Assembly: GCF_947494875.1 (NCBI RefSeq)
Contig: NZ_CANLWM010000004.1
Coordinates: forward strand, 62,001-126,000
From: an uncultured Williamsia sp.
Lineage (GTDB): Bacteria; Actinomycetota; Actinomycetes; Mycobacteriales; Mycobacteriaceae
Direction of reading: 5' to 3'
DNA length: 64,000 bases
Shown piece after piece: positions 1 to 64,000 of this stretch (its first letter is position 1; the number at the start of each line of letters is the position of its first letter). The notes under the pieces are model-generated. The model saw only the letters and a list, made by a program, of their open reading frames with translations, made no database searches and was not told the origin of the DNA. The position numbers and the translations under genes are program-made.

Positions 1-746
1 CAGTCGTCGCCGATCAACCGGGTCAGCGCGCCCTGGGGATCTCCGGCGGTCGCGCTCGCGGCCACGACGACCGGGTCGGCCCCGTACCGCCGCGCCATCC
101 GCAGCGTGCGCTGCACGACCAGCGCCGTGTGCGCGCCGAAAACCCCGCGATAGTGGTGGCATTCGTCGATCACCACGTACCGCAGATGCCGGAAGAAGTG
201 ACGCCACCGACCGGGCGACCCCAGGAACCCCAGGTGCAGCATGTCGGGGTTGGTGAACAACCATCGGGAGTGTTCGCGGGCCCATTGCCGCACATCGGGT
301 TCGGTGTCGCCGTCGTAGGAACACGGTGCGATGTGCGCGAATTCGGGTCGTCCCGCGATCAGGCCGCTGACCGATCGGATCTGATCGGCCCCGAGGGCCT
401 TGGTGGGGGAGATGTACAGCGCGGTGGCACGGGGATCGTCGACGAGGTCGGTGAGGACGGGCAGCTGGTAGGCGATCGACTTCCCGGACGCGGTTCCCGT
501 CGCCACCACGACATGTCGGCCCCCGTGCGCGTGGTCGGCGGCCTGCATCTGGTGGGTCCACGGGCGCGCCACACCCCGCTCGCGGAACGCGGCCACCACC
601 GCGGGATCGGCCCACTCCGGCCACTCGGCGAACTGTGCTGTCTGCGAACTGATCACGGTCGCGTATGTGACAGGTGACAAGGAATCGTCGATGCCGGCCA
701 GCGTGCGTCTCAGCAGGCCTCCACCGAACGTGTCGGGCAGGGTCAC
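1..746 (-). CDS. DEAD/DEAH-box helicase, N-terminal part (Rv3649-like), cut by the window edge
   Basis: About 248 N-terminal residues of an SF2 helicase are visible on the minus strand; the rest lies left of the window. Walker A reads TGTASGKS (residues 83-90), motif Ia-like ISPTKALGADQ follows at about 112, the Walker B box is IDECHH (about 193-198) and motif III starts with SAT (about 231). This matches the large DEAD/DEAH helicase next to cspA in mycobacteria, a family often carrying a C-terminal DUF1998 and related to the MrfA/YprA DNA-repair helicases; that C-terminus is not visible, so the repair role is inference. The start is taken as GTG at 746; the frame stays open upstream but offers no better start. 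It is divergent from cspA. Confidence 0.85.
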   Translation of the reverse strand, partial: MTLPDTFGGGLLRRTLAGIDDSLSPVTYATVISSQTAQFAEWPEWADPAVVAAFRERGVARPWTHQMQAADHAHGGRHVVVATGTASGKSIAYQLPVLTDLVDDPRATALYISPTKALGADQIRSVSGLIAGRPEFAHIAPCSYDGDTEPDVRQWAREHSRWLFTNPDMLHLGFLGSPGRWRHFFRHLRYVVIDECHHYRGVFGAHTALVVQRTLRMARRYGADPVVVAASATAGDPQGALTRLIGDD

Positions 747-1050
747 CAGGCGCGACGGCGTTGTCGGACACCATGACCGGGAGGTGTCGACCAGTTGAAA
801 TGTGACAGTGTTGCGAACAGAGTGGCTTCCTGACTGACGGGACCGGTTCCTTCGTGATTGACTGTCGTCGGTCGCAGCTCCCGGGGGTCGGCGCGATGAC
901 GTCGCGCTCCCTCGGGAACGTGTTGCGTACGTGATACCCAAGGTTAGTGCGCGGCTCGTCCGCAAACGTCGCCAGTAGGTATGGCGGTCGGAACGGACCC
1001 GGCGCGATGCACGTCACGCCGCAATCTGTGAGCAGTGAGGACAGCAGTAC
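747..1050. other. Divergent intergenic region between helicase and cspA
   Basis: This 304-bp stretch has no credible gene. It should hold the helicase promoter on one strand and the cspA promoter plus a long 5' leader on the other. Nothing else structured was seen. Confidence 0.6.
923..950 (+). promoter_or_regulatory. Candidate cspA promoter
   Basis: TTGCGT (923-928), a 16-bp spacer and TAGTGC (945-950) form a plausible -35/-10 pair. The implied leader of about 95 nt before the cspA ATG is typical of cold-shock genes, whose leaders often control translation. The -10 is imperfect, so this is a weak call. Confidence 0.35.
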
Positions 1051-1254
1051 ATGGCACAGGGGACTGTGAAGTGGTTCAACGCGGAGAAGGGCTTCGGGTT
1101 CATCGCACCCGACGAGGGACCTGACGACGTGTTCGTCCACTACTCGGAGATCCAGGGTTCGGGATTCCGCACCCTCGAGGAGAACCAGCGCGTGGAGTTC
1201 GAGGTCGGTCAGGGCACCAAGGGCCCGCAGGCCACCGGCGTCCGCGGACTCTGA
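1051..1254 (+). CDS. cspA: Cold-shock protein CspA family
   Basis: A 67-residue single cold-shock domain that binds single-stranded RNA and DNA and acts as an RNA chaperone. RNP1 is seen as KGFGFI (residues 13-18) and RNP2 as VFVHY (27-31); the N-terminus [15 protein letters not shown] is the family signature. Length equals the usual 67-70 residues. A GTGAGGA ribosome-binding site lies upstream of ATG 1051. It is followed by a strong hairpin terminator (1315-1351), so it is probably monocistronic. Its position beside the helicase and the Rv3647c-like gene matches the mycobacterial cspA locus. Confidence 0.96.
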
Positions 1255-1314
1255 GGGTCTCTCGGTCCTGGCGGTGACCACCGGTCCCGCCGTACTGCGA
1301 CCGTGACTCTTCGT

Positions 1315-1351
1315 CGTCGCCCCCGGCATCCCCGTGATGCCGGGGGCGACG
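1315..1351 (+). terminator. Strong intrinsic-type hairpin after cspA
   Basis: A perfect 16-bp stem (1315-1330 pairing with 1336-1351) closes a 5-nt loop, CCCGT. The tail reads TCTCTCC rather than a pure U tract, as is common in GC-rich actinobacteria. It separates cspA from the next gene. Confidence 0.85.
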
Positions 1352-1419
1352 TCTCTCCGGGGGTGGTCACCGCGGCGTCCGTCCAGGTCGCCCCCATACC
1401 CCCGGGGTAGGGTCCATCC

Positions 1420-1998
1420 GTGGGTCAGCTGTCCTTCTTCTCCGCCGAGACCGACGAGCCGTCGCTCGCCGATCTCGCGGGTTTGTTTGCGGCGCAGGGG
1501 CAGTCGAGCCACACCCCCGCAGGCAGCCGTGTCTCCATCGTCGTGGCCGCGCCCTGGCGGGCCGAGGCGCTGGTCGAGGAGATCGAACGCAGCGGAGCCC
1601 GCGCGTCCACGGCCGTCTCCGACGAGGGCTCGCCCATGGCGCGCACGGAGACCAGCAAGGCGCTCGACGCCCTCACGCGGTCGTGGACCACCGGCGCGGT
1701 CAAGACCATGCCGGCGGGTTGGGTCCCGTCGCCGCGCGCGCTGCGGCTGTGGACCATCGCCGCGGGTCGGCCCGACGAGGGCCGCTACACCCTCGGCCTC
1801 GACCCGCACGCCCCCGAGACCCACGCGCCGCTCGCGACCGCACTGATGCGCGCGGGCATCGCCCCCACGCTCGTCGGGACCAGGGGCGCCGGCCCGGGGT
1901 TGCGGATCACGGGCCGTCGGCGGCTGAGTCGTCTGGTCGAGAGCATCGGGGCCCCGCCGGACCACCCCGCCGCGTTCGCTGCGTGGCCGACCGTCTGA
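1420..1998 (+). CDS. Conserved hypothetical protein (Rv3647c-like)
   Basis: A 192-residue soluble protein of unknown function starting at GTG 1420. No catalytic motif is recognised; the sequence is rich in Ala, Arg and Thr and has no signal peptide or membrane segment. By position, between cspA and topA, it corresponds to Rv3647c of M. tuberculosis, a conserved mycobacterial hypothetical. A TAGGGT box (1408-1413) ends 6 nt before the GTG, which predicts a leaderless transcript. Codon use is the same as in neighbouring genes, so it is very likely a real gene despite the lack of a known domain. Confidence 0.8.
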   Translation: MGQLSFFSAETDEPSLADLAGLFAAQGQSSHTPAGSRVSIVVAAPWRAEALVEEIERSGARASTAVSDEGSPMARTETSKALDALTRSWTTGAVKTMPAGWVPSPRALRLWTIAAGRPDEGRYTLGLDPHAPETHAPLATALMRAGIAPTLVGTRGAGPGLRITGRRRLSRLVESIGAPPDHPAAFAAWPTV

Positions 1999-2210
1999 AC
2001 AGGCGATTCGTGACCCGCTGACCTGCGCTTTGTGGATCGTCACGGGCGACGACGCGCCGGGTGGCGACGCGCTGGGAAACGATCGGCGCCGATCCTGCGT
2101 TGTGCCAAAAGAGTCCGGTATGGGGTAGAACAGGCCAGAAGTGCGCCGATGCCTCGGCGCCGCGGTCGGCAGCGTGCCGACACACATGAGGAAGGGCACG
2201 GGAAGACACC

Positions 2211-5200
2211 GTGGCAGACAGCGACACCACGTCCCCGTCACGGGGCGACGTGCGTCGTCTGGTGATCGTCGAGTCACCGACGAAGGCGCGCAAGATCGCG
2301 GGCTACCTCGGGTCGAACTATGTCGTCGAGTCCTCCCGCGGGCACATCCGCGACCTCCCCCGCGGCGCCGCGGACGTGCCTGCCAAGTACAAGGGGCAGC
2401 CCTGGGCGCGCCTCGGCGTCAACGTCGACGAGGACTTCGAGCCGCTCTACGTGGTCTCGCCCGACAAGAAGTCGACGGTCAGCGAACTCAAGCAGCTCCT
2501 CAAGGGTGTCGACGAGCTCTACCTCGCCACCGACGGTGACCGCGAGGGCGAGGCCATCGCGTGGCACCTGCTGGAGACCCTGCGCCCCAGCGTCCCGGTC
2601 CGCCGGATGGTGTTCCACGAGATCACCCAGTCGGCCATCCAGGCCGCCGCCGACAACCCCCGCGATCTCGACATCGACCTCGTCGACGCGCAGGAGACGC
2701 GCCGCATCCTCGACCGGCTCTACGGGTACGAGGTGTCGCCGGTCCTGTGGAAGAAGGTCATGCCGAAGCTGTCGGCGGGCCGCGTGCAGTCGGTCGCGAC
2801 GCGCATCATCGTCGAGCGCGAACGCGAGCGGATGGCGTTCGTCTCCGCCGGCTACTGGGACATCGCGGCCACCCTCGACGCCGGCGCCGACGTCACACCG
2901 CGGACCTTCGGGGCGAAGCTGGTCTCCGTCGACGACGCCCGCGTCGCCAGCGGCCGCGACTTCGACTCCACCGGTTCCGTGAAGAAGGCCGACGGGATCG
3001 TCGTCCTCGACGAGACCCGGGCACGCGCACTCGCCGACGGTCTGCAGGGCGCGGACATGACGGTCACCTCCGTCGAGGAGAAGCCGTACACCCGTCGGCC
3101 CTACGCACCGTTCATGACGTCGACGCTGCAGCAGGAGGCCGGGCGCAAGCTGCGCTTCACCTCCGACCGCACCATGCGGGTCGCGCAGCGCCTGTACGAG
3201 AACGGCTACATCACCTACATGCGTACCGACTCCACGACGCTGTCGGAGTCGGCGATCACCGCGGCACGAGACCAGGCCCGTGAGCTCTACGGCGCCGACT
3301 ACGTGCACCCGTCGCCGCGGCAGTACACCCGCAAGGTCAAGAACGCGCAGGAGGCCCACGAGGCCATCCGCCCCGCGGGTGAGTCGTTCCGGACCCCCGG
3401 TCAGGTCGCGTCGTCCCTGCAGTCCGACGAGTTCCGCCTCTACGAGCTGATCTGGCAGCGCACCGTCGCCTCGCAGATGGCCGACGCCCGCGGCACCACG
3501 ATGAGCCTGCGGATCAGCGGCACCGCCACCACCGGCGAGCGCGCGACGTTCGCCGCGTCCGGTCGCACCATCACCTTCCCCGGCTTCCTCTCGGCCTATG
3601 TCGAGACGGTCGACGAGCAGGCCGGTGGCCAGGCCGACAACGACGAGGTCCGGCTGCCGACCCTCACCGAGGGCCAGCACCTGACCAGCACGGACCTGCA
3701 GGCCGAGGGGCATTCGACCAACCCGCCCGCGCGCTACACCGAGGCGTCGCTGGTGAAGATGCTCGAGGACCTCGGCATCGGCCGCCCGTCCACGTACGCG
3801 TCGATCATCGGGACCATCCAGGATCGCGGGTACGTCCACAAGAAGGGCAGCGCGCTGGTCCCGTCGTGGGTCGCGTTCGCCGTCGTCGGTCTGCTGGAGG
3901 CCTACTTCCGTCGCCTCGTCGACTACGACTTCACCGCGTCCCTCGAGGACGACCTCGACCAGATCGCGTCGGGGTCGGAGAACCGCACCGACTGGTTGTC
4001 GCGCTTCTACTTCGGCGGGTCGACCTCGGGGTCGCACGCCGACGCCGAGATCGCCGAGGACGGTGGGCTGAAGAAGCTCGTCGGGGTGAACCTCGAGGAG
4101 ATCGACGCCCGGGAGATCAACTCCATCAAGCTCTTCGACGACGAGCAGGGTCGCCCCGTCGTCGTCCGCGTGGGTCGCTTCGGCCCGTACCTCGAACGCA
4201 ACGTCGCCGGGCCGGACGCCGAGCCCGATCTGCAGCGCGCCAACCTCCCCGACGACATGACACCCGACGAGCTCACCCTCGAGGTGGCCGAGAAGCTCTT
4301 CAGCACACCGCAGGAGGGTCGTTCTCTCGGGTACGACCCGGTCACCGGGCACGAGATCGTCGCGAAGGAGGGCCGCTTCGGTCCGTACGTGACCGAGGTC
4401 CTTCCCGACCCGGACGACGATGACGGCGACGGCTCGGACATCGGTGGCGGCCCGTCGGCGCCGACCCCGCTCGACGGCGGAGAGCCCGCGGTCGCGTCGG
4501 GTGGCGGCACCGCCACGGCCACGAAAGCCCCAGCCGCACAGGCGCCCCCGGCGAAGAAGGCGGCCAAGAAGACCGCGGCGAAGAAGGCCGGCCCCAAGCC
4601 GCGCACCGGCTCGCTGTTCAAGTCGATGGAGATCGGCTCGGTCACGCTGGAGGATGCGCTCAAGCTGTTGTCGCTGCCGCGCGTCGTCGGCACCGATCCC
4701 GAGTCGGGTGAGGAGATCACCGCCCAGAACGGCCGCTACGGGCCGTATCTGAAGAAGGGCACCGACTCTCGCTCCCTCGCGACGGAGTCGCAGATCTTCG
4801 AGATCACCCTCGAGGAGGCGCTGAAGATCTACTCCGAGCCCAAGCGGCGGGGGCGGCAGGCCGCAGCCCCGCCGCTGCGCGAGCTCGGCAACGACAGCGT
4901 CAGCGAGAAGCCCATGGTCATCAAGGACGGCCGTTTCGGTCCGTACGTGACCGACGGCGAGACCAACGCCAGTCTCCGCAAGGACGACGACGTCGCGTCC
5001 ATCACCCCCGAGCGGGCGATGGAGCTGCTCGCCGACCGTCGGGCACGTGGACCCGCGCCCAAGCGTGCCAAGAAGGCAGCCGCGAAGAAGACGACGGCGA
5101 AGAAGGCCACGGCCACGAAGACGGCGGCGAAGAAGTCGACCGCGAAGAAGACGACCGCGAAGAAGTCGACCGCCAAGAAGTCGACCGCCACGAAGTCCGC

Positions 5201-5240
5201 AGCCAAGAAGTCCGGCGGCGCAGGCTCTTCGGGGACCTAG
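2211..5240 (+). CDS. topA: DNA topoisomerase I (type IA)
   Basis: 1009 residues. TopA relaxes negative supercoils through a transient 5'-phosphotyrosine. The TOPRIM domain opens with VIVESPTKARKI and contains DGDREGEAIAW; the active-site tyrosine is Y336 in YMRTDS. The C-terminal half carries four copies of a GR(F/Y)GPY motif (near 4170, 4375, 4735 and 4935) instead of zinc fingers, as in mycobacterial TopA, followed by a long tail of AKK/TAKK repeats that is expected to contact DNA. The start is GTG 2211. The 212-bp upstream gap contains a 14-bp palindrome GATCGGCGCCGATC at 2081-2094 of unknown meaning and a possible -10 TAGAAC. Its TAG stop lies only 12 nt before the next start. Confidence 0.98.
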   Translation: MADSDTTSPSRGDVRRLVIVESPTKARKIAGYLGSNYVVESSRGHIRDLPRGAADVPAKYKGQPWARLGVNVDEDFEPLYVVSPDKKSTVSELKQLLKGVDELYLATDGDREGEAIAWHLLETLRPSVPVRRMVFHEITQSAIQAAADNPRDLDIDLVDAQETRRILDRLYGYEVSPVLWKKVMPKLSAGRVQSVATRIIVERERERMAFVSAGYWDIAATLDAGADVTPRTFGAKLVSVDDARVASGRDFDSTGSVKKADGIVVLDETRARALADGLQGADMTVTSVEEKPYTRRPYAPFMTSTLQQEAGRKLRFTSDRTMRVAQRLYENGYITYMRTDSTTLSESAITAARDQARELYGADYVHPSPRQYTRKVKNAQEAHEAIRPAGESFRTPGQVASSLQSDEFRLYELIWQRTVASQMADARGTTMSLRISGTATTGERATFAASGRTITFPGFLSAYVETVDEQAGGQADNDEVRLPTLTEGQHLTSTDLQAEGHSTNPPARYTEASLVKMLEDLGIGRPSTYASIIGTIQDRGYVHKKGSALVPSWVAFAVVGLLEAYFRRLVDYDFTASLEDDLDQIASGSENRTDWLSRFYFGGSTSGSHADAEIAEDGGLKKLVGVNLEEIDAREINSIKLFDDEQGRPVVVRVGRFGPYLERNVAGPDAEPDLQRANLPDDMTPDELTLEVAEKLFSTPQEGRSLGYDPVTGHEIVAKEGRFGPYVTEVLPDPDDDDGDGSDIGGGPSAPTPLDGGEPAVASGGGTATATKAPAAQAPPAKKAAKKTAAKKAGPKPRTGSLFKSMEIGSVTLEDALKLLSLPRVVGTDPESGEEITAQNGRYGPYLKKGTDSRSLATESQIFEITLEEALKIYSEPKRRGRQAAAPPLRELGNDSVSEKPMVIKDGRFGPYVTDGETNASLRKDDDVASITPERAMELLADRRARGPAPKRAKKAAAKKTTAKKATATKTAAKKSTAKKTTAKKSTAKKSTATKSAAKKSGGAGSSGT

Positions 5241-5251
5241 ACGCGGTCGGG

Positions 5252-6145
5252 GTGGGGGCATCCGTGGGGGATGGCGAGATCTGTTCGGAGGCGGTCGATC
5301 CGATCGACGTCGGATGGTTCCGCGCGATGTTCGACGCCAGCACGGTCCCGATGGCGCTCGCCGACGAGCAGGGTCTCCTGACGGCGGCGAACGCGGCCTA
5401 CTGCGCAATGGTGGGCCGTTCCTGGACGGAGATCGCAGGCCGTTCGTCGCGCGACTTCACCCACCCCGACGACATCGCCGCCCACCACGCGATGGAGACG
5501 AAGCTGGCCGCGGCCGCGGATCGCCACGAGGCGCACCGCGAGGAGAAGCGTTACATCCATCCCGACGGGAGTGTGCGCTGGGGATGGGTGTCGGCAACGC
5601 CGGTGACCGGACCCGACGGGCGTACCTGGACGATGGCCGTCGTCCACGACACCACCGAGCGTCGCCGTACCGAGGACAACCTCCTCGCGGCTGCCTGGAC
5701 GGATTCGCTGACCGGCCTGCTGAACCGGCGAGGGTGGGAGAACCGGTTGGCGCGGTTCGACGAGGCCCCCGTCCGGGTGGGGACGATCTCGCTCGCCGTC
5801 ATCGACCTCGACCGGTTCAAGGCCTACAACGACACGCACGGTCACAACGCGGGCGATCGCCTGCTGGTCGAGTTCGCGCACGGAGCGGTCGCGACCGTCG
5901 AACCGCCGGGGGTCGTAGCACGGTGGGGCGGTGAGGAATTCGCCCTCGCGTTGCCGCACGCCGACGGCACCCGGGCCGCCGACCTGCTCATGCGGTTGGC
6001 GGCGGTGGTGCCCGACGGGCAGACCTTCTGCGCCGGGCACACCACCCTGCGCGCCGACGAGAGCCCGTCGGACTGTTTCGCGCGCGCCGACGCACTGCTC
6101 TACCGCGCGAAGCGCGCCGGGCCCGGCCGCGTCGTCGGGGACTGA
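5252..6145 (+). CDS. PAS-GGDEF diguanylate cyclase
   Basis: 297 residues predicted to make cyclic di-GMP from two GTP. A PAS domain with a PAC-like end (about residues 18-140) precedes a GGDEF domain (about 150-295) with the active-site signature GGEEF and the upstream DSLTGLLNRRGWE motif. No RxxD inhibitory site is visible in the usual place five residues before GGEEF, so product inhibition may be lost. No membrane segment or signal peptide is seen, so it should be cytosolic. The start is GTG 5252 (GTG 5264 is possible). Compared with the mycobacterial order topA-cyclase, this gene is extra. It ends 15 bp from the convergent adenylate cyclase gene. Confidence 0.92.
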   Translation: MGASVGDGEICSEAVDPIDVGWFRAMFDASTVPMALADEQGLLTAANAAYCAMVGRSWTEIAGRSSRDFTHPDDIAAHHAMETKLAAAADRHEAHREEKRYIHPDGSVRWGWVSATPVTGPDGRTWTMAVVHDTTERRRTEDNLLAAAWTDSLTGLLNRRGWENRLARFDEAPVRVGTISLAVIDLDRFKAYNDTHGHNAGDRLLVEFAHGAVATVEPPGVVARWGGEEFALALPHADGTRAADLLMRLAAVVPDGQTFCAGHTTLRADESPSDCFARADALLYRAKRAGPGRVVGD

Positions 6146-6160
6146 CCGCGCCGCCGCAGA

Positions 6161-7870
6161 TCAGCGGCGTGACGAGCGGGCTTCCTCGTCGTCGTCCTCG
6201 TCGTCGGCCGCCTGTGCGTCTCCGGTGCCGGTGCCGGTCCGCGTCCCGGTGGGGCCTCGCGTCAACGACGCCCCGACAGCACTGTCGACGACACCGTCTG
6301 TGTCGTCGTCGACTGGCTCGTCGTCCTCGACGACGAGCGCGAACTTCGGTCGGGCCAGCTTGGTCTCGATCCCGCGGCCCCGGAGTTCGACGCTCTCCCC
6401 GATGTCCCAGCACTCTGCCTCGGCGTCGGAGGCGAGGTAGATCGCGCGCGCCGAGGCGAGTACACGCGTCGCCTCGTCCTTCGCCATCTCCGTCAGGCGG
6501 GCCGCCTCGTTCACCGGGTCGCCGATCACCGTGTACTCCAGGCGCTTCTCGGACCCGATGTGCCCGGCGATGGCCTTGCCCGCCGAGACGCCGATGCCGA
6601 CGTCGGTCTCACCGAGGGTCCGCTCGAGCTCGATGCGGAGCTCGCGGGCGGCCGCCAACGCCTGACCGGCGAAGTCGGTGAGGTCGAGGGGTGCGCCGAA
6701 GATCGCGAGGGCCGCGTCACCCTGGAACTTGTTGATGAAGCCGCCGTGCCGTCCGACGGTCTCGACGACGACGCGGAAGAACTCGTTGAGCAGGTCGACC
6801 ACCTCGCGCGGCGGTCGGGTGACGGCCAGTCGCGTCGAGCCGACGATGTCGACGAACAGGACACCGACGTAGCGCTCCTCGCCGCCCAGCTCGGTGCCGG
6901 TCTCGATGGCGCGGCGCGCGACGTCCTCGCCGACGTAGCGGCCGAACAGGTTCCGGAGCTCCTGTCGTTCCCGGAGGTCGGCGACCATGTCGTTGAAACC
7001 GGCCTGTAGCAGGCCGATGTCGCTGCCGTCGTAGATCCGGACCGAGGCGTCGAGATCGCCGGCGCTGACCGACCGCTGCGCCTCCCGCAGTTCCTTGATC
7101 GGGTCGGCGATGGCGCCGACGAGACGGATGAGCCCGATGAGTCCGAACAGCATGGTGGCGATGACCAGCCACAGCAGCGGGCGTTGCAGTCCGGCGGCGT
7201 CGGTGGTGATGACCCCGGTCTGCTGGCCGATCACCAGCAGGACCACGAACAGCAGCGGGGCGACGACGCTGATGCACCAGAACAGCACGATCCTGCCGGT
7301 GACGCTGGGCGCGATCGGGGTGCTCGACGGGTCGTTGGCCATGGCCGAGACGGTGATGGGCCGCAGTACCTTCTCCGCCTGCATGTACCCGAGGACGCAC
7401 GAGACGAACCCGCCGATGGCCGAGGCGATCCAGACGACCAGTGCCGTCGAGCCCGACGCCTGCACGTTCAACAGGGCGAAGAGGACACCACCGACGGTCC
7501 ACAGCGCGAGATTGACCAGGGTGAGCAGCACCGGCAGCCGCAGGGCACGACGTCGTGCGAAGTCGTTGTCGAGCCGGCTGCGTCGCCGATGCCACACCAG
7601 CACCGGCAGCGTCAGGAGGATGCTGAGATACCCACCGACGAACGCGGCCGCCACCAGGTAGACGACGAAAACGGCCTGGTTGTACCCGTTGATCCGGTCG
7701 AGTCGGACCGTGTACTCGTACGGCATCCCGAAGCGCAGGAAGGCGAAGGTGAACAGTGCGCCGATGATGTTCGCCCGGAGCAGGTCGAGCGCGAGGATCG
7801 GCCACGGCGTGTGCGCCAGCCAACGCAGCAGGTGGATCATCCTGCGCGCGCGCGACTGACGTTCGACCAC
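6161..7870 (-). CDS. Membrane class III adenylate cyclase with HAMP domain (Rv3645-like)
   Basis: 569 residues. About six N-terminal membrane helices (roughly 15-245) lead into a HAMP linker (about 245-300) and a class III nucleotide cyclase domain (about 330-510). Metal-binding aspartates are D341 in FVDIVGST and D385 in KFQGDAALA; K381 in the same motif is the usual adenine-recognition lysine, and GDPVNEAARL carries the transition-state Asn and Arg. All key residues are present, so it should make cAMP. The acidic, Thr-rich C-terminal tail looks disordered. It corresponds to Rv3645, where HAMP coupling tunes activity. It is convergent with the diguanylate cyclase and divergent from the delta' gene. 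Confidence 0.95.
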   Translation of the reverse strand: MVERQSRARRMIHLLRWLAHTPWPILALDLLRANIIGALFTFAFLRFGMPYEYTVRLDRINGYNQAVFVVYLVAAAFVGGYLSILLTLPVLVWHRRRSRLDNDFARRRALRLPVLLTLVNLALWTVGGVLFALLNVQASGSTALVVWIASAIGGFVSCVLGYMQAEKVLRPITVSAMANDPSSTPIAPSVTGRIVLFWCISVVAPLLFVVLLVIGQQTGVITTDAAGLQRPLLWLVIATMLFGLIGLIRLVGAIADPIKELREAQRSVSAGDLDASVRIYDGSDIGLLQAGFNDMVADLRERQELRNLFGRYVGEDVARRAIETGTELGGEERYVGVLFVDIVGSTRLAVTRPPREVVDLLNEFFRVVVETVGRHGGFINKFQGDAALAIFGAPLDLTDFAGQALAAARELRIELERTLGETDVGIGVSAGKAIAGHIGSEKRLEYTVIGDPVNEAARLTEMAKDEATRVLASARAIYLASDAEAECWDIGESVELRGRGIETKLARPKFALVVEDDEPVDDDTDGVVDSAVGASLTRGPTGTRTGTGTGDAQAADDEDDDEEARSSRR

Positions 7871-7980
7871 GGGTGTAACGGTAGCGGTCCGACCCCGGCC
7901 ACCACGGGTGTTGGTCGGACGGGCGAGCGGTCGTGCGGTGGTATCCGGGCCGCGTCGGTGGGCGCGGTTACGCTGGCCGC

Positions 7981-9240
7981 GTGACTTCGGTGTTCGACCG
8001 CCTCGTCGGGCAGCAGCACGTCGTCGACGAGCTCGCCGCCGCCGCGCGGTCGGCGCGTGCGGTGTCGGCAGACATCGCGTCGGCCGAGAACGGCGAGGTC
8101 TCGATGTTCGCCGAGGATTCCGGCGCGGGAACCGTGCCCGTCCGCAGCTCGATGACGCACGCGTGGCTGTTCACCGGTCCGCCGGGCAGCGGGCGGTCGG
8201 TGGCGGCGCAGTGCTTCGCGGCCGCGCTCCAGTGCGAGGCCCCCGACGTCGTCGGGTGCGGTCACTGCCACGCCTGCACCACCGTGATGAGCGGAACGCA
8301 CGCCGACGTGCGCCGCATCGTGCCGGACGGGCTGAGCATCTCGGTGAAGCTGATCCGCGAGACGGTGCAGATCGCGGCGCGGAGGCCGGCGACGGGTCGG
8401 TGGCAGGTGGTGCTCATCGAGGACGCCGACCGTCTCACCGAGCAGGCGGCGAACGCCCTGCTGAAGGTGGTCGAGGAGCCGCCGTCGCGCACGGTGATCC
8501 TGCTGTGCGCGCCCAGCGTCGACCCCGAGGACATCTCGGTGACGCTGCGGTCGCGGTGTCGTCACATCCCGCTGACCATGCCCTCGGTGTCCGCGATCGC
8601 CGAGGTGCTCACGCTCGACGGAGTCGACACCGAGACCGCGCGGTGGGCTGCGTCGGTGTGCGGTGGCCACGTCGGGCGAGCACGTCGACTCGCCACCGAC
8701 GAGCAGGCCCGCAGTCAGCGGACCCAGGCGCTCGGGCTCGCCCGTGCCGCCACGCGGGAGTCGACGGTGTACGGCGACGCGGAGAACCTCGTGCGCGCGG
8801 CGGAGTCGGTCGCGAAGTCGATCAGCACCGAGGTCGACGAGGCGGAGACCGAGGAGTTGCGGATGGCGCTTGGCGCGGGCGGCACCGGCAAGGGATCCGC
8901 CGGGGCGCTCCGCGGATCGGCCGGCGTTCTGAAAGATCTGGAGCGGCAACAGAAGTCCCGACGGACCCGCCTGCAGCGCGACGTGCTCGACCGCGCTCTC
9001 GTCGACCTGGCCGCGCTGTTCCGTGACGCGGTGGTCGCGGCCTACGGAGCTCCCGTCGCCGCCATGCACCCCGACATGGCCGACCAGACCCACCGCATGG
9101 CCGCGTATGCACCACCCGAGAAGCTGCTGCAGTGCGTCGAGGCTGTCCTCGAGTGCCGCGAAGTGCTCGACCAGAACGTGAAGCCGAAGTTCGCCGTCGA
9201 CGCGATGGTCGCCTCCATCGCGACGGCTCTGCGTCGCTGA
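7981..9240 (+). CDS. holB: DNA polymerase III delta' subunit (clamp loader)
   Basis: 419 residues with a RuvB/DnaX-type AAA+ fold. The Walker A region reads GPPGSGRS, so the catalytic Lys is replaced by Arg, as expected for a non-hydrolysing delta' subunit. A zinc module CGHCHAC is present at about residues 90-96. The sensor/linker NALLKVVEEPPSRTVILLC is the family hallmark. GTG 7981 (VTSVFDRLVGQ) is chosen as start because the conserved N-terminus begins there and a TACGCT box ends 6 nt upstream; an in-frame start at 7933 is less likely. It matches Rv3644c and is followed by tRNA-Thr. Confidence 0.94.
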   Translation: MTSVFDRLVGQQHVVDELAAAARSARAVSADIASAENGEVSMFAEDSGAGTVPVRSSMTHAWLFTGPPGSGRSVAAQCFAAALQCEAPDVVGCGHCHACTTVMSGTHADVRRIVPDGLSISVKLIRETVQIAARRPATGRWQVVLIEDADRLTEQAANALLKVVEEPPSRTVILLCAPSVDPEDISVTLRSRCRHIPLTMPSVSAIAEVLTLDGVDTETARWAASVCGGHVGRARRLATDEQARSQRTQALGLARAATRESTVYGDAENLVRAAESVAKSISTEVDEAETEELRMALGAGGTGKGSAGALRGSAGVLKDLERQQKSRRTRLQRDVLDRALVDLAALFRDAVVAAYGAPVAAMHPDMADQTHRMAAYAPPEKLLQCVEAVLECREVLDQNVKPKFAVDAMVASIATALRR

Positions 9241-9259
9241 GCGGGCGTGGCGACGCGGT

Positions 9260-9289
9260 TTGGTCGCGGTGCGCGGCGGTCGATACACT
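9260..9289 (+). promoter_or_regulatory. Candidate promoter for tRNA-Thr
   Basis: TTGGTC (9260-9265), an 18-bp spacer and TACACT (9284-9289) lie in the short gap after holB. Transcription would start about 18 nt before the mature tRNA 5' end. Confidence 0.5.
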
Positions 9290-9314
9290 GGTCGGCGCTG
9301 CCTTCGGGTGGCAC

Positions 9315-9390
9315 GCCGCCTTAGCTCAGTCGGTAGAGCGCTTCACTCGTAATGAAAAGGTCGCGAGTTCGATTCTCGCAGGCGGCTCCA
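9315..9390 (+). tRNA. tRNA-Thr (anticodon CGT)
   Basis: A full cloverleaf can be drawn. The acceptor stem GCCGCCT pairs with AGGCGGC (seven of seven), the D-arm is GCTC...GAGC, the anticodon CGT is at 9348-9350 in loop CTCGTAA, and the T-arm is CGAG-TTCGATT-CTCG. The discriminator is T9387 and the CCA end (9388-9390) is encoded. The first pair of the anticodon stem looks mismatched (C-A). It sits directly after holB, as in mycobacteria. Confidence 0.96.
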
Positions 9391-9410
9391 CGTGTGACCA
9401 GTGACCAGTG

Positions 9411-10082
9411 TCAGCGCTTCTGGGCGCCGATACCGTCGAGCATCAGCTCCACGCCCGCCAGGAACTGCTCCCGGTCGTCGTGGTCGCGCAGCGAGTCGGC
9501 CATCGCCCGCACGAACGGATAGCGGTCGACGTCGAGCCCCGCCCATCTCTGCGACTCCTGTCCCAGCGCCTCGGCGCGAGACCCGGCCTGAGCGTCCTGC
9601 GCGTGCCGGCGCGCGTTGGCCGCGTTCTGGCCGGCGCCTCCGAGGATGTAACTGAGCACCGCCGTGGCCGTGTCGAAGAGGCGATCCGTCGGCACGCCGA
9701 GCTCCTCGACGCGCTGGCCGACCGCGTCGAGCACCGCGATCATCCCCGGCTGACCGAGCCCGCGGGCGAGGTGGGTGGCGACCCACGGGTGATCGTCGAC
9801 CGTGTCGAAGACGCGAAGAGCGATCGCGCGCAGCGCTTCTCGCGGGTCAGCGATGCCGTCGACACCGGTCAGCGTCCGATCGATGGCGTCGGCGGCAGCC
9901 GCGGTGAGCAGCTCGTCCTTGTTCGCGACATGCCAGTAGATCGCGCCGGCACCCGTCTCGAGGCGCGCCGCCAGGGCGCGGAACGTCAGCGCGTCCTCGC
10001 CGTCGGCGTCGAGGATCTCCGTCGCGGCGGCGACGATCGCGTCCTTCGACAGCGATTCGGTACGGCGTCCCCGTGGCGGCAT
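9411..10082 (-). CDS. TetR-family repressor divergent from a flavin monooxygenase
   Basis: 223 residues. An N-terminal TetR helix-turn-helix (about residues 10-60: AIVAAATEILDADG and GAGAIYWHVANKDELL) is followed by a TetR_C-type ligand-binding domain. ATG 10082 (MPPRGRRTES) is preferred over an in-frame ATG 51 nt upstream, because the latter would put a 17-residue non-conserved tail before the HTH and cover the operator region. Two matched palindromes lie between it and the divergent monooxygenase gene at 10169, so autorepression and control of that gene are likely. The ligand is unknown. Confidence 0.9.
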   Translation of the reverse strand: MPPRGRRTESLSKDAIVAAATEILDADGEDALTFRALAARLETGAGAIYWHVANKDELLTAAAADAIDRTLTGVDGIADPREALRAIALRVFDTVDDHPWVATHLARGLGQPGMIAVLDAVGQRVEELGVPTDRLFDTATAVLSYILGGAGQNAANARRHAQDAQAGSRAEALGQESQRWAGLDVDRYPFVRAMADSLRDHDDREQFLAGVELMLDGIGAQKR

Positions 10083-10101
10083 GGCCCCATCTTGACATTC
10101 C

Positions 10102-10116
10102 TGGAACGTCGTTCCA
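10102..10116. promoter_or_regulatory. TetR operator, copy 1
   Basis: Perfect palindrome TGGAACGTCGTTCCA with 7-bp arms around one base, 20 bp before the repressor ATG. It is paired with the copy at 10133-10149; centres are 32 bp apart. Confidence 0.75.
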
Positions 10117-10132
10117 AACTCGGTCACGAGCA

Positions 10133-10149
10133 CTGGAACGCCGTTCCAG
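10133..10149. promoter_or_regulatory. TetR operator, copy 2
   Basis: Perfect palindrome CTGGAACGCCGTTCCAG with 8-bp arms. It has the same core as copy 1 apart from the central base and lies 20 bp before the monooxygenase start. Two copies about three helical turns apart suggest two repressor dimers on one DNA face. Confidence 0.78.
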
Positions 10150-10168
10150 CACGGCGAAGGGAGACAGT

Positions 10169-11347
10169 ATGAGCACCATCACGATCATCGGAGCCGGGCT
10201 CGGCGGGCTCGTACTCGCTCGTGTCCTGCACGTCCACGGCATCCCCGCGACGGTCGTCGAGGCCGAGCCGTCCGCCGAGAGCCGGACGCAGGGCGGTCAG
10301 CTCGACATCCACGAGGAGGACGGTCAGGTGGCGCTCGACGCCGCGGGTCTGACCGAGGGGTTCCGTGCGATCATCCACGCCGGCGGCCAGGCGACGCGCG
10401 TCGTCGACAGCTCCGGGGAGGTCCTCCTCGACGACGACGCGCCCGAGGTCGACGTGGCGTCCGGCAGGCCCGAGGTGCTGCGCGGCGACCTACGGCGACT
10501 GCTCCTCGAGTCCCTGCCCGAGGGTGCGGTGCGGTGGGGGATGAAGGTCGCGTCCGTGGCGACCCTCGACGACGGACGGCACGAGATCCGCTTCGTCGAC
10601 GGGAGTTCGACCGTCACCGACATCCTCGTCGGCGCGGACGGGGCGTGGTCCCGCGTGCGGTCACTGCTCACCGATGCGACGCCCGAGTACAGCGGCGTCA
10701 CATTCGTGGAGACCTGGCTGCACGACGTCGATCTCGCCCATCCCGCGACGGCGGCGCTCGCTGGCGCCGGTGCGATGTTCGCCCTCGCGCCGGGCCAGGG
10801 CATCTCGACGCACCGGGAGGCCGGTGACGTGCTGCACGCCTACGTCCAGCTGCGACGACCGGCGGAGTGGGTCGACGATCTGGAGGCCTCCGGCGATGTC
10901 CGCGGGCGGGTCGCCGCCGAGTTCGACGGCTGGGCTCCGGAGCTCCGCGCGGTGATCACGGACTCCACGACGCCGCCGGTGATCCGGCGGATCCACGCGC
11001 TCCCCGAGGGCACAGGCTGGGACCGTGTCCGCGGCGTCACGCTTGTCGGTGACGCGGCCCATCTCGCACCGCCGGCGGGCGACGGCGCGAACCTGGCCAT
11101 GCTGGACGGCGCAGAACTGGCGCAGGCGATCGTGTCCCACCGCGACGACGTGGACGCTGCGATCGCCGCCTACGAGACGGCGATGTTCGCACGGACGACC
11201 GACGCCGGGCGGGATGCCCGCGCGATCCTCGACCTCTGCATCGGCGACTCCGCCCCGTACGGACTCGCGGCGTTCCTGCGCGGCCACGGCGAACCGGCCG
11301 AGACGGTCACGGCCGATTCCGGGTCCACTGGTCTGCACGGGCGATGA
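10169..11347 (+). CDS. FAD-dependent aromatic-type monooxygenase (TetX/PHBH-like)
   Basis: 392 residues of a class A flavoprotein hydroxylase. The dinucleotide-binding motif IIGAGLGGLVLARVL is at the N-terminus, a DG-type motif ADGAWSRVR is at about residue 155, and LVGDAAHLAPPAGDGANLAM near residue 290 is the second FAD-binding GD motif. Such enzymes use NAD(P)H and O2 to hydroxylate small aromatics or drugs; the tetracycline-inactivating TetX group has this length, but the substrate cannot be read from sequence. ATG 10169 follows a good site, GAAGGGAGA. It is regulated by the divergent TetR. Its last 41 bp overlap the convergent TetR gene. Confidence 0.9.
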   Translation: MSTITIIGAGLGGLVLARVLHVHGIPATVVEAEPSAESRTQGGQLDIHEEDGQVALDAAGLTEGFRAIIHAGGQATRVVDSSGEVLLDDDAPEVDVASGRPEVLRGDLRRLLLESLPEGAVRWGMKVASVATLDDGRHEIRFVDGSSTVTDILVGADGAWSRVRSLLTDATPEYSGVTFVETWLHDVDLAHPATAALAGAGAMFALAPGQGISTHREAGDVLHAYVQLRRPAEWVDDLEASGDVRGRVAAEFDGWAPELRAVITDSTTPPVIRRIHALPEGTGWDRVRGVTLVGDAAHLAPPAGDGANLAMLDGAELAQAIVSHRDDVDAAIAAYETAMFARTTDAGRDARAILDLCIGDSAPYGLAAFLRGHGEPAETVTADSGSTGLHGR

Positions 11348-11897
11348 GCACACGCTCGACGGCGTCGAGCGGCTCGATCGACCGACCCGCGCGGGCCACC
11401 AGCGCTGCGCCCTCGAGAGCGGAGATGACGAGAACAGCCTCGTCCCACGCGGCGGCGCGGTCGACGCCGAACCGGCGGTACAGGGACGCGAGGGTCGTGC
11501 GCCACCGGCTGAACCGTTTCTCTGCCTCCACGCGCAGCGGGTCCACCTCCGCGACGTCGACCACGAACGACGCGATCGGACATCCCGCGGTGAAGTCGGT
11601 ACGCAGCAGCACCTCGCGCCACGACGCCACGATCATCCCGATCGCCTGCGGCAGATCCGTGGCGTCGGCGTGGGCGCGCAGCGTGCCGGCGACGAAGTCC
11701 TCCAGGGCGATGTCGATCGCCTCGGTGAGCACCTGCGCCTTGCCGCCCGGGAAATAGCGTTGCAACGAGCCGCGCGGACCGCCGGCGTCGGCGGCGATCT
11801 GACGCATACCGACCCCGGTCACCCCGCGTTCACGGATCATCCGCGCCGCGCTGCGGACCATCCGCGTGCGGGGTGGTTCGAGGTCCTCCGTGGTCAT
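11307..11897 (-). CDS. TetR-family repressor (LmrA/YxaF-like)
   Basis: 196 residues. The HTH segment (about residues 10-58) reads RMIRERGVTGVGMRQIAADAGGPRGSLQRYFPGGKAQVL, which resembles the LmrA/YxaF group that controls drug pumps. ATG 11897 is chosen because TAAACT (11905-11910) ends 7 nt before it, predicting a leaderless transcript; the alternative ATG at 11915 overlaps that box. It is divergent from the enoyl-reductase-like/MFS/LmbE operon with two related palindromes in between. Its 3' end overlaps the monooxygenase gene by 41 bp on the opposite strand. Confidence 0.88.
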   Translation of the reverse strand: MTTEDLEPPRTRMVRSAARMIRERGVTGVGMRQIAADAGGPRGSLQRYFPGGKAQVLTEAIDIALEDFVAGTLRAHADATDLPQAIGMIVASWREVLLRTDFTAGCPIASFVVDVAEVDPLRVEAEKRFSRWRTTLASLYRRFGVDRAAAWDEAVLVISALEGAALVARAGRSIEPLDAVERVLIARADQWTRNRP

Positions 11898-11904
11898 GAG
11901 GAGA

Positions 11905-11910
11905 AGTTTA
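11905..11910 (-). promoter_or_regulatory. -10 box of a predicted leaderless TetR gene
   Basis: On the minus strand TAAACT is followed by 7 nt and then ATG 11897, so the transcript should begin at or next to the start codon. Confidence 0.55.
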
Positions 11911-11919
11911 GCCACGGAT

Positions 11920-11935
11920 TATGACAGTCGTCTTC
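11920..11935. promoter_or_regulatory. TetR operator-like site, degenerate copy
   Basis: TATGACAGTCGTCTTC resembles the cleaner palindrome at 11956-11971 (13 of 16 positions). It overlaps a possible plus-strand -35 (TTATGA, 11919-11924). Confidence 0.5.
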
Positions 11936-11955
11936 GTCTGTTAGCGTGATCGCAC

Positions 11956-11971
11956 GATGACGGTCGTCATC
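11956..11971. promoter_or_regulatory. TetR operator, main copy
   Basis: GATGACGGTCGTCATC has perfect 7-bp arms around GT. It lies just after the plus-strand -10 candidate TAGCGT (11942-11947), near the predicted transcription start of the operon beginning at 12000. The centre is 36 bp from the degenerate copy. Confidence 0.68.
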
Positions 11972-11999
11972 GACGAGGTCCATGGCCCGGGAGGGCGCG

Positions 12000-12992
12000 A
12001 TGCAGGCGTTGCAGCTGAATGAGTACGGCCGTCCGGGCTCGGGCGTCGTAGAGCTCGTCGATGTGCCGGCCGACGAACCCGGCGACGGACAGGTCGTCGT
12101 GGCGCTCGATGTCGCGGCCATCAACCCGTCGGATCTCCTCATGATCGCGGGGCGGTACGGCTACCGGCCCGCGTTGCCGACGATCCTGGGCGCCGAGGGT
12201 GTCGGGCACATCGTGGCCGTGGGCCCCGGCGTCGACGCCGGTCGAGTCGGGGAGCAGGTGCTCGTCCGGCCGACGCTGGTGGACACGACCTGGCGTGAAC
12301 AGACCGTGATCGCAGCGAGCGACGCGATCGCCGTGAACGGCGACGCCATGCAGCTCGCGATGCTGGGCATCAATCCGATGACCGCGTGGGGCATGCTCCA
12401 CGGGTTCACCGATCTGGCGCCCGGTGCCTGGGTGGCTCAGACCGGGGCGAGCTCGGCCACCGCCGGGTACGTCCGCGCGCTCGCCCGTCGTGCCGGGCTC
12501 CGCCTGGTCGACATCGTCCGCCGGCCGGAATCGGCGGCGGCCCTGCGGGAGTCGGGTGCCGATCTCGTGCTCGTCGAGGGCCCCGACATCGCCTCGCAGG
12601 TCGGACAGGCACTCGGTCGCGACACCGTGGACCTGCTCATCGACGGGGTCGGCGGCGCGACGACGACCGCACTCGCGTCGCGGATGTCGGTCGGCGGCAC
12701 GATCATCAGCTACACGTCGCGCGGCGGTCAGCCGGTCAGCATCGACATCCCCGACCTGATCTTCCGTGGCCTCGTCGTCCGCGGGTTCTGGCTCAGGAAC
12801 TGGCAGGACTCGGCACCCCCGGGCACGGTGGCGGAGCGGTATCGCGAGCTGGCCGCACTGGTCGCCGACGGGACCCTGCACGCGACGATCGAGGCGACGT
12901 ATCCGCTCGCGGAGTTCGACGCAGCTCTCGCGCACGCCGCCCGGCGCGACCGGGCCGGCAAGGTGCTCTTCGCGATCGGTGATCACAGCTGA
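12000..12992 (+). CDS. MDR-family reductase (quinone / 2-enoyl-thioester reductase-like)
   Basis: 330 residues of a medium-chain dehydrogenase/reductase without the zinc ligands of true alcohol dehydrogenases. The N-terminal catalytic domain contains VAAINPSDLLMIAGRYGYRP, typical of enoyl-thioester reductase and quinone reductase relatives, and the NADPH-binding half has WVAQTGASSATAGYVRALA in place of the usual glycine-rich loop. ATG 12000 has a GGGAGGG site 5 nt upstream and is preferred to ATG 11982. The stop overlaps the start of the MFS gene by one base. Together with the pump and the LmbE-like protein it looks like a detoxification operon. Confidence 0.85.
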   Translation: MQALQLNEYGRPGSGVVELVDVPADEPGDGQVVVALDVAAINPSDLLMIAGRYGYRPALPTILGAEGVGHIVAVGPGVDAGRVGEQVLVRPTLVDTTWREQTVIAASDAIAVNGDAMQLAMLGINPMTAWGMLHGFTDLAPGAWVAQTGASSATAGYVRALARRAGLRLVDIVRRPESAAALRESGADLVLVEGPDIASQVGQALGRDTVDLLIDGVGGATTTALASRMSVGGTIISYTSRGGQPVSIDIPDLIFRGLVVRGFWLRNWQDSAPPGTVAERYRELAALVADGTLHATIEATYPLAEFDAALAHAARRDRAGKVLFAIGDHS

Positions 12993-14428
12993 TGGCGACC
13001 GCGGATGTCGGTCGCGTCGGATCCCCGCGCACCACTCTCACCGTCTCGGCCCTGGGCACCCTGCTGGTGTTGGTCGCGTTCACCGCGCCGCTGTCGACGC
13101 TGAACGTGACCGCCGCATCGCTGGGCGCCGACGTGAGCGGCAAGACCTGGATCCTGAGCTCGATGAGCATCGGACTGGCCGCGGCCCTGCTGTCGGCGGG
13201 GACCATCGCCGACGACTTCGGTCGTCGTCGCACCCTCACCCTCGGTCTCGTCCTGATGGCCGTCGGATCCGTTGTGGGCGTGCTGGTACCGGATGTCCTC
13301 GTGTTCGTGCTGACCCGCGTCATCGTCGGCGTCGGTGGCGCCGCGGTGATCGCGGCGAGCCTGGGCATCATCGCCCACACCTTCGCTCCCGGTCCTGCGC
13401 GGGCGGCGGCGAGCGGCGTCTGGGGTGCGAGCGTGGGCGCGGGCATCGCGATCGGGCCGCTGCTCTCGGCGCTGCTGGAGAAGGCGCACAGCTGGCACGA
13501 CGCCTACTGGGTCCTCGCCGCCGCGTCGCTGATCCTGGCCGGGCTCGCGGAGCGCGTCGTGCCCGAATCGCGGTCCGATGCACCGAGAGGTCTCGACCTG
13601 CCGGGTGCGCTGCTGTTCGCCGGCGGTATCGCGACACTGCTGGCCGGCCTCGTCGAGGGCCGTCAGGGGTGGGGACAGCCGCTGGTGATCGGCTTGTTCG
13701 TCGCGTCGGCGGCGCTGCTCGTCCTGTTCGTGGTCGTCGAACACCGCAGCGCGACGTCGATGCTCGACCTGTCGCTGGTGCGCTCACCCGCCTTCGGCGC
13801 CGCGACCCTCGCCGCCGTGGCGATCGGTGCCGGTGCGATCGCGCTCATGTCGTACATGTCGGGCTTCCTGGGTGCGGCGCTCGGGGTCTCGGCCCTCGGC
13901 GCCGCGCTGCTGCTGTTCGCGTGGTCGGGCACATCCGTCGTCACCGCGCTGCTGGCCCGCCGCATCCCCGCCCGGATCGCGGGACGGGTCCAGCTCGGGG
14001 TCGGGTTGCTCGGCGTCGCCGTCGGTCTCGCCGGTCTGACCGGAATCGGGGAGGGCTCGGGATGGCCGCGATTCCTCCCGGGCCTGCTGGTCGCGGGGAT
14101 CGCGACCGGCGTGGTGAACGCCAACCTGGGCAAGGAGGCGGTCGCGAGCGTCCCGGCCGGGCGCGGTGGGATGGGCAGCGGGGCCAACAACACCGCCCGC
14201 TACGTCGGGTCGGCGATCGGTGTGACGATCGTGTCGGTGATCGCCACCCACCCGGGACCAGGGTCGGTCGCCGCCGATCTCGTCCATGGCTGGAACACCG
14301 CCTCGGTGGTGACGGCGGTCATCTCCGCGGTGGGCGGGCTGGTGGTGCTCGGACTGCACCTGCGGGCCACTAAACTCGCCGACAACGCCCTCGCGGGCCC
14401 GACTGTGCAGGTGGCCGACAAGCTGTGA
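12992..14428 (+). CDS. MFS efflux transporter
   Basis: 478 residues, almost entirely hydrophobic helices (about 14 predicted), consistent with a DHA2-type drug:proton antiporter. The loop DDFGRRRTLTLGLVL after helix 2 is the MFS motif A equivalent, and a motif C-like GASVGAGIAIGPLL follows at about residue 145. It is translationally coupled to the upstream reductase (one-base overlap) and to the downstream LmbE-like gene (GTGA overlap). Control by the divergent TetR is likely. The exported compound is unknown. Confidence 0.9.
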   Translation: MATADVGRVGSPRTTLTVSALGTLLVLVAFTAPLSTLNVTAASLGADVSGKTWILSSMSIGLAAALLSAGTIADDFGRRRTLTLGLVLMAVGSVVGVLVPDVLVFVLTRVIVGVGGAAVIAASLGIIAHTFAPGPARAAASGVWGASVGAGIAIGPLLSALLEKAHSWHDAYWVLAAASLILAGLAERVVPESRSDAPRGLDLPGALLFAGGIATLLAGLVEGRQGWGQPLVIGLFVASAALLVLFVVVEHRSATSMLDLSLVRSPAFGAATLAAVAIGAGAIALMSYMSGFLGAALGVSALGAALLLFAWSGTSVVTALLARRIPARIAGRVQLGVGLLGVAVGLAGLTGIGEGSGWPRFLPGLLVAGIATGVVNANLGKEAVASVPAGRGGMGSGANNTARYVGSAIGVTIVSVIATHPGPGSVAADLVHGWNTASVVTAVISAVGGLVVLGLHLRATKLADNALAGPTVQVADKL

Positions 14429-15198
14429 GCGTTCTCGTGTGTTTCCACGCCCATCCCGACGACGAGGTGTTCTCCACCGGCGGCACCATCCGTCTCGCCG
14501 CCGATGCCGGTCACCGCGTCGTGTTGGTGACGGCCACCGACGGTGCGCTCGGCGAGTTCCCCGACGGGATCCTCGAACCGGGTGAGTCGCTGCTGTCGCG
14601 GCGTCGCCGGGAACTCGAGGCGTCGGCGTCGGCGCTCGGGGTGCACCGACTCGTCATGCTCGACTACCCCGACTCCGGGATGGCCGGCACCGCGGACAAC
14701 GACAACACCGCCGCGTTCTCGAACCTGCCCGTCGACGAGCCTGCTCGTCGTCTCGCGGATGTCCTCGTCGAGGAGTCGGCCGACGTGGTGACCTTCTACG
14801 ACAGCAACGGTGGGTACGGCCACCCCGACCACATCGCGGTGCACCACGTCGGACGTGCTGCGGCCGAGATGGCCGGGACGCCACATCGTTTCGAGAGCGT
14901 CGCCAACCGGGACCGGATGCGCGAGATGATGAGGGCCAACCCGCGCTGGACCGAGGACGCCCCCGACCTCGACCTCGATTCGTTCGGGGTGCCGGCCTCG
15001 GAGATCACCGTCGAGGTCGACGTGACCGCAGCGATCGACGCCAAGCGGGCGGCGATGGAGGCACACGCGACGCAGGTCGGCGACTTCGGTCCGTTCCTGC
15101 AGATGCCGATCGATCTGCTGCGCATGGTGATGGGACTCGAGTCCTACCGCCACGCCGACCTGGTGAACCGGTCGATGGTGGACAGCCTGCCGCTGTGA
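14425..15198 (+). CDS. LmbE/PIG-L zinc deacetylase (mycothiol conjugate amidase-like)
   Basis: 257 residues. The zinc motif AHPDDE (about residues 9-14) and the later GHPDHIAVH (about 132-140) are the family hallmarks; LDYPDSGM (about 78-85) resembles the DSGM segment of actinobacterial Mca/MshB-type enzymes. Known relatives remove the acetyl-cysteinyl part of mycothiol conjugates or deacetylate GlcNAc-inositol. The start is GTG 14425, in the GTGA overlap with the MFS stop. Placed last after a reductase and a pump, it may cleave mycothiol adducts of a toxic electrophile, which is inference. It is slightly shorter than Mca (about 290). Confidence 0.86.
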   Translation: MSVLVCFHAHPDDEVFSTGGTIRLAADAGHRVVLVTATDGALGEFPDGILEPGESLLSRRRRELEASASALGVHRLVMLDYPDSGMAGTADNDNTAAFSNLPVDEPARRLADVLVEESADVVTFYDSNGGYGHPDHIAVHHVGRAAAEMAGTPHRFESVANRDRMREMMRANPRWTEDAPDLDLDSFGVPASEITVEVDVTAAIDAKRAAMEAHATQVGDFGPFLQMPIDLLRMVMGLESYRHADLVNRSMVDSLPL

Positions 15199-15205
15199 CG
15201 CCGGC

Positions 15206-15985
15206 TCAGCCGATCGTCGCGTGCATCTCCCAGACGATGACCTCGGCACCGGTCGTGCTGGACATCCGCTGACCGCCGGATCCGGTGAGCCGCACGGCGT
15301 CTCCCTCGTGCAGGTGACCCACACCCTCCATCTCGACCTCGCCGCGGGCGACGAAGACGTGCCCCATCGGGCTGTCGGGGAGGGTGATCGCCTCGCTGCC
15401 GGGCCGTAGCCGCGCGACGTGCATCGCCGCGTACTTGTTGGCGATGCGGATGGCCGAGTGGTCGACGTGCTCGGGCATGCCCGACGCGACCGTCACGAGA
15501 CCGCCCGACAGCAGCTCGTCGTCGATCTCGAGTTGCTCGTAACTCGGCGTGATCCCGGATTCGTCGGGGACGACCCACATCTGGATGAAGTGCACGGGGT
15601 CGTCGTGGCGATCGCCGTGGCCGCCGGCGTCGACGCCGAGGCGCCACGAGTCGTTCTTCTCCGAGTGCAGGATCCCGGTTCCCGCGCTCATCCGTTGGGC
15701 CAGGCCGGGATAGATCACACCCGAGTGGCCCATCGAGTCCTGGTGGACCAGCGACCCCTGCAGGACCCAGGTCACGATCTCCATGTCCCGGTGGGGGTGC
15801 GTGTCGAAACCCTGGCCGGGCGTGACGATGTCGTCGTTGTTGACCAGCAGCAACCCGTGGTGGGTGTTGTCGGGGTCGTAGTGCGACGAGAACGAGAACG
15901 AGTGGTGCGAGTCGAGCCAGCCGATCTGCGTGGAGAATCGGTCCGCCGCGCGACGGACGTCGACGACGGGTGCGGGTGCAGTCAT
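15206..15985 (-). CDS. Pirin family protein (YhhW-like)
   Basis: 259 residues of a bicupin. The metal-binding N-terminal cupin is seen as GFDTHPHRDMEIVTWVLQG with the following HQDSMGH and GILHSE segments, which supply the usual three His and one Glu. Pirins of this group can act as quercetin dioxygenases or bind iron; the cellular role here is unknown. It lies downstream of wrbA on the same strand but a hairpin terminator (16038-16069) separates them. Its 3' end faces the LmbE-like gene with 7 bp between. Confidence 0.9.
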   Translation of the reverse strand: MTAPAPVVDVRRAADRFSTQIGWLDSHHSFSFSSHYDPDNTHHGLLLVNNDDIVTPGQGFDTHPHRDMEIVTWVLQGSLVHQDSMGHSGVIYPGLAQRMSAGTGILHSEKNDSWRLGVDAGGHGDRHDDPVHFIQMWVVPDESGITPSYEQLEIDDELLSGGLVTVASGMPEHVDHSAIRIANKYAAMHVARLRPGSEAITLPDSPMGHVFVARGEVEMEGVGHLHEGDAVRLTGSGGQRMSSTTGAEVIVWEMHATIG

Positions 15986-16037
15986 GCGAACCTCACTGGG
16001 ATGACGACTTCGGGGAGAACGACGCCGGGAGACGACA

Positions 16038-16069
16038 CGGCGGGCGCCCCGGTGTCGGAACGCCCGCCG
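16038..16069 (-). terminator. Hairpin terminator after wrbA
   Basis: CGGCGGGCG (16038-16046) pairs with CGCCCGCCG (16061-16069), a perfect 9-bp GC stem with a 14-nt loop, between the wrbA stop (16082) and the pirin start (15985). Confidence 0.65.
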
Positions 16070-16081
16070 CGATGGTGAGTC

Positions 16082-16681
16082 CTACTGTGCCAGCTTGCCG
16101 GCGAAGGTGACGACGCGCTGGGCCAGGTGCTCGAGGGCGGCGACGGTCTCCGGCGCGAGCTCCTCGGTGTTGTTCGGGCCGGTCACGTGGCCGACGCCGT
16201 AGGGGTTGCCGTCGGCGAACTTCAGACCGTCGGTGTAACCGGGAGCGACGACGAGGCCGCCCCAGTGCATGATCGTGGTGTAGAGCGCGAGCAGCGTCGC
16301 CTCCTGGCCGCCGTGCAGCGTCTGGCTCGACGTGAACGCGGCGTACGCCTTGTTCGCGAGCTTGCCCTGGGCCCACAGTCCACCGAGCGTGTCGATGAAG
16401 GCCTGGAACGGCGCGGCGGTGTTGCCGAAGCGGGTGGGCGAGCCCAAGATGACGCCGTCGGCCCACTCGATGTCGTCGCCGGTCGCGGCGGGCAGATCCT
16501 TGGTGGCCTCGTAGTTCGCGGTCCACGCCGGGTTCTCCGCGAACACCGACGGGTCGGTGGTCTCGGCGATGTGGCGCACACGCACCTCGGCGCCGGCGGC
16601 CTGTGCGGCCTCCTCCAGCTTCTTCGCCATCGTCGTGCCGTGGCCGGTCGCGGAGTAGTAGATGATCGCGAGCTTCGTCAT
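16082..16681 (-). CDS. wrbA: NAD(P)H:quinone oxidoreductase WrbA
   Basis: 199 residues of a flavodoxin-fold FMN enzyme that reduces quinones by two electrons. The FMN phosphate loop is YYSATGHGTTMAKKL (residues 8-22), followed by the WrbA motifs WADGVILGSPTRFGNTAA and LVVAPGYTDG. The length fits WrbA (about 200). ATG 16681 is chosen because the conserved TKLAIIYYS begins there and GAGGTGAAGGA precedes it; the longer frame has no RBS. A clear promoter lies upstream and overlaps that of the divergent marR gene, so MarR control is likely. Confidence 0.95.
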   Translation of the reverse strand: MTKLAIIYYSATGHGTTMAKKLEEAAQAAGAEVRVRHIAETTDPSVFAENPAWTANYEATKDLPAATGDDIEWADGVILGSPTRFGNTAAPFQAFIDTLGGLWAQGKLANKAYAAFTSSQTLHGGQEATLLALYTTIMHWGGLVVAPGYTDGLKFADGNPYGVGHVTGPNNTEELAPETVAALEHLAQRVVTFAGKLAQ

Positions 16682-16722
16682 CAGGGTGTCCTTCACCTCT
16701 CGTCGTCTGTCTGTCCCGACCA

Positions 16723-16750
16723 ACGCTACCGGAGATGATTGCGATGTCAA
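16723..16750 (-). promoter_or_regulatory. wrbA promoter
   Basis: On the minus strand TTGACA (16750-16745), a 16-bp spacer and TAGCGT (16728-16723) form a near-consensus promoter. Its -35 lies inside the spacer of the divergent marR promoter. Confidence 0.7.
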
Positions 16751-16766
16751 CTACTTCGTCTAGACT
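16739..16766 (+). promoter_or_regulatory. marR promoter, predicted leaderless
   Basis: TTGCGA (16739-16744), a 16-bp spacer and TAGACT (16761-16766) precede ATG 16774 by 7 nt, so the transcript should begin at the start codon. It shares bases with the wrbA promoter, so one bound protein could block both. Confidence 0.62.
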
Positions 16767-16773
16767 GGCGACT

Positions 16774-17244
16774 ATGGACGAGATGCGATGGCTGTCGGCG
16801 GGTGAGCAGCGCAGTTGGCGCGCCTACCTCGAGGCCACGCGCATGTTGCTGGCTCGACTCGACCAGCAACTCCAGCGCGACGCCGACATCTCGTTCACCG
16901 ACTTCGAACTGTTGGTGACCCTGTCGGAGGCCGAGGCCGGCCAGATGCGCATGTCGTCGCTCGCGGAGGCCACGATGGCGACCCGCAGCGGTGTGACCAG
17001 GGCGATCAGTCGTCTCGTCGACCTGGGGTGGGTAGAGCGACGCCCCTGTCCCAGCGATCGCCGCGGTCAGGTGGCGGTCCTGACCGAGGCCGGACGAGCG
17101 AAGTTGGAGGCCACCAGCCCCGGCCACGTCGCCGCGGTGCGTCGGCTGCTGTTCGACAGCCTCAGTCCGCGTGACGTCGACCGCATCGGGCAGGTGTTCG
17201 GCGAGGTGCGCGATCACATCGCCGACGACACCACGCGGAGTTGA
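16774..17244 (+). CDS. MarR-family regulator divergent from wrbA
   Basis: 156 residues. The winged helix (about residues 35-105) contains MSSLAEATMATRSGVTRAIS (recognition helix) and a wing VERRPCPSDRRGQVAVLTEAG with the DxR signature. ATG 16774 (MDEMRWLSAGEQRSW) is chosen from the conserved N-terminal helix and the -10 box 7 nt upstream; earlier ATGs at 16735 and 16744 lie inside the promoter. C48-type redox cysteines are not obvious: the only Cys is in the wing (RRPCPSD), which could still make it redox responsive. The probable target is wrbA and its own gene. Confidence 0.9.
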   Translation: MDEMRWLSAGEQRSWRAYLEATRMLLARLDQQLQRDADISFTDFELLVTLSEAEAGQMRMSSLAEATMATRSGVTRAISRLVDLGWVERRPCPSDRRGQVAVLTEAGRAKLEATSPGHVAAVRRLLFDSLSPRDVDRIGQVFGEVRDHIADDTTRS

Positions 17245-17381
17245 CCGTGGTGTGTACCCCGGCGATTGTTTCGCGCGCAACGACCTGAGGGCTGTCGAGA
17301 TGCACGGCGCCGTCGGGCGTCGCACACTGTCGTCCGCGGCGTCGGCGACATGCGAGGGCGCGCATCCGGTGAGGACCGACC

Positions 17382-18440
17382 ATGGACCGTTCCCCTGAAC
17401 TCGACTTCGACGTCCCCGTGATCGACATCGATGCGGTGGTTCGCGGCGGACCATCACAGGACGTCGCGGCGGTGGTCGAGGCTGTCGACGACGCGTGCCG
17501 ACGGGTGGGATTCATCCAGATCCGGGGACACGGCATCCCGGAGACCGTGACGCGCGGACTGGCCGACGCGATGGACGCGCTCTTCGGTCTCCCGATCGAG
17601 GTCAAGAAGACCTGGCGTGTGGCCGGCGCGAACCGCGGCTACAGCCCGCCCGCGAGCGAATCGCTGAGTCTGAGTCTGGGTGTGGCGGCGGCGTCGGGGA
17701 TGAACGACTTCTTCGAGGCCTACAACGTCGGTGTCGAGGCGGCGTCGTTCCCGGACCTCGGGTTGTCGGAGTCGGACTACGGCACGAACCTCTGGCCCGA
17801 CGTCGACGGCTTCCGACCGCAGGTGGAGTCCTATTTCGACGAGGCATCGCGCGTGGCGCGGACGCTCACCGGGATCTTCGCCGCGGCGTTGGGCGTGTCC
17901 GAGGACTTCTTCCCGTCGATCACCGACCACTCCATCGACGTCCTCCGGATGAACAACTACGCGCTGCCCGAGGGGACGGTCACACTCGACGGGGATCTCA
18001 CCGGCATGGGGGAGCACACCGACTTCGGCATCGTCACGGTGCTCTGGGCCGATCAGGTCGCGGGCCTGCAGGTCCTGGGCTCGGACCGGCGCTGGCACGA
18101 CGTGACACCGGTCGACGATGCGCTGCTGGTCAACCTGGGCGATCTCACCGCCCGCCTCACCGGCGACAGGTGGATGTCGACGCTGCACCGCGTGAAGCCC
18201 CCGATCGTCGACGGGACCATCGTCCGTCGGAGGTCGGCCGCGTTCTTCCACGACGGCAACCCCGACGCGGTCGTCGGCACCCTGCCCGGATGGGAGGGGC
18301 ACGCCCGGATGCCCTACGAATCGATCACGGTGCGCGACCACATCGCGGCCAAGCTGGCGGGCTCGCGCGAGGGGACGTCGAACGCCCGCGCGGTCCGCGA
18401 GGCGGATCGGGTCCGGGCGGCGGCGCGACCGGCCGGCTGA
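17382..18440 (+). CDS. Isopenicillin N synthase-like 2-oxoglutarate/Fe(II) dioxygenase
   Basis: 352 residues. The N-terminal DIOX_N segment (VPVIDID and GFIQIRGHGIP) precedes the double-stranded beta-helix. Iron ligands are H and D in GEHTDFGIVTVLW (about residue 210) and H in MSTLHRVKPP (about 268); the 2-oxoglutarate motif RRRSAAFF gives R and S. The family oxidises small molecules such as antibiotics, alkaloids or ethylene precursors; no substrate can be named. ATG 17382 follows GTGAGGA. It stands alone between marR and a convergent MarR gene and shares no operon partner. Confidence 0.92.
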   Translation: MDRSPELDFDVPVIDIDAVVRGGPSQDVAAVVEAVDDACRRVGFIQIRGHGIPETVTRGLADAMDALFGLPIEVKKTWRVAGANRGYSPPASESLSLSLGVAAASGMNDFFEAYNVGVEAASFPDLGLSESDYGTNLWPDVDGFRPQVESYFDEASRVARTLTGIFAAALGVSEDFFPSITDHSIDVLRMNNYALPEGTVTLDGDLTGMGEHTDFGIVTVLWADQVAGLQVLGSDRRWHDVTPVDDALLVNLGDLTARLTGDRWMSTLHRVKPPIVDGTIVRRRSAAFFHDGNPDAVVGTLPGWEGHARMPYESITVRDHIAAKLAGSREGTSNARAVREADRVRAAARPAG

Positions 18441-18463
18441 CCGCGGCAGCTGTCAGGGGCGAC

Positions 18464-18934
18464 TCAGTCGTCGGGGCCGCGCGCGCCGTCGAGGCGTCCG
18501 AGGATGCGCCGCAGGGTCTCGACGTCATCGTCGTCGAGGTGGGCGAAGGCAGGCGGCGCCGGGTCCGGGGTGGTCATCGCGGAGTGCAGCACCGCCCGCC
18601 CGGCCTCGGTGACGGACACGATCTTGCGTCGACGGTTCGCCGGGTCGATGTGGCGCTCGACGAGGCCGTCGCGCTCGAGGTGCGTCATGGCGACCGACGC
18701 GGCGGGCGCGTCGATCCCGACCGCCTCGGCGAGTTCCGACACCGACCGTGGCTGCGCGGCGATCCGTCGCAACAGGCGGATCTGGTTGAACGCCAGGCCC
18801 GTCCGCTCGGTGACGGCCTTCTTCCACGCACCGCGGTTGTCGATCACGAAGTGCGCCATGAGCTGCCACGCCTCGTCGGTCGCGGTGGACGTGTGGGTGG
18901 TGGACCAGTGTCCGGCCCGCGTGCCCGACCCCAT
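18464..18934 (-). CDS. MarR-family regulator, co-transcribed with an MFS pump
   Basis: 156 residues with a MarR winged helix: FNQIRLLRRIAAQPRSVSELAEAVGIDAPAAS-type recognition segment (about 50-85) and a wing HIDPANRRRKIVSVTEAG with the DxxRR signature. ATG 18934 lies one base beyond the stop of the upstream MFS gene, so the pair is translationally coupled; the long in-frame extension upstream is a shadow of that gene. A 22-bp palindrome before the MFS start is its likely operator. Confidence 0.88.
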   Translation of the reverse strand: MGSGTRAGHWSTTHTSTATDEAWQLMAHFVIDNRGAWKKAVTERTGLAFNQIRLLRRIAAQPRSVSELAEAVGIDAPAASVAMTHLERDGLVERHIDPANRRRKIVSVTEAGRAVLHSAMTTPDPAPPAFAHLDDDDVETLRRILGRLDGARGPDD

Positions 18935-18935
18935 C

Positions 18936-20396
18936 TCAGACCCTCGCCGGGACCGGGGCGGCCGGCTGCGATCCGGTTGCCTCGTCGCCGAACAGGAAGG
19001 CGATGCGATCGGTGGTGCGGTGCGCCCACGGCGTCGTGCTGACGATCCCGAGCGCGAGGATCGCGACGGCGAACCCGGCGGTGATCCACCACAGGGGCGC
19101 GATCGCGTCGGTGAAGGTGAGGCCGGTGGCGGCGATGGCAGACCCGGCGACCGAACCGCTGATCGCGACACCCAGACTCACGCCGAGTTGGCGGCTGGTG
19201 GATGCGACCGCGGACGCGGCTCCTGCGCGTTCGCGAGGCATGCCGCTCACCGCCGACGTGGTGATCGGTGCGTTGACCAGGCCGAACCCGCATCCGAACA
19301 GGAAGAATGTGCCCAGCACCTGCCACAGCGGTGTCGTCGGCGTCAGGAGGGTGAGCAGCACCGACCCGGCCGCCAGCAACACGCCCGAGGTCACCAGCGA
19401 CGGCCGTGTCCCGTACCGCCCGACGAGGCGGCCCGACAGGGGTGAGAACAGCAGCGTGGCGACGGCGATCGGCAGGTACATCAGACCCGCGCGGATGGCC
19501 GAGAAGTCGCGCACGTTCTGCAGGTAGCTCGACATCAGGAACAGGAAGGCGCCGTACGCGGCGAACGCCATGATGCCGACGACGGTCGCCGTCGAGAACG
19601 GCACGCTGCGGAAGAACCGCACGTCGATGAACGGCGAGTGGTGCCGCAGCTCCCACGCGATGAACCCCACGAGGCCCGCGACGCCCACGGCGAACAACGC
19701 GAGAGTCCGCGGATCCGACCAGCCCATCTCCGGGCCCTCGATCAGGCCCGAGACGATCGTCGCCATGAACACGATGCCGAGGACCTGACCGACCGGGTCG
19801 AGGCGTCGAACGGTCGACGACTTGGACTCGGGCACGAAGATCGCCGAGAGGACGATCGCCGCGGCGCAGATCGGCAGGTTGATCCAGAACACCGACTGCC
19901 ACCGCAGGGTGTCGATGAGGACACCGCCGACGATGGGGCCCAGCGCCATCGAGATGCCGACGACGGCACCCCAGACGCCGACCGCCTTGGCGCGTTCCTG
20001 CTTGCCGGTGAAGACCTGGGTGATGATCGACATCGCCACCGGGTTGAGCATCGACCCGCCGATGGCCTGCAGGAACCGGGAACCGACGAGCATGTCGACG
20101 CTGGTGGAGAGGCTGCACAGCAGCGACCCGACCGCGAAGACGGTCAGGCCGATCTGGAACACCCGGCGCCGCCCGAAACGGTCGGCGGTGGCACCGGACA
20201 GCAGCAGCAGGCTGGCGACGGTCAGCGTGTAGACGTCGATCACCCACTGCAGTCCGGACACCGAGGCGCCGAGGTCACGGCGGATGTCCGGGAGCGCGAC
20301 GTTGAGGATGGTCACGTCCATCGACACGATCAGCAGGCTCAGGCAGCAGGTCGCCAGGATGATCGTCTTCCGGCGAGCGGTGAGTTCTTGACCCAT
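18936..20396 (-). CDS. DHA2-type MFS multidrug transporter
   Basis: 486 residues, 14 predicted membrane helices, EmrB/QacA type. Seen are the DHA2 N-terminal motif SMDVTILNVALPDI, the loop ADRFGRRRVFQIG (motif A) and GISMALGPIVGG (motif C). It should expel hydrophobic compounds in exchange for protons. ATG 20396 (MGQEL) is chosen because CACAAT (20409-20404) ends 7 nt upstream; an ATG 9 nt earlier is possible. Coupled to the downstream MarR gene. A large palindrome covers the -35 region. Confidence 0.92.
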   Translation of the reverse strand: MGQELTARRKTIILATCCLSLLIVSMDVTILNVALPDIRRDLGASVSGLQWVIDVYTLTVASLLLLSGATADRFGRRRVFQIGLTVFAVGSLLCSLSTSVDMLVGSRFLQAIGGSMLNPVAMSIITQVFTGKQERAKAVGVWGAVVGISMALGPIVGGVLIDTLRWQSVFWINLPICAAAIVLSAIFVPESKSSTVRRLDPVGQVLGIVFMATIVSGLIEGPEMGWSDPRTLALFAVGVAGLVGFIAWELRHHSPFIDVRFFRSVPFSTATVVGIMAFAAYGAFLFLMSSYLQNVRDFSAIRAGLMYLPIAVATLLFSPLSGRLVGRYGTRPSLVTSGVLLAAGSVLLTLLTPTTPLWQVLGTFFLFGCGFGLVNAPITTSAVSGMPRERAGAASAVASTSRQLGVSLGVAISGSVAGSAIAATGLTFTDAIAPLWWITAGFAVAILALGIVSTTPWAHRTTDRIAFLFGDEATGSQPAAPVPARV

Positions 20397-20419
20397 GGCA
20401 ACCATTGTGAAACCACAAC

Positions 20420-20441
20420 TGTCCGGGTCGCAACCCGGACA
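20420..20441. promoter_or_regulatory. 22-bp operator palindrome before the MFS/MarR operon
   Basis: TGTCCGGGT (20420-20428) and ACCCGGACA (20433-20441) are perfect 9-bp arms around CGCA. On the minus strand the site contains a -35-like TTGCGA, with CACAAT 18 bp further on, so a bound regulator would block initiation. The co-transcribed MarR protein is the obvious candidate. Confidence 0.75.
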
Positions 20442-20447
20442 TCGTCC

Positions 20448-20993
20448 TCACGGTGCCGTCGGAGACGCCCAGACCTGCTCGCCGGCGCGGTCGAGGCTGC
20501 CCGTCGGTGACAGGCCGAGTCCGGTGGCGACGCGTTCGGAGACGGTGTGCCCCGGGGCGATGTGCGCGAGGAACCGACGCGGGTCGTCCGTCTCGACGAT
20601 CAGACCGACGAAGGCGCGCATCATCTCCCGCGCGAAGCCCTGTCCCTGATGATCGGGGTGCACGCTGTACCCGAGCGTGCAGTCGGTCTCGCCGTCGCTG
20701 CCGACGGCCACGAGGGTCCCCTGGCAGTGACCGACGAGGTCGCCGGTGTCCGCGCGCCGCACGACGTGGTTGATCCAGCGCCGGTCGGGGTCCGACGACC
20801 CGGCGATCCACCGCTCGACGCGGCGTCGGGCGTCGTCCTCGTCGGCGGGGGAGCCGCCGATCACCGTGTAGATCTCGCGGCGGAGCACCATCGCGACGAA
20901 GTCCTCCAGGTCGTCCGGACGCAGCGGACTGACGGTCAGACGCGAGGTTCGAGCGATCACGGTGGGACTCATCTCTGCGTCGGGGAGGCGCAT
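20448..20993 (-). CDS. GNAT acetyltransferase
   Basis: 181 residues of a RimJ/RimL-type GNAT fold. Motif A for acetyl-CoA binding is LGYSVHPDHQGQGFAREMM (about residues 110-128), preceded by beta-strand GDLVGHCQGTLVAV. The substrate is unknown. ATG 20993 (MRLPDAEM) is listed; ATG 20972 (MSPTVIARTS) is equally possible. It lies 51 bp upstream of the MFS start on the same strand and is divergent from the CoA-transferase gene. The palindromic operator lies in the gap after its stop. Confidence 0.86.
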   Translation of the reverse strand: MRLPDAEMSPTVIARTSRLTVSPLRPDDLEDFVAMVLRREIYTVIGGSPADEDDARRRVERWIAGSSDPDRRWINHVVRRADTGDLVGHCQGTLVAVGSDGETDCTLGYSVHPDHQGQGFAREMMRAFVGLIVETDDPRRFLAHIAPGHTVSERVATGLGLSPTGSLDRAGEQVWASPTAP

Positions 20994-21056
20994 GCCTACG
21001 GTAGGCGCACGGGTGCGACGACCGCGGTGCGCGGGTAGGGCAGGACGGGGACGGAC

Positions 21057-22208
21057 ATGGCGGGTGCTCTCGACGGGATCGTCGTGGCCGACTTCAGCCG
21101 GGTGCTCGCCGGCCCGTACGCGACGATGTTGATGGCCGACCTCGGTGCCGAGGTGATCAAGATCGAACGCCCCGGATCCGGCGACGACACCCGGTCGTGG
21201 GGGCCGCCGTACGTCGACGACCATCGGGGCGAGCCGATGGCCACCTACTTCGCGTCGGTGAACCGCAACAAGTCGTCGGTCGCACTCGACCTGTCCACCG
21301 ACGTCGGACGCGACGCGGCCCGCGAGATCGTCGCGCGGTCGGATGTGGTGATGGAGAACTTCCGGGCGGGGACGATGGAGCGCCTGCGCCTCGGATACGA
21401 CGATCTCCTCGCGGTGAAGCCGGACCTGATCTACTGCGCCATCACGGGTTTCGGTCGTGACGCCGGCGCGGCGATCCCCGGGTACGACCTCCTCATCCAG
21501 GCGATGAGCGGGTTGATGAGCATCACCGGCGAACCCGACGGGCCGCCCGTGAAGGTGGGTGTCGCGGTGGTCGACGTCCTGACCGGGGTGCACGCGATGG
21601 CGGGGATCCTCGCGGCCCTGCGGCACCGGGATCGCACCGGCGAGGGGCAGCGCATCGACCTCGACCTGCTCTCGGTCGCGCTGGCCACGATGTCGAACCA
21701 GACCACCGCGTACCTCGCCGCCGACGTCGTGCCGACCGCGATGGGGAGCCGTCACCCGAGCATCGTCCCCTACGAGGTGCTCCCCACCGCCGATCGGCCG
21801 CTCGCGCTCGCGGTCGGCAACGACGGTCAGTTCCGGCGACTGGTCGAGGCGATCGGGGTCCCCGATCTCGCCGACGACGAACGGTTTCGGACCAACTCAG
21901 ACCGCGTCGCCCACCACGACGAACTCGTCGACGCGATGACACCCGCGTTGGCCGCGCACGGGGCCGACCACTGGTTCGAGATCCTCACCGCGGCCGGTGT
22001 CCCCGCCGGACCCATCAACGACATGGCCGAGGCGTTCGCGGCCGCCCGGGCCGTCGACATCGAGCCGAGGGTCGATCTGCCCGGGGGCGCGCCCACCGTC
22101 CGCAACCCCATCGGGATGTCGCGCACCCCGCCGACCTACCGGACGCCGCCACCGTCGCTGGGGGACTCGTCCACCGGGACAACGGGATCCGATCGCAGCA
22201 GGCCGTAG
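21057..22208 (+). CDS. CaiB/BaiF family III CoA-transferase
   Basis: 383 residues. The N-terminal signature VVADFSRVLAGPYATMLMAD followed by GAEVIKIERPGSGDDTR is diagnostic. The catalytic Asp is expected in VAVVDVLTGVHA (about residue 168). The enzyme moves CoA between carboxylic acids through an aspartyl-CoA intermediate; members act on oxalate, carnitine, bile acids, methylacyl-CoA and others, so the substrate is open. ATG 21057 follows GGGGACGGAC, a weak site. Its last 73 bp overlap the convergent GNAT gene, both frames being clearly coding. Confidence 0.93.
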   Translation: MAGALDGIVVADFSRVLAGPYATMLMADLGAEVIKIERPGSGDDTRSWGPPYVDDHRGEPMATYFASVNRNKSSVALDLSTDVGRDAAREIVARSDVVMENFRAGTMERLRLGYDDLLAVKPDLIYCAITGFGRDAGAAIPGYDLLIQAMSGLMSITGEPDGPPVKVGVAVVDVLTGVHAMAGILAALRHRDRTGEGQRIDLDLLSVALATMSNQTTAYLAADVVPTAMGSRHPSIVPYEVLPTADRPLALAVGNDGQFRRLVEAIGVPDLADDERFRTNSDRVAHHDELVDAMTPALAAHGADHWFEILTAAGVPAGPINDMAEAFAAARAVDIEPRVDLPGGAPTVRNPIGMSRTPPTYRTPPPSLGDSSTGTTGSDRSRP

Positions 22209-22726
22209 AGCACGACATCGTGGCGGATCCCGCCGTTGCCGAGGTGCGCCTCGCGCAGGATCCCCTCCTGGGCCATGCCGCAGTTCTCGGCGACGCGGCG
22301 TGATGCGAGGTTGGTCGCGAACGCGTCGAGCGCGACGCGGTGCGCGCCGACGGACCACGCGAACTCGATCAGCAGACGCGTTGCGCGGGTGGCGATCCCG
22401 CGGCCGCGCGCCAGGGGCGACACCATGTATCCGATGGCCACCACATCGCTGTCCTCGTCGCGGACACGCAGGCCGCAGGTCCCGAGAAGCGCGTCGTCGT
22501 CGCCGGTGATCGCCACCTCGAAGCCCGGCCACACCTGTGCTGATGCGCGGTCGACGAACTCGACGGCGTCGCTCCAGTCGTACGGGCTGGGGACCGTCGT
22601 GAACTGCTGTGACGCGAGGTCGGAGGCGCAGATGTAGACCGCGTCGACATCGGGCGGTTCCAGCGGACGGAGCCACACGACGCCGTCGGTCAGCGTGGGG
22701 ATCTGACGGGGCCACTCCAGCGTCAT
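22136..22726 (-). CDS. GNAT acetyltransferase (RimJ/RimL-like)
   Basis: 196 residues. Motif A is IGYMVSPLARGRGIATRATR (about 98-117), then RVALDAFATNLASRRVAENCGM, the motif B hallmark of ribosomal-protein-type N-acetyltransferases. The start ATG overlaps the stop of the upstream LysR gene (ATGA), so it is translationally coupled. The C-terminal 24 residues are encoded opposite the end of the CoA-transferase gene, a convergent overlap of 73 bp that could permit antisense interference. Acceptor substrate unknown. Confidence 0.9.
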   Translation of the reverse strand: MTLEWPRQIPTLTDGVVWLRPLEPPDVDAVYICASDLASQQFTTVPSPYDWSDAVEFVDRASAQVWPGFEVAITGDDDALLGTCGLRVRDEDSDVVAIGYMVSPLARGRGIATRATRLLIEFAWSVGAHRVALDAFATNLASRRVAENCGMAQEGILREAHLGNGGIRHDVVLYGLLRSDPVVPVDESPSDGGGVR

Positions 22727-23610
22727 CGTTGATTACCGTACCGGCGCAACGCTTCCAGAAGTTCTTCGACCACCGGCTCCTCCGGCGCGGGACGGCGGTC
22801 GCCGGGCCGTCCCCGCACGATCGCGCACACGGGGACCCGCAATCGCCCGCTGCTCTCCCGGAGCCGCGAGATCGCCTGCGCGTGGGGCTCGTCGTAGAGG
22901 ACCGTCCAGGCGTCGGGGCGATTCACCAGGTCGAGTGTGGCCGTGTGATCCGCGGCGACGGGATCGCCGAGTCGGGGGGTGAGCCCTGCGTCACCGAACG
23001 CCGTGTCGACGATGCCGTGCAGCAGGACCTGTTGACGCCGCGGGGGCAGCAGCAGCGGGTATCGGGCGAGCTCGTCGAGGTCGACGACATCCCGTCCGGC
23101 CAGCGGGTGGCGGCGCGAGGTGGCGACGACGAGGTCCTCCACCCAGAGGCGGTGGACGGTGACGCGGTCGTCGACCAACTCGCCGCGGATCAACGCGACG
23201 TCGACGTCGCCGGTGACCACCGCGTCGACACGCTGGGTGAAGTCCTTCAGCACGAACTCGATCTCGATGTCGGCCCGTTCCTCGCGGACCGCGGCGATCG
23301 CGGCGAGCGCGCGCTCGGCGAATGACATGTTCGCCGCCAGTCGGACGCGGGACGCGCGTTCGCGGACGACAGCCCGGGCACGCTCGGCCAGTTCGAGGAT
23401 CTGTTCGGCGACGGGGAGCAGGCGCCGTCCGGGTTCGGTGACGGCGACCGACCGCGTCGACCGTTCGAACAACGCCACCCCGAGGTCGCGCTCGAGCCGG
23501 GCGACCTGGTGGCTGACCGACGACTGCGACATGTACAGCCGCTCGGCCGCACGGGAGAAGCTGAGGTCTGCGCAGACGGTCACGAACGCGGTGAGTTGTC
23601 GCAGCTCCAT
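22723..23610 (-). CDS. LysR-family regulator
   Basis: 295 residues. The N-terminal winged HTH is ELRQLTAFVTVCADLSFSRAA through YMSQSSVSHQVARLERDLGV, followed by a periplasmic-binding-like effector domain (about 90-295). ATG 23610 (MELRQL) is chosen from the conserved family start; an ATG ten codons earlier is in frame. It is divergent from the type II NADH dehydrogenase with a GACAT-N6-ATGTC element between, and co-transcribed with the GNAT gene. The effector is unknown. Confidence 0.93.
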   Translation of the reverse strand: MELRQLTAFVTVCADLSFSRAAERLYMSQSSVSHQVARLERDLGVALFERSTRSVAVTEPGRRLLPVAEQILELAERARAVVRERASRVRLAANMSFAERALAAIAAVREERADIEIEFVLKDFTQRVDAVVTGDVDVALIRGELVDDRVTVHRLWVEDLVVATSRRHPLAGRDVVDLDELARYPLLLPPRRQQVLLHGIVDTAFGDAGLTPRLGDPVAADHTATLDLVNRPDAWTVLYDEPHAQAISRLRESSGRLRVPVCAIVRGRPGDRRPAPEEPVVEELLEALRRYGNQR

Positions 23611-23635
23611 CCGGGCAGCGTAGCGATTGATCGAA

Positions 23636-23651
23636 GACATCGATAGATGTC
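23636..23651. promoter_or_regulatory. Candidate LysR-type operator
   Basis: GACAT (23636-23640) and ATGTC (23647-23651) form an inverted repeat around CGATAG, 26 bp before the LysR start and about 95 bp before the divergent NADH dehydrogenase start. It fits the loose dyad of LysR sites. Confidence 0.45.
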
Positions 23652-23745
23652 ATCGCAAGAATGCGCTGGTGGTGGGGAGTAACAGTGCCGACGATGGACG
23701 TTGTCGATGACGAGAAGAGTTCGACGGATGCGAGAGGAGTCGGTG

Positions 23746-24996
23746 ATGAACACACCGCAGTTCGACGTGATCGTGGTCGGGTCGGGTTTCGGAGGTGTCG
23801 CCGCCGCCCGTCGGCTCGCCCGCTCGGACAAGTCCGTGCTGATGATCTCGGCCGCCGCGCAGTACCTCTTCCAGCCGCTGCTGTACCAGGTCGCGACCGG
23901 AGTCCTCGATCCCGAGACCATCTCGCCGGAGGCGACTGAGGTTCTCTCCGACCGCATCACCGTCGTGGAGGGCCGCGTCACCGGAATCGACCCCGACGCC
24001 CACCGCGTCACCTACCGGTCCGAGGCCGGCGAGCGCGAGGTCGGGTACTCGTCGCTGATCGCGGCCACCGGCGCCGCGCAGTCGTACTTCGGGCGCGACG
24101 AGTACGCGCACCGGACCTTCGCGCTGAAGACGCGCGACAACGCCGTCCGCCTGCGCGAGCAGTTGGTCCGGAACTTCGACCGCCCCGGCGACCGCGCCGC
24201 CGCGAGCTACGTGATCGTCGGCGCCGGCGCCACCGGTGTCGAGCTCGCCGGCGAGATCGCCGGTCTCGCCCGGCGGCACAAGAGGGCCGACGTCGCCATC
24301 ACCCTGGTGGAGGGCGTCGACGACGTGCTGCCCGCCTACGGCGGTCGGCTCAGCCGGTACGCCCGCCGCTCACTGGAGAAGGCCGGCGTCGAGGTGCTGC
24401 TGAAGTCGCTCGTCACCGACATCGACGACGGCGTCGTGACGGTCGACATCGAGAAGGGCGCGGCGACCCGCCGGATCACCGCCGACACGGTCATCTGGGC
24501 CGCGGGCGTCGCGGCGTCGCCGTTCGCGCAGGTCCTCGCCGGGGCGACAGGCTGCAGCACCGACCGCGCCGGGAGGCTCGAGGTGAACCCCGATCTGACC
24601 GTCGGTGGCTACGCCGACATCTTCGCCGTCGGCGACATGACGACGCTCGACGGCTACCCCGGCCAGAGCCCGGTCGCCATGCAGGAGGGTCGTCACGCCG
24701 CGGACACGATCACCCGCACGATCGGGCCCGGGACACGCTTCCGCTACTTCGACAAGGGCAGCATGTCGATCATCGGGCGGGGCAAGGCCGTCCTGCAGAC
24801 ACCGGTGAAGGTGGGCATGACCGGCCTCCCGGCCTGGGGTGCCTGGCTCGCCGTGCATCTGTACTACCTGTCGGGTGTCGGCAATCGCGTCGAGGCCGTC
24901 GGTCGGTGGCTGGGTGCCTACGGCACGAACCGTCGCCCGGGTCTCGCCGACGTCGAGCGCTCCGACGACCGCGAGCTGACCCGCACGGCCGGCTGA
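23746..24996 (+). CDS. Type II NADH dehydrogenase-like flavoprotein
   Basis: 416 residues of a two-dinucleotide-binding flavoprotein. The FAD site is VIVVGSGFGGVAAARRL, the NADH site VIVGAGATGVELAGEIAGL (about 160), and the second FAD motif is YADIFAVGDMTTL (about 285). The C-terminal WLAVHLYYLSGVGNR resembles the membrane-anchoring end of NDH-2. It is predicted to pass electrons from NADH to menaquinone without pumping protons, or to act as a related dehydrogenase. ATG 23746 follows GAGAGGAG; upstream in-frame ATGs lack a site. LysR regulation is likely from the divergent layout. Confidence 0.9.
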   Translation: MNTPQFDVIVVGSGFGGVAAARRLARSDKSVLMISAAAQYLFQPLLYQVATGVLDPETISPEATEVLSDRITVVEGRVTGIDPDAHRVTYRSEAGEREVGYSSLIAATGAAQSYFGRDEYAHRTFALKTRDNAVRLREQLVRNFDRPGDRAAASYVIVGAGATGVELAGEIAGLARRHKRADVAITLVEGVDDVLPAYGGRLSRYARRSLEKAGVEVLLKSLVTDIDDGVVTVDIEKGAATRRITADTVIWAAGVAASPFAQVLAGATGCSTDRAGRLEVNPDLTVGGYADIFAVGDMTTLDGYPGQSPVAMQEGRHAADTITRTIGPGTRFRYFDKGSMSIIGRGKAVLQTPVKVGMTGLPAWGAWLAVHLYYLSGVGNRVEAVGRWLGAYGTNRRPGLADVERSDDRELTRTAG

Positions 24997-25007
24997 TCGA
25001 TCACGCT

Positions 25008-25041
25008 CGCTGCCCCGTCAGACGATGTCGACGGGGCAGCG
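25008..25041. terminator. Bidirectional terminator hairpin
   Basis: CGCTGCCCCGTC (25008-25019) pairs perfectly with GACGGGGCAGCG (25030-25041), a 12-bp stem with a 10-nt loop, between two convergent genes (stops at 24996 and 25066). Confidence 0.85.
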
Positions 25042-25065
25042 GGCGTTGTGCGGTGTCGTCGGCCC

Positions 25066-26616
25066 TCAGTCGGCGACGGCGAGGCGCGTGTCGGTCTCCT
25101 CCTGTGCTTCGACCCGTGCTGCGTGGAAGTCCTTCGAGCGGATGAGCACGGCGGAGCAGAGCGCGGCGGCCACCGCGATGCCGGTGGCGATGAGCAGGAT
25201 GAGGTCGAGTGCATCGGCGTAGCCCTGGCCGGCGCGCGCGGCGACAAGCCCTCGCAGCGGCGGGGGCACCGAGGAGATGACCTGGGCGGCGGCGCCGTTC
25301 GCGACGGCGTCGCCGATCTCGCGACCGCGGTCGGCGAGCGGTGTCCCCGCCAGTCCCTGCTGGACGTCGTTGCTGAGATGCGAGGCCAGCAGGCTGCCGA
25401 GAAGGGCGACGCCGGTCGCGATCCCGATCTGACGGAACGTCGAGTTCATGCCCGACGCCATCCCGGCGCGCGACTGCTCGACCACACCGACTGCGGTCGA
25501 CGCGAGTGGCACGTTGATCAGTCCCGTGCCGATGCCGGCGACGACGAACCCCGGGATGAACTGTGTCCACCCACCGGTCGGGTCGGTGCCGCGCATCAGC
25601 AGCAGGCCGCCGGCGACGAGGAGGAAGCCGGGGGTGATGAGCCAGCGCGCCGGGACCTTGTCCGAGAGTCGGCCGGCGATGGCCGCGGCGACGAACACCA
25701 GACCGGAGAACGGCAGGAAGTACAGGCCCGCCTGCAGCGCCGAGTAGCCCATGGTGCCCTGCAGGTAGATGACGATGTAGGTCAAGAGCGAGAACATCGC
25801 GGCGGAGATGCCCCACGCCGCGATGAGTCCACCGGTGAAGGTCGGGACGCGGAACAGCGACGCGTCGACCATCGGCTCGGTGACCATCCGCTCCACGACC
25901 GCGAACACGACGAGCAGGACCGCGGCGGCGATCAGCGACCCGGCGACCGGGAGCGAGCTCCAGCCGTCGGCGTGGCTGCGGATCAGTCCGAAGACCAGGA
26001 AAGCCAGCGCGGCACTGAAGGTCACACAGCCGAGCCAGTCGATGCGGTGCGTGCCCGGCGCCTTCGACTCGTCGACGCCGACGATGGTGATGACGAGGGC
26101 GATCACACCGACGGGGATGTTGACGAAGAAGATCCAGTGCCACGACAGGCCGGTGGTGAGCACGCCGCCGAGCACCGGTCCGACGGCGACGGAGACGCCG
26201 GTGACCGCGCCGAAGACGCCGAAGGCGATGCCACGCTCGCGGGGCGCGAACGCCTGGGCCAGCAGGGCCAGGGCGGTGGCGAACATGATCGCGCCACCGA
26301 CGCCCTGCGCGAGGCGGGCGACGATGAGCGTGAGGATGTTCGGCGCGAGCCCGCAGGCGAGGGAACCGACGGTGAACACGACGATCCCGGTCGCGAAGAC
26401 GAGGCGCCTGCCCACGATGTCGGCGATCGTGCCCGACGTCAGCAGCAGCGCGGCCAGCGACAACGCGTAGGCGTCGACCACCCACTGCAGGTCCGACAGG
26501 TTCGAGTCGAGGTCTTTCTGGATGTCGGGGAGCGCGACGTTCACGATCGTGACGTCGAGCAGGAGCATGAAGACGCCGGTGCAGACGGCGGTCAGGGTCA
26601 GCCACTTACGGGCCAT
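25066..26616 (-). CDS. DHA2-type MFS multidrug transporter
   Basis: 516 residues, 14 predicted helices. DVTIVNVALPDIQKDL is the DHA2 N-terminal motif, ADIVGRRLVFATG is motif A, and GVSVAVGPVLGGVL is motif C. A larger loop of about 40 residues near residue 460 and a hydrophilic C-terminus are present. ATG 26616 (MARKWLTL) follows GGAGG. It is divergent from a TetR-GNAT fusion gene with two matched palindromes between, so drug-inducible expression is likely. It is a paralogue in type, though not a close copy, of the pump at 18936. Confidence 0.93.
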   Translation of the reverse strand: MARKWLTLTAVCTGVFMLLLDVTIVNVALPDIQKDLDSNLSDLQWVVDAYALSLAALLLTSGTIADIVGRRLVFATGIVVFTVGSLACGLAPNILTLIVARLAQGVGGAIMFATALALLAQAFAPRERGIAFGVFGAVTGVSVAVGPVLGGVLTTGLSWHWIFFVNIPVGVIALVITIVGVDESKAPGTHRIDWLGCVTFSAALAFLVFGLIRSHADGWSSLPVAGSLIAAAVLLVVFAVVERMVTEPMVDASLFRVPTFTGGLIAAWGISAAMFSLLTYIVIYLQGTMGYSALQAGLYFLPFSGLVFVAAAIAGRLSDKVPARWLITPGFLLVAGGLLLMRGTDPTGGWTQFIPGFVVAGIGTGLINVPLASTAVGVVEQSRAGMASGMNSTFRQIGIATGVALLGSLLASHLSNDVQQGLAGTPLADRGREIGDAVANGAAAQVISSVPPPLRGLVAARAGQGYADALDLILLIATGIAVAAALCSAVLIRSKDFHAARVEAQEETDTRLAVAD

Positions 26617-26629
26617 GGTGCCTCCAGGT

Positions 26630-26645
26630 CTGAGTGCGTGCTCAG
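26630..26645. promoter_or_regulatory. TetR operator, copy 1
   Basis: CTGAGTGCGTGCTCAG has 5-bp arms CTGAG/CTCAG around six bases, 13 bp before the pump start. The related copy 2 has its centre 31 bp away. Confidence 0.66.
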
Positions 26646-26661
26646 AAAAGATCGCACATTC

Positions 26662-26675
26662 TGAGTAGATACTCA
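26662..26675. promoter_or_regulatory. TetR operator, copy 2
   Basis: TGAGTAGATACTCA has perfect 6-bp arms around GA and shares the TGAG...CTCA frame with copy 1. It covers the likely -35 region of the TetR-GNAT gene. Confidence 0.7.
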
Positions 26676-26694
26676 AGAATTGACTTCCGGTGGG

Positions 26695-26700
26695 TATCGT
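26695..26700 (+). promoter_or_regulatory. -10 box of a predicted leaderless TetR-GNAT gene
   Basis: TATCGT ends 7 nt before ATG 26708. The -35 is poor, which fits a weak autoregulated promoter. Confidence 0.5.
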
Positions 26701-26707
26701 GGCCGCC

Positions 26708-27829
26708 ATGGCGCGACGCGGCAGACCTCCGGCGATCGGGCGGGACGAGGTTCTCTCGTCTGCGCTCGACGTCCTGCGCGAGCGCGGGGTCGCACGTCTC
26801 ACGACTCGTGAGGTCGCTTCGCGCGCAGGGGTTTCCGAGGGATCGATCTTCTACCACTTCACCGATCGACGCGGCCTGTTGACGGCGGTCTTCTCCGAGG
26901 CCCTGCGTCCGCTGTTCGCGTTCAAGGAGAACCTGGACCCGGCTGCCGCCCGCACCTTCGACGACGTCGCGATCGTTCTCGAGCGCTACGCGCAGGCGAT
27001 GCGCGCGTTCCTCGACGACGCCCTCGAGGTGCTCGTGGCCGCGCACGGCGACGCGGGCGTCCGCGACGAGGTCGGCACGGTGGTGACGGCCAACGACTTC
27101 GGGCCGCACCGGGGCATCGCGGCGATGACGAACTACTTCGACGGACTGCGCGCGACGGGGCTCGTCGGGGCGGACGTCGACACGCACGCCGCCGCGTACC
27201 TCATGGTCGGCGCGACATTCCTGCGGTCGGCGCAACCGACGCTCTTCGGGCACTCGACCGGGATCCCCGCGACGTCGGAGATCGTCGCCGCCGTTCTACG
27301 GCTGCTCGGTGCCGACACGTCTCGCCGCCCGGGGTCGACGGGCCCAGCGTCGTCGATCACGGTCGCCGACGCGTCGGCCGCACCCGAACTCCTGGTGCTG
27401 CAACGGTGTTGCTGGGTGCAGGAGGCGGTCGCCAACGACACCCTCGACATCCCCCCGCTCCACGAGACGCAGGCGCAGGTCCGCGCCTGGTTCGACGAGT
27501 GGACCGTCCTCACCGTGCGAGACGGTCCGCGGCTGATCGGTGCGGTGCGCGGGCGCCTGGTCGGGCACACCTGGGAGGTGGGTCGCCTGATGGTGGCGCC
27601 GGACCGGTCTGGTCACGGGATGGGGAGCCGACTGCTGGCCGAGGCGGAGGCCATCGCGCCCGACGCGGCGACGGTCGTGGAGTTGTTCACCGGTGCCCGC
27701 AGCGACCGCAACCTCGCGATCTACCGGCGGGCCGGGTTCACGGTGGTCGAGGCGGACGACGCGCCGGCCGGCGTCGTCGTGTTGCGCAAACCGCGCACGC
27801 CGGCCGCGTCACACTCTGCGCGCGGGTAG
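26708..27829 (+). CDS. TetR repressor fused to a GNAT acetyltransferase
   Basis: 373 residues in one continuous frame. Residues 1-60 form a TetR HTH (GRDEVLSSALDVLRERG, TTREVASRAGVSEGSIFYHF), residues 60-200 look like a TetR_C ligand domain, a Pro/Ser/Thr-rich linker follows (about 205-220), and residues 222-365 are a complete GNAT domain with LQRCCWVQEA at its start, motif A as VGRLMVAPDRSGHGMGSRLL and the later IYRRAGFTVVE. One protein could thus sense a compound, control the divergent pump and acetylate a substrate; the last step is inference. ATG 26708 is chosen from the HTH start and a -10 box 7 nt upstream. No frameshift is needed to join the parts. Confidence 0.9.
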   Translation: MARRGRPPAIGRDEVLSSALDVLRERGVARLTTREVASRAGVSEGSIFYHFTDRRGLLTAVFSEALRPLFAFKENLDPAAARTFDDVAIVLERYAQAMRAFLDDALEVLVAAHGDAGVRDEVGTVVTANDFGPHRGIAAMTNYFDGLRATGLVGADVDTHAAAYLMVGATFLRSAQPTLFGHSTGIPATSEIVAAVLRLLGADTSRRPGSTGPASSITVADASAAPELLVLQRCCWVQEAVANDTLDIPPLHETQAQVRAWFDEWTVLTVRDGPRLIGAVRGRLVGHTWEVGRLMVAPDRSGHGMGSRLLAEAEAIAPDAATVVELFTGARSDRNLAIYRRAGFTVVEADDAPAGVVVLRKPRTPAASHSARG

Positions 27830-27834
27830 CGCGG

Positions 27835-28923
<1,089 letters not shown>

Positions 28924-28924
28924 C

Positions 28925-28930
28925 TAGGGT
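28925..28930 (+). promoter_or_regulatory. -10 box of predicted leaderless rmlA
   Basis: TAGGGT is followed by 7 nt and ATG 28938. With the rmlB box it places both divergent rml transcripts at their start codons within a 98-bp gap. Confidence 0.55.
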
Positions 28931-28937
28931 GATCGTC

Positions 28938-29807
28938 ATGCGGGGAATCATCCTGGCGGGTGGCACGGGGTCTCGGCTGCATCCGATCACCTTGGGCGTG
29001 AGCAAGCAGCTCGTCCCGGTCTACGACAAGCCGATGATCTACTATCCGCTCTCGACACTGCTGTTGGCGGGCATCCGCGACATCCTCGTCATCACCACCC
29101 CGACCGACGCACCGTCGTTCCGGGCGCTGCTGGGCGACGGCAGCCAGTTCGGTGTCGACATCTCCTACACGGTGCAGCCGTCGCCGGACGGACTTGCGCA
29201 GGCGTTCGTGCTCGGCGCCGACCACATCGGCACCGACTCGGTCGCACTCGTGTTGGGCGACAACATCTTCTACGGGCCGGGTCTGGGCAACCAGCTGATG
29301 CGGTTCAGTTCGGTGGTGGGTGGTGCGATCTTCGCCTATTGGGTCGCGAACCCGTCGGCGTACGGTGTCGTCGACTTCGACGACGACGGCAAGGCCGTTG
29401 CGCTGCAGGAGAAGCCGGAGAACCCGCGGTCGAACTACGCCGTGCCCGGGCTGTACTTCTACGACAACGACGTCGTCGAGATCGCCCGGGATCTGAAGCC
29501 GAGTCCGCGCGGGGAGTTGGAGATCACCGACGTCAACGCCACCTACCTGCGGCAGGGCCGGTTGTCGGTGCACGTGCTGCCGCGCGGTACCGCCTGGCTC
29601 GACACCGGCACGTTCGCCGACCTGCAGGACGCCGGCGCGTTCGTCCGGACCGTCGAGCTGCGACAGGGGCTGAAGATCGCGGTGCCCGAGGAGATCGCCT
29701 GGCGTCGCGGCTTCATCGACGACGACACGTTGCGCACGCGCGCGGAGACGCTGCGGAAGTCCGGCTACGGCGACTACCTCATCGGCCTGCTCGAACGGGG
29801 GCGGTGA
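28938..29807 (+). CDS. rmlA: Glucose-1-phosphate thymidylyltransferase
   Basis: 289 residues. The nucleotide-binding signature [16 protein letters not shown] is at the N-terminus, followed by [19 protein letters not shown] and [13 protein letters not shown] (about 105), all diagnostic of RmlA. It makes dTDP-glucose from dTTP and glucose-1-phosphate, the committed step toward dTDP-rhamnose, which in Mycobacteriales links arabinogalactan to peptidoglycan. ATG 28938 is the family start. rmlC begins 3 bp after its stop, so the two form an operon. Confidence 0.96.
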
Positions 29808-29810
29808 GGC

Positions 29811-30431
29811 ATGCAGATCCGACCGCTGTCGATCGACGGTGCGTGGGAGGTCACGCCGAAGCAGCACGGTGACCCCCGGGGGGTGTTCCTGGAGGCCTTC
29901 ACGGCAGACGCGCTGCAGGAGGCCACCGGGCGACGCCTGGACCTCGCTCAGGTGAACCTGTCGGTGTCCGCGGCGGGCACGCTGCGCGGGGTGCACTTCG
30001 CCGATGTGCCGCCGGGGCAGGCGAAGTACGTGGTCTGTCCGCGCGGCGCCGTGCTCGACGTCGTCGTCGACATCCGCGTCGGGTCGCCCACGTTCGGACG
30101 GTGGGACTCGGTGCTCCTCGACGACACCGATCGTCGGGCGATCTTCCTCTCCGAGGGGTTGGGGCACGCGTTCTGCGCGATCGAGGACGACAGCACGGTC
30201 ACCTACTTCTGCTCCACCGGGTACAACCCGAGCGGCGAACACGGCATCCATCCGCTGGACCCGGAGATCGGCATCGACTGGCCCGCGAACGCCAGGGACG
30301 GATCGCCGCTGGAGTTCCGCCTCTCGGAGAAGGACACGGCCGCGCCGACGCTCGCGCAAGCACGCGAGTCCGGACTGTTACCGACGGCGGAGTCGGTCAC
30401 GGATTTCTTGCGAACCATCGCCGTCGACTGA
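29811..30431 (+). CDS. rmlC: dTDP-4-dehydrorhamnose 3,5-epimerase
   Basis: 206 residues of a cupin-fold epimerase. LRGVHFADVPPGQAKYVVC (about residues 58-76) contains the catalytic His and the RmlC signature, and FLSEGLGHAFCAIEDDSTVTYFCS (starting about 112) provides the remaining active-site region. It acts after RmlB. The usual length is 180-205. The reductase gene rmlD is not next to it or elsewhere in the window. Confidence 0.95.
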   Translation: MQIRPLSIDGAWEVTPKQHGDPRGVFLEAFTADALQEATGRRLDLAQVNLSVSAAGTLRGVHFADVPPGQAKYVVCPRGAVLDVVVDIRVGSPTFGRWDSVLLDDTDRRAIFLSEGLGHAFCAIEDDSTVTYFCSTGYNPSGEHGIHPLDPEIGIDWPANARDGSPLEFRLSEKDTAAPTLAQARESGLLPTAESVTDFLRTIAVD

Positions 30432-30473
30432 GCTGGTGGCCGCCGCGACGCGGCACGTGGCAGGGTGGACGAC

Positions 30474-30968
30474 ATGAAGGACGACGTCGAGAGCATCTCC
30501 GAGGGATCCGACGGGGAGTACAACTACGACCCCGACGACCAGCTGCAACCCGAGGACACCCTCGACGACCGGGGTGTCGACGACATCCTGGACGAGGGCA
30601 TCTCCCCGCCGGAGAAGCCGAGCTCGGCGACCCGGTACGGGGTGACCGCCGAGGAGCAGCGTGAGGGCGAGTCCCTCGACCAGCACCTCGCCGAGGAGGA
30701 GCCGGACCCCGCCACCGAGGTCGCCTTCCACGAGGACTCCGCGCCGCGCGTGCCGGAGAACGACGACGAGATCACCGAGGACATCGACGAGATCGAGGAG
30801 TTCGATCCGGAGACCGGCGACGACCGGTCGGGTCGGCTCGTCGGACCGGACGGCGGGGTGGATCACACCACGCACCAGGAGATCGCCTCCGACGCCGGCA
30901 TCGACGCAGGCGCGGCATCCGCGGAAGAGGCTGCGGTGCACACCGTCCCGTCCGACCAGCTGCCCTGA
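30474..30968 (+). CDS. Acidic hypothetical protein, DUF5709-like
   Basis: 164 residues, strongly acidic (Asp and Glu dominate) with few hydrophobic stretches, no signal and no membrane helix. The motif YDPDDQLQPEDTLDDRGVDD near residue 17, then LDEGISPPEKPS, matches what I recall of the actinobacterial DUF5709 family, whose function is unknown. ATG 30474 is chosen, with CAGGGT 7 nt upstream as a possible -10; GTG 30465 is an in-frame alternative. It is the last plus-strand gene before an inverted repeat array that separates it from the convergent aminopeptidase. Confidence 0.75.
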   Translation: MKDDVESISEGSDGEYNYDPDDQLQPEDTLDDRGVDDILDEGISPPEKPSSATRYGVTAEEQREGESLDQHLAEEEPDPATEVAFHEDSAPRVPENDDEITEDIDEIEEFDPETGDDRSGRLVGPDGGVDHTTHQEIASDAGIDAGAASAEEAAVHTVPSDQLP

Positions 30969-30984
30969 GACCCCGGAGCTGATC

Positions 30985-31153
30985 CGCCGAGCGTGCCAGA
31001 ACCAGCCGCCGAGTGGGCCGAAAACACACGCGGTCCCGCCATCGTGGGGCGTCTGCACGCTCGGCGTGACTTGTCTGCACGGTCGACGGGATCTTCCGCA
31101 CGCTCGACGCGGTGTTTCGGCACGCTCGGCGAGGTGTATTGGCCCGCTCGGCG
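30985..31153. repeat. Inverted array of ~22-bp tandem units at a convergent gene junction
   Basis: Two reverse-oriented units (cores CGCCGAGCGTGC at 30985 and CGCCGAGTGGGC at 31007) face five forward units whose 12-bp cores start at 31055, 31077, 31098, 31120 and 31142 (consensus GCACGCTCGGCG). Steps are 22, then 22, 21, 22 and 22 bp. The roughly 10 bases between cores vary freely. A 36-bp spacer separates the blocks. Cores of opposite blocks can pair, giving alternative hairpins. The array fills the gap between the stops at 30968 and 31169. No coding potential is credible. Function unknown; a bidirectional terminator or a protein-binding array are the options. Confidence 0.85.
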
Positions 31154-31168
31154 GCGGGTGAGGCCGGC

Positions 31169-32572
31169 TCAGGCGTCGGGGAGGTCCGGGAGGGGCTTCT
31201 CGTGGAGCCACTCGTCCCACAGGTCGCTCAGCGACAGATCGGTGTGCCGGGCCGCCACGCCGACGAAGTCGTCGGTGGTGACCGAGCTGTAGCGGTACTC
31301 GTGCGTCCAGTCGCGCAGCAGGTCGAAGAACGCGTCGTCGCCGATCGTCAGCCGGAGCGCGTGCAGCGTCAGCGCACCGCGCTTGTAGACGCGGTCGTCG
31401 AACATCAGCTCGGCACCGGGATCGGACAGCACGAGATCCTGGCGTTGCGACGCGAGGCGTCGGTGGTGCGACCGGGCGAGCGCGTCGGCGGTGTCGTCCC
31501 CGGCGCGCTCGGCCCACAACCACTCGCTGTAGCAGGCGAATCCCTCGTGGAGCCAGATGTCGCGCCACCGAGTCAGGGTCAATGAGTTCCCGAACCACTG
31601 GTGCGCGAGTTCGTGTGCGACCAGGCGCTCCGACCCGCGCCGGCCGTTGCAGTGGTTCGCGCCGAACGTCGACATCCCCTGCGCCTCGATGGGGATCTCG
31701 AGGTCGTCGTCGGTGACGACGACGGTGTACTCGGGGAACGGGTACGGCCCGAACATGTCGGAGAACGCGGCCATCATGTCGGCCTGACGTCCGAAGTCGT
31801 GCTCGAACACCTCGGTCAGCCGGGACGGGAGCACCCCGGTGATCGGGACCGGTTTGCGGGCCAACTGCTTCTTCTCGTACGGGCCGATGGAGACGGTGGC
31901 CAGGTAGGTCGCCATCGGCTCCTCCTGCTCGTACACCCACGTCGTCATCGCGGCCTTGGTGCGCTTGCGGACGAGCGTGCCGTTCGCGACCGCCATATAC
32001 GGCGACTCCGTCGTGATCGCGAAGCGATACGACGCCTTCGATCCGGGGTGGTCGTCACACGGGAACCACGACGCGGCGCCGTTCGGCTGGTTCGCGCACA
32101 GTGCGCCCTCGGTGAGCTCCTCGAAACCGACCTCACCCCACGGGCCGCGGACGGGACGCGGGGAGCCGCTGTACTTGATCTCGACCGTCATCGCCGCGCC
32201 GGTGGGCAGCGGGTGCGCCGGGGTGATCGACAGCTTCCCCGACCGGTGCGAGTACCGGGTCGGGCGGTGGCCGTTCACGCTGACCTTCGCCACCGACAGG
32301 TGGTGGGCCAGGTCGACGGTGAACCGTCCGACATGGGCGACGGCCGTCGCGGTGAGCGTGGCCGTGCCCGACAACCGGTTGCTGGCCACCTTGTACTCGA
32401 GGTCCAGGTCGTAGCGGCTGACGCGGTAACCGAGGTTGCCGGTGGTGGGCAGGTACGGGTCGATGCCGTCGGTGGGGTCGCCGAGGAGGGGACCGCCGGT
32501 CGTGGCCGAGCCGTTCTTGTGGGACTTGCCCGGCACCGATCCTCCGCTCACACCCGAGATGCTGTGAGGCAC
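31169..32572 (-). CDS. M1 family metallo-aminopeptidase
   Basis: 467 residues, a compact M1 peptidase (PepN proper is about 850). The zinc motif is HELAHQWFGN followed 18 residues on by E in WLHEGFACYSEWLW; the exopeptidase signature appears as AQGMSTFGAN rather than GAMEN. The N-terminal beta-domain (about 45-220) is normal. No signal peptide is seen, so cytosolic action on peptides is expected. GTG 32572 is the longest start; GTG 32536, with GGAGGA just upstream, may be the true one because a TAACGT box lies at 32579-32574. Ends next to the inverted repeat array. Confidence 0.9.
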   Translation of the reverse strand: MPHSISGVSGGSVPGKSHKNGSATTGGPLLGDPTDGIDPYLPTTGNLGYRVSRYDLDLEYKVASNRLSGTATLTATAVAHVGRFTVDLAHHLSVAKVSVNGHRPTRYSHRSGKLSITPAHPLPTGAAMTVEIKYSGSPRPVRGPWGEVGFEELTEGALCANQPNGAASWFPCDDHPGSKASYRFAITTESPYMAVANGTLVRKRTKAAMTTWVYEQEEPMATYLATVSIGPYEKKQLARKPVPITGVLPSRLTEVFEHDFGRQADMMAAFSDMFGPYPFPEYTVVVTDDDLEIPIEAQGMSTFGANHCNGRRGSERLVAHELAHQWFGNSLTLTRWRDIWLHEGFACYSEWLWAERAGDDTADALARSHHRRLASQRQDLVLSDPGAELMFDDRVYKRGALTLHALRLTIGDDAFFDLLRDWTHEYRYSSVTTDDFVGVAARHTDLSLSDLWDEWLHEKPLPDLPDA

Positions 32573-32649
32573 GACGTTACCCGCCGGTATGACGACGCGC
32601 GGGACGGGCGGGGTCCGCCGCCGAGGGGCGCCGTGTAAACGGACCGCGG

Positions 32650-32668
32650 ACCGGTTAGGCTTCCCTCA
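32650..32668. promoter_or_regulatory. Possible iron-box-like site before doxX
   Basis: The 19 bases centred on GGTTAGGCTTCCCT match the IdeR/DtxR consensus as I recall it at 13 of 19 positions, all nine of the inner-left positions included. It also contains the -10-like TAGGCT. Weak evidence. Confidence 0.25.
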
Positions 32669-32675
32669 GTCGAAC

Positions 32676-32697
32676 CGTCGGGGTAGCGTCCCCGACG
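32676..32697 (+). promoter_or_regulatory. Hairpin in the doxX leader
   Basis: CGTCGGGG and CCCCGACG form a perfect 8-bp stem with loop TAGCGT, 55 nt before the doxX start. It could be a leader attenuator or an operator around a -10-like TAGCGT. Confidence 0.4.
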
Positions 32698-32752
32698 CGC
32701 CGAGTCCGACCAACCGGACACCGGCACCCCACCCGAGAGGACATCAGCCCAC

Positions 32753-33172
32753 ATGGATTCGTCACGGAGCATCACGTCACTGGTCGCGCGGGTGATCCTC
32801 GGGATCATCTTCATCATGCACGGGTGGCAGAAGCTGCACACCAACGGGATCGGGGCCACCGAGAAGGGTTTTCGTGCGATGGACGTACCTTTCCCCGAGT
32901 TCAGCGCGCACTACGCGACCTGGGTCGAGTTCGTCGGCGGCATCCTGCTCATCGTCGGGGTGCTGGTGCCGCTGGTGTCCGTGCTGCTGATCATCGACAT
33001 GGCCGGCGCGATCATCACCGTCCACGCGGACAAGGGCTTCTGGAACTCCGACGGTGGCTACGAGTTCCCGCTCGCGCTGATCGCCGCCCTCGTGGCGGTC
33101 GGTCTGGTGAACACCGGCCGCACCGGCGTCGACGGCTACCTCGTCAACCGTCGCCGCCGCGTCCGCACGTAG
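32753..33172 (+). CDS. DoxX family membrane protein
   Basis: 139 residues with four predicted membrane helices. The family signature is ARVILGIIFIMHGWQKL in helix 1, followed by AHYATWVEFVGGILLIVGV. Relatives include DoxX of mycobacterial membrane-associated oxidoreductase complexes and quinol-oxidase small subunits; a specific role here cannot be assigned. ATG 32753 has GAGAGGA upstream at a rather long distance. It is divergent from the aminopeptidase and followed by a strong bidirectional hairpin. Confidence 0.88.
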   Translation: MDSSRSITSLVARVILGIIFIMHGWQKLHTNGIGATEKGFRAMDVPFPEFSAHYATWVEFVGGILLIVGVLVPLVSVLLIIDMAGAIITVHADKGFWNSDGGYEFPLALIAALVAVGLVNTGRTGVDGYLVNRRRRVRT

Positions 33173-33186
33173 GCAACACCGGTCAC

Positions 33187-33249
33187 GATCTGCCCCGACA
33201 AGCACTGCCGACGACGTCACGCCGTCGAGCACGCTTCTCGGGGCAGATC
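33187..33249. terminator. Bidirectional terminator hairpin between doxX and the NRPS gene
   Basis: GATCTGCCCCGACAAGC (33187-33203) pairs with GCTTCTCGGGGCAGATC (33233-33249) with one mismatch in 17. The loop holds a second small stem, CGACG...CGTCG. It lies between convergent stops at 33172 and 33269. Confidence 0.85.
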
Positions 33250-33268
33250 TCGTCTGCCGTCGACTGGC

Positions 33269-36200
33269 TCAGCGCCCCGACCACGGCGCGATCGGGTTGC
33301 CCTGCCAGCGGGTGTGGGCGGGGACGACGTCGCCGCGCATCACCAGCGATGCGGGACCGACGGTGGCCGATTCGCCGAGTCCGGACGCGGGGAGCGCGAC
33401 GCAGTGGGGGCCGAGGGTCGCCCCGGCCGCGACGGTGACGGCATCCATCGCCATCACCCGGTCGTGGAACAGGTGCGTCTGGACGACGCAGCCACGCTGC
33501 ACCGTGGCGCCGTCACCGAGCGTCACCAGATCCGCCTCGGGCAGCCAGTAGGTCTCGCACCAGACGCCGCGACCGATGGTCGCGCCGAGCATCCGTAGCC
33601 ACAGGTTGAGGATCGGGGTGCCGGTGGCGGCGTTGGCGAACCACGGGGCGGCGACCGTCTCGACGAACGCGTCCGACAGCTCGTTGCGCCACACGAACGA
33701 ACTCCACAGCGGGTGCTCGCCAGCGGAGATCCGTCCCACGACAAGCCATTTGGCCGCCGCGGCGACGCAGCAAGCCGATGCCCCGGCGACGAGCAGCACC
33801 AGCCCGCTCACCAGTCCGGCGACCCAGAACGCCGACTGCGACGCGATGTACTGCAGGCCGAGGAGCACGAACAGGCCCAGGCCGAAGCTGATCATCACCG
33901 GGATGAGCCGCAGGGTCTCGACGGCGGCGCGCGCGACCTTCAGTCGCCGGGGCGGGTCGAAGGTGCGGGAGCTGTCGGTGTCGGCGACGGCCCGACGCAG
34001 CCGGACCGGCGGGCTGCCGAGCCAGCTCGTCCCCGACTTCGCCTTGTCCGGCGTCGCCGACAGCACCGCGACGAGGCTGTTCTTGGGCACCTTGCGGCCG
34101 GGTCCGGTCATGCCGGAGTTCCCCAGGAACGCCCGCTTGCCGACGCGGGCCTCGTCGATGTGCACCCACCCGCCGCCGAGCTCGTAGGAGGCGACCATCG
34201 TGTCGTCGGCCAGGAACGCCCCGTCGCCGACGGAGGTGAACTTCGGGATCACGAGGGCGGTGCTGATCTCGGTGCCCGTACCGATGTCGGCGCCGAGCAG
34301 CCGGAACCAGGCCGGTGTCAGCAGGCTGGCGTACAGCGGGAACAGATAGGTGCGCGCCGAGTCCATCAGTCGCTCGGTCGCCCACACCTGCCAGCCGACC
34401 CGCGACCGCACCGGGTGGTACCCCTGGCGCATCCCGACCGCGAGCGCCCGGACGCCGATCGCGGTGATCGCCGCGAACACCAGCAGGCTCGTCAGCGTGG
34501 CCGCGGGCAGCAGGATCAGCGCGCGGACGGCGACGTCGCGGAGGCGGTCGGCGTGCAACGCCCAGCTCGCGATGACCCCGAGGCCGGCGGCGAGCGCGGC
34601 CAGCGGCACACCGGCCAGCAATACCGACGTGACGCCGTAGACCGGCACCCACCAGCTGCGGCGCGGCGGGCGTTCCGCCGGCCAGTGGGGCACGGCCTTG
34701 CCGACCTTCACCGCCGGGGATCCGGCCCACCGCTGACGGGCCTTGACCTTCCCGATCACCGCGGAGCCGGGGTCGACGACGGCGTCGCGCCCGACACGCG
34801 CGCCCGGGAACAGGGTCGATCGCGCGCCGACGGTCGCGCGCTCGCCGATCTCGATGTCACCGATGTGCACGACGTCCCCGTCGATCCACCACCCGGCGAG
34901 GTCGACCTCGGGCTCGACGGAACACCCATCGCCGAGCGCCAGCATCCCGGTGACCGGTGGCAGCGTGTGCAGGTCGACGCCGTGGCCGATCTCTGCGCCG
35001 AGCGCGCGGGCGAAGTAGATCATCCAGGGCGCGCCGGCCAGGTTCGCCGCGCCGCTGGCCTCGGTGAGTCGCTCGGCGACCCACAGGCGCAGGTGCACCC
35101 CGCCGCCCCGCGGATGCTGACCCGGGCGGACCCCGGCGAGCAGCACCCGGCAGCCGGCCACCGCGATCGCCATGCGACCGAGCGGGGTGATGAACACGAC
35201 GAACGCGACCAGCAGCAGCCACCAGTCGACCGAGATCAGCCAGGGGACGTCGGTGAGAGCGGCGGCGACGTTGTTCGCGACGCCCAGCCACGTCGCCCAC
35301 TGCAGGCCGGTGAGCGTGGTGAGCGGAACCGACAGCGCCACCTGCGCGATGCCGGTACGACGCGGCGTGGGGGTGACGTCCCGCACTTCGACCTCGGTCT
35401 GCGGGGTGGACTCGTCGAGCATCTCGGCGAGCGCTCCGAGGCGCGGGTGGTCGTACAGGTCGGCGACGGTGACCTCGGGATACCGCTCACGCAACGCCGT
35501 GACCAGCTGGGCCGCGGCGAGCGACCCGCCGCCCTCGGCGAAGAAGTCGACGTCGGCGTCGGCGATGGTCACCCCGAGCACGGCGGTCCAGCGGTCGGCG
35601 ACCCAGCGCTGCGTCGCGGTGAGGTCGTCGCCGTCACCGCCTGCCGGGCCCGGGAGCGGCCAGGGCAGCGCGGCCCGATCGACCTTGCCCGACGTCCGGG
35701 TGGGCAGGTCGTCGACGAGCGCGAGGCGCGGGACCATGGCCGCGGGGAGCTGCTCGGTGAGCAGGTTGTGGGCGGCCTCGACGTCGAAGTCGGGGTCGGT
35801 GGACACGAGGTAGCCCACCAGCACGGAGTTGCCCGCGGCGGTCTTCCGTACAGCCGCAGCGGCTCCGCCGACGCCGGGGAGGTGTTGCAGCGCGGTGTCG
35901 ATCTCGCCGAGCTCGATGCGTCGTCCGCCGACCTTCACCTGGTCGTCGGCGCGTCCGGCGAAGACCAGCCCCTCGGGCTCGAGCCGCACCAGGTCGCCGC
36001 TGCGGTAGGCGCGTTCCCATCCGAGAGTCGGCATGGGGGAGTACTTCTCGGCGTCCTTGGCGGGGTCGAGATACCGCGCGAGCCCCACGCCGCCGATGAC
36101 GAGTTCACCGGTCCCGCCCTCGTCGACCGGCCGGCCGGAGGCGTCGACAACGGCGAGATCCCATCCGTCCAGCGGGAGTCCGATGCGGACCGGGCCTCGC

Positions 36201-37186
36201 CCGGTCAGGGGAGCGGCGCAGGCGACCACCGTGGCCTCGGTGGGGCCGTAGGTGTTCCACACCTCGCGCCCGGGCACGGCCAGGCGCTCGCCGAGCTCGG
36301 GCGGGCACGCCTCACCGCCGAAGATGAGCAGCCGCACGGCCTCGAGTGCCTCCGCGGGCCACAGCGCCGCCAGCGTCGGGACCGTCGAGACGACCGTGAT
36401 GTCGCGGGCGACGAGCCAGGGTCCGAGGTCCATGCCGCTGCGGACCAGCGATCGGGGTGCGGGCACCAGGCACGCCCCGTGACGCCAGGCGAGCCACATC
36501 TCCTCACACGACGCGTCGAACGCGACCGACAGTCCGGCGAGCACGCGGTCACCGGGCCCGATGGGCTCGTTCTGCAGGAACAGACGGGCCTCGGCGTCGA
36601 CGAACGCCGCCGCGTTGCGATGCGTGACCGCAACCCCTTTCGGCGTCCCCGTCGATCCCGAGGTGAAGATGATCCAGGCGTCGTCCGACGGTGTGGGCGC
36701 CAGTGACGACACGTCGACGTCTGGCGGCACCGTGCGGTCGCGGACCGTCTGCGCACGGTGCAGTCCGTTCGCGTCGACGACCGCGGCGACCTCGGCCTCG
36801 CCGAACACCAGGTCAGCGCGGTCGTCGGGATCGTCGACGTCGACGGGAACGTAGGCGGCGCCCGCGGCGAGCGTGGACAGGATCGACAGGTACAGCGACC
36901 GCGACCCCGAGGGCATACGGATGCCGATGCGGTCGCCCCGGGTGATCCCCTGCGCCGCCATCCACGACGCGCCCTCCTCGACCGCCTCGACGAGCTCCGC
37001 GTAGCTCAGAACGGCCTCACCGTCGTCGACGGCCGCGGCCTGGGGATGCTGCTCCGCGGTCTCCCGCAGGACGTCGATCAGCGTCCGCGCCGCCGGAGCG
37101 GCCGCGGAGGCCAGGAATTGCGGTGGTGCGGGCGGACGGGTCTGCGACGATGCCGGGTGATGGGACGGTGTGGCGGTGACGTCCAC
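33269..37186 (-). CDS. Pls/PosA-type membrane non-ribosomal peptide synthetase
   Basis: 1305 residues. An adenylation domain (about 35-520) shows A3 FTSGSTGTPKGVAVTH, A4 VAFDASCEEMW, A5 NTYGPTEATV, A7 YRSGDLVRL, A8 RADDQVKVGGRRIELGEID and A10 RTSGKVDR. The carrier domain follows, with phosphopantetheine Ser555 in EGGGSLAAAQLV. From about 625 the protein has three repeated modules, each with membrane helices, a GxHP...W..ERL/ELS segment and a left-handed-helix hexapeptide domain opening with LGA(E/D/T)IG. There is no classical condensation or thioesterase domain. This is the layout of poly-lysine synthetase (Pls) and relatives, which polymerise one amino acid. GTG 37186 follows AAAGGA. The amino acid used cannot be read with confidence. 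Confidence 0.93.
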   Translation of the reverse strand: MDVTATPSHHPASSQTRPPAPPQFLASAAAPAARTLIDVLRETAEQHPQAAAVDDGEAVLSYAELVEAVEEGASWMAAQGITRGDRIGIRMPSGSRSLYLSILSTLAAGAAYVPVDVDDPDDRADLVFGEAEVAAVVDANGLHRAQTVRDRTVPPDVDVSSLAPTPSDDAWIIFTSGSTGTPKGVAVTHRNAAAFVDAEARLFLQNEPIGPGDRVLAGLSVAFDASCEEMWLAWRHGACLVPAPRSLVRSGMDLGPWLVARDITVVSTVPTLAALWPAEALEAVRLLIFGGEACPPELGERLAVPGREVWNTYGPTEATVVACAAPLTGRGPVRIGLPLDGWDLAVVDASGRPVDEGGTGELVIGGVGLARYLDPAKDAEKYSPMPTLGWERAYRSGDLVRLEPEGLVFAGRADDQVKVGGRRIELGEIDTALQHLPGVGGAAAAVRKTAAGNSVLVGYLVSTDPDFDVEAAHNLLTEQLPAAMVPRLALVDDLPTRTSGKVDRAALPWPLPGPAGGDGDDLTATQRWVADRWTAVLGVTIADADVDFFAEGGGSLAAAQLVTALRERYPEVTVADLYDHPRLGALAEMLDESTPQTEVEVRDVTPTPRRTGIAQVALSVPLTTLTGLQWATWLGVANNVAAALTDVPWLISVDWWLLLVAFVVFITPLGRMAIAVAGCRVLLAGVRPGQHPRGGGVHLRLWVAERLTEASGAANLAGAPWMIYFARALGAEIGHGVDLHTLPPVTGMLALGDGCSVEPEVDLAGWWIDGDVVHIGDIEIGERATVGARSTLFPGARVGRDAVVDPGSAVIGKVKARQRWAGSPAVKVGKAVPHWPAERPPRRSWWVPVYGVTSVLLAGVPLAALAAGLGVIASWALHADRLRDVAVRALILLPAATLTSLLVFAAITAIGVRALAVGMRQGYHPVRSRVGWQVWATERLMDSARTYLFPLYASLLTPAWFRLLGADIGTGTEISTALVIPKFTSVGDGAFLADDTMVASYELGGGWVHIDEARVGKRAFLGNSGMTGPGRKVPKNSLVAVLSATPDKAKSGTSWLGSPPVRLRRAVADTDSSRTFDPPRRLKVARAAVETLRLIPVMISFGLGLFVLLGLQYIASQSAFWVAGLVSGLVLLVAGASACCVAAAAKWLVVGRISAGEHPLWSSFVWRNELSDAFVETVAAPWFANAATGTPILNLWLRMLGATIGRGVWCETYWLPEADLVTLGDGATVQRGCVVQTHLFHDRVMAMDAVTVAAGATLGPHCVALPASGLGESATVGPASLVMRGDVVPAHTRWQGNPIAPWSGR

Positions 37187-37537
37187 CAGGGTCCTTTCCG
37201 CTGCTCGGGCCGAGACGCACCCGCGGGAGCGCGCCGTCGAGAAGTTTCCCACCACGGCCGCGGACACGCCGCCGTGGGCGCGCGTACCCCGGATCCGTGT
37301 CACCCGCACTCGCTCGGGTGACGTGCACAACCAGACGACGCGACATCCTGACTTGTCACAAAACCTGGGTACCGAGGCGCCCGTCGCGGCACACTGCGAA
37401 GTGAGAACCGGCGGTCCAGAGGTGCAGGCGCCGCCGGCGAGGATGCGGTCGCCACGGCACCGACATCGCCGAGATGACGGCGCCGGACGCGAACGACGAG
37501 CGTTCCGGTCGACCGCGACACGCCGGAGGAGGACTCC
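37187..37537. other. Divergent intergenic region, NRPS / hydrolase
   Basis: 351 bp without a credible gene. Short open frames here have poor codon use and no RBS. TTGTCA at 37355 and its surroundings may hold promoter parts, but no convincing -35/-10 pair was found. Confidence 0.5.
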
Positions 37538-38515
37538 ATGCCGGTGATCACCCATGACAATCCCAGCCGCGGTTCGTACGCGATGTGGTTCGGCACCCGC
37601 CTGCTGATCCGCCCGCTGCTGAAGTACTTCCCGCTCACGAACCTGACGATGAGATTCCTGTACCTCGCCGACGCGCCGCTCGCGCTCGCGCCGAAGCCGA
37701 AGGGCGTGGTCGGCGAGGAGATCGAGCTCGCCGGGTGTCCGGCCGAGTACATCGTCCCGTCGGGGCCGAGTCGCCGGGACAGCGACACCGCGATCCTGTA
37801 CCTGCACGGCGGGGCGTTCATCGTCTGTGGCCTGGCGACACACCGCTCGGTGGCGGCGCGTCTCTCCCGGCGCACGTCGCTGCCGGTGTTCTCCCTCGCC
37901 TACCGCCAGCTGCCCGACGCGGGCGTCGGCACGTCGGTGAACGACGCCTACATGGCGTATCGCGAGCTGATCATCGAGCGCGGATACCGCCACGTGGTGG
38001 TCGCCGGCGATTCCGCCGGGGGTTTCCTGGCCCCGAAGGTGTCCGAACTCGCCGTCGCCGACGGGCTGCCGGCGCCGGACGCCTTCGTCGGCTTCTCGCC
38101 GCTGCTCGACCTCGACCTCGCGTCGAACCCCGACCGCAGCAGCAAGAGCGACGCGTATCTGCCCAAGTCGAAGATGGCGGTGCTCGCGAAGCTGTTCGAC
38201 CGTGGGCCGATCGCGCTGCGTGGGGCGCGCCGCATCCCGGACATCCCCGCCGAGCACCTCGCGCCGACGTTGATCATCAGCGCGGCCGACGAGATGCTCG
38301 AGGCCGACATCATCGAGCTGGTCGAGACCATCGACGCCGCCGGCGGGATCGCCGTGTGCCACCGCTTCCGCTGGCAGGTCCATGCGTTCCCCGTGATGAA
38401 CGCCAAGCACCCGGAGTCGCTGGAGGCGATCGCGCTGGCCGCCGACTTCATCGACGAGGCCGTCCGGTCGTCGAAGGCGACGGAGTTCGGCGAGGCCCGG
38501 GGTCACGCGGGCTGA
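37538..38515 (+). CDS. Alpha/beta hydrolase, HSL (lipase family IV) type
   Basis: 325 residues. The oxyanion motif is LHGGAFIVCG (about 89-98), the nucleophile elbow GDSAGG (about 160), the acidic residue probably in ISAADEMLEAD (about 248) and the His in WQVHAFPVM (about 283). These are the hormone-sensitive-lipase family markers; substrates are short to medium acyl esters. ATG 37538 has GGAGGACTCC upstream. It is divergent from the Pls-type synthetase by 351 bp, so a functional link is possible but not shown. Mycobacterial Lip proteins are the closest type. Confidence 0.92.
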   Translation: MPVITHDNPSRGSYAMWFGTRLLIRPLLKYFPLTNLTMRFLYLADAPLALAPKPKGVVGEEIELAGCPAEYIVPSGPSRRDSDTAILYLHGGAFIVCGLATHRSVAARLSRRTSLPVFSLAYRQLPDAGVGTSVNDAYMAYRELIIERGYRHVVVAGDSAGGFLAPKVSELAVADGLPAPDAFVGFSPLLDLDLASNPDRSSKSDAYLPKSKMAVLAKLFDRGPIALRGARRIPDIPAEHLAPTLIISAADEMLEADIIELVETIDAAGGIAVCHRFRWQVHAFPVMNAKHPESLEAIALAADFIDEAVRSSKATEFGEARGHAG

Positions 38516-38569
38516 CACGGTGTCGGCCGAATCGGACCTCGGAGCGGGTCCCGGTGCGACGATGACCTG

Positions 38570-39130
38570 GTGCGGTCACGTCAGAAGATCATCGATGCGA
38601 CGTTGCGCCTGATCGAGTCGGGTGGTTTCGGCGCGGCGTCGATCGCTGCCGTCGCGGCGTCGGCCGGTGTGTCACGTCAGACGGTGTACTCCATCTTCGG
38701 CTCGCGCGAGCAGTTGGTCTCCGACGCCGTCGCGGACCTCACGCGCACCGTGTTCGACGAGGTCACGGGGGCTGCCGCGTCGATGGACGGCGTGGTCGAG
38801 GAGATCGTCGCCACGCTGATCGCCGCGAGGCGGGTCGTCCGCGAACACGCGGTGCTCGCGATCCTCGCGGGGACGTCCGACCTCAACCCGCTGTTCGACG
38901 ACGGGATGATCCACCGCGCTCGTCCGGTGGTGGGGGAGATGTTGGCGCCCATCCGCGAGCGTCATCCCGACGTCGGCCGCAGCTGGGACGACATCGTCGA
39001 CGCGGCACTGGCGATCGGCTTGTTCGTCGTCCTGTTCGAGGACCCGGACCGTCCCGACGACGATGTCGCCGGGTTCCTCACCCGCTGGTTGACCCCGGCG
39101 ATCAAATCGCACACACCCTCAGGTTTTTGA
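38570..39130 (+). CDS. TetR-family regulator upstream of a cholesterol-oxidase-like gene
   Basis: 186 residues. The HTH is KIIDATLRLIESGGFGAASIA with VSRQTVYSIFGSREQLVSDAV (about residues 5-52), followed by a short ligand domain. GTG 38570 is the only start before the HTH. Its stop is 63 bp before the GMC oxidoreductase gene, which has its own promoter overlapping the 3' end of this gene. It may regulate that enzyme. No clean palindrome was found near it. Confidence 0.88.
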   Translation: MRSRQKIIDATLRLIESGGFGAASIAAVAASAGVSRQTVYSIFGSREQLVSDAVADLTRTVFDEVTGAAASMDGVVEEIVATLIAARRVVREHAVLAILAGTSDLNPLFDDGMIHRARPVVGEMLAPIRERHPDVGRSWDDIVDAALAIGLFVVLFEDPDRPDDDVAGFLTRWLTPAIKSHTPSGF

Positions 39131-39156
39131 CACTTTCGCCGATCTCTGTCTAGTTT
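39127..39156 (+). promoter_or_regulatory. Promoter of the GMC oxidoreductase gene
   Basis: TTGACA (39127-39132), an 18-bp spacer and TAGTTT (39151-39156) make one of the best sigma-70-like promoters in the window. The -35 overlaps the stop codon of the TetR gene. The leader would be about 30 nt. Confidence 0.75.
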
Positions 39157-39193
39157 TCCGTGACACAGCTCACGATGACGACGGGGGTCGACG

Positions 39194-40804
39194 GTGAACA
39201 CGTTCGGACGCAGGACATTTCTCGCGGGTGTCGGCGCGGCAGGCGCCGCCGTCGCGGCGGTGGGATCGGGCGTCGGGTCCGCGACGGCCGAACCCACCGC
39301 GCCACGACCGGGACGGATCCCGGTCCGTCGCGAGGAGCACCGCGTCGTCGTCATCGGCTCCGGGTTCGGTGGTGGTGTCACCGCCTTGCGTCTGACCCAG
39401 GCCGGTGTGCCGGTCACGATGCTCGAGCGCGGACGCCGGTGGGCGACCGGGCCGAACGCGAACACGTTCGCCGAGCCGACGAGTCCCGACAAGCGGATGC
39501 TCTGGTATCGCTCCGCGCCGACGCTGTTCGGCCGGCCGCTCGTGGTGGAGCCGTATGTCGGCCTCATCGAAGCCGTTGCGGGCGAGAACATGTCGGCACT
39601 GTGCGCGGCCGGCCTCGGTGGCGGGTCTCTCGTGTACCAGGGGATGACGCTGCAGCCGATCGAGCCGGTCTTCTACACGCAGTTCCCGTCCCGCATGGAC
39701 TACGGGCTGCTCGCGCGCACCTACTACCCGCGCGTCGCGAAGATGCTCCAGATCGAGACCGCACCCGACGCGCTGATCGACTCGCCGGAATATCTCGCGC
39801 CGCGGGTGTTCCGGGACCACTGCATCAAGGCGGGGTTGCCGGTGTCGAAGATCCCGATGCCCATCGACTGGAGCTACGCGCTCGCCGAACTGCGGGGCGA
39901 GATGAAGCGCTCGTACACCAACGGGATGGGTGCCATCGGCGTCAACAACGGGGGCAAGCACAGCGTCGACGTCACCTACATCAAGCAGGCGGAGGCCACC
40001 GGCCGGCTCGACCTGCGGCTGCAGCACGAGGTCACCGACGTCATCCGTGCGAAGGACGGGCGCTGGACGGTGCGGGTGAACCGCATCTCCGCCGCGGGAC
40101 AGACGCTCGAGACCATCGAGATGACGACGCGCGCGCTGGTGATGGCCGCGGGGACGATGAACACGACCAAGCTCCTCATGCGCGCGCAGGCGCACGACAC
40201 CATCCCGGACCTGCCCGCGGGCGTCGGAACGGGGTGGGGCAGCAACGGCGACCGCATCTACACCTGGACCGACTTCGCCGACGCGATGGGCACCCGCGGT
40301 CAGGGCGGTCCGGTGGTGTTCGGCAGCCTCGACTGGTCGGGCGACCCCCGCAAGGCCGCCACGGTGATCCAGGCGTCGATCCCGACCCTGGGGACCGATC
40401 CGCGGACCACGATGATGGTCGGCTACGGCGTGAGCGACGCGCGCGGGAAGTTCGTCTGGGACCGCGCGCAGGACCAGGCGGTGCTCCACTGGCCGCGCGA
40501 CGGAGACCACGTCCTGCAGGACACCCGCATCACCCCGCTGACGCAGAAGATCGCCGGGCCGTCGTCGTTCCTGTTCGACACCTTCAAGCCCTACCCGTCG
40601 ACCTGGCACCCGCTCGGAGGCGCTCCGATGGACGTCGTCTGCGACCTGCAGGGTCGCGTCAACGGCCACCGCGGCCTCTATGTGCTCGACGGCGCGCTGA
40701 TGCCCGGCAACACCGCCGCGTGCAACCCGTCGATGACCATCGCGGCGATCGCGGAGTGGGCGATCGACCGGATCATCCCCGAGGACGTCGGCACGGTCTT
40801 CTGA
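39194..40804 (+). CDS. Exported GMC flavoprotein, cholesterol oxidase-like
   Basis: 536 residues. A Tat signal (GRRTFLAGVGAAGAAVAAVG...ATAEP, residues 5-32) precedes the FAD motif VVVIGSGFGGGVTALRL. GLGGGSLVYQGM (about 140) and the C-terminal STWHPLGGAPMD with GRVNGHRGLYVLDGALMPG and ACNPSMTI match class I cholesterol oxidases (catalytic His and Asn regions). It is predicted to oxidise 3-beta-hydroxysterols to 3-keto-4-enes with O2, giving H2O2, outside the membrane. The usual Cys after HPLGG is Ala here. GTG 39194 is the start. Sterol specificity is inferred from family resemblance. Confidence 0.9.
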   Translation: MNTFGRRTFLAGVGAAGAAVAAVGSGVGSATAEPTAPRPGRIPVRREEHRVVVIGSGFGGGVTALRLTQAGVPVTMLERGRRWATGPNANTFAEPTSPDKRMLWYRSAPTLFGRPLVVEPYVGLIEAVAGENMSALCAAGLGGGSLVYQGMTLQPIEPVFYTQFPSRMDYGLLARTYYPRVAKMLQIETAPDALIDSPEYLAPRVFRDHCIKAGLPVSKIPMPIDWSYALAELRGEMKRSYTNGMGAIGVNNGGKHSVDVTYIKQAEATGRLDLRLQHEVTDVIRAKDGRWTVRVNRISAAGQTLETIEMTTRALVMAAGTMNTTKLLMRAQAHDTIPDLPAGVGTGWGSNGDRIYTWTDFADAMGTRGQGGPVVFGSLDWSGDPRKAATVIQASIPTLGTDPRTTMMVGYGVSDARGKFVWDRAQDQAVLHWPRDGDHVLQDTRITPLTQKIAGPSSFLFDTFKPYPSTWHPLGGAPMDVVCDLQGRVNGHRGLYVLDGALMPGNTAACNPSMTIAAIAEWAIDRIIPEDVGTVF

Positions 40805-40817
40805 CTCGCGGGCCTGA

Positions 40818-40982
40818 TCAGGTCGCGGGACGGTCTCCGCTTCGTCGCAGACGGCGGGCCTCGCGGCGGCAGGCCTGCGAGCAGTAGCGGACCTCGTCCC
40901 ACTGTCCGCGGGAGTTCCACCGCTTCCGGTTGGTGAACGGGCGTCCGCACACCTCGCACACCTTGGACTCGCGGTCGGTCAT
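40818..40982 (-). CDS. DUF2256-like zinc-ribbon mini-protein
   Basis: 54 residues, readable in full on the minus strand and too short for common ORF cut-offs. The N-terminus has CEVCGRPFTNRKRW (residues 9-22), then WDEVRYCSQACRR (28-40), so four cysteines in a CxxC...CxxxC array bind a probable zinc. These spacings and the RKxW and W-x5-YCS-x2-CR elements match DUF2256 as I recall it. The tail is rich in Arg. Function unknown; RNA or nucleic-acid binding is plausible. It fits exactly between the GMC gene (13 bp away, convergent) and the acyl-CoA dehydrogenase (divergent). Confidence 0.88.
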   Translation of the reverse strand: MTDRESKVCEVCGRPFTNRKRWNSRGQWDEVRYCSQACRREARRLRRSGDRPAT

Positions 40983-41041
40983 CTCCCCATTGTGCCGGGG
41001 TTAGTGTGGATCGAGATTGCCCACGAGAGGGAGTGACGCTG

Positions 41042-42226
<1,185 letters not shown>

Positions 42227-42255
42227 GCGACCGCGACCCGATGGGACGGGTCACC

Positions 42256-42280
42256 TGAACACTTGACGTCACACTGTTCA
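42256..42280. promoter_or_regulatory. Candidate operator before an SDR gene
   Basis: TGAACA (42256-42261) and TGTTCA (42275-42280) enclose a segment with the inner palindrome GACGTC; TTGACG (42263-42268) could be a -35. The outer arms resemble TetR/KstR-class half sites (AAC...GTT), but no regulator gene is adjacent. Confidence 0.5.
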
Positions 42281-42298
42281 TTCTGCTGGGGTGGCGGG

Positions 42299-43114
42299 AT
42301 GGATCTGGGGATCGCGGGTCGGGCGTTCGTGGTGGTGGGTGGGACCACCGGGATGGGTTTCGCGGCGGCGACGGAACTGGCTGCCAACGGCGCGGACGTC
42401 GCTCTGCTCGCTCGGGACGCCGAGCGTGCGACGGCGAGAGCAGATGCCCTGACCGCCGACCACGGTGTCCGCGCGGTGGGGGTGGGAGTCGACGCGTCCG
42501 CTCCCGGCGACGGCGTCCGACGTGCGATCGACGAGGCCGCCGACGCGATCGGGCCGCTGCGTGGCCTCGCGGTCACGGCAGGACCCATGAAGCAGCAGGG
42601 TCCGTTCCTCGAGCACGAGGACGACTCGTGGGACTGGTACTACCAGACCATCCTCATGGCGACCGTTCGCTCGTGCCGGGCGGTCATCCCCCATCTGCAG
42701 CGCAACGGCGGCGGCGCGATCGTCACGACCGCGGCCTACTCGGTCCGGGCGCCGAAGATCCTCATCCCGCCGTACAACGCGCTGAAGGCGTCGGTGCTCA
42801 CGATCTCGAAGATCATGGCGAAGACCCATGGGCCGGAGGGGATCCGCGTCAACACGATCTGTCCCGGCCTGTTCGACACCGAGGTCAACGACGGGATCCG
42901 GCAGACACGGGCCGACCAGTACGACGTCCCGCTCGAGGACGCCATCTACACGCATCTGTCCAGCAATCCCGCATGGAACATGCGGGTCGCGCTCGACCGC
43001 GCGGGTCGCCCCCACGAGGCGGGGGAGTTGATCGCGTTCATGCTCAGCGACCGCGCGGCCTACATGACGGGTGCGGCGATCAACATCGACGGCGGTACCG
43101 ACTTCGGCGCCTGA
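42299..43114 (+). CDS. Short-chain dehydrogenase/reductase with altered catalytic site
   Basis: 271 residues of a classical SDR fold. The cofactor loop is VVGGTTGMGFAAA (usual TGxxxGxG with V for T), the YxxxK pair is in PPYNALKAS (about residue 160), and PGLFDTEV plus INIDGGTDFGA are typical. The position 13 residues before the Tyr, normally the catalytic Ser, is Ala (TTAAYSVRAPK); a Ser lies two residues later. It may be shifted or inactive as a dehydrogenase. ATG 42299 is chosen from the conserved start; a longer frame from 42263 runs through the operator. It converges with an NTF2-like gene. Confidence 0.88.
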   Translation: MDLGIAGRAFVVVGGTTGMGFAAATELAANGADVALLARDAERATARADALTADHGVRAVGVGVDASAPGDGVRRAIDEAADAIGPLRGLAVTAGPMKQQGPFLEHEDDSWDWYYQTILMATVRSCRAVIPHLQRNGGGAIVTTAAYSVRAPKILIPPYNALKASVLTISKIMAKTHGPEGIRVNTICPGLFDTEVNDGIRQTRADQYDVPLEDAIYTHLSSNPAWNMRVALDRAGRPHEAGELIAFMLSDRAAYMTGAAINIDGGTDFGA

Positions 43115-43115
43115 C

Positions 43116-43766
43116 TCAGTCGGTGCGGGCGGTGGGGTCGACGCGCGGGGTCGGTGCGTCGCGACGGAGTGCGGCGATCCACCTGTCGGCCGGCGGTGGT
43201 GCCGGTACCGGGTGGCTGTGACGGTCCTCGTCGGACCAGAATTCCGCCCACGCCGCGGAGATCTCGTGGAAGGTCCCGGGTGACGACGCTGCCCCGGGCC
43301 ACCGCATCTTGTTCTCCCCCAGAGGTGGCTCGGTGAGGTCGGAGCGGTACCAGAACATCGGGGTCCGCCGTCGGAACCACCATCGGCCGTCGCGCCGCTC
43401 GTAGGAGTCGAGGTACGCGACGAACTCGACGAGCCAGGTCGATTCCGTCTCGAGATCGTTGCGCGAGTACACGATCCCGGACGCCGCGGGCCCGTCGACG
43501 TCGATGACGTGCCCGACGATCCCGTGCGCGGTCCCCAGGAGGTCGCGCCGCATGGCGGCGTCGTACCAGTCGCGCAGGGCCTCACGTCCCCGACGGCCCC
43601 CGGGGGCGCCGACGTCGTCGACGAAGAGGCCGACCACGGCGTCCAGATCGCGCTGGTCGAGCGCGACCGCGTACTTCGCGGCGAGCTGGCGGATCTCGTC
43701 GAGCGCCTCGAGACGCTCGACGCGGGCCTGCAGATCCGACGGTGATGCCTGCTGGTTCGGGGGCAT
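43116..43766 (-). CDS. SnoaL/NTF2-like protein
   Basis: 216 residues with an alpha+beta-barrel NTF2 fold: RVERLEALDEIRQLAAKYAVALDQRDLDAVVGLF is the first helix pair of the SnoaL-like family, and HVIDVDGPAASGIVY and RRDGRWWFRRRTPMFWY give the barrel strands. Members are small isomerases, dehydratases or ring hydroxylase small subunits; the catalytic type is not clear. ATG 43766 (MPPNQQASPSD) is chosen because the longer frame reads through the divergent SDR. It shares a 36-bp gap and a palindrome with that SDR. Confidence 0.85.
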   Translation of the reverse strand: MPPNQQASPSDLQARVERLEALDEIRQLAAKYAVALDQRDLDAVVGLFVDDVGAPGGRRGREALRDWYDAAMRRDLLGTAHGIVGHVIDVDGPAASGIVYSRNDLETESTWLVEFVAYLDSYERRDGRWWFRRRTPMFWYRSDLTEPPLGENKMRWPGAASSPGTFHEISAAWAEFWSDEDRHSHPVPAPPPADRWIAALRRDAPTPRVDPTARTD

Positions 43767-43768
43767 CG

Positions 43769-43791
43769 GTACATCAGAACACGAGATGTAC
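43769..43791. promoter_or_regulatory. Operator palindrome between divergent NTF2-like and SDR genes
   Basis: GTACATC (43769-43775) and GATGTAC (43785-43791) are perfect 7-bp arms around nine bases. It occupies most of the 36-bp gap and overlaps the TACTCT box (43789-43794) of the SDR gene, so both starts would be covered by one bound protein. Confidence 0.65.
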
Positions 43792-43802
43792 TCTTGATCA
43801 CC

Positions 43803-44576
43803 ATGCCTGACCTGTCCGACCGCGTCGTCGTGATCACCGGTGCCAGCGGGGGTATCGGGCGGGTGATGGCCCGGAGGTACGCCCGGTGTGGCGCTCGCGT
43901 GATGTTGGTGGCTCGTCGACCGGACGAGCTCGCGATCACCGCGGAGGCGATCGCCGGTGACGGGGCCGAGGCGGCGATCCACGTCGCCGACATCACCGAC
44001 GAGGCACAGTGCACCGAGGTGATCGCGGACGCCGTGCGACGGTGGGGTCGGCTGGATGTGCTGGTGAACAACGCCGCGATCCCCGGGGCCGATCAGCCGG
44101 TGGCGGAGGCGACCATCGCGAACTGGCTCGACGTGCTGACCACCGATCTCGTCGCTCCCATGGTGCTGTCACGAGAGGCGTTGCGGCAGGCGATGATCCC
44201 GGCGGGGTCGGGCAACGTCCAGTTCGTCTCGTCGTCGGCGTCGCGGCAGGTGCAACCGAACAAGGCCCACTACGCCTCGGCGAAGCTCGCACTGACCGCG
44301 CTGGCGCAGACGCTCGCGCTCGAGGTGGGGCGGCAGGGCATCCGGGTGAACACGCTGGTGGTGGGCAGCGTCGCCGGTGAACTGTTCGACACCTACATCG
44401 CCCGCACGGCGCGCGAGAACGACGTCGACCCAGGAGAACTGCGCCGCCGCCTCTCGGGTCTGACGAAGATGGGACGGCTGGTGCAGCCCGACGAGGTGGC
44501 CGACGTGTCCGTGTGGCTGGCGTCCGACGAGTCGTCGGCGATCACCGGCCAGGACATCGCGGTGACCGGCGGCTGA
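43803..44576 (+). CDS. Short-chain dehydrogenase/reductase
   Basis: 257 residues of a classical SDR with an intact catalytic set: cofactor loop VITGASGGIGRVMARRYA, structural NNAAIPG, Ser in VSSSASRQVQ, and YASAK. The end TGQDIAVTGG is typical. It should act on a hydroxyl or keto group with NAD(P)(H); the substrate is unknown. ATG 43803 is chosen from the fold start. The next NTF2-like gene begins one base after its stop, so they are co-transcribed. Confidence 0.92.
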   Translation: MPDLSDRVVVITGASGGIGRVMARRYARCGARVMLVARRPDELAITAEAIAGDGAEAAIHVADITDEAQCTEVIADAVRRWGRLDVLVNNAAIPGADQPVAEATIANWLDVLTTDLVAPMVLSREALRQAMIPAGSGNVQFVSSSASRQVQPNKAHYASAKLALTALAQTLALEVGRQGIRVNTLVVGSVAGELFDTYIARTARENDVDPGELRRRLSGLTKMGRLVQPDEVADVSVWLASDESSAITGQDIAVTGG

Positions 44577-44577
44577 C

Positions 44578-45123
44578 ATGGCCGACATCGACGAGGGGGC
44601 CGTGCGCGATCTGCTCGCGCGCGAGCAGATCCGGCAGCTGCCGGTGCGCTACGCATCCGCACTCGACGCTCGGGACATCGACGCGATGGCAGACCTGTTC
44701 GCCGCGCAGGCGCGCTTCGGCGACCACGGTGTGGGTCCCGACGGCGCTCGGAGCCTGATGGCCGACAGCATGCGCGACAGCGTCTTCGCCGTGATCCTGG
44801 TGGCCAACCACCTGATCGAGATGGACGACGAGACGACCGCGCACGGCCAGGTGTGGGCGCACTGTCACGCTCAGAGCGCGGAGGGTTTCGTCGAGCAACT
44901 CATCCGGTACGACGACCGCTACGTCCTCGAGGGCGGTCGCTGGCTGTTCCTGCACCGCCGCCACCGGCTGTGGTTCGGCGTGGCACACGACGTGTCGCCG
45001 CTCGACCAGGCTCCCGCGGAGTGGCCGGCGCGTCAGACGGGTGTCGGCGACCTGCCTCTCGCCGATCCGCTGTTCGCAGGGTGGTGGGAGGACCGGCGCA
45101 GAGAGCGCCCCTCCCCGCACTAG
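44578..45123 (+). CDS. SnoaL/NTF2-like protein
   Basis: 181 residues. VRDLLAREQIRQLPVRYASALDARDIDAMADLFAAQA is the SnoaL-type N-terminal helix pair, and the pattern continues with VANHLIEMDDETTAHGQVWAHCHA and RYDDRYVLEGGRWLFLHRRH. It resembles the protein at 43116 in fold but is not a close copy. It is coupled to the SDR upstream. The TAG stop (45121-45123) also forms the first half of the -10 box of the next gene. Confidence 0.86.
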   Translation: MADIDEGAVRDLLAREQIRQLPVRYASALDARDIDAMADLFAAQARFGDHGVGPDGARSLMADSMRDSVFAVILVANHLIEMDDETTAHGQVWAHCHAQSAEGFVEQLIRYDDRYVLEGGRWLFLHRRHRLWFGVAHDVSPLDQAPAEWPARQTGVGDLPLADPLFAGWWEDRRRERPSPH

Positions 45124-45126
45124 GCT
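45121..45126 (+). promoter_or_regulatory. -10 box overlapping a stop codon
   Basis: TAGGCT, whose TAG is the stop of the NTF2-like gene, is followed by 7 nt and ATG 45134. A leaderless transcript is predicted. Confidence 0.55.
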
Positions 45127-45133
45127 GCTGCCC

Positions 45134-45472
45134 ATGGAGAAGGGGATGAAGACCTTCGCGAACAGCCTGACCCTGATCGGCTCGGTGGTCCTGATCGGAT
45201 GCGTCGGCTACCTCACCGTCGGATGGTGGGACGACCGGCGGTGGGGGTGGGTCGTCATCGGTGCGGTCGTCATCGTCGCGAACCTCGGCGTCGTCGCGGT
45301 CCGGCTGCGCCCGACGCCGAAGCCGCGCGACTGGACGATCGAGGAGGTCAGAGCGGTCATCGAACCGATCCACGGTGAGGTCGCCCAGATCCGGACGCTG
45401 CGTCGCGCCGACAAGGGGCTGAGCCTCGCGCAGGCCGCCTCCCTGGTGTCGGAGGCCCGCGCCGACCGGTGA
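45134..45472 (+). CDS. Small membrane protein, unknown function
   Basis: 112 residues. Two predicted membrane helices (about 8-27 and 34-55) are followed by a soluble part with a probable amphipathic helix, WTIEEVRAVIEPIHGEVAQI, and a C-terminal ADKGLSLAQAASLVSEARAD that resembles ribosomal L7/L12 C-terminal-like segments found in some membrane proteins. No family is recognised with confidence. ATG 45134 has the -10 box described above; the longer frame from 45041 overlaps the NTF2-like gene. It converges with the LLM gene. Confidence 0.75.
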   Translation: MEKGMKTFANSLTLIGSVVLIGCVGYLTVGWWDDRRWGWVVIGAVVIVANLGVVAVRLRPTPKPRDWTIEEVRAVIEPIHGEVAQIRTLRRADKGLSLAQAASLVSEARADR

Positions 45473-45476
45473 GGTC

Positions 45477-46337
45477 TCACCGGAACGGCCGCACGAGTTC
45501 GTCGGCCACCCACCGCGCGACCCCGTCGGGCCAGGGCGCACCCAGTCCGAGCACGACGTGGGTGAACCCCGCGTCGATCGCCGCCTCGACGGCGTCACGG
45601 GTGTCGGCCGGCCGGTCGTAGGACACACCCAGATGGATCGACCGCGTGACCGCCGCCGGATCGCGGCCGGCCTCGACGCAGTAGCGGTCGAGCAGCCGGC
45701 TGCGGGCGATCGCGTCGTCGAGGTCGCCGCCGGGGATGTTCCAGAGATCGGCGTGGTCGGCGGCGATCCGCAGCACCGCCGACGACCGTCCACCGACCAT
45801 GATCGGCGGCGTCGGCGACTGCACGGGACGCGGCCGCTGGAAGGCGCCGTCCACCCGGACCACCTCGCCGTCGACGTCGAACGGTGCGTCCTCGGTCCAG
45901 ATGCGGCGGATGAGGGGGAGGGCTTCGCGGAGCGCGGTGATCGCCTCACCCGTCTCGACGTAGGGCAGGCCGAACGCGTCGTACTCGCGGCGCGCCCACG
46001 GGACGCTCGGGCGCGATCCCACACCGATCCCGAAGTCGAGCCGGCCGTCGGACACCACGTCGACCGTCGTCGCGATCTTCGCGAGCAGCGCGGGTGGTCG
46101 GATCCGGTTGCTGGTCACCAACAGTCCGAGCCGGAGACGCCGCGTCTGCGCGGCGAGCGCGGCCAGCAGCGTCCACCCCTCGAGGATCGGACCGTCGAGG
46201 TCGCCCCCGATCGGCATGAGGTGGTCGAACAGCCAGGCGTGCTCGATCTCGGCCAGCCCGTCCGCCTCCTGCCACACCCGCACGAGGTCGGCGTATCCGA
46301 CGTTCTGCGGTGCCGTCATGACGCCGAAGGAGACCAT
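45477..46337 (-). CDS. LLM-class F420-dependent oxidoreductase
   Basis: 286 residues of a luciferase-like TIM barrel. VSFGVMTAPQN at the start, WLFDHLMPIGG, LRLGLLVTSNRIRPPALLAKIATTVDVVSDGRLDFGIGVGSR and PPIMVGGRSSAVLRIAADHAD are hallmark segments of actinobacterial F420-binding members. It may reduce a ketone, nitro compound or enone with F420H2, supplied by Fgd, encoded at 58587. ATG 46337 lies one base beyond the stop of the upstream aldo/keto reductase gene, so they are coupled. Confidence 0.9.
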   Translation of the reverse strand: MVSFGVMTAPQNVGYADLVRVWQEADGLAEIEHAWLFDHLMPIGGDLDGPILEGWTLLAALAAQTRRLRLGLLVTSNRIRPPALLAKIATTVDVVSDGRLDFGIGVGSRPSVPWARREYDAFGLPYVETGEAITALREALPLIRRIWTEDAPFDVDGEVVRVDGAFQRPRPVQSPTPPIMVGGRSSAVLRIAADHADLWNIPGGDLDDAIARSRLLDRYCVEAGRDPAAVTRSIHLGVSYDRPADTRDAVEAAIDAGFTHVVLGLGAPWPDGVARWVADELVRPFR

Positions 46338-46338
46338 G

Positions 46339-47358
46339 TCACCGCCTCCGCAGGGACGAGTCGAGCAGGGACGGCGGGGTGTCGAACTTCTCGTCGGGGG
46401 CCAGGTCGACACCGGGCGCGACGATCTCGTCGATCGCGTCGAGGACATCCGACGGCAGCACGGTGTCCGCGGCCGCTACCTGTGACCGGAGATGGTCGAG
46501 CGTGCGGGGGCCGATGATCGCGCTGGTCACGCCCGGGTGCGCGGTCACGAACCCCAGCGCGAGCTGGATGAGCGACAGGCCCGCCTCGTCCGCGACGGTG
46601 ATCAGCTTCTCGACTGCGTCGATCTTGGCGACGGTGGTCGGGGAGTCGCCGGCGAAGCGCGCCGGGAGCAGGGACGAACGGCGGGTGGTGATCTCCTGTC
46701 CGGCGCGGATGGCACCGGACAGGAAGCCGCCGGCCAGCGGACTCCACACCAGCACGCCCATCCCGTACTCCTGGGTGACCGGCAGGACGTGGGACTCGAT
46801 GCCCCGCTGCAGGATCGAGTAGGGCGGCTGCTCGGTGACGAAGCGGCCCAGGTGGTTCTCGCGGGCGGCCCACTGCGCCTGCACGATGCGGTGCGCCGGA
46901 TAGGTCGACGAGCCGAAGTAGCGGATCTTCCCGGCCCGCTGCAGATCGGTGAGCACGGACAGCGTCTCGTCGTCGCCGGTCGTCGGATCGTCGCGGTGGA
47001 TCTGGTACAGGTCGACGTGGTCCACGTCGAGGCGGCGGAGGCTGTTCTCGAGCTCGGTGGTGATCCACCGGCGGGAGCTTCCTCGGTGGTTGCGCTCGTC
47101 CCCCATCGGGTTGAACACCTTGGTCGCGAGCACGATGTCGTCGCGGCGGCCGGCGATCGCGCGCCCGACCATCTCCTCCGACTCGCCCTCGCTGTACATG
47201 TCGGCGGTGTCGATGACGTTGATGCCGGCCTCGAGCGCGGCGTCGACGATGGCGGTGGCCTCGTCCTGCGTGGTGCGCCCCATGGCGCCGAAGTTCATGG
47301 CGCCGAGCGAGAGGGCGCTGACGGTGACGCCGGTGCGTCCGAGGGTGCGGTACTGCAT
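46339..47358 (-). CDS. Aldo/keto reductase
   Basis: 339 residues of a TIM-barrel NADPH reductase. The tetrad Asp, Tyr, Lys and His is seen in NVIDTADMYSEGESEEMVG, VLATKVF and VDLYQIHRDD; the cofactor end is TAHPGVTSAIIGPRTLDHLR. ATG 47358 (MQYRTLGRTGV) follows GGAGAAGAGACC. It is divergent from a TetR gene with two perfect palindromes between and coupled downstream to the LLM oxidoreductase, so both are probably induced together. Confidence 0.93.
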   Translation of the reverse strand: MQYRTLGRTGVTVSALSLGAMNFGAMGRTTQDEATAIVDAALEAGINVIDTADMYSEGESEEMVGRAIAGRRDDIVLATKVFNPMGDERNHRGSSRRWITTELENSLRRLDVDHVDLYQIHRDDPTTGDDETLSVLTDLQRAGKIRYFGSSTYPAHRIVQAQWAARENHLGRFVTEQPPYSILQRGIESHVLPVTQEYGMGVLVWSPLAGGFLSGAIRAGQEITTRRSSLLPARFAGDSPTTVAKIDAVEKLITVADEAGLSLIQLALGFVTAHPGVTSAIIGPRTLDHLRSQVAAADTVLPSDVLDAIDEIVAPGVDLAPDEKFDTPPSLLDSSLRRR

Positions 47359-47421
47359 GGTGGTCTCTTCTCCGTGGTGCGAGTGGATGCGTCGACGGTC
47401 GGTCTGGCATCCTGACAACGA

Positions 47422-47440
47422 AGCGGAACGCTGTTCCGCT
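47422..47440. promoter_or_regulatory. TetR operator, copy 1
   Basis: AGCGGAACGCTGTTCCGCT, perfect 8-bp arms around GCT, 64 bp before the aldo/keto reductase start. Confidence 0.8.
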
Positions 47441-47455
47441 CACATCCGAGACGAT

Positions 47456-47472
47456 ACGGAACGCTGTTCCGT
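47456..47472. promoter_or_regulatory. TetR operator, copy 2
   Basis: ACGGAACGCTGTTCCGT, perfect 7-bp arms around GCT, same core as copy 1; centres 33 bp apart. It lies 28 bp before the TetR start. Confidence 0.8.
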
Positions 47473-47499
47473 TTGCCAAGTGGCAGTGAGGAGGCCGCC

Positions 47500-48069
47500 A
47501 TGACCAGCGCCCCGCCGCCGCGGAAGCGGGCCGACGCGCGTCGCAACGCGGACGCGCTGGTCGACGCCGCGGCCACCGCGTTCGTCGAGTCCGGCGTGGG
47601 TGTGCCCGTCCGGGACGTCGCCGCCCGGGCCGGCGTGGGCGTCGGGACCATCTACCGCCACTTCCCGACACGGGCCGACCTCGTCGTCGCGGTCTACCGC
47701 CACCAGGTGGAGGCGCTGGCGGAGGCCGGGCCGCGACTGCTCGACGCCGCCGACACGCCTCACGAGGCGTTGTCCGCCTGGATCGACCAGTTCGTCGACT
47801 TCCTCGTGACCAAGCACGGACTCGCCGAGGCGATGCGATCGGACGACGCGGCGTTCGAGGGCCTGCACACCTGGTTCCTCGACCGCCTGGTGCCGGTGTG
47901 CGCGCAGATCATGCAGGCGGGGACCACTGCGGGCCAGATCCGCGACGACGTCGGTGCGATCGCGGTGATGCGCGGCGTCGGCAACCTGTGCATCGGCGCG
48001 GGGACCGACGACCGCTACGACGCGCGCCGCATGGTGGGAGTCCTGCTCGACGGCCTGCGCGTCGGCTGA
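47500..48069 (+). CDS. TetR-family repressor divergent from AKR/LLM operon
   Basis: 189 residues. The HTH (about 12-58) reads ALVDAAATAFVESGVGVPVR and VGVGTIYRHFPTRADLVVAVY; the ligand domain has the SBP-like pattern seen in actinobacterial reductase regulators. ATG 47500 follows GAGGAGG. Two near-identical perfect palindromes stand between it and the aldo/keto reductase gene. The GGAAC...GTTCC core resembles that of the TetR site pair at 10.1 kb. Confidence 0.92.
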   Translation: MTSAPPPRKRADARRNADALVDAAATAFVESGVGVPVRDVAARAGVGVGTIYRHFPTRADLVVAVYRHQVEALAEAGPRLLDAADTPHEALSAWIDQFVDFLVTKHGLAEAMRSDDAAFEGLHTWFLDRLVPVCAQIMQAGTTAGQIRDDVGAIAVMRGVGNLCIGAGTDDRYDARRMVGVLLDGLRVG

Positions 48070-48146
48070 ACGCTCCCGACACGCGCTGAGATGGGGCAGG
48101 ATCCACGGGGGCGCACCGGGGCTGTGCCCACGACGAGAGGGACGAG

Positions 48147-49841
48147 ATGGACCGCAGGCGCAGGGCGTTCGACCGCCGCACATTCGTCAAGGCCACCGGC
48201 GTGGGCGCCGCGGCGGCGTACCTCGGGGCGAAGCTGTCGCCCTTCGCGTGGGCCGAACCCGCGGTGTCACGGGCGGCGTCGATCGCGGGCACCACGCTCG
48301 ACGTCGTCGGTGTGCCCGCTGCGACCGGGCCGAAGCAGTACCGCAAGCTCGTCGCCGGGGCGGGATGGCCGCTCATCGTGCGGTCGGAGCTCGCGGCCCC
48401 GAAGGCGGGTCGCGACGACCGTCGCGTGGGCCTCGCGTCCGTCGTGCAGACCACCGACGTCCACATCGTCGACGCGGAGAGTCCGGTGCGCGCGGAGTTC
48501 ATCCACCTGCAGAACGGGTCGGCGTTCCGTCCGCACGAGAAACTCGGCCCGCACGGGGCGATCACCCTCGTCGAGCGCATCAACGCTCTCGGATCGTCCC
48601 CGTTCACCGGGCGCCGGTTCGATGCCGTCGTCTCCACCGGTGACAACACCGACAACCACGAGTTCGCCGAGCTCGACTGGTTCCTCACCGTGTTCTCCGG
48701 CGGCCGTTTCCAGCCGTCGACGGGTGACCTGAACCGGTACGAGGGCGTGCAGGTGTGGGGGTCGACGCTGTACTGGCAGCCGGAGACCACGGTGAACGAC
48801 ATCTACAAGCAGAAGGGCTTCCCGCAGGTCCCCGGTCTGCTCTCGTCGTCGATCACCCCGATCCAGAGCCCGGGCCTGAACACGCGCTGGTACAGCGTGT
48901 TCGGCAACCACGACGACAGCGTCGAGGGCACGCTGCCCAGCGGGATCGCGTTCATCGACGCGCTCTACACCGGCGACATCAAGATCGACCTGCCGCAGGA
49001 CCGTCGTCAGATCGACGCGATGGCACGCGTGTTCGGTACCGATCCCTACGCCGCCGGCAAGGTGTTCGCCGCGCAGGTCGCGTCGGGACCGATCCGGAAG
49101 GTGACGCCTGACGCGCGGCGCGCACCGTTCACGCCGCGGCAGTACATGGCCGAGCACTTCCGCCCCCGGTACACCGGTCCGGGACCGGTCGGGCACGGAT
49201 TCGCCGCCGACGCACCGCAATCGGGGATCACCTACTACTCGTTCGAGATCGCCCCCGGTGTCGTCGGGCTGTCGATGGACACGACGAACCACGCCGGGTT
49301 CACCGACGGATCGATCGGGCAGGGCCAGCTCGACTGGATGGAGCGGCTGATCACCCGCAACCGCGACACGCTGTTCGTCGCGTTCAGTCACCACACCAGC
49401 GACACCATGGAGCTGCCGATCCCCGACCCCGAGCGCCCCCTCGAGCCGCGTCGGACGGGCAAGCAGCTCGTCGACTTCTTCCACCGGTTCCCGAACGTGG
49501 TGGCGTGGGTCAACGGGCACACCCACGAGAACAGGATCACCCCGCACGTCGGACCGACTCCCGCGCAGAGCTTCTGGGAGATCAACACCGCGTCCCACAT
49601 CGATTTCCCGCAGAACGCGCGGATCCTCGAGGTCTGCGACAACAAGGACGGGACACTGTCGCTGTTCTGCACCCTGATCGAGTCGGCTGCGCCCTACTCG
49701 GTCGACTACGCCGACCACTCGATCACCGGCCTGGCGTCGATGTACCGCGAGTTCTCCTACAACGACATCGGATACGAGGCCAAGCGGCTCGGCGGTGCCA
49801 CCGACCACAACGTCGAACTGCTGCTGACCAACCCGCGCTGA
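48147..49841 (+). CDS. Exported metallophosphoesterase (TIGR03767/PPA1498 family-like)
   Basis: 564 residues. A Tat signal (RRTFVKATGVGAAAAYLGAK, residues 10-29) is followed by a calcineurin-like core: TTDVHI (DxH), STGDNTDNHE (GDxxD), FGNHDD, FSHHTS and NGHTHENR supply all metal ligands. The length and Tat leader fit the PPA1498 family as I recall it. It probably hydrolyses a phosphoester or nucleotide outside the membrane; the substrate is unknown. ATG 48147 follows GAGAGGGACGAG. It ends 39 bp before an inverted repeat array. Confidence 0.9.
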   Translation: MDRRRRAFDRRTFVKATGVGAAAAYLGAKLSPFAWAEPAVSRAASIAGTTLDVVGVPAATGPKQYRKLVAGAGWPLIVRSELAAPKAGRDDRRVGLASVVQTTDVHIVDAESPVRAEFIHLQNGSAFRPHEKLGPHGAITLVERINALGSSPFTGRRFDAVVSTGDNTDNHEFAELDWFLTVFSGGRFQPSTGDLNRYEGVQVWGSTLYWQPETTVNDIYKQKGFPQVPGLLSSSITPIQSPGLNTRWYSVFGNHDDSVEGTLPSGIAFIDALYTGDIKIDLPQDRRQIDAMARVFGTDPYAAGKVFAAQVASGPIRKVTPDARRAPFTPRQYMAEHFRPRYTGPGPVGHGFAADAPQSGITYYSFEIAPGVVGLSMDTTNHAGFTDGSIGQGQLDWMERLITRNRDTLFVAFSHHTSDTMELPIPDPERPLEPRRTGKQLVDFFHRFPNVVAWVNGHTHENRITPHVGPTPAQSFWEINTASHIDFPQNARILEVCDNKDGTLSLFCTLIESAAPYSVDYADHSITGLASMYREFSYNDIGYEAKRLGGATDHNVELLLTNPR

Positions 49842-49879
49842 CGGTCTGACGCGTCGGCCCCCACCTCGCCGACCCGTTT

Positions 49880-50025
49880 GTCGGGCGGCAGGAGCAGTTG
49901 GTTGGGCACCAGGAACCGTCTGTTGGGCGGCAGGAACAATCGGTTGGGCGGCCGGGACTTCGCCGGCGTCCTGACCGCCCAACGAACGGTTCCAACTGCC
50001 CAACGAGCGGTTCCTGGTGCCCAAC
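49880..50025. repeat. Inverted array of 21-bp tandem units at a convergent gene junction
   Basis: Four forward units (16-bp cores at 49880, 49901, 49922 and 49943, consensus GTTGGGCGGCAGGAAC) face three reverse units (cores at 49968, 49989 and 50010). Every step within a block is exactly 21 bp. The blocks are 9 bp apart and can fold on each other: unit 2 pairs with the last reverse unit over 18 bp without mismatch, and units 3 and 4 pair with the other two less perfectly, giving an arm of about 57 bp. It lies between stops at 49841 and 50075. No coding potential is credible. Function unknown. Confidence 0.88.
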
Positions 50026-50074
50026 GGATGGATCGACCGGGTGTCCGACTACCCGGACCCGGACCGGTGGGTGC

Positions 50075-51982
50075 TCACACGTTCGCGGCGGTGACAGACG
50101 GTGCTTCGGGGTCGTCGGCGAACTGCGTGCGGTACAGCTCGGCGTAGCGGCCGTTCTGGGCGAGCAAGGACAGGTGCGTGCCGCGTTCGACGATCCGACC
50201 GGCCTCGAGCACCAGGATCTGGTGGGCCGCACGGACGGTCGACAGGCGGTGGGCGATGACGATCGACGTCCGTCCCACCAGCGCCTCGGCGAGCGCCTCC
50301 TGCACGGCGGCCTCCGACGTCGAGTCCAGGTGCGCGGTCGCCTCGTCGAGGATCACCACCGACGGTGCCGCGAGGAGCAGCCGCGCGATGGTGAGTCGCT
50401 GACGCTCCCCGCCGGACAGTCGGTAGCCGCGCTCGCCGACGACGGTGTCGAGACCGTCGGGCAGCGAGGCGATCAGCTCGTCGAGCCGGGCGCGACGCAG
50501 CGCCGCCCAGATCTCCTCCTCGGAGGCGCCGGGATTCGACAGCAGCAGGTTGTCCCGGACGGAGTCGTGGAACAGATGACCGTCCTGCGTGACGAGACCG
50601 ACGGCCCGGTGCAGCGACTGCGACGTCACGTCCCGCACGTCGAGGTCGTTGACCCGTACGGCACCGGCGTCGACGTCGTAGAGGCGCGTCGCCAGCTGCG
50701 CGATGGTCGACTTGCCGGCGCCGGAACTGCCGACGAGAGCGACCATCTCGCCGGCGGGCACCTCGAACGAGATGTCGTGCAGGACATCGACGCCGCCGCG
50801 GGTGTCGAGCGCGGCGACCTCCTCCAGCGACGCCAACGACACCTTGTCCGCCGACGGGTAGGCGAACCGCACGTCGGAGAACCGCATCGACAGCGGGCCC
50901 TGCGGGACGGGGACGGCGTCGGGCTTGTCGTCGATGAGGGGGACCAGGTCGGTGACCTCGAAGACGCGCTCGAAACTGACCAGAGCACTCATGATCTCGA
51001 CGCGGGCGTTGGCCAGCGCGGTGAGCGGGGCGTACATGCGCGTCAGCAGCAACGCGAGGGAGACGACCGCACCCGCGTTGAGATGGCCGTCGACGGCGAG
51101 CACACCGCCGAGCCCGTAGACGAGGGCCAGGGCGAGCGCCGAGACCAGCGTGAGCGCGGTGACGAAGTACGACTGCGACATCGCGCGCGCGACACCGACG
51201 TCGCGGACCTGGGCGGCGCGGTCGGAGAAGCGCCGCGACTCCTCGTCGGGCCGGCCGTAGAGCTTCACCAGCGTCGCGCCGGGCGCCGAGAAGCGTTCGG
51301 TCATCTGCGTGGACATCTGCGCGTTGTACTCGGCCGCCTGCCGCGAGAGCGCCGCCATCCGGCGCCCCATCAGTCGCGCGGGGATGACGAACACCGGCAG
51401 CAGCACGAGCGCCAACAGCGTGATCTGCCAGGAGATGAGCAGCATCGTGGTGAGGGTCAGCGCCAGGGTCACGATGTTCGACACGACGCCCGAGAGGGTG
51501 TCGGAGAAGGCGCGCTGCGCGCCGATGACGTCGTTGTTGAGGCGGCTCACCAGGGCGCCGGTCCGGGTGCGGGTGAAGAACGCGATCGGCATGCGCTGCA
51601 CGTGGTCGTAGACGGTGCGCCGGAGGTCGAGGATCAGCCCCTCACCGATCGACGCGGACAGCCACCGCACGATGAGACCGACACCGGCCTCGGCGAGTGC
51701 GACCACGGCGATGACGAGCGCGAGCCACATGATCGTCTCGGTGGACCCGTGTCCGGTGATCTGGTTGACGACCCGCCCCGCGAGGATCGGCGTCACCACC
51801 GTCAGCACCGCCGTCACGACGGACAGAGCGAGGAAGACCGCGATCATGCGGCGGTGGGGGCGGGCGAAGGCGGCGATCCGCCGCACCGTCGACCGTCGCG
51901 TGCCCTTGGGCAGCTTCGACGGCCTCCGGCTCGCCGACAGGCCGCGATACATCGTGTTGTAGGCGACCGATTCCATGGTCAT
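50075..51982 (-). CDS. ABC exporter, fused permease and ATPase
   Basis: 635 residues. Six membrane helices (about 45-340) form a type I exporter domain; the ATPase has Walker A GSSGAGKST (about 415), the signature LSGGERQRL, Walker B VVILDEATAHLD and the H-loop IVIAHRLST. It works as a dimer, exporting lipids, peptides or drugs. ATG 51982 has TACTGT 7 nt upstream, so a leaderless transcript is likely; ATG 51976 is possible. A 16-bp palindrome lies just upstream. It is divergent from an aldo/keto reductase gene and converges on the inverted repeat array. Confidence 0.94.
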   Translation of the reverse strand: MTMESVAYNTMYRGLSASRRPSKLPKGTRRSTVRRIAAFARPHRRMIAVFLALSVVTAVLTVVTPILAGRVVNQITGHGSTETIMWLALVIAVVALAEAGVGLIVRWLSASIGEGLILDLRRTVYDHVQRMPIAFFTRTRTGALVSRLNNDVIGAQRAFSDTLSGVVSNIVTLALTLTTMLLISWQITLLALVLLPVFVIPARLMGRRMAALSRQAAEYNAQMSTQMTERFSAPGATLVKLYGRPDEESRRFSDRAAQVRDVGVARAMSQSYFVTALTLVSALALALVYGLGGVLAVDGHLNAGAVVSLALLLTRMYAPLTALANARVEIMSALVSFERVFEVTDLVPLIDDKPDAVPVPQGPLSMRFSDVRFAYPSADKVSLASLEEVAALDTRGGVDVLHDISFEVPAGEMVALVGSSGAGKSTIAQLATRLYDVDAGAVRVNDLDVRDVTSQSLHRAVGLVTQDGHLFHDSVRDNLLLSNPGASEEEIWAALRRARLDELIASLPDGLDTVVGERGYRLSGGERQRLTIARLLLAAPSVVILDEATAHLDSTSEAAVQEALAEALVGRTSIVIAHRLSTVRAAHQILVLEAGRIVERGTHLSLLAQNGRYAELYRTQFADDPEAPSVTAANV

Positions 51983-51989
51983 GGGCTCG

Positions 51990-51995
51990 ACAGTA
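51990..51995 (-). promoter_or_regulatory. -10 box of the predicted leaderless ABC exporter gene
   Basis: TACTGT on the minus strand ends 7 nt before ATG 51982. Confidence 0.5.
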
Positions 51996-51999
51996 AGCG

Positions 52000-52015
52000 T
52001 TCAAGTGGACTTGAA
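52000..52015. promoter_or_regulatory. MerR/SoxR-like palindrome before the ABC exporter
   Basis: TTCAAGTGGACTTGAA, perfect 7-bp arms around GG. It sits between the -10 and the -35 region of the exporter promoter, the position typical of MerR-family sites, and the CAAGT/ACTTG arms resemble SoxR boxes. No MerR gene is adjacent. Confidence 0.55.
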
Positions 52016-52115
52016 GTCATTCGCGGGGATCGGTGTTCGCGACGGGTGAACACGCGGCGTCTGCGGGCCGATCGCGACGGGAATGGCACCGTCGGACGGG
52101 GCGTTCTGTGTAGCC

Positions 52116-53069
52116 ATGGCAACGATCGGCAGGTCAGACCTCGATGTCCATCCACTGATGCTCGGTGCGAACACCTTCGGATGGACGAGCGACGAGAAGG
52201 AGTCGCACGCGGTCCTCGACGCGTTCGTGGAGGCCGGCGGCAACGCGATCGACACCGCCGACTCGTACTCCGCGTTCGCCCCGGGCAACCACGGCGGTGA
52301 GTCCGAGTCGGTGATCGGCTCGTGGTTGACGGCGCGGGGCGATCGCGACGACGTCGTCATCGCGACCAAGGTCAGCCAGCACCCGGACTTCCTCGGGCTC
52401 GCCCCGGACACCATCCGTGCCGCGGCGGATTCGTCGCTGCAGCGTCTGCAGACCGATCACATCGATCTCTATTACGCGCACTACGACCGTCCCGACGACG
52501 ACACCCCACTCGTCGACTCGCTCGCGGCGTTCGACGAACTGATCCGGTCGGGCAAGGTCCGGTACGTCGGCATCTCGAACTTCTCCCCGGAGCGCATCGA
52601 GGAGTGGGTGGCCATCGCCGACCGCGAGGGCTTCGCTCCTCCGATCGCACTCCAGCCGCACTACAACCTCGTGCACCGTCGTTCCTACGAGCCGGCCCTG
52701 CGTGATCTGGCCCTGAAGCACGATCTCGGCGTGTTCCCGTACTTCGCGTTGGCGTCGGGATTCCTCACCGGCAAGTACCGGACGAGAGAGGATCTCGCCG
52801 ACACCCCGCGCGAGCAGCTCACCCAGGGCTACTTCACCGATGCCGGACTCGAGGTGGTGTCCGCGCTCGACGAGATCGCGACCGCCCACGACACGACCAT
52901 CGCGACCGTCGCGCTGGCGTGGTTGCTGACCCGACCCGGGATCGTCGCGCCGATCGCCAGCGTCAGTCGCCTCGATCAGCTCCCCAGCCTGCTGGCGGCG
53001 ACCACGCTGCGACTCGGCGACGAGGAGATCGACAGACTCACGACGCTGTCCGACAACGTCGGGGAGTAG
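52116..53069 (+). CDS. Aldo/keto reductase (YajO/Gcy-like group)
   Basis: 317 residues. NAIDTADSYSAFAPGNHGGESE, VVIATKV and IDLYYAHYDRPDDDTP contain the catalytic Asp, Tyr, Lys and His; SGKVRYVGISNFSPERIEEW and the later ATVALAWLLTRPGIVAPIAS are typical of the AKR superfamily. ATG 52116 (MATIGRSDL) is chosen from the conserved start rather than ATG 52083. It is divergent from the ABC exporter and ends 4 bp from the convergent DUF1501 gene. It differs clearly from the aldo/keto reductase at 46339. Confidence 0.92.
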   Translation: MATIGRSDLDVHPLMLGANTFGWTSDEKESHAVLDAFVEAGGNAIDTADSYSAFAPGNHGGESESVIGSWLTARGDRDDVVIATKVSQHPDFLGLAPDTIRAAADSSLQRLQTDHIDLYYAHYDRPDDDTPLVDSLAAFDELIRSGKVRYVGISNFSPERIEEWVAIADREGFAPPIALQPHYNLVHRRSYEPALRDLALKHDLGVFPYFALASGFLTGKYRTREDLADTPREQLTQGYFTDAGLEVVSALDEIATAHDTTIATVALAWLLTRPGIVAPIASVSRLDQLPSLLAATTLRLGDEEIDRLTTLSDNVGE

Positions 53070-53073
53070 CCGC

Positions 53074-54297
53074 TCAGAGGAAGCCGATGGGCCTGCGCCC
53101 GGGACCGACAGCCGGTGTGGGATCGCCACCGAGTCCACGCTCGATGAGCTCGGCGTAGACGTCGCGGAAGTCCGTGGTGACCTTCAGGTCGCCGTCGTCG
53201 AGATCGGTCAGGCTGGGCTCGTCTCCGTAGAAGCCGCCGCGGACGGGCGCGCCGGCGACCAGCACCGGCCCGGCCGTGCCGTGGTCGGTGCCCTCGGAGG
53301 CGTTCGCCTTCACCCGACGACCAAACTCGGAGTAAGCCATCACCACGACGTCGCGGCCCCGCGGGTCGGCGGCCATCTCCGTCAGGAAGCCCGACAGTGC
53401 CGAGTCGAGTTGGCCGAGCAGACGCTGTTGCGTCTCCCGTTCGTCGGCGTGGGTGTCGAAGCCGCTGATGCTCACCGAGTAGACCTTCGTCGGCACACCG
53501 GCCTTCACGCACGCCGCGACGGTCGCGAGCTGGTCGGAGAGGGACGAGCCGCCCTTCCCCTTCGCGCCCGATGTGTGGTGCTTCTGCGCGCCGGACAGCA
53601 GGGGACCGAACGTCGACGTCATCGTCTTCTCGGCGCGGTAGGACGAACAGACCATCGACTCCGCGGGACTGTCCCCGGTCCGGTCTGCCCCGAGTTCGGT
53701 GAGTGCGGTGACCGCGGAGGTCGTCAGTCCGCGGCCCGAGGTGTTCAGTGCGGCGGCCGTCGTCGTCTCCCCGATCGCCAGCATCGGCAACACGGGTCCG
53801 ACGCACACCGCCCGCAACGGGTCGTCGCCGGTCGCGTCCAGCCAGCGACCGATCCACCCGGTGTGCACCGCCGACTGCGGCTGGGCGGTCTGCCAGATGT
53901 CCATCGAGCGGAAGTGGCTGTGGTCGGGCTCGGGGTAGCCGACGCCGCGGATCACCGCGAGTGACCCGTTCGTCCACTGCTTCGCCAGTCCGGTCATCGC
54001 CGGGTTCAGGCCGAGCCGGTCGTCGAGGTGCAGGACGTCCTGTGGCGCATAGGCGAGTTCGGGACGGTTGTCGTGGTAGGCGTTGTCCGCGTATGGGATC
54101 ACGGTGTTGATGCCGTCGTTGCCGCCGTACATCGTGACCACGACGACCACGCCGTCGCCGACCACGCGCGGCCGGTCCGACGCCGCGGAGGTGAGCTCCT
54201 CCCACGTGACGGTGGTGACGCCACCGACGACGCCGAGCGCTGCGAGCACCCCGGACCCGAGGAGGAACCGGCGACGATCGACGGTGGGCGTCTTCAT
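53074..54297 (-). CDS. DUF1501 family exported protein
   Basis: 407 residues. A Tat signal (DRRRFLLGSGVLAALGVVGG, residues 7-26) leads a sulfatase/alkaline-phosphatase-like domain: VVVTMYGGNDGINTVIPY (about 53-70), YPEPDHSHFRSMDIWQTA, SISGFDTHADE, YSEFGRRVKANASEGTDHGTAG are the DUF1501 hallmarks, where His and Asp residues may bind metal. It follows the DUF1800 gene by 28 bp; the two families are almost always paired. Their joint role is not established; a secreted or surface complex is assumed. ATG 54297. Confidence 0.92.
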   Translation of the reverse strand: MKTPTVDRRRFLLGSGVLAALGVVGGVTTVTWEELTSAASDRPRVVGDGVVVVVTMYGGNDGINTVIPYADNAYHDNRPELAYAPQDVLHLDDRLGLNPAMTGLAKQWTNGSLAVIRGVGYPEPDHSHFRSMDIWQTAQPQSAVHTGWIGRWLDATGDDPLRAVCVGPVLPMLAIGETTTAAALNTSGRGLTTSAVTALTELGADRTGDSPAESMVCSSYRAEKTMTSTFGPLLSGAQKHHTSGAKGKGGSSLSDQLATVAACVKAGVPTKVYSVSISGFDTHADERETQQRLLGQLDSALSGFLTEMAADPRGRDVVVMAYSEFGRRVKANASEGTDHGTAGPVLVAGAPVRGGFYGDEPSLTDLDDGDLKVTTDFRDVYAELIERGLGGDPTPAVGPGRRPIGFL

Positions 54298-54325
54298 GTG
54301 TGACTCCGATGCAGGCGGAACGGGT

Positions 54326-55621
54326 TCAGACGGTGAGGTATTCGGGACTGTTGAGTGCAGCCGCCGTGAGCGTGACGGGGTCGTCCCGGTGCTGCGACAG
54401 CACGCGGGCGGTGCGGTCGGAGAACTGCCCGACCCCGAGGAGGTGCGCTGCGGCATCGATGCGATCGGCGGGCGAGGCGTCGTGGATCGTGGTCACTTGG
54501 GGCTTGGCGGCCAGACGCATCGCTGTGGTCCACCGGGTCTCGGTTCCCGCCGTCGACAACCACGCGCGGCCCGCGGGCCACCCGCCGACGCTCGGCGGGT
54601 GGAAGGGCAACTGGCCCAGATTCTTCAGCGTCGTGGACATGGTGGTCAGATCGGCGGCGGACGGGTCCGGTGCCAGTGCACGATGGGCGCCGACCACCCA
54701 CTCCACGGGTGAGTTCACGATGGAACCGCGCCCGAACTCGGGGTCGGTGACGATCGCGGTGATCAGGGCACGCAGGTCGCGCCGCGAGCCGTATGCGTCG
54801 GTCAGACGGTTCAGCGTCGCGCTCGACGGCGCTGCGGCGGAGGCGAGTTGCTGCCACCACCGGGTCGCGACGTATCCCGACGATCCGGGGTGGTCGAGGA
54901 CGGCGTCGCAGAACGACGACGCGTCGAGGTCGCCGGTCACGCCGAGAACGGTCTTGGAGCCGGCGTCGTGGCGTCGACGGATCACCTGGGGCGTGCGGTC
55001 GGCGGTGACCCGCCATCCGGTGAGCGCGCGGGCACCCTCGCGGACGTCGGTCTCGGTGTACCCGTTGCCGTGGCCCAGGGCGAACAGCTCCATGAACTCG
55101 CGCGCCAGGTTCTCGTTGGGTGAGCCGGCGACGTTCTGTCCGCCGTCCAGCCACCTCAGCATGGCGGCGTCGGTGAGCATCGCGTACGCGAGCGGCCGGA
55201 AGGTGCCCAACCCCATCGACCGCAGTTTCTCGTTCTGCGCGACCATCGCGGCGGCGTCGTGCACCTTGTCGTTCGAGGTGGAGAAGTGGTTGTGCCACAG
55301 GAACGTCAGCTTCTCGCCGGCGGGGCGCTGGGCGAGGACCATCCGCTTCAGCCACCAGGTGGTCGCCGCCTGGTCCTGGGCGCGGATCTCGGCGTTGCGG
55401 GCCTTCTTCTGCGCGGTGGTCATGTCGGCCGTCGCCGGCACGCGCGCGAACGTCGGTGGGGGAGTCGCGGCCACGCCGGGATCGATGCCGGGTCCGAGGG
55501 CGTCGGTGACATGGGCCGTGATGCCCCGGGCGACCGCCGCGTCGACCTCGGCACCTGTCGCACCGAAACCGAGCCGACGGACCACCCGTGCGGCGGCTGT
55601 CCAGTCCGAGGAGGGGATCAC
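54326..55621 (-). CDS. DUF1800 family protein, partner of DUF1501
   Basis: About 431 residues. AARVVRRLGFGATGAEVDAA at the N-terminus, KMVLAQRPAGEKLTFLWHNHFSTS-like WHNHF, LGGNQNVAG-type GGQNVAGSPNENLAREFMELFALG, YTETDVREGARALTGW and FHPPSVGGWPAGRAW near the C-terminus are family hallmarks. GTG 55621 (VIPSSDWTAA) is taken as start since conserved sequence begins there; GTG 55669 is an alternative, and no signal peptide is evident with either. The frame stays open far upstream but that part is antisense to the next genes. Confidence 0.88.
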   Translation of the reverse strand: MIPSSDWTAAARVVRRLGFGATGAEVDAAVARGITAHVTDALGPGIDPGVAATPPPTFARVPATADMTTAQKKARNAEIRAQDQAATTWWLKRMVLAQRPAGEKLTFLWHNHFSTSNDKVHDAAAMVAQNEKLRSMGLGTFRPLAYAMLTDAAMLRWLDGGQNVAGSPNENLAREFMELFALGHGNGYTETDVREGARALTGWRVTADRTPQVIRRRHDAGSKTVLGVTGDLDASSFCDAVLDHPGSSGYVATRWWQQLASAAAPSSATLNRLTDAYGSRRDLRALITAIVTDPEFGRGSIVNSPVEWVVGAHRALAPDPSAADLTTMSTTLKNLGQLPFHPPSVGGWPAGRAWLSTAGTETRWTTAMRLAAKPQVTTIHDASPADRIDAAAHLLGVGQFSDRTARVLSQHRDDPVTLTAAALNSPEYLTV

Positions 55622-55765
55622 GCAGTCGAGTGTGCGAGCAGCCGTCGCCCGTCTCCAGACCCGCGTCACGATCCTCAGAAGTCCTTCAGGCTGCCGTGAC
55701 CAGGCATTCCGCACTCTCAGTCGGTCTTCAGCCGCGAGGCCGCCGACGTTCCTAGCGTGGCGTCC

Positions 55766-56398
55766 ATGACCGAACCGCATGACCCGCAGCACCCCGACGA
55801 CCGCGCCCCCTATGAGGCGCCGAGCGACGACACCCGCCCCTACGCGTCGCCGGCGGGTCCACCGCCCCCGTTCCCGCCGCAGGGCCCGCCGCCCCAGGAC
55901 GGCCCGATGGGCGGGCCCCCGCCGAACCCCCCGGCGCGACACGGTCTGGTCTCGCGTCGCACGCTGGCCGCGACCGGCGCCGCCGCGCTGATCGTCGGCG
56001 GTGTGGTCGGCGGGCTGATCGGCTGGGCGTCGACCGACAACGACCAGCCGGTGCGCGCCACCACGGTCGCCGAGACCCAAGCACCGGACGGCACGCATTC
56101 GCAGCAGGGTGAGCACGCCCGCAAGGCGCGCGGCGTCGCGGGCACCATCACGGCCATCAACGGGTCGACGTGGACCATCCAGACCACGCAGGGCGACCCC
56201 TTCACCGTGATGGTCGGGTCCGACACGACGTTCGGGACCGCGAAGGCCCCCGCGCAGGCGTCGGACTTCGCCGTCGGCGACCGGATCGTCGCGACGGGCA
56301 AGCGGTCCGGGACGACGGTCGAGGCCACTCGGGTCGTGAAGCGGGTCGCCCGCAGCGCGCCGAGCAGCGCTGCGCCGTCGGCCGCGGCACCGAGCTGA
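55766..56398 (+). CDS. Membrane-anchored DUF5666-like protein
   Basis: 210 residues. A Pro-rich cytosolic N-terminus (about 1-57), one membrane helix (about 68-86) and an outside domain (about 115-190) with AGTITAINGSTWTIQTTQG and FAVGDRIVATGKRSGTTVEA, a small OB-like beta-barrel pattern of DUF5666. An Ala/Ser-rich tail follows. Function unknown. ATG 55766 has TAGCGT (55753-55758) ending 7 nt upstream. It precedes a two-component system and could be its target or sensor partner, which is inference from position only. Confidence 0.8.
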   Translation: MTEPHDPQHPDDRAPYEAPSDDTRPYASPAGPPPPFPPQGPPPQDGPMGGPPPNPPARHGLVSRRTLAATGAAALIVGGVVGGLIGWASTDNDQPVRATTVAETQAPDGTHSQQGEHARKARGVAGTITAINGSTWTIQTTQGDPFTVMVGSDTTFGTAKAPAQASDFAVGDRIVATGKRSGTTVEATRVVKRVARSAPSSAAPSAAAPS

Positions 56399-56434
56399 GC
56401 CGCGGACGGCCGACCGCTGGCAGAATCGGCGTCC

Positions 56435-57175
56435 GTGAACCAGGCCCGCGCAGGTGACCCGGGCGGCGCCCGGGTGCTGCGTGCCGGCGGTGCCCGGATC
56501 CTGGTGGTCGAGGACTCGACCCCCATCCGGGTGGCCATCGAGACAGCGATGGTCGACGCGGGTCACACCGTGCTCGCCCGCGCCGACGGTGCGCGACTCG
56601 AACACGACCTGCGCGAGTTCCGCCCCGACGCCGTCCTGCTCGACGTGATGCTGCCGGGCTCCGACGGGTTCGCGTTGCTGGAGGTGGTGCGCCGCCGCAG
56701 TGACGCGGGGATCCTCATGGTCACCGCGCGCGACGCCGTCGCCGACCGGCTGCACGGGCTGACCGAGGGTGCCGACGACTACGTCTCGAAGCCGTTCGAG
56801 ATGGCCGAACTCGTCGCGCGCGTGAGCGCGGTGTTGCGACGCCGCGGACGCGTGGCGTCGACGATCCTCGTCGACGACCTCGTCATCGACCCGGAGGCGG
56901 CATCCGTACGGCGTGGTGGGACGCCGATCTCGCTGACCGCCACCGAGTTCCGCGTGCTGGTGTTCCTCGCCGGGCGGCGCGGGAGGGTGGTGACGAAGAC
57001 GCAGATCCTGACGGCGGTCTGGGGCTACGAGCACTACGACCCGAATCTCGTCGAGGTCAACATCAGCACCCTGCGGCGCAAACTCGAGGCGCACGGGCCG
57101 CGTCTGCTGCACACCGAACGCGGCCTGGGCTACCGCCTCGACAGCGCCGACACCGCCGGCGGCGAGCCCGGATGA
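56435..57175 (+). CDS. OmpR/PhoB-family response regulator
   Basis: 246 residues. The receiver domain has ILVVEDSTPIR, phospho-acceptor D70 in LLDVMLPGSDG, T in MVTARD and K in VSKPF; the winged-helix output domain ends with VEVNISTLRRKLEAHGPRLLHTERGLGYRL. An extra N-terminal segment of about 20 residues precedes the receiver. GTG 56435 is the start. The ATGA overlap with the histidine kinase gene shows coupling. Confidence 0.95.
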   Translation: MNQARAGDPGGARVLRAGGARILVVEDSTPIRVAIETAMVDAGHTVLARADGARLEHDLREFRPDAVLLDVMLPGSDGFALLEVVRRRSDAGILMVTARDAVADRLHGLTEGADDYVSKPFEMAELVARVSAVLRRRGRVASTILVDDLVIDPEAASVRRGGTPISLTATEFRVLVFLAGRRGRVVTKTQILTAVWGYEHYDPNLVEVNISTLRRKLEAHGPRLLHTERGLGYRLDSADTAGGEPG

Positions 57176-58524
57176 GGTCCGGCGGTTCGCTGCGTGTGCG
57201 CGTCACGGCGCTGGCCGCGATCGTCCTCGCGGTGGTGCTCGTCGCGATGGTCGTCATCGGGGTCACGCTCTTCACCACCGCGTCCGATCGGGCCGTCGAC
57301 GGGCTGCTCACCGACCGCGCGTCCTACGCCCGCCAGATCGCGCGGACCGCCGCGACACCGCAGGCACTGCTCTCGCGGGTCGACAACCGGTCGGTGCGGG
57401 CGCAGGTGATCCTCGCCGACGGACGCATCTACGGGTCCCGGCTGCCCGACGACGACTCCGCCGCACGCCGGGTGATCGAACTGCGGTCGACGCGGGCCTG
57501 GGCGCAGGGCGCACGGCTGGTCCTGGCGGTCGACAGCCGCCTCCTCGACGGCGTCCAGACCCGGCTGCTGTGGGGGATGGTGATCGCCGCCGCCGCTGCG
57601 CTGCTCGTCACCGTCGGACTCCTCTGGGTCGGCATGCGGTTCGCGCTCGCCCCGCTCGACGCGATGACATCGCTGGCGCGGTCGATCGCGCGGGGTCACC
57701 GCGGCGAGCGACTGAGTCCGCGCGACCCGCGGACCGAACTGGGCCGGACCGCGGAGGCCTTCGACGACATGCTCGACTCGTTGGAGGGTGCGGAGGCGCG
57801 CGAACGCGGTGCGCAGCAGTCGGTCCGGCAGTTCGTCGCCGACGCCGCCCACGAACTGCGCACCCCGATCACCGGTGTGCAGGCGGTCGCGGAGACACTG
57901 CTCCAGGCCGACCGCGACACCCCCGTCGAGGAGCGGGAACGCCTCACGCTGCTGCTGATCCAGGAGACCCGACGGGCCGGTCGACTCGTCGACGACATGC
58001 TCGAGATGGCCCGGATCGACAGCGGGATCACCCTGTCGCCGCAGCCCACCGACATCGGCGCGATCGCCCGTGAACAGGCCGATCGCGTTCGGCTGCTGCA
58101 CCCCGAGCTGACAGTCGAGGTGCAGGGCTCGGCACCCCCGGCGGTCGCCGACCCCGTCCGCGTCGCGCAGATCGTCGCGAACCTCGTCGACAACGCCTGT
58201 CAGGCGACGCCGGCGGGCGGGCGGGTGCAGATCACCGTCGACGGGTCACCGGGGTGGGTGCATCTCGTCGTCGCCGACTCGGGCGTCGGCATCCCGCCGG
58301 CCGATCGCGACCGCGTGTTCGAGCGGATGGTCCGCCTCGACGGCTCCCGCGATCGCCGATCCGGCGGGTCGGGACTCGGACTCGCCGTGGCGCGGGGTCT
58401 GGCCCGGTCGCACGGCGGTGACGTGGTGCTGCTGGCGACCGATCCACCCGGCGCGGTGTTCCGCCTCGACCTGCCGGCCGCTGCGCCACCGGTGGCTGCA
58501 TCCGACGGATCACTCGCTCCGTAG
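57172..58524 (+). CDS. Sensor histidine kinase
   Basis: 450 residues. Two membrane helices (about 9-32 and 130-155) enclose an outside sensor region of about 95 residues without a recognised domain; HAMP follows (about 157-210), then HisKA with phospho-accepting H227 in AAHELRTPI, and the HATPase domain with NLVDNACQATP (N box), DSGVGIPP (G1) and GGSGLGLAV (G2). It phosphorylates the response regulator encoded just upstream. The signal is unknown. It is unrelated in position to fgd, which starts 62 bp downstream. Confidence 0.95.
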   Translation: MRSGGSLRVRVTALAAIVLAVVLVAMVVIGVTLFTTASDRAVDGLLTDRASYARQIARTAATPQALLSRVDNRSVRAQVILADGRIYGSRLPDDDSAARRVIELRSTRAWAQGARLVLAVDSRLLDGVQTRLLWGMVIAAAAALLVTVGLLWVGMRFALAPLDAMTSLARSIARGHRGERLSPRDPRTELGRTAEAFDDMLDSLEGAEARERGAQQSVRQFVADAAHELRTPITGVQAVAETLLQADRDTPVEERERLTLLLIQETRRAGRLVDDMLEMARIDSGITLSPQPTDIGAIAREQADRVRLLHPELTVEVQGSAPPAVADPVRVAQIVANLVDNACQATPAGGRVQITVDGSPGWVHLVVADSGVGIPPADRDRVFERMVRLDGSRDRRSGGSGLGLAVARGLARSHGGDVVLLATDPPGAVFRLDLPAAAPPVAASDGSLAP

Positions 58525-58586
58525 GTCGGACTACGGTGGGACTGTCGTGAACAAGGCGGTGTTCGTCGAAGAGGTGAGGTGCAGCA

Positions 58587-59603
58587 GTGGCTCAGGAACT
58601 CAGGCTCGGATACAAGGCATCGGCGGAGCAGTTCGATCCGCGTGAGCTCGTCGAGATCGCGGTCGCGGCCGAGGGCGCCGGTATGGATTCCGTCGCGGTC
58701 AGCGACCACTTCCAGCCGTGGCGCCACGAGGGTGGCCACGCCCCGTTCTCCCTCGCCTGGATGGCCGCGGTGGGGGAGCGCACGAAGCGCGTCCAGATCG
58801 GTACCTCGGTGATGACTCCGACCTTCCGCTACAACCCCGCCGTCATCGCCCAGGCGTTCGCGTCGATGGCGTGCATGTACCCGAACCGGATCATGCTGGG
58901 TGTGGGCACCGGCGAGGCGCTCAACGAGTACGCGACCGGCTTCACCGGCGAGTGGCCGGAGTTCAAGGAGCGGTTCGCCCGCCTGCGCGAGTCGATCCGC
59001 CTGATGCGCGAGCTGTGGACCGGCGAGAAGGTCGATTTCGAGGGCGAGTACTACACCACCCAGGGCGCGTACATGTACGACATCCCCGACAAGCCGGTCC
59101 CGGTGTACGTCGCCGCCGGCGGCCCCGTCGTCGCGCGGTACGCCGGGCGCCAGGGCGACGGGTTCATCTGCACGTCGGGCAAGGGCATGGAGCTCTACAC
59201 CGAGAAGCTCATCCCGGCTGTGAAGGAAGGCGCCGAGAAGGCCGAGCGCTCGGTCGACGATATCGACCGCATGATCGAGATCAAGATCTCCTACGACCCG
59301 GATCCCGAACTGGCGCTGGAGAACACGCGGTTCTGGGCGCCGCTGTCGCTGACGCAGGAACAGAAGCACAGCGTGAACAGCTCGACGGAGATGGAACGTC
59401 TCGCCGACGAGCTGCCCATCGAGCAGGTCGCCAAGCGCTGGATCGTCGCCTCCGACCCCGACGAGGCGGTCGAGGCCGTCAAGCAGTACACCGACGCGGG
59501 GCTCAACCACCTCGTTTTCCACGCGCCCGGTCACGACCAGCAGCGATTCCTCGACAACTTCCAGAAGGACCTCGAGCCGCGTCTGCGGAAGCTGACGGTC
59601 TGA
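58587..59603 (+). CDS. fgd: F420-dependent glucose-6-phosphate dehydrogenase
   Basis: 338 residues, close along the full length to mycobacterial Fgd1 as I remember it. The N-terminus [12 protein letters not shown], catalytic region [20 protein letters not shown] (Asp, His and Trp), [12 protein letters not shown] (Glu) and the C-terminal [17 protein letters not shown] all match. It oxidises glucose-6-phosphate and reduces coenzyme F420, feeding F420H2 to enzymes such as the LLM oxidoreductase encoded at 45477. GTG 58587 follows GAGGTGAGG. The SRPBCC gene starts 8 bp after its stop. Confidence 0.97.
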
Positions 59604-59611
59604 GAGGTCCG

Positions 59612-60154
59612 GTGCTCGGCGGGCGGTTGTCGGCTCCGGCGACGGAGGCCGAGCGGACGGAATCCCGTCCCGGGGACGAGCTGGTGGACGCCGACGTCGT
59701 GATGGACACGGCGTTCACCCTGTCCGCACAGCCGGATGTCGTGTGGCCGTGGATCGTCCAGCTCGGCAAGGCGCGCGCGGGATGGTATCTGCCGCGGTCG
59801 GTAGAACGCTTCGTGCCGGCGTCGCGACGAGCCGCCCGGTCGGTCGATCCCCGGTGGCAGGATCTCGCGATCGGAGATGTGATCCCCGACTACGGCGGGT
59901 CGTCGGCAACCTTCGACGTGGTGGAGATGGCCGCACCGTCGACGATCGTCTACCACTCCGTGCGCGGCCGCCTGGTGATGACGTGGTCGATCGTGCTCCG
60001 CGATCGCGGTGGCTCGACGCGGGTCCTGCTGCGCGTGCGACTCGGCAACGTCCGGCGCAAACGGCTGGCGCAGACGGTCGGCGGTGTGTTCGACGGTCTC
60101 ACCATCGCCGGGCTGGCTGCGGGCCTGCGGGAGCGCGTCCGACCGTCGGGATAG
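59612..60154 (+). CDS. SRPBCC (START-like) family protein
   Basis: 180 residues. The fold signature for a hydrophobic ligand pocket is VVMDTAFTLSAQPDVVWPWIVQLGKARAGWYLPR, followed by IGDVIPDYGGSSATFDVVEMAAPSTIVYHSVRGRLVMTWSIVL. Such proteins bind lipids or aromatic molecules; no function is known. GTG 59612 is chosen from frame and GAGAGG 6 nt upstream; an open frame extends left but is antisense-like shadow of fgd. Probably co-transcribed with fgd. Its TAG stop forms the first half of the next gene's -10 box. Confidence 0.82.
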   Translation: MLGGRLSAPATEAERTESRPGDELVDADVVMDTAFTLSAQPDVVWPWIVQLGKARAGWYLPRSVERFVPASRRAARSVDPRWQDLAIGDVIPDYGGSSATFDVVEMAAPSTIVYHSVRGRLVMTWSIVLRDRGGSTRVLLRVRLGNVRRKRLAQTVGGVFDGLTIAGLAAGLRERVRPSG

Positions 60155-60157
60155 GTT
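60152..60157 (+). promoter_or_regulatory. -10 box overlapping a stop codon
   Basis: TAGGTT begins with the TAG stop of the SRPBCC gene and is followed by 6 nt and ATG 60164, predicting a leaderless transcript. Confidence 0.55.
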
Positions 60158-60163
60158 GCGTCC

Positions 60164-60952
60164 ATGACCGACTTCGCGACCACCCGTCTCGGTGACACCG
60201 TCGCCTACGACCGCCATAGCGCCGGCGCGCGCCCGGTCGTGTTCATCGCCGGGGCCGGTCCGCACCGCGCGGGCGACCCGGGCACCACCGCGACCGCGGA
60301 TCTCCTGGCGGAGCGTGGCGTGGCGTCGGTCGTCTACGACCGCCTCGGTCGGAACGAGAGTCCCGCCGGCGGTGTCATCACGCTGGAGCGGGAGCTGGCC
60401 GCCGTCGCGGCGATGATCGACGCGGCAGGTGGGACCGCGGTCCTGTGCGGTCACTCCTCCGGCTGTGCCATCGCCATCGAGGCCGCGCGGGCCGGGCTGC
60501 CCGTCACCGGCCTCGTCCTGTGGGAGGCGCCGTTCATGCGCTCCGGCGAGTCCACCCGCGAGTGGATCGACGAGTTCGAGCGCCGTCTGGACACCGGGGA
60601 CGACGACGGCGCGCAGCGGCAGTACATGCGCGACATGCCGGCGGAGTTCATCGAGATGGCGCAGCAGGCGGGTATCTGGGATGCGGTGGTGGCGCAGGTC
60701 GAGAGCCTGCGACCGGACGGCCGGGCGCTCGTCGCGGTGAGCGCAGCGCCCATGGCGGAGATCCTGGCGCCGGTCACGGTGCCGGTGCTGGCGGTGGTCG
60801 GCACCGAGACGTTCCCCGGGATGCCCGAGGCGGCCGACGCGATCGCCGCGGCCGCGCAGGAGGGTCGGTCGGAGCGGGTCACCGGTGCCCACCATGCCTG
60901 GGACCCGCAGGCCATGGCCGACCGCATCGCGCGGTTCGTCGGCGCGGGGTGA
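60164..60952 (+). CDS. Alpha/beta hydrolase
   Basis: 262 residues. VVFIAGAGPHRAGD is the oxyanion region, LCGHSSGCAIAIEA the nucleophile elbow (Ser in GHSSG, about residue 98), LAVVGTETFPGMPE the probable acid region and the catalytic His in TGAHHAWDPQ (about 246). It is a small esterase or similar enzyme with a canonical triad; the substrate is not clear. ATG 60164 is set by the -10 box and by the fold start. Followed after 73 bp by an EamA transporter. Confidence 0.88.
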   Translation: MTDFATTRLGDTVAYDRHSAGARPVVFIAGAGPHRAGDPGTTATADLLAERGVASVVYDRLGRNESPAGGVITLERELAAVAAMIDAAGGTAVLCGHSSGCAIAIEAARAGLPVTGLVLWEAPFMRSGESTREWIDEFERRLDTGDDDGAQRQYMRDMPAEFIEMAQQAGIWDAVVAQVESLRPDGRALVAVSAAPMAEILAPVTVPVLAVVGTETFPGMPEAADAIAAAAQEGRSERVTGAHHAWDPQAMADRIARFVGAG

Positions 60953-61025
60953 TCTGGCGGACTCTGTGCGGTTCGTGTCCGGAACTCGCTTGCCCGGGCG
61001 CAGGCCCGTCGGCGAGGCTCGTGGC

Positions 61026-61970
61026 ATGACACGTCGCCCCGATGCGGGCACCCTCGCCGTTCTCGCCGCCGCCGTCACGATGGTGTTGTGGGCGTCGTCG
61101 TTCGTCGTGATCCGTTCGGCGGGAGAACACTTCTCACCCGGTGGCATGGCCTTCCTGCGGCTCGCCGTCGGGACCGTCGCGCTGCTGCTGATCGCGTCCC
61201 GCCACCGCCGCCCCCTTCCCCGCGGCCGTTCGCTGGTGTTGGTGCTCGGCTACGGGGTCCTGTGGTTCGGCGCCTACACGGTGCTGCTCAACTGGGCCGA
61301 ACGCCACCTGGACGCGGGCACGGCGTCGCTGTTGGTGAACTTCGCGCCGATCCTGGTGGCGATCACCGCCGGCCTCTTCTTCGGTGAAGGCTTCCCGCGT
61401 CCACTGGTCGTCGGGATGGCGATCGCGTTCACCGGCGTCGTGGTGATCGCTGTCGGGGGTAGTGGCGGTGGGTCCAACGACATGCTCGGTATCGGACTCG
61501 GGCTGCTGACCGCCGTCCTCTACGCCTCGGGTGTCCTGATGCAGAAAGCCGCACTGCGGACGGTGGATTCGGTCACCGCGACCTGGGTCGGCTGCGCCGC
61601 CGGGATGCTCGCGACCGTCCCGTTCGCTCCGCTGAGCGTCGCGGAGATCGCCGACGCGCCGACGTCGGCGGTCCTCGAGGTGGTGTACCTCGGCATCGGT
61701 CCGACGGCCATCGCCTTCACGACGTGGGCCTATGCCCTCACCCGGACCGATGCGGGGAAGCTGGCCGCGACGTCGCTGGTGGTCCCGGCCCTCGCGATCG
61801 GACTGTCGTGGCTGACCCTGGGCGAGGTCCCGACCGTGTTCGGGTTCATCGGCGGTGCCCTCTGTCTCGGCGGTGTCGCGATCAGCCGCCGGCGCCCACG
61901 GGAGACGGGGACATCGACGGCGGAGACCGCTGTCGCGGACACCCCACCCCCGGTGCGCGTGCCCGACTAG
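61026..61970 (+). CDS. EamA/DMT-family transporter
   Basis: 314 residues with ten predicted membrane helices in two EamA repeats (about 10-140 and 150-290). The first repeat shows ASSFVVIRSAGEHFSPGGMAFLRLAVG, typical of RhaT/YdcZ-type exporters, and the second ends LTLGEVPTVFGFIGGALCLGGVAIS. It may export amino acids or other metabolites. ATG 61026 is chosen from the first helix; the longer frame overlaps the hydrolase gene. Its TAG stop forms the first half of the next -10 box. Confidence 0.9.
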   Translation: MTRRPDAGTLAVLAAAVTMVLWASSFVVIRSAGEHFSPGGMAFLRLAVGTVALLLIASRHRRPLPRGRSLVLVLGYGVLWFGAYTVLLNWAERHLDAGTASLLVNFAPILVAITAGLFFGEGFPRPLVVGMAIAFTGVVVIAVGGSGGGSNDMLGIGLGLLTAVLYASGVLMQKAALRTVDSVTATWVGCAAGMLATVPFAPLSVAEIADAPTSAVLEVVYLGIGPTAIAFTTWAYALTRTDAGKLAATSLVVPALAIGLSWLTLGEVPTVFGFIGGALCLGGVAISRRRPRETGTSTAETAVADTPPPVRVPD

Positions 61971-61973
61971 GGT
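61968..61973 (+). promoter_or_regulatory. -10 box overlapping a stop codon
   Basis: TAGGGT begins with the TAG stop of the EamA gene and is followed by 7 nt and GTG 61981, predicting a leaderless transcript. Confidence 0.58.
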
Positions 61974-61980
61974 CGGACAC

Positions 61981-62691
61981 GTGCCCCACCTGACGCGTGA
62001 CGACACCGTGTTCGTGCTCCACCTCAACGAGGAGGGCGTGTCGGACACCGAGAACGTCCTCGGCCCACCACAGGTGGCGCAGATCAACGAGCTCCTGGAC
62101 GAGGTGCTCGCCTCGGAGGGCCCAGCGGCGCTCGTCACCACCGGTGCGGGGAAGTTCTTCTCCACAGGCCTCGACACCGCCTGGGTTCTCGAACACGTCG
62201 ACCAGGTCGACGCGTACACGCAGAGCGTGCAGGAACTCCTCGCGCGGCTGCTGACCTTCCCGATGCCCACCGCGGCCGCGGTGCAGGGTCACGCGTTCGG
62301 CGGGGGCGCGCTCGTCGCCATCGCGCACGACCACATCGTCATGCGCGCCGACCGTGGCTACATCTGCATGCCCGGCATCACCATCGGTGCCAGCTATGCG
62401 CCGGGGAGTGTGCTGCTCGTCGCCGATCGTCTGCCCGTGCGGCCCGCGCACGAGATGCTCATGACCGGCCGTCGCTACGGCGGAGAGCTCGCACGGGATC
62501 TCGGGATCGCCGACGCGGCGGTCGCGGCCGATGAGGTGCTCGCCGCCGCCATCACCTACGGACGAACGCACCAGAACACACGCGGTCGCACGCTGGGCGA
62601 GATCAAGTCGTCGCGCTATGCCTCGACCGTCGCCGCATTGCAGGCCACGGTGACCGGAGTCGGCGACCAGGCGGCGATCGCCGGGGACTGA
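61981..62691 (+). CDS. Enoyl-CoA hydratase/isomerase family protein
   Basis: 236 residues of a crotonase fold, shorter than the usual 255-270. The oxyanion-hole segments are LVTTGAGKFFSTGLDTAWV (about 47-65) and AAVQGHAFGGGALVAIAHD (about 98-116). The region ICMPGITIGASYAPGSV usually carries the catalytic Glu of hydratases, here not evident, so an isomerase-like role, as in the delta3-delta2 enoyl-CoA isomerase group, is more likely. GTG 61981 is set by the -10 box. Confidence 0.86.
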   Translation: MPHLTRDDTVFVLHLNEEGVSDTENVLGPPQVAQINELLDEVLASEGPAALVTTGAGKFFSTGLDTAWVLEHVDQVDAYTQSVQELLARLLTFPMPTAAAVQGHAFGGGALVAIAHDHIVMRADRGYICMPGITIGASYAPGSVLLVADRLPVRPAHEMLMTGRRYGGELARDLGIADAAVAADEVLAAAITYGRTHQNTRGRTLGEIKSSRYASTVAALQATVTGVGDQAAIAGD

Positions 62692-62694
62692 CCC

Positions 62695-63183
62695 TCAGCT
62701 CTCGGCGAGGTGCTTCAGGTTCAGCAGTTGTCGTCGGGCCATGACGAGGTCGCCGGCGGACACCAGCGGCGCGACCACACGGCCGCGTGCCATCACGATC
62801 TTGAGCAGCAAGCGGGTTGAGTCCTGTTCGGGCAGAACAGCATACGACATGATTGCGCCGGCGATCGAGCCGGTCAGCTCGACGCCCGGTGTCACGGAGA
62901 GGATGCGTCCCATCGGTCGTCCGGCGCAGGAGATGAAGTGGTCGCCCACACGAGGTTCGGGTAGCTCGAGAAGGGTTCGGGGCGAGCGTCGCCCGAGGTT
63001 GTCGATCCAGTCGTAGGAGTACGGCGCCACGCGGATCTGCGTGACCCAGGGCCACACGCGCTCCGTCGGTGCGGACACGTTCACGCCTCGCCACGCCTGA
63101 AGGACCGGCTGCTCGACGATGTAGTCGCACGCGAAGCGTCGCCGCACCTCGTAGTCCCGCACTCCCCACCGGTTGCCGATCAT
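62695..63183 (-). CDS. SRPBCC family protein
   Basis: 162 residues. NVSAPTERVWPWVTQIRVAPYSYDWIDNLGRRSPR gives the START-like signature; VGDHFISCAGRPMGRILSVTPG and later SYAVLPEQDSTRLLLKIVM continue the fold. It shares the VWPW segment with the SRPBCC protein at 59612 but is otherwise different. The function is unknown. ATG 63183 has TAGGAA ending 6 nt upstream on the minus strand. It converges with the crotonase-like gene, 3 bp apart, and is divergent from the GT39 gene. Confidence 0.84.
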   Translation of the reverse strand: MIGNRWGVRDYEVRRRFACDYIVEQPVLQAWRGVNVSAPTERVWPWVTQIRVAPYSYDWIDNLGRRSPRTLLELPEPRVGDHFISCAGRPMGRILSVTPGVELTGSIAGAIMSYAVLPEQDSTRLLLKIVMARGRVVAPLVSAGDLVMARRQLLNLKHLAES

Positions 63184-63311
63184 GACCCGTTCCTACCAGC
63201 GATCGTTCCCAGCCACCTCCCAGCCTCCGGACAGTCGCAACCGAGACACAACGGACATCGTGTGCGACGTACCGACCGGCGTGCGCCGGTCCCCACTCCC
63301 ACGGAGGATCC

Positions 63312-64000
63312 ATGACCACCCTTGTCGACCGGGCGCGCCCGCCCTCCGAGCCGGATCCCGATGGTGGTCGCCATCGGGCCGCCCTCGACGCCTCTCGACC
63401 GTTCCGATCGCGGCTGTTGACACGCGCCCCGCTGCCGATCCTGCTCGTCGTCACCGCGGTGCTCTACCTGTGGAACCTGTCGATGAACGGATACGCCAAC
63501 ACCTTCTACGCCGCGGCCGCACAGGCCGGCGGGAGCAGCTGGAAGGCATGGTTCTTCGGATCGCTCGACGCGCAGAACTTCATCACCGTCGACAAGCCGC
63601 CCGCCTCGCTGTGGGTCACCGGGCTCTCGGTGCGCATCTTCGGCATGAACAGCTGGGCCGTGCTGGTGCCGCAGGCGCTGATGGGTATCGCGGCAGTGGC
63701 GCTGCTGTACGCGACGATCCGTCGGACGATCGCCGACGAGAGACTCGGCACGATCGCCGCGACCATCGCGGGCGCCGTCCTGGCGTTCACTCCCGCCGCG
63801 GCACTGATGTTCCGGTTCAACAACCCCGACGCGCTGCTGGTCCTGCTCATGGTCGGTGCCGGGTACGCCCTGATCCGCGCCGTCACCGCCGGCTCCGGCC
63901 GCTGGCTCGCACTCGTGGGCGTCGCACTGGGATTCGCGTTCCTCACGAAGATGCTGCAGGGCCTTCTGATGCTGCCGGCATTCGGTCTGGCGTACCTCCT
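63312..64000 (+). CDS. GT39-type membrane glycosyltransferase (ArnT-like), N-terminal part
   Basis: About 229 residues before the window edge, so no stop is seen. After a soluble start of about 35 residues come membrane helices. The segment FITVDKPPASLWVTGLSVRIFG (about 93-114) carries the DKPP motif of GT39 lipid-linked sugar transferases, and the acidic residue of MNGYANTFYAA replaces the usual DE(A)YY in the first outside loop. RFNNPDALLVLLMV is the second outside-loop signature. It is expected to use polyprenyl-phosphate sugars outside the membrane, mannosylating proteins or lipids. ATG 63312 follows GGAGGATCC. Confidence 0.88.
   Translation, partial: MTTLVDRARPPSEPDPDGGRHRAALDASRPFRSRLLTRAPLPILLVVTAVLYLWNLSMNGYANTFYAAAAQAGGSSWKAWFFGSLDAQNFITVDKPPASLWVTGLSVRIFGMNSWAVLVPQALMGIAAVALLYATIRRTIADERLGTIAATIAGAVLAFTPAAALMFRFNNPDALLVLLMVGAGYALIRAVTAGSGRWLALVGVALGFAFLTKMLQGLLMLPAFGLAYL

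Follow-up and report, generated by a model that had tools for sequence, protein, structure and literature searches.

REP, BIME and REPIN elements are dispersed intergenic repeats that are found in both orientations, frequently between convergent genes, and are associated with RAYT transposases. In Neisseria, DNA uptake sequences double as transcription terminators where short words, arranged as one inverted pair and accompanied by a T-run, lie at the 3' ends of genes. Plasmid iterons are direct repeats of about 20 to 22 bp that lie in helical phase and are bound by one protein.

A further class consists of bacterial tandem repeats of constant size, 20 to 23 nt, and variable sequence (Subirana and Messeguer, PMC8161180). 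In the part of that account considered here, several families occur per genome, most are species-specific and non-coding, and they are found in many bacteria, including Actinobacteria; the repeats carry a short conserved word, and their function is given as unestablished. Its authors relate the repeat length to two helical turns and suggest either a protein that polymerises on DNA or small RNAs, and their detection rule asks for at least four repeats in tandem. Our literature search found no account of intergenic repeats of this kind in Williamsia. Here, we analyse one such array and its relatives, starting from a window of 64,000 nucleotides (the whole stretch of DNA that was analysed) of a Williamsia genome, G000.

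Results

The array occupies positions 49880 to 50025 of the window, between two convergent genes. On the left, a calcineurin-like phosphoesterase gene (PF00149; 48147..49841, forward strand) has its stop at 49841, 38 bp before the first forward unit, while on the right an ABC transporter gene (PF00664 and PF00005; 50075..51982, reverse strand) has its stop at 50075, 49 bp from the reverse block. The coordinates confirm the layout and the flanks given in an earlier note on this DNA: four forward and three reverse 16-bp cores, spaced in steps of 21 bp, meet around a centre of 9 bp. The forward units are GTCGGGCGGCAGGAGC (49880..49895; a degenerate outer copy, score 18.6), GTTGGGCACCAGGAAC (49901..49916; 24.5), GTTGGGCGGCAGGAAC (49922..49937; 24.5), and GTTGGGCGGCCGGGAC (49943..49958; 20.7). 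Past the centre (49959..49967) follow, on the reverse strand, a degenerate inner unit (49968..49983; 15.6), GTTGGGCAGTTGGAAC (49989..50004; 25.9), and a second copy of GTTGGGCACCAGGAAC (50010..50025; 24.5). Of the core proposed in that note, the exact form GTTGGGCGGCAGGAAC is found in one unit only, with the other six differing from it at 2 to 4 of the 16 positions. Tandem Repeats Finder scores of 91 and 72 at the array exclude chance. As an inverted repeat, the array has arms of 58 bp, 1 bp longer than first estimated, that are 79% complementary and stand 9 bp apart, and the inverted-repeat arms also contain the reported 18 perfect pairs at the outer end. We considered a CRISPR and rejected it, as the inter-core stretches are 5 bp, there are no spacers, and the neighbours are the phosphoesterase and ABC transporter genes. 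Elsewhere in the window, pairs of short palindromes (GGAACGYCGTTCC and GGAACGCTGTTCC) lie 32 to 33 bp apart between divergent genes, at 10083-10168 and 47359-47499, and are possibly operators.

To place the array among others, we searched its own genome and further Williamsia genomes (G001, G003, G004, and G005). Used as a query, the array gave 58 matches in G000. A two-unit pattern, with up to two mismatches, gave 98 hits in G000, 143 in G005, and 35 in G001, the reversed-pattern control giving 2 in each. The single 16-bp core, also with up to two mismatches, showed no excess (484 matches versus 456 in the control), and isolated units are therefore indistinguishable from chance. With a weight matrix, at least 32 arrays of this type, termed alpha, were recognised in 28 stretches of G000, namely the window and 27 loci (L-numbers) fetched around hits; alpha arrays are those within such stretches, and two of the 27 (L062 and L065) hold none. 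The alpha unit reads GTTGGGC-RSYN-GGARC-CGTTC, positions 1 to 7, 12, 13, and 16 being nearly fixed in a matrix that was seeded with those letters. Its leading heptamer, GTTGGGC, which belongs to the seed, is conserved at 85 to 99% per position. Blocks are short, mostly of two to nine units, and within them 266 of 271 steps in three genomes are exactly 21 bp, even though the 16-mers of adjacent units differ, on average, at 2.6 positions.

The heptamer extends across the genus. Three copies of GTTGGGC at 21-bp steps, with up to one mismatch, are present in all eight Williamsia genomes, with 18 to 96 matches each against 0 or 1 in the control. Among 293 sampled genomes of the family outside Williamsia, four have one match each, and the reversed pattern hits 13 of those genomes. 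Two further units, GTTGGGCCSTCGTTYC-YCCGT (beta) and GTTGGGCACGTAGACC-CGCCA (gamma), are present in G003 and G004 in an identical layout that keeps both GTTGGGC and the 21-bp step; as these were found by way of the heptamer, its presence in them is partly built in. Free of this bias are the units of Williamsia sp. CHRR-6 (L071), which were found by place, after the orthologous phosphoesterase gene, and which include GTTGGGCGGTAGTCCCCGTCG; they too have the heptamer.

Some arrays lie within or around genes. One alpha array is inside a reading frame (L042 3938-4016; G000 C2:432637-432715), between TerD and AIM24 domains, where it reads as a PTAPAAQ linker, and the homologous stretches in G005 (L106) and G001 (L125) also hold units; in G004, a gamma array (L204) lies within a long called frame. 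A unit equals seven codons and these two arrays (L042 and L204) fall inside called frames, but repeats that code for protein were rejected as the explanation, as the array studied here lies between two called genes. At four loci, genes of 0.7 to 0.9 kb stand between a forward and a reverse block (L040 3208-4015, L041 4449-5405, L057 4096-5084, and L185 2593-3513). L098, a relative of L040, lacks the gene and its blocks face each other directly, as if array centres were insertion sites.

A closer look at the neighbouring genes shows that the blocks have a polarity. On gene calls from a home-made caller, checked against the list of open reading frames around the studied array, 90 of 109 blocks of at least two units have the same sense as the gene that lies 5' to them (38/45 in G000, 36/45 in G005, and 16/19 in G001). 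The median distance of blocks past the stop is 24 to 48 bp, and 80 of the 90 blocks that follow the sense rule are within 100 bp. Random placement would give agreement in at most about half, as among 157 intergenic stretches of at least 40 bp at the same loci, 72 have a forward gene on the left and 60 a reverse gene on the right. The binomial p values of 1.6e-6 (G000), 3.3e-5 (G005), and 2.2e-3 (G001) are only a guide, because facing blocks at one place are not independent. The 19 exceptions include one block with no called gene, at least five upstream of a multicopy HNH-like gene (L048, L055, L100, L120, and L127), and four in a pair of orthologous loci with divergent genes (L058/L109). Of the 32 alpha arrays in G000, 17 are one-sided, 14 are facing, and 1 is back to back. 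With so many arrays one-sided, the facing layout is that of two gene ends meeting; 10 of the 14 facing arrays are between convergent genes, compared to 30 of 157 intergenic stretches at the same loci and in the window. A duplicate locus, L070 (identical to L114), was left out of these counts and of the covariation and ortholog-choice counts below, but stayed in the measurement that gave the back-to-back gaps.

The distance between facing blocks is itself quantised. We measured the offset D between the final forward 21-mer and the 21-mer that opens the reverse block, which equals the gap plus 11, such that the 9-bp centre of the studied array sets D = 20, about two helical turns. With ortholog groups assigned by hand and the G000 member taken first, 18 independent facing alpha arrays have D values of 20, 20, 21, 31, 32, 32, 40, 41 (four times), 42 (twice), 52, 62, 75, 76, and 94. 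Their spacing follows multiples of about 10.5 bp (R = 0.83), with little sign of a 21-bp period (R = 0.30), and supports the helical phase that the earlier note had guessed to be selected. Among periods of 7 to 25 bp scanned, the best was 10.5 to 10.75, with p <= 2.5e-4 after scanning, the floor of the test, while no phase is seen in a control distance, that between the stop and the first unit (R = 0.22, n = 37). The result held at five unit-score cut-offs (n = 18, 18, 18, 16, and 16, the last two being the strictest), and in 2000 random choices of orthologs R(10.5) was at least 0.70 and R(21) at most 0.51. An 11-bp period fits as well as 10.5, and hence the period alone cannot tell B-form DNA from A-form RNA. 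For alpha units, a decayed 21-bp lattice as the sole cause was rejected on the low R(21); as 7 of the 18 offsets lie about half a unit off such a lattice (residues 10 to 13), decayed units are not the whole cause of the phase.

Orthologous arrays were compared in 13 cases. In six of them, the change in D comes within 2 bp of a whole number of turns (-1, 10, -11, -20, -22, and 23), and in three it misses by about 3 bp (-56, -39, and +66); the four offsets that did not change are neither for nor against a phase. In G003 and G004, 12 of 12 facing offsets are 0 or -1 modulo 21 (R(21) = 0.99), as read by hand in 12 of 20 stretches with orthologs uncollapsed and with overlapping centre units in L194, L196, and L201 leaving a choice. 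By itself, the phase in these two genomes may have been left behind by a 21-bp lattice. Where blocks stand back to back (a reverse block followed by a forward one), the gaps measure 19 (L052), 18 (L101), 19 (L104), 19 (L121), and 21 bp (L130); this narrow range differs in phase from that of facing blocks, in few cases, some of which are orthologs.

The array could also act as RNA. On this account, transcripts from either gene would fold the facing blocks into a long hairpin and end transcription in both directions without a T-run. The predicted fold is indeed very stable, at -98.2 kcal/mol versus a shuffle mean of -62.2 (z = -8.6), facing arrays lie mostly between convergent genes, and the centre of some gamma arrays is a near-perfect short palindrome. 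However, facing units of equal rank do not covary: over six variable positions they match at 0.462 versus 0.505 when blocks are reshuffled among arrays (p = 0.97), and with G-U pairs allowed there is still no covariation (p = 0.96). Adjacent units in one block, in contrast, match at 0.675 versus 0.495 for units of other loci. As facing units match no better than chance, the two blocks seem to evolve separately. The hairpin can still form, because both blocks use one motif and the fixed positions pair anyway, but it does not look selected, in that pairing is apparently not what the variable positions are kept for. Further, 17 of the 32 arrays have no facing block, and the loop of an RNA hairpin would not be expected to vary in size by helical turns, as it does here. 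We therefore set aside the RNA hairpin as the selected form on the covariation result and the one-sided arrays, and the folded arm described in the earlier note is not supported as the working form.

No terminator with a T-run was found between 49600 and 50300, and the array, despite its hairpin, does not have the makeup of an intrinsic (Rho-independent) terminator. In two pairs of orthologous loci, a terminator that looks canonical by eye adjoins the array, which is thus not needed there as a terminator. Rfam returned only two sub-threshold miRNA matches at the studied array (22.6 to 22.7 bits versus gathering thresholds of 88 to 90) and none at the arrays of eight further loci; away from arrays, L045 has a match to 5' ureB sRNA. 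Taken together, we regard a bidirectional RNA terminator as improbable.

We also followed the same gene end in relatives. Williamsia serinedens has a phosphoesterase 96% identical to this one, and W. deligens one that is 91% identical. At the orthologous gene end, the array of W. serinedens consists of five forward units and three reverse ones, again around a centre of 9 bp, whereas W. deligens has no array (L066). Absence from all close relatives, which the earlier note had named as grounds against its reading, is thus not what we find. In a Williamsia metagenome bin, the orthologous gene end (L067, about 85 bases from 7729) has facing elements whose sequence is different (GCGCTCC...) and which, as judged by eye, are separated by about 19 bp. 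Overall, arrays are kept at many orthologous gene ends, with unit number and sequence changing between species.

Such turnover raises the question of functionless satellite DNA, in which tandem slippage and recombination would spread units from one gene end to another, at places that tolerate insertions well. The likeness of adjacent units within a block, the varying unit number, the empty gene end of W. deligens, and the arrays inside reading frames are all as expected of a satellite. Neutral turnover, though, predicts neither a polarity in the sense of the gene nor offsets quantised at half a unit, nor the persistence of one heptamer throughout the genus when the remaining 14 bp vary. We consider a satellite without function unlikely.

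A multicopy HNH-like gene of about 423 aa, which we take to be of the DUF222/13E12 group, lies just downstream of alpha units, in the same sense, in 6 of 8 copies in G000, 3 of 5 in G001, and 5 of 7 in G005. Its match to HNH is below the Pfam cut-off (13 to 14 bits versus 21.4). This proximity of close copies to alpha units would suit a reading in which the units belong to the gene family and are spread or used by it as REP elements are by a RAYT transposase. Yet in G000 only 6 of the 8 copies have an array, which leaves most of the 32 arrays without a close copy next to them. In G001, a syntenic copy has no array, and nine homologues in five other Williamsia genomes have no upstream array by eye (one being partly masked), though these genomes are rich in arrays. 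We therefore set the HNH-like gene aside as a general driver and hold it very unlikely that the units belong to its family. G000 has 16 matches to HNH-like genes, in three subfamilies by eye, and two further copies of the multicopy gene (L139 and L225) have what, by eye, resemble variant reverse units. In L133-L148 (G000) and L217-L229 (G001 and G005), the HNH-like genes share an upstream TTGTSCACAG, which is like a DnaA box, and a leaderless promoter-like TTGTCGG...ACACATG.

A second array in the window (30969..31168) has a different unit, CGYCGAGCGTGC, with two forward and five reverse units, and it also lies between convergent genes. This is array 1 of the earlier note, which took the two layouts to be the same, and its presence is confirmed here; its steps are of 21 or 22 bp. 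Of 56 matches to the family, we read the best 20. In the 19 arrays read, steps of 21 (42 times) and 22 bp (43 times) make up 85 of 87, with 44 and 47 bp seen once each; the sense rule holds for 96 of 112 units. A search for two CGYCGAGCGTGC cores 22 bp apart gives 2 to 42 hits in each of the eight Williamsia genomes; among 113 other genomes, 12 have one or two hits. Tolerance of both steps fits a rule of two helical turns, and the eight facing offsets (38, 71, 29, 30, 29, 25, 51, and 38) fit a common phase only partly. Several matches are within about 2.4 kb of contig ends in G000 (C1, C6, C7, C8, and C10); the repeats may therefore break the assembly, making array counts lower bounds.

Discussion

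We read the array as two independent blocks of sites for a putative DNA-binding protein of the genus, which would hold one face of the helix with facing blocks in register and would most probably form a polar barrier or boundary; for this reading as a whole, we see an even chance. The protein would recognise one GTTGGGC per 21 bp, or per two helical turns, and could stack on a single face of the DNA. For each block, the reading direction would be that of the gene ahead of it. Where genes converge, the blocks point at each other, and a helical register kept between them would allow the two protein stacks to touch across the centre. As likeliest effect, the stacks may be a barrier that keeps RNA polymerase leaving either gene out of the other; packing of the nucleoid at gene ends would be an alternative. 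That transcription is what is affected we infer from place and polarity. A protein on one helix face would explain together the two-turn steps, the shared heptamer, the polarity, the independence of the blocks, and the turn-wise offset.

More tentatively, the arrays may be parts of one polar boundary system of Williamsia, in which a putative genus protein that recognises GTTGGGC would line one face of the helix at gene ends, with transcription setting its orientation, and converging stacks would dock across a centre kept in register, so that the barrier would be encoded in the sequence; this fuller picture is possible but doubtful. We looked for the protein through an autoregulated operator, GTTGGGC and GCCCAAC separated by 0 to 30 bp, which in this genome occurs only at the centre of the studied array (one site, seen on both strands; control 6).

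The Williamsia arrays share features with each of the systems introduced above. Like REP, BIME, and REPIN elements, they are dispersed, occur in both orientations, and are found between convergent genes; unlike them, they are phased direct repeats, and the multicopy gene that neighbours some of them is HNH-like. With the Neisseria uptake pairs they share conserved words inverted at the 3' ends of genes, while differing in being helix-phased arrays. They resemble iterons in their phased direct repeats of about 21 bp and differ in having at least 32 places in the genome, often as facing pairs at gene ends, and no single origin.

The likeness is broad to the repeats of 20 to 23 nt, as far as the considered part of their description goes (PMC8161180). 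Unit length is constant in Williamsia, with alpha steps of 21 bp and a CGYCGAGCGTGC family at 21 or 22 bp; the families are variable (alpha, beta, gamma, and the 22-bp family) and nearly confined to Williamsia among the genomes sampled; and a short word is conserved, here GTTGGGC. As to the rule of at least four tandem repeats, the studied forward block has four units and the reverse block three, and many arrays have two or three. In contrast to that class as described there, the Williamsia blocks take their orientation from the gene before them, stand opposite one another where genes converge, and are offset in steps of about one helical turn. The words 'convergent', 'orientation', and 'terminat' are absent from PMC8161180, and in the part of it considered here we found neither polarity nor a phase from block to block. 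Relative to the known repeats, as represented by that text, gene polarity and the helical-turn phase between blocks are thus new. The Williamsia repeats give the 20-to-23-nt class a polarity, set by the gene followed, and a physical ruler of about one helical turn that also holds between blocks. As the repeats have both, they point to a protein on double-stranded DNA rather than to RNA, which makes the question directly testable.
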